From: a virus
Length of the DNA stretch: 28,135 nt
Virus record (IMG/VR): IMGVR_UViG_3300023178_000204
Location: 1 to 28,135 of that record
Strand: one strand, 5' to 3'
Positions 1 to 28,135 of the stretch are shown here, piece after piece (positions within the stretch are counted from its first letter, which is position 1; each line of letters opens with the position of its first letter). Both the position numbers and the translations under genes were made by a program. Under the pieces are notes generated by a model, which searched no databases, was not told the DNA's origin, and saw nothing but the letters and a program-made list of their open reading frames with translations.

Positions 1-1
1 T

Positions 2-3000
2 GATTCTTTCTCAGGATCTACTATAACTCTGAAAAAATCGGTAGATAGATCACAACTAAAAAAAGGAGATCAAGTTGAAATAATTGATAGATCAACTAAT
101 AGTGTTGTATATCCAACAACGGATGATATTCCTTATGTAAAACAATCAATATCTTTCGGATCAAAAACTGTTATCCTTGAAAATTTTTCTTTTATTCCAG
201 GAGCAAACACATTATATTCCTTAAGAAGAAGAATCAATAAATCCAACAGTGAATATACAGAATTTAAGTATGGTAATGATACCATAATTTCTGATATTCA
301 GAATTTGTATAGTGATGGTGATTTTGCATATGTTGCATCAAATTCTCTTCCCTCTGCTGGAGTTGCGTATACAGATTTCACTCACAACATTAAAATTTCT
401 CTAAATGAATCGATTTTAAATCTTGATCCCAATTCACCTGCAGGACAACTTACAGATTTTGATGTTGATGGATTTACTACTATTTCTTTTGACAAAGATG
501 TAGATTTTGTTACTGGAGACAGAATTTATTATCAACCAACTCAAAATGAAACCTTAGGAGGATTGGAAGTTGGATTTTATTATGTTGAAGTTTTGGCAAA
601 TCGCAAAAATATAAAATTATATTCAGCATCTTCTTCTGTTGGCAAATCTTCTAATGTTTTGAAGATATCCAATCCATTGACAGAATTGTCATCTCACATA
701 TTTACAATAGATTCTCAAAATAATAGATTATTAAATTCTCAAAATATTTTAAAGAAGTTCCCATTGTATCAAAATATTGAAAATGGAACCAATGAAGATA
801 CTTTGCCAGGATCGACTGGAATGTTGATAAATGGTGTTGAAATTTTAAATTATAAAACAACTGATATAATTTACTATGGACCTATTGATAGTGTATCAGT
901 CCTAAACAGTGGAAGTGGATATGATGTCATAAATCCTCCACAAATAGAAATATCTTCTGGATTGGGTAGTACTGCTTTAGTAAACCCAATTTTGAGTGGG
1001 ACAATAACTGAAATATTTGTAGATCAACAAGAATTTGACATTGATGAAGTTTTATCAGTAAATGTATCTGGTGGTAATGTATCTGGAGGAAAATTTGAGC
1101 CTATTGTAACAACAAGAAAAAGAGAAATTCTTTTTGATGCTAGATCTACAAGTAATGGTGGAGGAATAAGTACAACAACTTCACAGTTAACTTTCCTAAA
1201 AAATCATAATTTATCTGATGGTGATGAAGTATTTTATAATAATAATGACAATCCAAATGTAAGTATAGGAATTGGATTGTCTTCATTGACTAATCAATCT
1301 TCATATTTCATTGCGGTAGATAATAATACCACTATCAGATTGTTTGATTCATATGATAATTATCTGGTTAATAATCCAATTTCATTTGCAACGACTAGTC
1401 TTAGTGGAACTCATAAGTTTACCACAGGAAATTTCAGAAAAACTGTTTCTGAAATTAAAGTTGTTGATGGAGGATCCTTAACTAATAGAGAACTTTATGT
1501 AAAATCGTCAGGAATATCTACGACAAATAATTTAGTTAATTTCAAAAATCATGGATTTAAGAGTGGTGAACTTGTAGAGTATGCTGGAGCTCAAGATTCA
1601 TCTCAACAAATAAAAGTAGGTGGAATTGCAGGAAAATTCTTTAACGGAACTTCTTGGAGATCTGTTATATCAACAGGTAATATAGGAACAATACCTCTTA
1701 CTACTGATAATGATAGTAGTAATGTGACGGGATCTGCTGGAATGCCGGATGCCTCTTATAGATTTGGTGTAAAGGTATGGCCCTATATTGATTTTGGTCC
1801 TAGCATAGGAAATAATTATGGTTGGATTGGAATAGGATATTTCATACCACCAGTATCAGGTACTTATCGATTTAGTACTAGATCTGATGATGGAAGTGGT
1901 GTTTGGATAGGTGATCTTGCTCTTGAGGGTGCAACTAGGACAAAAGCAAATGCCGTAGTTGATAATGGAATGGGAACTGGTCACGGTGCTGTTACTGTGA
2001 CTGGTGATATTGCCTTAACTGCTGGAGTCATCTATCCAATCAGAATTGTTCATGAAGAAGGTGGTGGCGGTGATGAGATGGACTTCAAGTGGAGAGTGGA
2101 GGGTGGAACTGGTAGTGAGCCAGGACTTAATGGTACTTTCACTACTGATTTAACAAAATATTTTTATTATGGTGCCACTTCTTCTGGAACTGTAACTGGA
2201 GATTTTGGTGGAACACTGCCTATTATAGGAATATCCACGACCAATTTGTATTATGCTTTAAAAATTGACGATGATTCTTTTAGGTTATGTGATGCTGGTA
2301 TAGGTGGAACTATAACAGAAAATTTAAATCAAGAGAAGTTTATTAAATTTTCAGATACTGGAAATGGATATCAAGTATTCAAATATCCAGATATAACTGT
2401 TACTTTAGAATATACGTCAACCGGAATTGGAACAACACAATCGAATAGTATAAATTTAACTCCCGTAGTTAAAGGAGAAATAGTAGATTTATCTCTTTAT
2501 GAAACTGGAACTGGGTATGGATCTTCTATTATAAATGAAGAAAGATTGCCACAATTTACTATAAAAAATGGTAAAGAAGCACAAGTAGAACCAATAATCA
2601 TTAATGGATCAATTACTGATGTCAATCTTCAGTTTGGTGGATTTGAATATTTCTCTGTACCAAATTTGGAAATTAGAGATCCAAGTGGAAAGGGGACTGG
2701 AGCAAAACTAAGAGCCATTGTTTCCAATGGTGAATTGTCGGATGTTAAGATTATAAATCCCGGAATAGGATATTCGACATCAAGTACCATTAATGTAGTT
2801 TCTAGTGGATCAAATGCACAATTCACTTCATCAGTAAGAAAACTTTATGTAAATAATGTAGAAAAAACACAACCAAATCCCCAATATCAAACCTTTGAAA
2901 ATAGAGGGGAAAATGTTCAATATTTTATTTCGGGATACAGTGATAATATAAGAAAAACTTTTGTTGATAATGGAAGTGCATTTTCAAAAATAATTGGATG

Positions 3001-6000
3001 GGCATATGATGGAAATCCAATTTATGGATCATTTGGTTATAATGATCCAAATGATTCAAATCTCGGAATTAAAACATTAACAAGTGGATATTCCAAAGAT
3101 CTATCTAATATTTTTGATAGGCCATCTGGATTTGATTTGGGATTTTTTGTTGATGATTATCGTTATGATGCATCAGGAGATTTGGATATTAATAATGGAA
3201 GATTTGCAAAAACTCCTGAATTTCCAGAAGGAATATATGCATATCATGCTACCATAAATCCTGATACTCTACTTCCAGAGTTTCCATATTTTATTGGAAA
3301 TTCTTTCAGATCTAAATTAATTCAGGAAAATGAAATTTTAAATCAAAGTTTTGATTTTAACAATTCCTCTCTAATAAGAAACACTTATCCACATAATATC
3401 TCAGAAACTTTTGCAGACAATAATTTTATAGTTGAATCTGATGAAATTATTAGACAAAAAACTGTAGTCGAATCTATTTCTAAAGGATCAGTATCCGGAT
3501 TTGATATTATCAATCCTGGAGATGATTATAAAGTAGGAGATGAACTTATATTTGACAACGAAAATACTGGTGGTGGGCAAATTAAGGCACAAATATCAGC
3601 AATTCAGGGCAAATCTTTAAATCAAATAGACACTTCTATAGAAACATTTTCAAATACTATTTTTATTTGGAATGAATCCAAAGTAAAAGGTTATGTTTTA
3701 CCATATCATAATTTGCAAAACTTAGATTACATCACTGTAAGTGGTTTTGGTACGTCCAAAACATCAAAATTAAATGATTATCATCAAATAACAATCAATC
3801 CAAATCCAATTATTGGACTTACAACAGAAATTGTTGGATCTGGATCGACTAGCACTGAAATATATGTTACTAGTATTCCATCAAATGTATCTTCTGGAAA
3901 TAGTATTGGAATTGGAACAGAAATTTTAGAAGTTTTAAATGTATATCCAAATAAAAACATTCTTAGAGTCAAGAGAGGTTTAGTTGGAACTTCACATACT
4001 GTTGGAGAATCTGTAGTCATAAAAAATAATTCTTTTACTATTGATTTGGAATTAGATTATTTTGAATCCAATCTGAACGAAAAAATATATTTTAATCCTA
4101 GAGAGTCTGTTGGTTTAGGAACGACTGCGGGTGTTGGATATTCAACTTCATTTACTTTTGGAAATGAATCCATAAACAGAGATATCCCAACCCAAAGGTT
4201 GTATATTGAGAATCATCCATTCAGAACAAATCAGAAAGTTACTTTTAATTCTAATGGACATGCTTCTTTATCGATCGGAAATTCTCCGACAGATTCTTTC
4301 CCAATTGACTCAACTCTTTATATTGTCAATAAATCACCAAACACCATAGGAGTTAAAACTGGAATCACTTCAGAATTTGGTGAAGTTTACTTTAGAAGTA
4401 ATGGGGAAAATTTTGATGACTATTATTTTGAAACTACTTATGAACAAGAACTTGGAGATATTGAAAAAGTAACCTCTGTAGTATCTGTATCAACTTCACA
4501 TGGACTTTCGGATGGAGATAAAATATCTCTCACTGTAAAACCAAATCTTTCTGTTGGGATTGGAACTTCAACAGCTGTTCGTGTCCTTTATAAGGAGATA
4601 ATTGAAAACATTGTCATAAACCCAATTGGATTTAATTCGACTGGGGTTAGCACAGCTACAAATGAAATCATAATCACCGATCATGAGTTAGTAACTGGTG
4701 ATAAGGTTTTCTATGAAGATAATATTTTAGGAACAGGAGAAGAATATTTCATTTATAAAGTTGATGAAAATACTATAAAATTCTGCGATACTTTCAAGAA
4801 CGCAAATTCAAATCCACCTATAGTGGTAAGTTTTGCTTCTACAGGAAGTTCTTCGCAAACTATTTCATTAATTAATCCACAAATTCAAACGGTCAAAAAT
4901 AATAATCTTGTATTTGATCTTTCAGATTCTTCACTCAGTGGATACGAATTTAAAATTTACTATGATCAAGAATTTAATAATGAGTTTGTTTCTACTGGAT
5001 CAACCTCATCGTTTAATATTTCTGGTGTTGGAACAGTTGGAATAGCATCAACTGCATCTCTAACAATCAATTATTCATCTAATTTTCCACAAAATTTATA
5101 TTATAGTCTGGAAAAATCTGGATACATAAGCACTTCTGATAAAGATGTTTTAAATCATTCTGAAATTTCTTATATTGATAGTAATTATAATGGAGAATAT
5201 AAAGTTTCTGACGTTGAAATAACGACATTCAAGATTTCATTAGAGAATAAACCAGAAAAATCATCATATGTAAAGTCTGATTGTGATATTTTTGAATATT
5301 TTACAACTTCAACCTCTGCTTCTGGACCGGCAGAAAAAATAAAATTAATCTCTGGTGGTAGTGGATATATTTCTCTTCCGGTACTGGATAGAATAGAATC
5401 TGATAATGGAGAAAATCTTGCAGTAAATATAAAATCAAATAATATTGGAAATATAGAATCGGTTAGAGTTATTAACCAAGGATTTGAATATTCTTCGGAT
5501 AGAACTTTAGAACCACAAACCTTTATCTCACCAAAACTTTCATTAGAGTCATCAAATAAAATTGCCAATGTTAATGTAGTTGATGGTGGAAAGGGTTTTG
5601 TAGTTGCTCCAGACATTGTTGCAGTGAATTCAGATACTAGAGAAGCAGTTAGAAATGGATTATTAGTTCCAGATATTGTTGCAACTTCAATATCTACTGT
5701 TGACATTGAAGTTGCAACAAAAGGAATTTCTGATGCAGGTGTGGAATTATTCACAGTTAATAATTCGAATGGAATTAGTATTAAGGAAGTTACATCAACC
5801 CCTACTGGAATATTTACATGTTCTATAACAACTCCATTATCAGGATTCTCAGAGAATCCATTTAAAGCGGGTGATCAAGTATTCATTGAAGGAATACAAA
5901 AATTTAGTTCAGATGGTGACGGATTTAATTCTAGTGATTATGGATATAAATTTTTAAATGTAAAATCTTATGATACTTCATTTGCAGATCATCAAGTTAC

Positions 6001-9000
6001 TATTGATGTTTCCAATTTAACAACAAATACTGGAATAGCAAAAACAATTCAAGATTCTTTTGGAGTAGTTATTAATAAAAATGACTATCCAGTTTTTGAA
6101 ACCACTATAGAGCCATCATTCTTTACTATTGGGGAAACTTTAATATCAAATGGTATAGAAAGAGACTTATCAGTTGTTAATCATGATATTAATACTCCAC
6201 TTAAACTTGCTGGTAGTTATGATTTGTCTGTAAATGAAAAGATTAGTGGTAAACTATCTGGAAACAGTGCGATAATAAAATCAATAATCAACTATTCTGG
6301 AAATTTTGATATTGATTATTCTTCTAAGAAGAATCAAGGATGGACTGATGAAATTGGTAAATTGAATGAAGATCATCAGGTATTGTCAGACAATGACTAT
6401 TATCAGAATTTGTCATACTCTGTGAAGAGCAGTCAACAATGGAAAGACATTAGAACTCCTGTTAATAGTTTAGTTCATATATCAGGATTGAAAAACTTCT
6501 CCGATACCGAAATACTCACAGTAGCAGATAAAATCGGTTTGGGGGGAACAGATCAAACCACAGTCATTAAAGATTATTTCTCCGAGAATAGAGTAGATAC
6601 AATTAATATTTTTGATTTTGTAAAAGATATTGATACATTTAGTGAAAAATCCAAATTCATTAAACTTCTGAATAAAAAATTAACAAACTTCACTGAGATT
6701 GGATCAAATATAGTATTGAGAATTGATGATATTAGTAGTCAGTTTTCAAACTTTGACTCAGAACCAAATCCATATGTAGATTTTGTTGAATTAGACAATA
6801 CAGATTCCTATCTAAACTATTTGATAAAAGTTTCAGATCTTAGTGGAAATGAAATTCAATTAACAAATGTCATCATTGTAAATGACAATATAAAAAATAA
6901 TTCTTTCATTCTTGAAAAACAATCTTTAACAAATCTAACATCTAATACCCAATATGGAGATTTCTCAATTGAGTCTAATTCATTTGGTGAGAGATATTTA
7001 AGGTTTACTCCAGAGGATCCTTTTAATACAGAATATGATATTAAGTATATTGAAAAGAGATTTATTTCTGGAACAGGAATAGGAACAACCTCGGTTGGAT
7101 TTGTTGACTTGACTTCAAATAGAAGTGAGGTATCTTCAGGAACAACTTCTACGGTACTGGAATTCTCTGCTAGTGATATTTCGTCGTTCTTTGTAAGTGC
7201 AAATATAATTCAAAGTGTGACAAATGAAATTAATTTTGTTGAATTGTATGTCACACATGATGGAACTAATACAAATATATCAGAGTACTATATTGCAAAT
7301 GATTTGGTTTCAGGAGCATCTTTTGATCAGATTGGAGTTGGATTTACTGCAAATATTTCTTCTGGAACATTATCATTAGATTACTACAATGATTCTTCTT
7401 TAGATATTACAATTGACTCTAGATCTATTGGATTTAGCACACCTCCAGGAGTCGGTATAGGGAGCACATATAGATTTTTAGCAGATGCTCAACCAGAAGG
7501 GTCGGAAAGGTCTGCAATTTATGAATCTATAAAGTATAGCACCAGTTCTGGATTATCAACAACTGTAGTTTCTTTAGATAAAAATTTATTTGATGCTGTA
7601 AATTCTATAGTTGAAATTACTACTGGATCAACCAAGTCTACTCATCAAGTATTTTTGGTTCAAGATGGAACTGACATATACACTCAACAGTATTCCATCA
7701 TTTCAATTGGTAGTACAATTGGCATAGGAACATTTGGTGGTGAATATGTAGGAACTGATAATTTTGAATTAAAATTCTATCCAGATTCAAACTTTACTGG
7801 AAATATAGACTTATTATCACTCAATGAGTGTTTATATAAAACTGTAGATTTTAGTAATCAATATTTGGATTTGAATTTTGGATTCTCAAATGAATCTGTA
7901 AAATCAACTGCATATTTCGCAATTAATGGAGATAGAACGAATAGAGTCAATTTTAAACTCAACAATAACAATACACCAATTTTTGCAAAAACATTTAATC
8001 CATCAAAATCGAATGTATTAAATGCCTCAACTGGAACATTTACAATAGAGAATAACTTCTTTAGTAATGGAGAAGAATTGGTTTATACTCCAGGATCCAC
8101 ATTTGTTGGTGTAGGATCTACTTCAATGCTCTTCGATAATGGATCATTTGTTGCCGAACTTCCTTCTCAAGTTTTCGCAGTTGTTGGATCCGGAAATACT
8201 AATAATTTCCAAATATCCACCACAAGATCTGGATCTCCGGTAACCTTCGCTTCTGTAGGAGAGGGAAATGCTCATAAATTTGCAATGGCAAAGAGAAATG
8301 AGAAATCGATTATTACAATTGATAACATTGTTCAATATCCAATTGCATTTACTAAAATAAGTCAAAATCTTACAAAGAATATTTCCGAAACAGATACATT
8401 TTTTACATTGAGTGGAATAAGCACCATCAATCCTTTAGATATTCTTAGAATTGATGATGAATATATGAATATTGTAAATGTTGGTTTAGGGACAGTTGAT
8501 GTTGGACCTATCACTAACACCGGATCGGAATTATTAGTTGAAGTTGAGAGAGGTTTTGTTGGATCATCTGCATCATCTCATACTAATACAACTCCTACTA
8601 GAATATACAAAGGTTCTTATGATATTGTTGGTGATGAAATATATTTCACAAAACCACCTAGAGGAAATCCAACAATAGTAAGAGATGGTAACAATTTAGT
8701 ACAAGAAACTTCAGATTTTACTGGTAGAGTATTCTTGAGAAGTAATTATGATACTAGCCAGGTTTACGATGATATTTCTGATGAATTTACCGGAATTGGA
8801 AGAACCTTTACATTGACTGTTGGTGGAGCAAATACAACTGGAATTGGATCAACTGGTGGAAACGGTATAGTTTTCCTAAATGGAATCTTCCAAACACCAA
8901 CAACTTCAAATAATCCAGAAAATAATTTCCAAATAATTGATAATTCCGTAATTGGTATTTCTTCTATAGTATTCAGTGGCATCAGAACAGATATCGATGA

Positions 9001-11134
9001 TCCTAATAGTAATTTAATTATAGAGAGTGATGTAAATCAAAACCAATTACCTAGAGGTGGAATAATTGTTTCTTTAGGATCTAGTGGTGGACTTGGATAT
9101 GCACCTCTGGCAGGTGCTGCAGTTACTGCAGTAATTAGTGGTGGAGTAATACAGAATAGTATTGGTATTGGAACAACAGACATTAGTGGATCTGGATACA
9201 ATAATGTAATATCAATTGGTGTTACTGCCTTTGACCCAACTGGTGCTGGTAGTGGAGCACTAATAAGTGCATCTGTAGGAGCTGGTGGAACATTATCATT
9301 TAATGTAACGAATGGTGGAGGAGGATACTCTGATGAAACTAGGATTTATGTCTCAGAACCTTCATATGAAAATCTTGAGATAACTGGAATTTCTAGACTT
9401 GGTGTTGGATCAACTACAGAGTCTGGAATAGGATTACTTCTGGATGTTGAGGTTGGAGCAAGTTCTACCACAGGAATTGGATCAACTTATTTTGAGGTTA
9501 CAAATTTCTCAATTAAGAGAAATGGATACTCCTTTAGAAGGGGAGATATATTCACTCCTGTTGGATTGGTAACTGATGGTAGATTGTCTTCACCATTATC
9601 ACAATTCCAACTAACCGTTTTAGACACATTTAGTGATAATTTTGGAGCATGGCAATTTGGTGAATTGGACTTCATAGATTCTTTGAAGAATTATCAAGAT
9701 GGAGTTAGAGTTACTTTCCCATTGTTCTATAATTCATCTTTATTGAGTTTTGAATTATCTGAAGATAATACTTCTATCGAATTAGCAAATTCTCTCATCA
9801 TTTTCATCAATGGAGTATTGCAAGATCCAGGAGTTTCATATACCTTTGAAGGTGGAACATCATTTACTTTCTCGACAGCTCCCAAACCAGAAGATAATAT
9901 TGCAGTATTTTTCTATAGAGGAACTAGAGGTTTAGATGATCTTTTGGTTACAAATGTATTGCCAACTCTAGAAAAAGGAGATTTTGTTAGAGTATATAAA
10001 AATAATAATATTAATGGAACTGAGACTCAGAATCAGAGAACTGTTTTCGATCTCTCTTTCTCTGATAAATTTGAGACAAATCCGTATACCTCCCAGGGAA
10101 TCGACATATCAAATCCAAAACCAATGTCTTGGACGAAACAAAAAAGTGACAGAATTATAAATGGAGAATTTGTTTATAAAACAAGACAATCAATTATATC
10201 TCAAATTTATCCAACTGCAAAAGTAATTGATAGTTTCTCAACATCAGATACAGAACTATTTGTTGATGATGCAGACTTATTTGATTATGATAGTCCAGAT
10301 CCATTTAGTGCAATTCTTGTTGATAACAAAGAAACTTCCAAGGGAGAAGTAACTGCAACTATTTCTGGTGGAAAGGTTAATGGATTGTCTATCACAAATT
10401 CTGGATCTGGATATGAACCTGGTGCAACAATTAATATTGGATTTGCCGCACCATTAACAATAGGTGTTGGTGTTGGTACAACTGCTACAGCAACCATCAC
10501 TGTTAATAGTTCTGGATCACTTACATCCCCCACAATAACAAATCCAGGATTGGGATATACAACTGAACCTTTAACTATAGTTCCAGCACCAGAGTCAAAT
10601 ATAGAAAGTATTTCTGCTATTAATAGTGTTAAGGGATTCTCCGGAATCATAACAGGAATAGAAGCAACTACAAATGGTGGACAATCAGCACTCAAATTCA
10701 ATCTTAAAACTTCTGGAGTATTCAACAATGGTACTAATACTTTATCAGTTGGATATCCAATTTTAGTTAAAAATACTAATGTTGGATCTGGTGCAGTTTC
10801 TGTTGACTCTACAGATTCTGATGTTGTTGCAATAGGAACTGCTTTCTTTGATAATATTTACTATGTACACCAAATAAGTGATGATGGGGGATTAAATGGT
10901 ATTGCAACATGCAATATATCTTCTTCTACAGACACTTCAAGTTTACCTGTAAGTGGAGACATTGTTGGAGAATTTTCTTGGGGTCGTCTTAACATCACTC
11001 AAAGATCATCTGGACCAATTTCAATTGCAGTCACCGGAAAAACTGTAGATGTTGGATTATCAACTTTCCCAACAATTCAAAGAAGAAGTCAGGGACTGAG
11101 ACAAACTGGATCAATTATTGAGAGATTAGATTAA
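2..11134 (+). CDS. Giant modular virion structural protein, 5'-truncated by window edge (gene 7 position of T4)
   Basis: The frame is open from base 2 to the TAA at 11132-11134, giving at least 3710 residues; the true start lies upstream of the window. It directly precedes gp8, where T4 has gene 7 (baseplate wedge, about 1030 residues), so a baseplate or baseplate-attached fibre role is inferred from synteny. I see no clear T4 gp7 sequence match. It is Asn/Ser/Thr/Gly-rich with almost no Cys and no membrane segment. Recurrent modules are: H-x-L/F-x-x-GD-x-V-x-Y units (about 500, 1205, 1550, 4214, 4499, 4682, 8054); GSGY-type units (about 900, 2513, 2755, 5353, 9184, 9310, 10396, 10540); a PA14-like domain (1619-2120); a YHYH-like domain (2971-3315); and an INGVLQ-type unit near 9808. 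The C-terminus (FPTIQRRSQGLRQTGSI) resembles the ends of other large marine myovirus structural proteins. A giant fibre unrelated to gp7 is the alternative. Confidence 0.85.
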   Translation, partial: DSFSGSTITLKKSVDRSQLKKGDQVEIIDRSTNSVVYPTTDDIPYVKQSISFGSKTVILENFSFIPGANTLYSLRRRINKSNSEYTEFKYGNDTIISDIQNLYSDGDFAYVASNSLPSAGVAYTDFTHNIKISLNESILNLDPNSPAGQLTDFDVDGFTTISFDKDVDFVTGDRIYYQPTQNETLGGLEVGFYYVEVLANRKNIKLYSASSSVGKSSNVLKISNPLTELSSHIFTIDSQNNRLLNSQNILKKFPLYQNIENGTNEDTLPGSTGMLINGVEILNYKTTDIIYYGPIDSVSVLNSGSGYDVINPPQIEISSGLGSTALVNPILSGTITEIFVDQQEFDIDEVLSVNVSGGNVSGGKFEPIVTTRKREILFDARSTSNGGGISTTTSQLTFLKNHNLSDGDEVFYNNNDNPNVSIGIGLSSLTNQSSYFIAVDNNTTIRLFDSYDNYLVNNPISFATTSLSGTHKFTTGNFRKTVSEIKVVDGGSLTNRELYVKSSGISTTNNLVNFKNHGFKSGELVEYAGAQDSSQQIKVGGIAGKFFNGTSWRSVISTGNIGTIPLTTDNDSSNVTGSAGMPDASYRFGVKVWPYIDFGPSIGNNYGWIGIGYFIPPVSGTYRFSTRSDDGSGVWIGDLALEGATRTKANAVVDNGMGTGHGAVTVTGDIALTAGVIYPIRIVHEEGGGGDEMDFKWRVEGGTGSEPGLNGTFTTDLTKYFYYGATSSGTVTGDFGGTLPIIGISTTNLYYALKIDDDSFRLCDAGIGGTITENLNQEKFIKFSDTGNGYQVFKYPDITVTLEYTSTGIGTTQSNSINLTPVVKGEIVDLSLYETGTGYGSSIINEERLPQFTIKNGKEAQVEPIIINGSITDVNLQFGGFEYFSVPNLEIRDPSGKGTGAKLRAIVSNGELSDVKIINPGIGYSTSSTINVVSSGSNAQFTSSVRKLYVNNVEKTQPNPQYQTFENRGENVQYFISGYSDNIRKTFVDNGSAFSKIIGWAYDGNPIYGSFGYNDPNDSNLGIKTLTSGYSKDLSNIFDRPSGFDLGFFVDDYRYDASGDLDINNGRFAKTPEFPEGIYAYHATINPDTLLPEFPYFIGNSFRSKLIQENEILNQSFDFNNSSLIRNTYPHNISETFADNNFIVESDEIIRQKTVVESISKGSVSGFDIINPGDDYKVGDELIFDNENTGGGQIKAQISAIQGKSLNQIDTSIETFSNTIFIWNESKVKGYVLPYHNLQNLDYITVSGFGTSKTSKLNDYHQITINPNPIIGLTTEIVGSGSTSTEIYVTSIPSNVSSGNSIGIGTEILEVLNVYPNKNILRVKRGLVGTSHTVGESVVIKNNSFTIDLELDYFESNLNEKIYFNPRESVGLGTTAGVGYSTSFTFGNESINRDIPTQRLYIENHPFRTNQKVTFNSNGHASLSIGNSPTDSFPIDSTLYIVNKSPNTIGVKTGITSEFGEVYFRSNGENFDDYYFETTYEQELGDIEKVTSVVSVSTSHGLSDGDKISLTVKPNLSVGIGTSTAVRVLYKEIIENIVINPIGFNSTGVSTATNEIIITDHELVTGDKVFYEDNILGTGEEYFIYKVDENTIKFCDTFKNANSNPPIVVSFASTGSSSQTISLINPQIQTVKNNNLVFDLSDSSLSGYEFKIYYDQEFNNEFVSTGSTSSFNISGVGTVGIASTASLTINYSSNFPQNLYYSLEKSGYISTSDKDVLNHSEISYIDSNYNGEYKVSDVEITTFKISLENKPEKSSYVKSDCDIFEYFTTSTSASGPAEKIKLISGGSGYISLPVLDRIESDNGENLAVNIKSNNIGNIESVRVINQGFEYSSDRTLEPQTFISPKLSLESSNKIANVNVVDGGKGFVVAPDIVAVNSDTREAVRNGLLVPDIVATSISTVDIEVATKGISDAGVELFTVNNSNGISIKEVTSTPTGIFTCSITTPLSGFSENPFKAGDQVFIEGIQKFSSDGDGFNSSDYGYKFLNVKSYDTSFADHQVTIDVSNLTTNTGIAKTIQDSFGVVINKNDYPVFETTIEPSFFTIGETLISNGIERDLSVVNHDINTPLKLAGSYDLSVNEKISGKLSGNSAIIKSIINYSGNFDIDYSSKKNQGWTDEIGKLNEDHQVLSDNDYYQNLSYSVKSSQQWKDIRTPVNSLVHISGLKNFSDTEILTVADKIGLGGTDQTTVIKDYFSENRVDTINIFDFVKDIDTFSEKSKFIKLLNKKLTNFTEIGSNIVLRIDDISSQFSNFDSEPNPYVDFVELDNTDSYLNYLIKVSDLSGNEIQLTNVIIVNDNIKNNSFILEKQSLTNLTSNTQYGDFSIESNSFGERYLRFTPEDPFNTEYDIKYIEKRFISGTGIGTTSVGFVDLTSNRSEVSSGTTSTVLEFSASDISSFFVSANIIQSVTNEINFVELYVTHDGTNTNISEYYIANDLVSGASFDQIGVGFTANISSGTLSLDYYNDSSLDITIDSRSIGFSTPPGVGIGSTYRFLADAQPEGSERSAIYESIKYSTSSGLSTTVVSLDKNLFDAVNSIVEITTGSTKSTHQVFLVQDGTDIYTQQYSIISIGSTIGIGTFGGEYVGTDNFELKFYPDSNFTGNIDLLSLNECLYKTVDFSNQYLDLNFGFSNESVKSTAYFAINGDRTNRVNFKLNNNNTPIFAKTFNPSKSNVLNASTGTFTIENNFFSNGEELVYTPGSTFVGVGSTSMLFDNGSFVAELPSQVFAVVGSGNTNNFQISTTRSGSPVTFASVGEGNAHKFAMAKRNEKSIITIDNIVQYPIAFTKISQNLTKNISETDTFFTLSGISTINPLDILRIDDEYMNIVNVGLGTVDVGPITNTGSELLVEVERGFVGSSASSHTNTTPTRIYKGSYDIVGDEIYFTKPPRGNPTIVRDGNNLVQETSDFTGRVFLRSNYDTSQVYDDISDEFTGIGRTFTLTVGGANTTGIGSTGGNGIVFLNGIFQTPTTSNNPENNFQIIDNSVIGISSIVFSGIRTDIDDPNSNLIIESDVNQNQLPRGGIIVSLGSSGGLGYAPLAGAAVTAVISGGVIQNSIGIGTTDISGSGYNNVISIGVTAFDPTGAGSGALISASVGAGGTLSFNVTNGGGGYSDETRIYVSEPSYENLEITGISRLGVGSTTESGIGLLLDVEVGASSTTGIGSTYFEVTNFSIKRNGYSFRRGDIFTPVGLVTDGRLSSPLSQFQLTVLDTFSDNFGAWQFGELDFIDSLKNYQDGVRVTFPLFYNSSLLSFELSEDNTSIELANSLIIFINGVLQDPGVSYTFEGGTSFTFSTAPKPEDNIAVFFYRGTRGLDDLLVTNVLPTLEKGDFVRVYKNNNINGTETQNQRTVFDLSFSDKFETNPYTSQGIDISNPKPMSWTKQKSDRIINGEFVYKTRQSIISQIYPTAKVIDSFSTSDTELFVDDADLFDYDSPDPFSAILVDNKETSKGEVTATISGGKVNGLSITNSGSGYEPGATINIGFAAPLTIGVGVGTTATATITVNSSGSLTSPTITNPGLGYTTEPLTIVPAPESNIESISAINSVKGFSGIITGIEATTNGGQSALKFNLKTSGVFNNGTNTLSVGYPILVKNTNVGSGAVSVDSTDSDVVAIGTAFFDNIYYVHQISDDGGLNGIATCNISSSTDTSSLPVSGDIVGEFSWGRLNITQRSSGPISIAVTGKTVDVGLSTFPTIQRRSQGLRQTGSIIERLD
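1619..2120 (+). other. PA14-like domain inside the giant protein
   Basis: Within the giant reading frame this segment begins GGIAGKFFNGTSW and continues through an aromatic/Gly core: GTYRFSTRSDDGSGVWIGD, then AGVIYPIRIVHEEGGGGD and FKWRVEGG. The order of these elements (strand with G-x-Y/F, the S-x-DDG-x-x-V/L-W-I loop, the G-x-x-YPIRI strand, and a final W) is that of PA14/GLEYA beta-sandwich domains. In PA14 lectins the Asp-Asp loop binds calcium and sugar; here the DDG loop is intact. A carbohydrate-binding role on the host surface is inferred from the family. The flanks look like the two halves of one GD-V-Y repeat module, so the domain appears to be an insertion. Confidence 0.75.
2971..3315 (+). 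other. YHYH-like domain inside the giant protein
   Basis: The encoded segment contains GWAYDGNPIYGSFGY, then an Asp-rich stretch DYRYDASGDLDINNGRF, then TPEFPEGIYAYHATINPD and FPYFIGNSF. This ordered set (DG-x-PIYG, L/D-x-x-NGR, TPEFP-x-G-x-Y-x-YH-x-T, FPY-x-x-G) is the signature of the YHYH domain, which occurs in secreted and surface proteins and in large marine phage structural proteins. The usual Cys in the CNGR-like motif is Asn here. The biochemical function of the family is not established to my knowledge, so I assign none. It is preceded and followed by the repeat modules of the giant protein. Confidence 0.7.
5676..5720 (+). repeat. 16-bp perfect inverted repeat within the giant gene
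   Basis: The left arm 5676-5691 (TTGTTGCAACTTCAAT) is the exact reverse complement of the right arm 5705-5720 (ATTGAAGTTGCAACAA), with a 13-base spacer. The arms encode part of IVATSISTVDIEVATK, so the stem lies fully within coding sequence. The left arm overlaps the second of two direct PDIVA-encoding copies exactly 60 bases apart (5611 and 5671). It could form an mRNA or ssDNA hairpin, or it could be the scar of a template-switch event. Confidence 0.8.
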
Positions 11135-11173
11135 ATTTTTTTAATACTTATAAATATCTAAAAACTGTGTAAT
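11135..11173 (+). other. 39-base intergenic spacer with late promoter
   Basis: Apart from the promoter box at 11149-11156 it holds a T-run directly after the stop codon, with a weak AT-only dyad (ATTAAA/TTTAAT) that could act as a poor terminator for the giant gene. Nothing else is seen. Confidence 0.6.
11149..11156 (+). promoter_or_regulatory. T4-type late promoter (TATAAATA) for gp8 and downstream genes
   Basis: An exact TATAAATA lies in the 39-base gap between the giant gene and gp8. TATAAATA is the -10 element of T4 late promoters, read by RNA polymerase carrying gp55 and the gp33/gp45 co-activators. With usual spacing, transcription would start near 11162, leaving a leader of only about 12 bases before the ATG at 11174. 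There is no clear Shine-Dalgarno, and the preceding bases include a run of seven T (11134-11140 region). The box continues as TATAAATATCTA, the same 12 bases as the second late promoter at 20470. Confidence 0.8.
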
Positions 11174-12727
11174 ATGTCCGCAATCGTAACTGATCAATTT
11201 AGAATTGCCAACGCTAGCACTTTTATAGATTCTGTATTGGATTCTAATAATTCTTATTATGTTTTTTTAGGACTTTCAAATCCTGGACTCATACCAGGAT
11301 CTATAGGATTTGGAAGGTCCGACACTTGGACTAGTTCTCCAGCAAATCCACCAAGTCCGGTTGATAATCAACAATATTTAAGTCATTACAGAAATACTTC
11401 ACTGTTTGGCAAAAAAATTACTAGTGCAAATATTAGAAGAGTAGTAAAAAAGGTAAATTGGAATTCTGGAACTAGATATGATATGTATAGGCATGATTAT
11501 AGTGAATATAATCTGTCTCCCAATTTTCAATCTGCAAGACTTTATGATACTCAATATTTCGTAGTTAATAGTGAGTTTAAAGTTTATATCTGCTTATATA
11601 ATGGATCATCAGGTGATGTATTGAAGGGAGAAACATCTCAAAATGAACCAACCTTTACAGATTTAGAACCGTCGTCGGCGGGACCTGACGATCCATATAT
11701 TTGGAAATACTTATTTACTATTTCTCCTAGTGATATTATAAAATTTGATTCTACAGAGTATATTGTTCTCCCTAATGATTGGGAAACCTCTACAGATCCT
11801 CAGATTCAAAATGTTAGAGAATCTGGAGATTCTACTGTAAATAACAATCAAATAAAGGTAGTTTATATTGCCGATAGTGGATCTGGATATACTCCAGGAC
11901 AAACCAAAACATATAATATTAGAGGAGATGGATCTGGAGGACAGGTTTCAGTAACTACAGATCTGGATGGAAAGATAATTAAAACGGAGGTTGTTTCTGG
12001 TGGATCTGGATATACTTTTGGAATTGTTGATCTGGAATCCACAGGCAATTTACCAAGTCCAGCAAAATTAATTCCCATTATACCTCCATCAAAAGGTCAT
12101 GGATATGATATTTACAAAGAACTTGGATCTGATAAAGTTTTAGTATATGCAAGATTTGATGATTCGACAAGAGACTTTCCTGTGGATACTCAGTTTGCTC
12201 AAGTTGGAATTATAAAAAATCCACAACAATCATCTTCAAATCAAATTATTACTTCAAATGAATATTCATCTCTAAATGCAATAAAACTTCAATCTGTAGA
12301 TTCAACTCCTACTGTTGGTATGGGAATTACTCAAAGTGTAAGTGGAGGAACTGCAAGAGGATATGTTGCTTCTTATGATCAAGAAACAGGAGTTTTAAAA
12401 TATTATCAAGATAGATCTTTGTATTTTGCAAAATTTGGTTTAGATCAAACTGATAGTAATGAAGTTTCGGAAAAATCGAAAGTTTTAAATTTTGAACCGA
12501 CTGCCGAACCAATTATTCCCTTTAACGGATCTATTCAATTAGGATTTTCCGGAGTAACGACAACTGTTAATTCGAAAACGATCAATTTGGGTGTTAATTT
12601 CAGTTCGGGCATTTCTACATCAGAGATAAATAAAAACACAGGAGATATTATCTACATTGATAACAGATCTTTAGTTTTAAGAGACTCTAGACAAAAAGAA
12701 GACGTTAAAATCATTCTGGAATTCTAA
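11174..12727 (+). CDS. gp8: Baseplate wedge protein gp8
   Basis: Encodes 517 residues; T4 gp8 has 334. Gp8 is a structural subunit of the baseplate wedge, binding gp7 and gp10 in T4. The T4 hallmarks appear in order: AIVTDQFR at 3-10, FGRSDTW at 46-52, the R-x-x-W-x-x-GTRYD region at 88-103, PYIWKYLFTISP at 174-185, TEYIVLP at 194-200, VGIIKNP at 344-350, and a C-terminal stretch IDNRSLVLRDSRQKEDVKI followed by ILEF that matches T4's YMENRPP...EEINILFTF. The extra length comes largely from an insertion around 225-300 that holds two Gly-Ser-Gly-Tyr repeats (SGSGYTPG near 235, SGGSGYTFG near 275), plus an SGGTARGYV unit near 390. It follows a late promoter with a leader of about 12 bases; the ATG is the first start after it. 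Six bases separate it from the next gene. Confidence 0.92.
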   Translation: MSAIVTDQFRIANASTFIDSVLDSNNSYYVFLGLSNPGLIPGSIGFGRSDTWTSSPANPPSPVDNQQYLSHYRNTSLFGKKITSANIRRVVKKVNWNSGTRYDMYRHDYSEYNLSPNFQSARLYDTQYFVVNSEFKVYICLYNGSSGDVLKGETSQNEPTFTDLEPSSAGPDDPYIWKYLFTISPSDIIKFDSTEYIVLPNDWETSTDPQIQNVRESGDSTVNNNQIKVVYIADSGSGYTPGQTKTYNIRGDGSGGQVSVTTDLDGKIIKTEVVSGGSGYTFGIVDLESTGNLPSPAKLIPIIPPSKGHGYDIYKELGSDKVLVYARFDDSTRDFPVDTQFAQVGIIKNPQQSSSNQIITSNEYSSLNAIKLQSVDSTPTVGMGITQSVSGGTARGYVASYDQETGVLKYYQDRSLYFAKFGLDQTDSNEVSEKSKVLNFEPTAEPIIPFNGSIQLGFSGVTTTVNSKTINLGVNFSSGISTSEINKNTGDIIYIDNRSLVLRDSRQKEDVKIILEF

Positions 12728-12733
12728 GAAAAA

Positions 12734-15700
12734 ATGGCACAAAAAACAAATTTAAATATCAATCCATATTACGATGATTTTGATAGTGATAATAACTTTT
12801 ATAAGGTTCTTTTTAAACCAGGATTTCCTGTACAGTCTAGAGAATTAACAACTTTACAATCAATACTTCAAAATCAAGTAGAAGATTTTGGTAGTCATAT
12901 TTTTAAAGAGGGATCCATGGTGGTTCCTGGAAATATATCTTACGATGGACAATTTTATGCAGTAAAAGTAAATCCTACACAATTCGGTATTGATTTATCA
13001 GTCTACATTGAAAATTTTGTAGGAAAAACTATAACAGGACAAACATCAGGAACTACAGCAAAAATTCAAAAAGTTGTTCTTCCTTCGGAAAGTGATAACA
13101 TAGATTATATTACTTTATATGTAAAATATCTAGAATCTGATGATAATTTTGAATTTAATCAATTCTTAGATGATGAATCCTTTTTTGCAAATGAAAATGT
13201 TACTTATGGCAATACAGTAATCAATGCTGGAGTAATTTTTGCAACTTCTATTTCAACTAATGCAACTTCGATAGGATCTGCTGTAGCAATAGGGGATGGG
13301 ATTTATTTTATTCGTGGATATTTTGTAAATGTAAATTCTCAAGATATTATTTTAGATTACTATAGTAATACACCTTCGTATAGAGTTGGACTTGAAGTAA
13401 GTGAATTAATTATAAGTGCTAAGGACGACAATTCTTTATATGACAACGCTAAAGGATTTTCAAACTTTGCTTCACCTGGAGCAGATAGATTAAAAATCAA
13501 TCTTACTTTAACAAAAAGGGAATTAGATGATAAAGACGATACTAATTTCGTCGAACTTTTAAGATTAAGAGAGGGGAAGGTACAAAAAGTAACAACAAAA
13601 ACTGAGTATAATAAAATTCGTGACTATTTGGCAGAAAGAACGTTTGATGAATCTGGAAATTATATTGTAAATCCGTTTGAAATTAAATTAGTAAATTCTC
13701 TCAATAATAGATTGGGAAATGATGGAGTATTCTTTAGCAATGAACTGACTGAAGAAGGAAATTCACCATCTGATAATTTAGCATGTTTAAAAATATCTCC
13801 AGGAAAGGCATATGTTGCTGGATATGATATTGAGAAAGTTGGAACTGAAATTATTGATATAGAAAAACCAAGAGATGTTGAAACAACTCCAAATTTAAAT
13901 GTTCCCTTTGAAATGGGAAATATTTTAAATGTCAATAATGTTACGGGACTGGCAAGAGTTAAGAGAACCATAGAGTTATATTCTCAATTTGGAACAAGTG
14001 GGACTCAAATTGGAGAAGCTAGAGTATATTCTTTTAATTTATCAAATGCACCATATTCTGACGATGGTACTACATGGGATTTGAGGTTATATGATATTCA
14101 GACTTATACTAGATTGACATTAAATCAATCAGTTACTACTTCAGAAATTGAAGAGTCTTTTTACATAAAAGGAAAGAGTTCTGGTGCTAGTGGATTTGCC
14201 ACTGCAGATGGAAGTTCTAATGTAATATTCTTGAGACAAACCTCCGGATCTTTTGTAAAAGGAGATCAACTTATTGTAAATGGTGTTGATATATCAAGAT
14301 CAGTAAAAGATATAAAAGTATACAATACCCAAAATATAAAATCAGTAAAACAATCTGATCCATTTGGATATGGGACAGATTTTTCTGCAGATTCTTTTCT
14401 TGATAGATTTGACTTTCCCAATGGAATATCTCAAATCTCAATTAGTGCTGAAGCTGGAGGAATTTCAACAGTAACTTCTACAGGAAGAGCATTTGTTGGA
14501 TTAAATACGGACACGATAATTAGATATCAAAGATCTGGATTATCGACTGAAACTTATAATAGAATTTCTAGTGTTTCTTCAGATTTGCTTTCATTTGAAG
14601 TTAATGCAGTAACTGGAGTAAGTGGTGTATTTGATGGAGATCTTCCAAGTTCCAATATTCAAGTTAATGGATTCCTTGGTGCACCAATAGTATTAGGTTC
14701 TGGAACTTTATACGCACCATTGTCAGAGCAAAATGCGTCTTCGATTGATCTCTCAGATTCTCAACTTTTTATATCTGAACAATTAGATGGAAAAAGTATT
14801 ACTGGAACTGCACTGACTTTAACAACAAGTACGGATTTGTCTAGTATATCAGATACAACATGGGCAACTTTCGATCAAGAAAGATATAATATTGGATATA
14901 GTAATGGAACAATTGGATCTATTACAAATGATTCTTTTGATCTTGACGGAAATACAGTATCTTTCAGAGGACTTGCCAATGGATCGAACATTGTTGTAAA
15001 TACAACTGCGGTAAAACAAAAAGTACAGAGTAAAATAAAAACGTACACTAGAAGTTCTATATTAAATATTTCCGGTTCTAAATTAAAAGAATCTGGTTCA
15101 ACCGAGTCAACTTCCAAAAATGATGGATTGGTCTATAATAAATTCTATGGATTGAGAGTTCAGGATGAGGAAATTTCTCTAAATTATCCAGATGTAGTGA
15201 AGGTATTGGCAATTTATGAATCTTTGAATACTAGTGCCCCATCTTTAACTCAAGTTCAATTTACGTCAACTGCAAATGTAGGACAAAATGCAGTTACTGG
15301 TGAGAATATTGTTGGTTCTCAGAGTGGATCAGTAGCAAGAGTCGTTACAAAACCAGGATCAAATACTTTAGGAATTGTATATTTAAATGATCAGGAATTT
15401 TTTGTAGGTGAAGTAATTGAATTTGAAGAATCTGCAATAAATACAACAGTTGAGGGAATTGTTGAAGGATCGTATAAAGATATTACAACTTCATTTAAGT
15501 TAAACAGAGGGCAAAAAGATGAATATTATGATTATTCGAGATTAGTTAGAAATAAGGAAACTCAAGAACCATCGAGAAAATTATTAGTAATCTTTGATCA
15601 TTATACGGTTCCTACAAATGATCAGGGAGACGTATTTACAGTTAATAGTTATGATGAAGAAAGATTTACTACAGATATTCCATTCATTAATGGAACAGTT

Positions 15701-18700
15701 AGAGCATCTGATACTTTAGACTTTAGACCTAGAGTTGCATTTTTTGACCCAACAGTAACTACTGACAGATCTCCTTTTGATTTTAGTGCAAGAACTAGTG
15801 AATTTAATAATTTACCATCAAGAATTTTAGCACCTGGAGAAGGATCTATAATTTCTCACAGTTATTATCTCCCAAGAATTGATAAAATTTATCTTGATAT
15901 TTCTGGAAAATTTGTTATTGAAAAAGGGGTTTCTGCTAAATTGCCCAAACCACCTGTAAAAAATGCAGAACTTTTGGAACTTGGCACTCTAACTTTACCA
16001 CCATATCTTTATAGTCCATTAGATGCACAGTTAGTGTTGACTGAAAATAGAAGATATACTATGAGAGACATTGGTGATATTGCCGATAGAGTTGAAAATT
16101 TGGAAGAAATGACAAGTCTTTCTCTCTTAGAATTAAACACACAAACCTTACAAATTAGAGACTCTGAAGGTAGAGACAGATTTAAAAGTGGATTTTTTGT
16201 TGATGATTTTGTAGATTTTGGTAGATTTAATAGATTTTTATCCTCTACTGTTGTTGATACTGTTGCAAGAAATTTAGTTTCCGATGTTGCAAGAAATTCT
16301 TTAGAGTCATTAATTGCAACTGAAGAAAATCTTTCATCAGAAAATATTGATCTGGATACTGATATGATTTTATTGGATCCAGCAATTCAAAAAACTGGAG
16401 ATGCCCTAACTCTTGCATACAATGAAATTGATTGGTTGGAACAACCATTTGCAACAAAAGTTGAAAATGTCAATCCATTTAATGTTGTTGTATATTCCGG
16501 AACAGTACAACTAAATCCAAGTTCTGATAATTGGACTAGAACTATTCAGTTACAAGATAGACAAGTTTCTGGTGGAACAAGAGAACAGAGTGTAAATCTC
16601 GTTAATAATTTAAGGCATAATATTAGACATGATCTAACAAATAATCTTCGACAAAATATAAGATTAAATTTAACAGACACAACCACAGTAAGAATAAGGA
16701 GGGGAAGAGGTATCCCAGCAGGTCTGCTTAGAGGAATAGGTAGATTTGGAGCCAGTGGTAGTTCAACTTCTTTCAGTACTAACACTAGTAGATCTACTGT
16801 CAGATCCACATCCACTAGCACTGCATCAGATTCTTTTGATACGGTAGATACTACTATCAGAAATGAGGTTGTCGGACTTCGGGATGAAATCTTCATGAGA
16901 TCCAGAAACACCGAATTTAGAGTATCTAATCTAAAATCAAATACTAGATTTTATCAATTCTTAGATGGAAATAGTCAAGTAGATGTTGTACCAAAATTAA
17001 TTGAGATTGCAAATAGTCCAACATTGACAACTAGTGGTGCTTCAGCATCTTATAGTATTGGTGAAACTGTAATTGGATATGTTAGAGGTCAAGAAAGAAT
17101 AAGATTTAGAGTAGCTACTCCAAATCACAAAGAAGGTAATTTCAGAAATCCATCTTCAACATATAATCAAAATCCATATATTAAACAAGAATCTATAGGA
17201 TCTTCTTATAGTTCAACTTCAAAAGTCTTGAATGTAGATACTTCTTCATTATCAAGAGTAGCTCAAGGAGAGTATTTTGGATACTTGCTAAGAGGAATGC
17301 AGCTAGTTGGGCAAACTAGTGGTGCAATTTCTTATGTTAAAGATATAAGACTTATATCTGATAACTATGGAGATTTGATTGGAACATTCTTCTTAAGAGA
17401 TCCCAATCAGACTCCAACACCAACTACTAGAATTGAAACAGGAACAAAGACTTATAAAATAACCTCAAGTAAAACAAATAGTTCTGGAGATCCTGGAAGT
17501 AATTCTATTTCTTTTGCAGAAACAAATTATACTGCTAATGCAACACTGATTCAATTCCAAGCAACAGAAACCGCAACGACAACAAGAACAACTATTAATA
17601 ACACGATCAATAGTACTGTTAACAGTACTGTTAATAGTACTGTTAATTTAAGAACTAACGCAACTGCTTCAATAAGAAGACGTTTAAATGTACGGTATGC
17701 TGATCCCTTAGCCCAAACATTTACAGTTGGTGGAAATATCCAGGTAAAATCTGATATAGACACTGATGCAGATGTAAATGGAGCATTCTTAACATCTGTT
17801 GATTTGTATTTTGCTTCGATTGATAGTGGAAATGCTGAGGTTACTGTTGAAATTAGAACAACTCAATTAGGAACACCTACATTAGAAGTTATCGGGAAAC
17901 CAGTAATTATCAGACCGAGAGAAACTGATCAAAATGGAAATGAAGTTGTTAATATTCAAACATCATCTGATGGATCAATAGCAACAAATGTTAAATTCAA
18001 AGAACCAATATTCTTGGCTCCAGGAAGAGAATATGCAGTTGTTATAATTTCAGATAAGAGTGATGAATATGAATTATGGACAGCAGTCATGGGAGAAAAA
18101 ACAATAAGTACAAAATCGCTTCCAGACGTTGATACTGTAAGATATACCAAACAGTTTGCTTTGGGCACTTTATTCAAGTCTCAAAATGGTTCTGTTTGGA
18201 CAACTAATCAATATCAAGACTTGAAATTCAAACTCTATAAGGCAGAATTTACAAAGAATACTGGAACTGCTTATTTCTATAATCCCAATTTGAATGAGAG
18301 TAACGGGTATGTACCAACACTTATTCAAAATCCACTTTTGGTCCTGCCAAAAACTGGAAGAATTGGAATCGATACAGTAACAGATAGTGGAATAATAGGA
18401 ATTTTAACAACAGGAAGAAAACTTGCTGGTAGCAATAATCATGGAGGATCTGCAATTATCGTTGGTCAAGGAAGTTCTGTTAGTGATGCTTCTACAGTAA
18501 CCAATGGAGGTGCTAATTATCCAGCAAGTGTCACAGAAACTGTTGATACATTCAACATTATAGGCAATGGTTCTGATTTAAAAATCAATATAACAACAAA
18601 TGCCAATGGTGCTATTACTGGTGTATCACACTCACCTACTAACAATGGTAATGGATATCAAGTTGGAGATGTTGTTGGAGTTGTAACTTCGTCAACTTCA

Positions 18701-20254
18701 TCAAAAACTGGTAGAAATGCAGAAATTACTATTTCTGAAATATCTGGATTGGACACTTTATATCTTAGCAATGTTCAGGGTGAATTTGGAATACTTGGTA
18801 GTGGTAAAGACTTTGCGGTTGGTGCAGCAGTAAGTTTCTTTGATGGATCAAATATTGTCTCCATGGCAGGAACAACCATATATTCCTCAATTTCTGATGG
18901 TGGAATAAATTCTGGAGATTATATTAGAGTAGATCATTTTAATCACGGAATGTATTCTACGACAAACAAAGTTAAATTGGATAGAATTCAATCTAATGTT
19001 CCAACAACTTCATTAACAGAATCTTTAAATGCAACAAATGAAACGACGATTAGTATAGGGGACACATCAAACTTTGTAACTTTTGAAGGACAAAATGTTA
19101 GTGGTTCTTATCCAGGATATGTGAAAATTGGACCAGAAATTATTTCTTATGATGAAGTAGGTAACGGATCGCTTACAATTTCTTCTAGAGGAATTGACGG
19201 GACAATATCAATTCCTCACAGTTTGGGAGATTCTGTAGAGAAATATGAATTAAATGGTGTATCTTTAAGAAGAATAAATGGAATAACAACTTCTATACAA
19301 GAACCAATTGATCTTGACAGTTATTATGTCAAAGTTGATAGAGGATCAACAAAAGGACAGAACAGATCTGCAGATTCTGGACTTATTCCTCAACTTTCAT
19401 TCAATGACATTGGAGTTTTGGGTGGAAATAATGTAACTGCAACACAGAACATAATCTATGGTTCTATAGTACCCACCTATGATATTGTTACTCCAGGTTC
19501 AAATACAGCAGTAAATGCATCGATTAGAACAGTATCTGGAACTAGTGTTGATGGGACGGAACCATCGTTTAATGATAAGGGATATGAACCAGTTCAATTG
19601 AACACTTTAAATTCTTTCAATGATGTTAGAATTGTATGTTCAAAAATAAATGAAGAAGAATACTTATCCAGTTTACCTAGAAATAAATCCGTCACTACAG
19701 CAATCACATTTAGTTCATCTGATCCAAATAATGCACTTTCACCAATTTTAGATCTTAATACGGCATTTACTGAATTCTATATCAATAGATTAAATAATCC
19801 AGTTTCAAATTATTCTACTGATGGAACAGTAAATTCTGTTCTAGATGATTCTCATGCATCGGTATATTATTCCAATGTAATAGATCTTCAAAACCCAGCA
19901 TCATCTTTGAAAGTTATTCTAACTGCCGATAGACCAGAATCTACAGATTTCAGAGTTCTTTATAGTCTTATAAGAAAAGATTCTAGTGAAATAAATCAAT
20001 CTTTTGAACTATTCCCTGGATATCAAAACTTGGATCAAACTAGTGAAGGATTTGTCGTTGTTGATGCATCTAAAAATAATGGATTGCCTGATGTAAAAGT
20101 TCCAGCAAGTTTGGATGGTGAATTTTTGGAATATGAATTTAGTGCCGAAAATTTGGATCTATTCGTTGGATTTGCAATTAAAATTGTAATGTCAGGAACA
20201 GATCAGTCGAAGGCACCTAGATTTGGTAATATTAGAGTAATTGCAATCAGATGA
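12734..20254 (+). CDS. DUF4815-type baseplate/tail-fibre structural protein, 2506 aa
   Basis: Begins NINPYYDDFDSDNNFYKVLF (residues 8-27) and continues PGFPVQSRELTTLQSILQNQ and FGSHIFKEGS, the DUF4815 signature seen in very large structural proteins of T4-like marine phages. A conserved middle block carries YTMRDIGDIADRVENLEE (near 1105), FKSGFFVDDF and MRSRNTEFRVSNLKSNTRFY. A later block has YADPLAQTF, LTSVDLYFAS and EYAVVIISDKSDEYELW. The C-terminus has LKVILTADRP, FELFPGYQNL and DLFVGFAIKIVMSGTDQSKA. Two tetrapeptide arrays (1287-1314 and 1626-1637) and two GSGY-like units near 18505 and 18640 (nucleotides) are inserted. Synteny places it where T4 has genes 9 to 12, so it probably supplies the outer baseplate or fibre network; this is inference. 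The weak site AAGAAAA precedes the ATG. Its last four bases overlap the next gene (ATGA). Confidence 0.88.
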   Translation: MAQKTNLNINPYYDDFDSDNNFYKVLFKPGFPVQSRELTTLQSILQNQVEDFGSHIFKEGSMVVPGNISYDGQFYAVKVNPTQFGIDLSVYIENFVGKTITGQTSGTTAKIQKVVLPSESDNIDYITLYVKYLESDDNFEFNQFLDDESFFANENVTYGNTVINAGVIFATSISTNATSIGSAVAIGDGIYFIRGYFVNVNSQDIILDYYSNTPSYRVGLEVSELIISAKDDNSLYDNAKGFSNFASPGADRLKINLTLTKRELDDKDDTNFVELLRLREGKVQKVTTKTEYNKIRDYLAERTFDESGNYIVNPFEIKLVNSLNNRLGNDGVFFSNELTEEGNSPSDNLACLKISPGKAYVAGYDIEKVGTEIIDIEKPRDVETTPNLNVPFEMGNILNVNNVTGLARVKRTIELYSQFGTSGTQIGEARVYSFNLSNAPYSDDGTTWDLRLYDIQTYTRLTLNQSVTTSEIEESFYIKGKSSGASGFATADGSSNVIFLRQTSGSFVKGDQLIVNGVDISRSVKDIKVYNTQNIKSVKQSDPFGYGTDFSADSFLDRFDFPNGISQISISAEAGGISTVTSTGRAFVGLNTDTIIRYQRSGLSTETYNRISSVSSDLLSFEVNAVTGVSGVFDGDLPSSNIQVNGFLGAPIVLGSGTLYAPLSEQNASSIDLSDSQLFISEQLDGKSITGTALTLTTSTDLSSISDTTWATFDQERYNIGYSNGTIGSITNDSFDLDGNTVSFRGLANGSNIVVNTTAVKQKVQSKIKTYTRSSILNISGSKLKESGSTESTSKNDGLVYNKFYGLRVQDEEISLNYPDVVKVLAIYESLNTSAPSLTQVQFTSTANVGQNAVTGENIVGSQSGSVARVVTKPGSNTLGIVYLNDQEFFVGEVIEFEESAINTTVEGIVEGSYKDITTSFKLNRGQKDEYYDYSRLVRNKETQEPSRKLLVIFDHYTVPTNDQGDVFTVNSYDEERFTTDIPFINGTVRASDTLDFRPRVAFFDPTVTTDRSPFDFSARTSEFNNLPSRILAPGEGSIISHSYYLPRIDKIYLDISGKFVIEKGVSAKLPKPPVKNAELLELGTLTLPPYLYSPLDAQLVLTENRRYTMRDIGDIADRVENLEEMTSLSLLELNTQTLQIRDSEGRDRFKSGFFVDDFVDFGRFNRFLSSTVVDTVARNLVSDVARNSLESLIATEENLSSENIDLDTDMILLDPAIQKTGDALTLAYNEIDWLEQPFATKVENVNPFNVVVYSGTVQLNPSSDNWTRTIQLQDRQVSGGTREQSVNLVNNLRHNIRHDLTNNLRQNIRLNLTDTTTVRIRRGRGIPAGLLRGIGRFGASGSSTSFSTNTSRSTVRSTSTSTASDSFDTVDTTIRNEVVGLRDEIFMRSRNTEFRVSNLKSNTRFYQFLDGNSQVDVVPKLIEIANSPTLTTSGASASYSIGETVIGYVRGQERIRFRVATPNHKEGNFRNPSSTYNQNPYIKQESIGSSYSSTSKVLNVDTSSLSRVAQGEYFGYLLRGMQLVGQTSGAISYVKDIRLISDNYGDLIGTFFLRDPNQTPTPTTRIETGTKTYKITSSKTNSSGDPGSNSISFAETNYTANATLIQFQATETATTTRTTINNTINSTVNSTVNSTVNLRTNATASIRRRLNVRYADPLAQTFTVGGNIQVKSDIDTDADVNGAFLTSVDLYFASIDSGNAEVTVEIRTTQLGTPTLEVIGKPVIIRPRETDQNGNEVVNIQTSSDGSIATNVKFKEPIFLAPGREYAVVIISDKSDEYELWTAVMGEKTISTKSLPDVDTVRYTKQFALGTLFKSQNGSVWTTNQYQDLKFKLYKAEFTKNTGTAYFYNPNLNESNGYVPTLIQNPLLVLPKTGRIGIDTVTDSGIIGILTTGRKLAGSNNHGGSAIIVGQGSSVSDASTVTNGGANYPASVTETVDTFNIIGNGSDLKINITTNANGAITGVSHSPTNNGNGYQVGDVVGVVTSSTSSKTGRNAEITISEISGLDTLYLSNVQGEFGILGSGKDFAVGAAVSFFDGSNIVSMAGTTIYSSISDGGINSGDYIRVDHFNHGMYSTTNKVKLDRIQSNVPTTSLTESLNATNETTISIGDTSNFVTFEGQNVSGSYPGYVKIGPEIISYDEVGNGSLTISSRGIDGTISIPHSLGDSVEKYELNGVSLRRINGITTSIQEPIDLDSYYVKVDRGSTKGQNRSADSGLIPQLSFNDIGVLGGNNVTATQNIIYGSIVPTYDIVTPGSNTAVNASIRTVSGTSVDGTEPSFNDKGYEPVQLNTLNSFNDVRIVCSKINEEEYLSSLPRNKSVTTAITFSSSDPNNALSPILDLNTAFTEFYINRLNNPVSNYSTDGTVNSVLDDSHASVYYSNVIDLQNPASSLKVILTADRPESTDFRVLYSLIRKDSSEINQSFELFPGYQNLDQTSEGFVVVDASKNNGLPDVKVPASLDGEFLEYEFSAENLDLFVGFAIKIVMSGTDQSKAPRFGNIRVIAIR
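16592..16675 (+). repeat. Seven tetrapeptide repeats x-N-L/I-R/T in the DUF4815 protein
   Basis: Read in frame, the 28 residues are VNLV, NNLR, HNIR, HDLT, NNLR, QNIR, LNLT. Position 2 is Asn in six units and Asp in one, position 3 is always Leu or Ile, and position 4 is mostly Arg or Thr. The DNA copies are diverged, so the repeat is held at protein level. A strongly basic, Gly-rich stretch (RIRRGRGI) and a Ser/Thr-rich linker follow. Confidence 0.8.
17609..17644 (+). repeat. Three 12-base tandem repeats encoding NSTV
   Basis: The units AATAGTACTGTT, AACAGTACTGTT and AATAGTACTGTT lie head to tail and differ by one base. They encode NSTV three times, preceded by the related NNTI and followed by NLRT. 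The near identity suggests recent slippage expansion. The array lies just before the conserved YADPLAQTF block, so it probably forms a flexible or beta linker between two domains. Confidence 0.85.
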
Positions 20255-20448
20255 TAAAAGTAGAAGGACATTCAAATTTATATCGTGATGAAGAAACTGG
20301 TGCCATCATCAATTGTGATGGCACTGCATATAATCAATATGTAAATTCTTTGACTCAAAGAGAACTGAAAAGAAAGGAGTTGGATGATATGAAAAAAGAT
20401 ATTGATGAGATTAAATGTTTACTTAGAGAGATAATAAATAGGGGTTAA
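20251..20448 (+). CDS. Small conserved coiled-coil protein, 65 aa, function unknown
   Basis: The ATG overlaps the previous stop (ATGA), implying translational coupling. The N-terminal half, VEGHSNLYRDEETGAIINCD, resembles a short protein that I recall next to the large fibre gene in many T4-like marine phages, where it has no assigned function. The C-terminal third is a clean heptad: hydrophobic residues at 44, 47, 51, 54, 58 and 61 with 3-4-3-4-3 spacing, rich in Lys, Glu and Asp between. It should therefore form a two- or three-stranded coiled coil. An assembly factor or trimer clamp for the adjacent structural protein is possible but not shown. It is the last gene before a hairpin and a new late promoter. 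Confidence 0.8.
   Translation: MIKVEGHSNLYRDEETGAIINCDGTAYNQYVNSLTQRELKRKELDDMKKDIDEIKCLLREIINRG
20300..20324 (+). repeat. 9-bp perfect inverted repeat inside the 65-aa gene
   Basis: GTGCCATCA (20300-20308) and TGATGGCAC (20316-20324) are exact reverse complements around a 7-base loop. In this AT-rich sequence a stem with five G:C pairs of nine stands out. It lies about 50 bases after the end of the 7.5-kb gene and inside the small downstream gene. No T-run follows, so a terminator is unlikely; an RNA stability or processing stem is possible. Confidence 0.7.
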
Positions 20449-20456
20449 TTTATCGG

Positions 20457-20468
20457 GGAGTTTTCTCC
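20457..20468 (+). terminator. Short hairpin between genes, possible terminator or RNA 3'-end stem
   Basis: GGAG, TTTT, CTCC forms a four-base-pair stem with a T4 loop in the 55-base spacer after the 65-aa gene. It ends one base before the next late promoter box. The stem is short and no U-run follows it, so factor-independent termination would be weak. It may instead define the 3' end of the upstream message. Confidence 0.35.
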
Positions 20469-20469
20469 A

Positions 20470-20477
20470 TATAAATA
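20470..20477 (+). promoter_or_regulatory. T4-type late promoter (TATAAATA) for the fibre-neck-terminase genes
   Basis: An exact TATAAATA lies in the spacer 20449-20503. Transcription would start near 20483, about 20 bases before the ATG at 20504. The following bases TCTA match those after the other late promoter at 11149, extending the shared motif to TATAAATATCTA. All genes from 20504 onward are nearly contiguous, so this promoter probably drives the neck, gp16 and following genes. Confidence 0.82.
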
Positions 20478-20503
20478 TCTAGAGGAATACTTTTTGGTTA
20501 ATA

Positions 20504-20839
20504 ATGGCAGTTTATGTATCCAATATTGTAATTGAACAAGGATACGATTTTGAAACGTCGTTTCAATTAGAAGATACAAGGACGAATTCACCTTTGAATT
20601 TATCCGGAACAACTAGTGATGGCCAATTAAGAAAGCATCATGGTGCTTCCACTGCAGTATCTTTTGCATCCTCTGTAACAAACCCAACTAGTGGAACTAT
20701 AACTATTTCTCTCACCAATGCACAAACAGTTAATTTAAAACCGGGAAGATATGTTTACGATGTAAAAATATTATCTGCTGGAAAAGAGTATAAAGCTGTA
20801 GAGGGAGCAGCACTAGTAAGAGCAGGGGTAACAAGGTAA
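20504..20839 (+). CDS. Small beta-domain virion protein, BppU-N-like (hypothetical), 111 aa
   Basis: The first gene after the late promoter. The sequence opens MAVYVSNIVIEQGYDFETSF and alternates beta strands with turns: LNLSGTTSDGQLRKHHGA, then TSGTITISLTNAQTVNLKPG, then RYVYDVKIL and a final VEGAALVRAGVTR. The pattern (IEQG-x-x-F, L-x-G, a-x-LRKH, GR-Y-x-YDV, VEG-x-x-V-x-x-G-V-T) resembles the small Ig-like N-terminal domain of phage upper-baseplate proteins (BppU) and free-standing copies that I recall in marine myoviruses. A structural adaptor linking the next gene's fibre to the virion is the likely role, inferred from fold and position. The stop overlaps the next start (TAATG). Confidence 0.75.
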   Translation: MAVYVSNIVIEQGYDFETSFQLEDTRTNSPLNLSGTTSDGQLRKHHGASTAVSFASSVTNPTSGTITISLTNAQTVNLKPGRYVYDVKILSAGKEYKAVEGAALVRAGVTR

Positions 20840-21855
20840 TGCCTAGTATAAACGATAGAATTGGTTCTCAAAATGTAATTCGTGTATTATCTAATGCTTC
20901 TTCGCCACCAACGAAGTTAATCAATCTAAGTGACGTTGATTCTACTTTATCAGTAAGAGATGGAATGATCCTTGTATGGGATCTTGACAGTGAAACTTTT
21001 GTAATGACGGATACGATAGATTCGTCAACTTTAATTGCAACTGGTATTGTAACTTTTTCCAATACCACACAATCAAATTCAATTACAACAGGTGCACTAG
21101 TTGTTGACGGTGGACTTGGAATTGGAAAAAATCTCAATGTTGGTGGAAACTTTAAAGTTACTGGATTATCTACATTTATATCTGATGTTGATATTGATGC
21201 AAATGTAGATATTTTATATTCTTTAACTGTAAACTCTACCTTCAAAACTGTAGGAGTTACAACTTTAGCTTCATCAGGAGGAATTACAACAACTGGTGGA
21301 GATTTTTATGCTGGTGGTGCCGCATTTATTAATACAAATCTAAGAGTTGGTGGAACTTCCGAATTTATTGGAAATGCCACTTTTAGAGGTGGAACAATTG
21401 GAATTGGTGATTCCATAAGTGATGATATTAATGTTGGTGGTGAGTTTGTATCTAATTTGGTTCCAAATGACGATGCAACGTATGATCTTGGTATTACAAC
21501 ACAGAGATGGAGAAATGGACAATTCTCTGGATTATTAACAAGTTCAACTTTACATGTTTCTGATACAGTAACTCTTGATGGTCAAGTCAATCTAACTTCA
21601 AATTTAGAAGTAACTGGAGTAACGACATTTAACAATAATGTAGATGTTGTTGGTTTTGTTTCGGTAACTGAAGGATTATATTATGATGCAGACGATTATG
21701 ATGGTCCTAATGGAATTGCATACTTTGATAATACCGGAAAACTCATAGGAGCTGCAAGTACAGAAAATGCTCTTACTGAAAGTTTCTTTGTACTAACAAC
21801 AAATGCAGTTGGGATTCCAACTTGGACATCAGTAATTGATGGAGGATTATTCTAG
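20839..21855 (+). CDS. Fibre-like protein with beta repeats, 338 aa
   Basis: The N-terminus (PSINDRIGSQNVIRVLSNAS) is short, followed by LINLSDVDSTLSVRDGMILVWD, an attachment-type segment common in marine phage fibres. From about residue 75 to 280 it repeats short units of the form L-x-V-x-G-x-x-x-F/I-x-x-x-V-x-V/I: VVDGGLGIGKNLNVGGNFKV, TGLSTFISDVDID, LRVGGTSEFIGNATF, LEVTGVTTFNNNVDVVG. These are typical of trimeric beta-helical fibre shafts. YDLGITTQRWRNGQFSG near 215 is the motif often found before fibre tips. No S74-type chaperone domain is visible. Sitting immediately before gp13, it takes the place of T4 wac/gene 12, but I see no homology to either. Which structure it attaches to is unknown. 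Confidence 0.8.
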   Translation: MPSINDRIGSQNVIRVLSNASSPPTKLINLSDVDSTLSVRDGMILVWDLDSETFVMTDTIDSSTLIATGIVTFSNTTQSNSITTGALVVDGGLGIGKNLNVGGNFKVTGLSTFISDVDIDANVDILYSLTVNSTFKTVGVTTLASSGGITTTGGDFYAGGAAFINTNLRVGGTSEFIGNATFRGGTIGIGDSISDDINVGGEFVSNLVPNDDATYDLGITTQRWRNGQFSGLLTSSTLHVSDTVTLDGQVNLTSNLEVTGVTTFNNNVDVVGFVSVTEGLYYDADDYDGPNGIAYFDNTGKLIGAASTENALTESFFVLTTNAVGIPTWTSVIDGGLF

Positions 21856-22697
21856 TGGCAAAACCAACTACAAGACAAGAACTAATTGATTATTGTCTCA
21901 GACAATTAGGTGCACCAGTATTAGAAATAAATGTTGCAGACGATCAAATTGATGATTTGGTTGATGATGCTCTGCAATATTTTAATGAAAGGCATTATGA
22001 TGGTGTCGAAAGAATGTATCTCAAATATAAAATTACTGATGATGATATTAACAGAGGTAGAGCAAAAGAAACTGATGGAGTTGGTATTGTAACCACTACT
22101 GGTTCATCGAATATTGTTGGATTTGGAACAACTACATTTAATTACTACGAAACTTCAAATTATATTCAAGTACCAGATTCTGTTATAGGAGTAGAAAAAA
22201 TATTTAAGTTTGATACTAGTGCCATTTCGGGAGGAATGTTTAGTATTAAATATCAGTTATTCTTAAATGACTTATATTATTTCAATTCTGTAGAATTGCT
22301 ACAGTATTCCATGGTCAAATCATATCTGGAAGATATTGATTTTTTACTTTCTACAGATAAACAAGTTAGGTTTAATAAAAGACAAAATAGACTTTATCTG
22401 GATATTGATTGGACTGCAAAATCAAAAGATACTTTTTTAATTATTGATTGTTACAGGGCATTAGATCCTTCAGATTTTTCAAAAGTATATAATGATAGTT
22501 TTGTTAAAAAATATTTAACTGCATTGATAAAAAGACAGTGGGGACAAAATTTAATCAAGTTCCAAGGAGTAAGACTTCCTGGGGGAATAGAACTAAATGG
22601 AAGATCAATATTTGAAGATGGTCAAAGAGAATTGGAAGATATTAGACAGAGAATGACAATGGAATATGAATTACCACCTCTGGACTTTATTGGTTAA
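21855..22697 (+). CDS. gp13: Neck protein gp13
   Basis: Encodes 280 residues (T4 gp13 has 309). It forms the head-proximal neck ring with gp14, sealing the packaged head before tail joining. Visible hallmarks are ELIDYCLRQLGAPVLEINV (9-27), QIDDLVDDALQYFNERHYDG (31-50), IGVEKIFKF, QYSMVKSYLEDIDFLL, a basic-aromatic stretch NKRQNRLYLDIDW, and the C-terminal LIKRQWGQNLIKFQGVRLPG. Residues 70-95 (TTGSSNIVGFGTTTFNYYET) look like a small beta insertion, similar in style to the repeats in neighbouring proteins. The start is GTG, overlapping the preceding TAG by one base and served by the strong ribosome site GGAGG at 21841. No nearby ATG keeps the conserved N-terminus, so GTG is preferred. Confidence 0.93.
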   Translation: MAKPTTRQELIDYCLRQLGAPVLEINVADDQIDDLVDDALQYFNERHYDGVERMYLKYKITDDDINRGRAKETDGVGIVTTTGSSNIVGFGTTTFNYYETSNYIQVPDSVIGVEKIFKFDTSAISGGMFSIKYQLFLNDLYYFNSVELLQYSMVKSYLEDIDFLLSTDKQVRFNKRQNRLYLDIDWTAKSKDTFLIIDCYRALDPSDFSKVYNDSFVKKYLTALIKRQWGQNLIKFQGVRLPGGIELNGRSIFEDGQRELEDIRQRMTMEYELPPLDFIG

Positions 22698-22702
22698 TTA
22701 TC

Positions 22703-24136
22703 ATGGCTCTCAATCCATTTTTTCTACAAGGTTCTCAGAGTGAGCAATTTCTTGTCCAAGATCTAATAAATGAACAATTGAGGATTTATGGAGTAGAAGT
22801 TTATTATCTACCTAGAAAGGCATTTAGAACTGATGATATTATTAGAGAAGTTCAATCTTCCAAATTTGACGATTCCTTTTTAATAGAAGCATATATTAAT
22901 AACTATGATGGATATGCTCCTGATAGTGATATCATGAGCAAATTTGGATTGAGATTAAAAAATGAAATTTCATTAACACTTTCTAGAGAAAGATTTGAAG
23001 AATTTATTTCACCATTTTTGGAAGGTATTGCTGCCGGACTTAGAGAAGGAAAAACTGGAGAAGAATATGATTTGAATACAATTACAAGACCACTTGAAGG
23101 GGATTTGATTTATTTTCCATTGGGAGAAAGACTCTTTGAAGTTAAAAGAGTAGAGTTTGAAAAACCATTTTATCAATTGGGAAAAAATTACATTTATGAA
23201 TTGAATTGTGAATTGTATGAATATGAAAATGAGGAAATTAATACTAGTGTGGAAGAAGTTGATAATACTGTAGAAGATGAAGGATATATCACAACTGTCA
23301 AACTTGCAGGATATGCTTTAGATGCGACTGCAAATGCAGTTCTATCAATAGGTGCAGTCAATGAGATATTTTTAAATAATGATGGCAGTGGATATATAAC
23401 GACTCCGACCATAGAATTTTCAGATCCTCCAAATGTTTCTGCAGGAAATCAAAGAGCTACGGCAGTAGCAATTACAACTAGTGTAGCAAATGTTCAATCA
23501 ATAGATAGAATTGAAATAACAAATGCAGGTAGTGGATACCTCGAACCACCAACAATAACAATCTCTGGTGGTGGAGGAATTGGTGCTGCTGCAACATGTT
23601 CAATTGGGTCTACTCAAGCATCTGTTCAAGCAATTAATATTATTGTTGGTGGATCTGGATATGCAGCACCTCCAGAAGTTACAATGAGTTCACCTTCTGT
23701 TGGAACTACAGCAACTGGAGTAGCAATATTGAGAGACGGTTCTGTCGAATCTATTAGATTAACTAATGCAGGATTAGGATATACAGAAGCACCCACGGTC
23801 AGTATTGCTGGTGTTTCTACTGTTGGTGTAGGAACATTTGTATATAATGAATTAATCACTGGACAAACTTCTGGTGTTACTGCAAAGGTACGTGATTTTA
23901 GAGCAATTTATAATTCATTAGATCAAGCGATAGATGTTGATTTAAAAGTATATCTAAATACTGGTAAATTCTATCAAAACGAAATTATTGTTGGATCTAT
24001 ATCATCTGCAAGATATTTGGTACAATCTCATGATTTAGATAGTTTTGAAGATGAATATGACAGTAATGAAGAATTTGAAACTGAAGCAGATAACATATTA
24101 GATTTTACTGAAAGCAATCCCTTTGGAGAATATTGA
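22703..24136 (+). CDS. gp14: Neck protein gp14 with inserted GSGY beta repeats
   Basis: Encodes 477 residues, almost twice T4 gp14 (256). The N-terminal 175 residues are gp14-like: NPFFLQGSQSEQFLVQDLIN (4-23), GVEVYYLPRK (30-39), FDDSFLIEAYINNYDGY (55-71), MSKFGLRLKNEISLTLSRER (78-97), RPLEGDLIYFPL, KPFYQLGKNYIYELNCELYE. After an acidic linker (178-194), residues 218-372 carry four repeats with Ser/Leu-Gly-Tyr at 229, 277, 318 and 358, each followed by P-P/A-P-x-(I/V) and Gly/Ala-rich turns. The C-terminus has a GQTSGVTAKVRDF unit (387-399) and ends SNPFGEY, the expected gp14-type tail. In T4 gp14 forms the outer neck ring; here the repeats probably project from the neck, which is inference. 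It lies five bases after gp13 and overlaps gp15. Confidence 0.92.
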   Translation: MALNPFFLQGSQSEQFLVQDLINEQLRIYGVEVYYLPRKAFRTDDIIREVQSSKFDDSFLIEAYINNYDGYAPDSDIMSKFGLRLKNEISLTLSRERFEEFISPFLEGIAAGLREGKTGEEYDLNTITRPLEGDLIYFPLGERLFEVKRVEFEKPFYQLGKNYIYELNCELYEYENEEINTSVEEVDNTVEDEGYITTVKLAGYALDATANAVLSIGAVNEIFLNNDGSGYITTPTIEFSDPPNVSAGNQRATAVAITTSVANVQSIDRIEITNAGSGYLEPPTITISGGGGIGAAATCSIGSTQASVQAINIIVGGSGYAAPPEVTMSSPSVGTTATGVAILRDGSVESIRLTNAGLGYTEAPTVSIAGVSTVGVGTFVYNELITGQTSGVTAKVRDFRAIYNSLDQAIDVDLKVYLNTGKFYQNEIIVGSISSARYLVQSHDLDSFEDEYDSNEEFETEADNILDFTESNPFGEY

Positions 24137-24936
24137 TGTTAGGAACTTACTTTTATCACGAGATCATACGTAAAACTATTATCGGTTTTGGAACTCTTTT
24201 CAACGATATTAGTATAAGACATCTTGATAGTAGTAATAATATTATCGATGAAACTAAAGTTGGATTGTCTTATGGACCAATGCAAAAGTTTCTTGCAAAA
24301 ATTCAAGAACAGGCAGAGTTAAGTAAATCTGTAGCATTGAATCTTCCGAGAATGTCATTTGAAATGACTGGAATACAATATGATTCTGCAAGAAAAACTG
24401 GAGTAACTCAAACATTTAAAGCATGTGACGATGAGGGTGGCATAAAAAAGGTTTTCATGCCTGTTCCATATAACATTACATTTGAATTGAACATTTTCTG
24501 TAAATTAAATGATGACGCCCTTCAAATCGTTGAGCAAATACTTCCCTTTTTTCAACCATCATTTAATTTGACTGTAGATTTAGCAGAATCTATTGGAGAA
24601 AAAAAAGATATTCCAATTATTTTGGATAGTATAGATTTTCAGGATGATTATGAGGGATCTTTCCAAACAAGAAGAGCACTCATTTATACTTTAAGATTTA
24701 CTGCAAAAACATATGTCTTCGGACCAATATCTGATAGTACAGATGGACTTATTAAGAAAGTTCAAGTTGATACATATACTAGTACAAATACAAAATCTGC
24801 AAAACGTGAAATGAGATATACTGTTGTTCCAGATCCAATAGACGCTGGACCGGAAGATGACTTTGGATTTACTGAGAATTGGGAACTTTTGGGAGACTCT
24901 AAAGATTTTAGTCCAACAAGAAAAACTGATATCTGA
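24136..24936 (+). CDS. gp15: Tail sheath stabilizer and completion protein gp15 (tail terminator)
   Basis: Encodes 266 residues (T4 gp15 has 272). Gp15 caps the tail tube and sheath as a hexamer and joins the tail to the gp13/gp14 neck. Hallmarks are LGTYFYHEIIRKTIIGFGTL (2-21), FNDISIRH, SYGPMQKFLAKIQEQ, LPRMSFEMTGIQYDSARK, PVPYNITFELNIF, EQILPFFQPSFNLTVDL, and QTRRALIYTLRFTAKTYVFG. I chose the ATG at 24136 (sharing one base with the gp14 stop, TGATG) rather than the TTG one codon upstream, because GGAGA at 24125-24129 is well spaced for it. The C-terminal tail contains PDPIDAGPEDDFGFTENWE, acidic and probably flexible. Confidence 0.93.
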   Translation: MLGTYFYHEIIRKTIIGFGTLFNDISIRHLDSSNNIIDETKVGLSYGPMQKFLAKIQEQAELSKSVALNLPRMSFEMTGIQYDSARKTGVTQTFKACDDEGGIKKVFMPVPYNITFELNIFCKLNDDALQIVEQILPFFQPSFNLTVDLAESIGEKKDIPIILDSIDFQDDYEGSFQTRRALIYTLRFTAKTYVFGPISDSTDGLIKKVQVDTYTSTNTKSAKREMRYTVVPDPIDAGPEDDFGFTENWELLGDSKDFSPTRKTDI

Positions 24937-24941
24937 TTACT

Positions 24942-25361
24942 ATGAAAAATAATTATGAATCAATCGATGATGCACTCAACACAACGAGTGATATTGTTGA
25001 ATCAAAACCAACACCTAAACCAGAGGTTGTTAAGTCTAAAGAAGTAGACATTGAAAAAGACTATGAATATAGTCGTGCTAACCTCTACTCCCTCATAGAG
25101 AAGGGTCAGGAGGCAATCAATGGCATTATGGAGGTTGCAGGTGAAGGTGGCAGTCCAAGGGCATATGAGGTCGCAGGACAGTTGATTAAGAGTGTTGCAG
25201 ACACCACTGATAAGTTGATTGATCTTCAGAAGAAACTCAAAGACGTTGAGGATGATTCTAAGAAGACTACAAACAATGTTACTAATAATGCAGTTTTTGT
25301 GGGTTCTACTTCAGAACTTCAAAAAATGCTGAAGCAAGGTTTTCTAAATAATAAAGAGTAA
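24942..25361 (+). CDS. gp16: Small terminase subunit gp16
   Basis: Encodes 139 residues (T4 gp16 has 164), in the expected place after gp15. Gp16 regulates the gp17 ATPase/nuclease and promotes packaging initiation. The core is RANLYSLIEKGQEAINGIME (45-64) followed by AYEVAGQLIKSVADTTDKLI (74-93) and DLQKKLKDVEDD. These are two long amphipathic helices that fit the antiparallel coiled-coil core of T4-type gp16 ring subunits. The first 40 residues are acidic and Pro/Lys-rich, probably disordered, and the C-terminus (VFVGSTSELQKMLKQG) is the typical small-terminase tail. No Shine-Dalgarno is visible ahead of the ATG, five bases after gp15. Base composition rises in G+C here: one sampled 60-base line (25081) is 50%, against 20% in a sampled line of the giant gene (6841). 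Confidence 0.85.
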   Translation: MKNNYESIDDALNTTSDIVESKPTPKPEVVKSKEVDIEKDYEYSRANLYSLIEKGQEAINGIMEVAGEGGSPRAYEVAGQLIKSVADTTDKLIDLQKKLKDVEDDSKKTTNNVTNNAVFVGSTSELQKMLKQGFLNNKE

Positions 25362-25376
25362 CTTACTTTTTTATTA

Positions 25377-27200
25377 ATGAAAAAGTGTAAGCAGGGATAC
25401 TATTATTGTTACACCGAAAAGAAGTGTAAGAAGATACCTATGGGATATCATCTAGGTGCTCGTGGTTATCTTGCAAAAGATAACGATAATGACAATGAGG
25501 GTGAAGATACCACTAAAAATGGTAACGGCGATGGCAATGGTAGTAACGGCAATGGTGGTGGAACCGTAAGTGAAGAGGGACTCCGTGATTGGTTCGGAAA
25601 GTCTAAATCAAAAGATGGTAAAAGGGGTTGGGTCAACGTTGTAACGGGTGGAACCTGTGCAAGTGATGAACCTGGTGAAGGAACTCCAAAATGCGTCTCT
25701 TCTGCCAAGAGAGCATCAATGACTAAAGCAGAAAGACTCTCCGCTCAGAGAAGAAAAAAGAAGGCAGATCCAGGACAACAGCAAAAATCTGGTGCTGCAA
25801 AACCAACATATGTTTCAACAGACTCTAAGAAGAAAATGAAAAAAGAGGAAGTAGAAGTAACTGAAGCAAAAGATAAAAAAGGTAAGGGTAGTGGATCTAA
25901 AGATGCTTGTTACCATAAGGTCAAGTCTCGTTATTCTGTATGGCCTTCTGCATATGCCTCAGGTGCTCTGGTTAAGTGCCGTAAGGTTGGTGCTGCCAAC
26001 TGGGGAAATAAATCAGAATCTGTAGAATTTTCTAATTGGAGAGATGATTTTAAGGCAACTGAATATGAGTTCACTGATATTATCAAACCAGAACCAATTA
26101 AGGGTGGAGTAATTGAAGAAGGTTCTTTCAGCATTGATCCCAAAGCACATAGACAAGCGCAAAGAGAAAAGAAAATTAGAGATAGAACTAAAACAGGAGA
26201 TGAAGGATCTTCAATAGCAAAGACAAAAACAAAAGGTCCTGACCTGATGGGTGAGGAGCAGATTGAAGAAGGTCAGAAGTGTTGGAAGGGATATGAAAAG
26301 AAAGGCACTAAAAAGATGTTTGGTAAGACCTATAACAACTGTGTCAAGAAAGAAGATGCAGACCTAGAGCAGATGCAGAAAGATGCTGCTGCTAATCGTG
26401 ATAGAGCAGCAAAGGCAAAGAAGAATACTGTAACCAAAGGTTCTGCTGCTTTTGCCGCTGCTAAGGTTGCAGATGATGTAAAGAAGGCAGCAAGAACTGG
26501 TCCCCAACAACATAAAGGACCCAGAACTGGTGTGAAAAGAATTCAAAAAGAGGGTTATGGAGTTGGTCAAGTTGACCAGAAAGTTGGTGCTGTCACTGCT
26601 ATTCCTAAGAAAGAGCAGGATGCTGCAAAAGCAAGATTACTTGCAAAAGCAAAAGCAAAACGTGAGAAAATGAAAGAAGAAAATGAAATCGATGAGGCAA
26701 AGCACACACCAACAAAATCAGATTTAGAATCAAAAATCGGTGGAGGCAACCTCAAGAAACTTTCAAAAAAAGCATCAACAAGAATTGATTATGATGTTGA
26801 CGGTGATGTAGATCCACAAGATAAAGTTGAGAAGTCAAAAGGTGATTATGGTGAGGAACTTCCAACTCCATTTGGTAAGTTTAGAACTGGAGATTCTAAA
26901 AAGGTAAAAGTTAAAAAAGAAAGTCTTGCAAATTGGAGAAACGAAATTGAAGAAGGAGCAGCATGGACAAAAAAGTCCGGTAAGTCCGAGTCAGGCGGAC
27001 TTAATGAGAAGGGCAGGAAGTCCTATGAGAGAGAAAATCCAGGAAGCGACCTTAAGGCACCTTCAAAGAAAGTTGGGAACCCTCGTAGAAAGAGTTTTTG
27101 TGCGAGAATGAAAGGTATGAAGAAGAAACTAACTAGTAGTAAGACTGCTAATGATCCTGATAGCAGAATCAATAAGTCCCTTAGAGCTTGGAACTGCTGA
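25377..27200 (+). CDS. Lys-rich modular protein with four prohead-protease-like sites; possible internal-head polyprotein
   Basis: Encodes 607 residues, strongly basic, with alternating Cys-containing modules and low-complexity linkers. The order is: KKCKQGYYYCYTEKKCKKIP at 2-21; an Asp/Asn/Gly linker (34-63); a GLRDWFGKSKSKDGKRGWVN module with two Cys (68-106); a Cys module with SRYSVWPSAYASGALVKCRK (178-203); SNWRDDF (219-225); KCWKGYEKKGTKKMFGKTYN with NNC (301-322); an Ala/Lys-rich stretch (335-435); a canonical EF-hand loop at 471-482 (DYDVDGDVDPQD); and a Cys-containing C-terminus (FCARMKGMKKKLTSSKTAND). Four sites fit the T4 gp21 rule I/L-x-E then G or A: after residues 248, 298, 440 and 526. 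The start ATG follows a T-rich 15-base gap. Gene 17 should follow gp16 in T4, so this is an insertion. Function is not established; a packaged internal protein is my inference. Confidence 0.75.
   Translation: MKKCKQGYYYCYTEKKCKKIPMGYHLGARGYLAKDNDNDNEGEDTTKNGNGDGNGSNGNGGGTVSEEGLRDWFGKSKSKDGKRGWVNVVTGGTCASDEPGEGTPKCVSSAKRASMTKAERLSAQRRKKKADPGQQQKSGAAKPTYVSTDSKKKMKKEEVEVTEAKDKKGKGSGSKDACYHKVKSRYSVWPSAYASGALVKCRKVGAANWGNKSESVEFSNWRDDFKATEYEFTDIIKPEPIKGGVIEEGSFSIDPKAHRQAQREKKIRDRTKTGDEGSSIAKTKTKGPDLMGEEQIEEGQKCWKGYEKKGTKKMFGKTYNNCVKKEDADLEQMQKDAAANRDRAAKAKKNTVTKGSAAFAAAKVADDVKKAARTGPQQHKGPRTGVKRIQKEGYGVGQVDQKVGAVTAIPKKEQDAAKARLLAKAKAKREKMKEENEIDEAKHTPTKSDLESKIGGGNLKKLSKKASTRIDYDVDGDVDPQDKVEKSKGDYGEELPTPFGKFRTGDSKKVKVKKESLANWRNEIEEGAAWTKKSGKSESGGLNEKGRKSYERENPGSDLKAPSKKVGNPRRKSFCARMKGMKKKLTSSKTANDPDSRINKSLRAWNC
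26787..26822 (+). other. EF-hand-type calcium-binding loop
   Basis: Twelve residues (471-482 of the 607-residue protein) read DYDVDGDVDPQD. This fits the EF-hand loop rule: Asp at 1, 3 and 5, Gly at 6, Val at 8 and an acidic residue at 12. The flanking helices of a full EF hand are not obvious, since basic KKLSKKASTRI precedes and QDKVEKSKGDY follows, so it may be a dockerin-like or isolated loop. Confidence 0.6.
26981..27003 (+). repeat. 8-bp perfect inverted repeat in the modular gene
   Basis: TAAGTCCG (26981-26988) and CGGACTTA (26996-27003) pair perfectly around a 7-base loop. An extra AAGTCCG copy at 26972-26978 could compete for the same right arm, giving two alternative hairpins. It is fully coding, and no regulatory role is demonstrated. 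Confidence 0.55.
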
Positions 27201-27201
27201 T

Positions 27202-27510
27202 ATGAAAAACTTTAAACAATTTCTTTCAGAAAGCATCACTATTAATGGTGATTTTAACGGAACACTAACTTACGGAGGTGCACCTGCCCAAGAACAGACA
27301 CAAGAGTCATTCTATGCTGATGTTGTCTGGGAAGGTAAAATCTACCGTCTAGAAGTAGAAGGTAGCATGATGAATAAAAATGAACTTGCAGAACATATTC
27401 AGGGTGAGTATCCTGGAGCAATTGTTCACCAGATTTATCCTCGTGTAGAATCTAATAGAATTAAAAGTTCTTCAAGGTATCAACCAGAAAAATTAACTTG
27501 GAGTGACTGA
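27202..27510 (+). CDS. Small protein with T4-like capsid targeting sequence, 102 aa (putative internal head protein)
   Basis: The ATG at 27202 is chosen because it starts one base after the previous stop and gives MKNFKQFLSES. An in-frame ATG at 27151 would overlap the upstream gene by 50 bases and bury this peptide. MKNFKQFLSE closely matches the T4 internal-protein capsid targeting sequence (MKTYQEFIAE in IPIII), which directs proteins into the prohead core and is removed by protease gp21 after the Glu. The remaining 92 residues have ITINGDFNGTLTYGG, then YADVVWEGKIYRLEVEG and NELAEHIQGEYPGAIVHQIY, a mixed alpha/beta pattern with no enzyme motif. Small proteins of this type occur near the terminase genes in T4-like marine phages as I recall them. 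The stop shares its A with the next start (TGATG). Confidence 0.8.
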   Translation: MKNFKQFLSESITINGDFNGTLTYGGAPAQEQTQESFYADVVWEGKIYRLEVEGSMMNKNELAEHIQGEYPGAIVHQIYPRVESNRIKSSSRYQPEKLTWSD

Positions 27511-28135
27511 TGGCACAGTGGAATAAGGATACACAAGCATATCTAAATCAAACAAAGACAAACTTTGAAGTTTATATGTGTGCCGATAAGTATGGCAACA
27601 TTGGTGCTTGTGGTGGGGATACACAATTTGATCTAAATGTTGCTGCTGGTATTACAACCCAGATTGCAAACGTTCATAAGTTTGGTGCAGTTCTTACTAG
27701 TTCAGCAGATTATGATACTGTTTGGACTGAAGGAGGAGCATATACATTCCCATCCACGGCAGGAATTGTTACAGTAACTTCCAGTTCTTCTCAAGATGAT
27801 AGTGGAGGAACGGGAGCACTTACAGTCAGACTTCAAGGTCTTGATGCAAACTACAATGAAGTAGAAGAAGATTTTACTCTTAATGGAACTGTCGGTGTTG
27901 CTGGAACGGTAGAATTTTTAAGAACTCATAGAGCATTTATTCTTACTGGTAACAATGACAATAATAACGTAGGTACTATTAACTTCACTCATAGTGTTGG
28001 AGTTACTTGTCAGATTGCAGCGGGAATGGGTCAATCTCAAGTTACTTTCTATACTGTTCCCGCAGGTAAGAGTGGTTATCTTAGAGCATTTGCTGCAACG
28101 ATGAATAAAAACCAAGAAAACACTGTTAGATTATT
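27510..28135 (+). CDS. Beta-rich virion protein, 3'-truncated by window edge
   Basis: The ATG at 27510 overlaps the preceding TGA and has a good ribosome site (GGAG at 27500, six bases away). The frame is open to the window end, so at least 208 residues are seen. It begins MAQWNKDTQAYLNQTKTNFE and contains STAGIVTVTSSSSQDDSGGT, then GALTVRLQGLDANYNEVEED and FTLNGTVGVAGTVEFLRTHR, then AAGMGQSQVTFYTVPAGKSG. The pattern (SSS-x-x-D-x-x-GTGA-x-T-V-x-GLD-x-x-Y-x-E, LNGT, G-x-GQ-x-x-x-x-YTVPAG) is widespread in phage virion proteins, mostly annotated only as structural or hypothetical. A surface-exposed head decoration or fibre-associated role is plausible but not shown. The large terminase gene 17 is expected further downstream. 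Confidence 0.85.
   Translation, partial: MAQWNKDTQAYLNQTKTNFEVYMCADKYGNIGACGGDTQFDLNVAAGITTQIANVHKFGAVLTSSADYDTVWTEGGAYTFPSTAGIVTVTSSSSQDDSGGTGALTVRLQGLDANYNEVEEDFTLNGTVGVAGTVEFLRTHRAFILTGNNDNNNVGTINFTHSVGVTCQIAAGMGQSQVTFYTVPAGKSGYLRAFAATMNKNQENTVRL

Follow-up and report, generated by a model that had tools for sequence, protein, structure and literature searches.

A DUF6321-family modular protein of T4-like marine phages as a candidate cargo polyprotein of the prohead core

The gene at 25377..27200 (plus strand) of the analysed virus DNA encodes a modular protein of 607 aa, P0001, whose best reading is a cargo polyprotein that is packaged in the phage head and cut by gp21. This reading, which is drawn from sequence comparison, is probably correct. 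In this reading, P0001 consists of several small, mostly basic modules, the majority of which contain a Cys pair, and flexible linkers ending in [I/L/V]-x-E connect them. It would be packed into the prohead core, where a gp21-type protease would cut it at most junctions during head maturation, and the resulting separate small proteins would stay with the DNA, possibly as DNA-binding proteins or for delivery into the host. Other T4-like phages would make their own versions through module swapping at the cut sites. The combination of shuffled, mostly basic modules with a T4-type protease motif between them suggests that the protein is probably packed in the immature head and chopped there. A prohead-protease polyprotein had already been proposed in the first-pass annotation of this DNA, and the placement of the motif, relatives in virions, the targeting sequence of a companion gene and a free-standing form of the end module are all in agreement with it; its picture of uniformly basic, Cys-bearing fragments, however, does not hold.

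The gene product and its predicted fragments

The window, i.e., the whole stretch of DNA that was analysed, is a virus record of 28,135 bases which harbours a T4-like structural gene cluster. Within it, the polyprotein gene (T4-GC119/DUF6321 family) is an intact open reading frame, with coordinates, length and residues exactly as first annotated, and its product has a pI of 9.7 and a net charge of +50. Residues 535-605 correspond to DUF6321 (PF19846; 80 bits against a gathering cut-off of 28.5, E = 2.1e-22). No other Pfam family scored above its cut-off, and no enzymatic Pfam domain is present. PHROG 727 and 3477 were also strong matches; like DUF6321, these families come without a function or mechanism. 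Core families of the gp22/gp67/gp68 type were not matched in Pfam or PHROGs, sequence searches against solved structures gave only chance-looking matches, and a search of anti-phage defence families gave nothing convincing. The N-terminus of P0001 reads MKKCKQGYYYC and lacks a capsid-targeting sequence, which only the adjacent gene (27202-27510) has.

Five sites, VTE|A at 163/164, IEE|G at 248/249, 298/299 and 526/527 and IDE|A at 440/441, were all found where the first-pass annotation had placed them. That list had overlooked an additional junction, VSE at residue 66, although E66 is kept in 26 of 28 aligned homologues and is among the best-conserved junctions. Moreover, sites 248 and 440 fall in optional stretches which few homologues have, and can thus not be regarded as general junctions; in one homologue (L005) the I-x-E of site 440 is replaced by ING.

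Cutting at these sites would yield seven fragments, all encoded on the plus strand. The first (residues 1-66; 25377..25574) comprises an N-terminal three-Cys module and a Gly/Asn linker and ends in VSE|E. Residues 67-163 (25575..25865) contain the LRDWF module with Cys 94/106, have a net charge of +10 and end in VTE|A, while residues 164-248 (25866..26120) contain the DACYHKV..VKCRK module with Cys 178/201 and an NWRDDF element and end in the non-general IEE|G. An optional insert (249-298; 26121..26270; IEE|G end) precedes the CWKGYEKKG module with Cys 302/322 and Lys/Ala-rich helices (299-440; 26271..26696; net charge +17), whose IDE|A end is likewise not general. Residues 441-526 (26697..26954) hold a Ca-loop-like DYDVDGDVD region and a LANWRNEIEE element, and residues 527-607 (26955..27197) represent the DUF6321 module with Cys 575/607, a net charge of +15 and a possible extra site, LNE|K, at 544. 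The earlier expectation of five or six peptides, all small, basic and with Cys, was therefore too strong. Cys is absent from the predicted fragments 249-298 and 441-526, and three fragments are near neutral (1-66, net +1; 249-298, net +1; 441-526, net +2). The proposed EF-hand region consists of a single Ca-loop-like stretch (DYDVDGDVDPQD), and EF-hand families gave no match.

P0001 alone has five occurrences of the pattern [ILV].E[GAS], where shuffling predicts 1.3 (p = 0.007). No excess of this pattern was seen in the larger proteins of the window, and a narrower pattern was weakly in excess in the ORF at 20839-21855. The AlphaFold model of P0001 has a pTM of 0.20, with confident islands at residues 1-36, around CW, at 411-440 and at 565-607. 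Five of the six main sites (66, 163, 248, 298 and 526) are located in segments with a pLDDT below 50, and site 440 is near a helix end. This placement fits exposed linkers, but by itself it weighs little because about half of the P0001 residues have a pLDDT below 50.

Module shuffling, the junction motif and free-standing end modules

Relatives of P0001 were found by tblastn in 495 phage records and occur in hundreds of marine phages. The homologues at 80 IMG/VR loci were read, and most of the recovered frames encode about 330 to 1,250 aa and differ from each other in the modules that they have gained, lost or exchanged. When the homologues were cut at the motif, 29 fragment families with at least three members resulted. 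The family of the CW module was found next to 36 different upstream and 38 different downstream neighbour families, and some relatives of P0001 even include a DUF192 domain.

Among 71 non-redundant homologues [ILV].E[GAS] occurs 208 times against 83 expected (2.5-fold, z = 13.5), although these counts, like those given below for breakpoints and modules, overstate independence, as the homologues are related and not phylogenetically independent. In the same proteins the D and R versions of the pattern were depleted and the K version was as frequent as expected. Module breakpoints were defined as sharp ends of ungapped matches with differing neighbours beyond, and thus without use of the motif. 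[ILVMF].E was present within -2..+4 of 36% and 31% of 593 and 573 non-redundant breakpoints, respectively, compared to 14% of random places. Against locally shuffled residues, the exact spacing reached z = 16-22 at the breakpoints and a two-residue spacing 5-6, while the controls [ILVMF]E or [ILVMF].K stayed at about -1 to 2. For individual modules, [ILVMF].E was found at most 5 aa upstream of the CW module in 57 of 58 distinct contexts, and a site precedes the AVR module in 22/22 and CWDTHK in 9/9; two module types, SKIGGGN (2/8) and GYxxGDVDQKV (1/5), usually have no preceding motif. End-to-end matching of fragments over all homologues separated true sites (0.89) only poorly from shifted or decoy cuts (0.80-0.87). 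The first-pass annotation had suggested examining whether I/L-x-E is conserved at module boundaries of homologues, and the motif indeed tracks the junctions far above chance and far above near-miss motifs. As in substrates of a T4-like gp21, L/I-x-E is found at the sites above chance.

DUF6321 also exists as a separate gene of 81-102 aa, which starts near the module boundary and contains no [ILVMF].E, in T7-like and other phages (P-SCSP1k, KBS-P-1A, S-CBP4, HTVC031P, HTVC103P, HTVC104P, EXVC031P, Skadi-6, MEP402 and MaMV-DL01). Per 100 aa, 59 free forms of DUF6321 contain 0.16 [ILVMF].E motifs and 58 fused forms 1.98. T7-like phages are not known to have a gp21-type protease, and phages with a free-standing DUF6321 are expected to lack the T4-type protease. 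In several small phages the free-standing gene is located near scaffold or capsid genes. The residue following GGLN is E in 56/58 fused and 6/59 free forms, and mostly A or K in the latter. This points to LNE|K at 544 as a possible additional site, with the contrast between fused and free forms being confounded by relatedness.

The companion gene and relatives in virions

Directly downstream of the polyprotein gene, a companion gene (27202..27510, plus strand) encodes a protein of 102 aa that starts with a T4-type capsid-targeting sequence, MKNFKQFLSE|S, followed by an AVR/YPGA-like core. M1, K2, F4, F7 and E10 are invariant among 15 homologues of this gene and coincide with positions of the T4 targeting sequence that are important for targeting (residues 4 and 7) and for cutting (residues 8 and 10) (PMC9026906). 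A comparison of the companion core with the AVR module by hhalign gave E = 3.6e-10, with 20 shuffled controls at 0.035 or worse. The AVR/YPGA module is present inside 26 polyproteins and in all 26 stands directly after [ILVM]xE. The homology of core and module hence means that the same module follows either a targeting site or an internal junction. Matches of the companion-gene model to predicted structures of DUF6321 polyproteins, including the one of S-SCSM1, were also obtained. In related genes with a targeting sequence, the site is followed by a copy of the gp23 N-arm, with polyprotein modules at the far end. Such N-arm copies (GFTG..GPxAGYDPLM or PTNSVGNGGYTSAGGQTVAGYD), possibly shell-binding peptides, were seen in several virion or targeting-sequence proteins (L084 14338-15231; S-SCSM1 gene 97, 93121-93306 of MK867354.2; L082 18880-19308; L037 and L038).

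It might be argued that P0001 is an intact multi-domain virion protein, with its E-rich linkers being mere spacers that are never cut. The linkers are generally acidic and flexible, breakpoints show some enrichment of [ILVMF]..E and further E patterns as well, and published work on purified virions yielded no termini for module-sharing proteins, at a peptide coverage of 4-13%. Yet the one-residue spacing and the E stand out against D, K, other spacings and local shuffles, the motif is almost missing from free-standing DUF6321 genes, and a targeting sequence with the same motif precedes the AVR module as well, which together make an uncut protein unlikely.

The companion-gene model also resembles T7 Gp2 (E = 0.044). 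The high-ranking matches (E = 0.044 and weaker) include several entries for Gp2 as well as YkzG, which binds RNA polymerase, and proteins named RNA polymerase inhibitor in a viral library reached E of about 0.05. This likeness is a lead only. A speculative extension, which appears rather improbable, is that marine cyanophages use the T4-type targeting and gp21 system as a modular delivery chain, with effectors between I-x-E sites being freed in the head, a T7 Gp2-like RNA polymerase inhibitor fold (AVR/YPGA, companion) being among the cargo, and the fragments being injected for immediate action on the host.

The next gene (27510..28135, plus strand), of which only the start is included before the window ends, resembles SSCSM1_31 and S-CREM2 gp176; a GLDA[ND]YN stretch in common with these virion proteins was recognised by eye. 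S-SKS1 and S-SCSM1 have the order polyprotein, targeting gene, virion protein family and gp17, with which the window agrees as far as it is covered. A gp21 gene is present in S-SM2, S-SCSM1 and S-CREM2; the window stops before gp21. The polyprotein gene of S-SKS1, the closest isolate, has a frameshift inside the CW module (L095 8001-9328), which is either natural or a sequencing error.

Relatives of P0001 have been found in virions. Purified S-CREM2 virions contained gp160 (7 unique peptides) and gp137 (4) (PMC10665884), of which gp160 has three modules in common with P0001 and gp137 carries the end module. The S-SCSM1 homologue SSCSM1_29 is annotated as virion protein, as are other module-sharing proteins of this phage; the roughly 48 such labels compare with 45 proteins identified by mass spectrometry and are consistent, albeit not identical, with the proteome. 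Strict N-terminal targeting-like sequences occur in 7 of 219 S-CREM2 proteins, and the virion proteome includes five of these seven but only 47 of the 212 others (p = 0.009). If the aromatic positions are not required, a motif within the first 35 residues does not predict virion presence in S-CREM2. In this clade, gp23 carries [IL][AT]E|[AQ]PT at the expected start of its mature N-arm. Two further virion proteins are worth recording. S-CREM2 gp12 (7704-10313, minus strand, OR473000.1, L086), which is annotated as Cas9 and present in virions, has a targeting-like sequence, RFASFMAE|A, near its N-terminus. S-SCSM1 gene 93 (L090 27627-27836; 69 aa; labelled virion protein) is a free-standing PAVSKKQQRF module with a targeting-like tail, RTFKEFLEYIE; this module is also found inside longer polyproteins.

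S-CREM2 virions contain scaffold and protease as well (PMC10665884), and presence in the virion is thus no proof of retention as functional cargo. P0001 could instead resemble a scaffold and act in the core in the manner of T4 gp22 or gp67; it would then help to build the prohead and be cut by gp21, with most fragments leaving and the modules not being cargo. This would fit with T4 core proteins being cut into many pieces (PMC9026906), with gp22 remnants being seen in S-CREM2 virions as well (PMC10665884) and with the scaffold or capsid genes near free-standing DUF6321. However, the conservation of the paired-Cys modules and the swapping of unlike modules, DUF192 included, suggest folded units with functions of their own. 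T4 gp22 is, moreover, acidic and P0001 strongly basic. A scaffold role has as small a chance of being correct as an uncut protein. A tail or neck component, as the position beside gp13-gp16 with neck and tail genes among the neighbours might imply, is highly improbable given that the gp16-gp17 interval is a variable insertion spot (PMC3037559), that gp160 is located elsewhere in S-CREM2 and that several small phages have capsid or scaffold genes close to their free-standing DUF6321.

Significance and comparison with known systems

A search of the literature, with subscription journals mostly outside its reach, found no prior description. Of the phage records searched, 558 encode proteins with the end module; these records are mostly of marine cyanophages, and almost every protein among those listed carries the annotation hypothetical. 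Should the fused forms prove to be cargo chains that are cut in the head, this would account for their puzzling variability, define a group of small proteins that probably reach the host together with the DNA, and give part of the gp16-gp17 insertion spot a clear, testable role.

Polyvalent proteins (Iyer et al., 2017; PMC5512222) are also multi-domain proteins with shuffled domains that are thought to be packaged and injected. Many of their domains are enzymatic, and some include a peptidase of their own (PMC5512222), whereas the P0001 family consists of tiny Cys modules which the head protease would process; P0001 does not have the disparate, largely enzymatic domains that characterise polyvalent proteins. 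In phiKZ and SPN3US, a gp21 relative cuts inner-head and ejection proteins after short motifs ending in E, in some cases at multiple sites, and the cargo is ejected (PMC9026906, PMC5694885). There, however, the motif is S/A-x-E or A-x-E, and it is mostly long N-terminal propeptides that are removed rather than chains of small modules that are divided (PMC9026906, PMC5694885).

The internal proteins IPI-IPIII and Alt of T4 are packed into the prohead core and released by gp21 at L/I-x-E, and the companion gene has just such a targeting sequence. Each of them is a single protein with one site at its N-terminus (Alt has a C-terminal one in addition), unlike P0001, in which many unlike modules are chained, the sites are internal and an N-terminal targeting sequence is absent. 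The T4 core proteins gp22, gp67 and gp68 are cut by gp21 at several places, as is predicted for P0001. What sets the P0001 family apart from them is the exchange of modules between phages at the sites.
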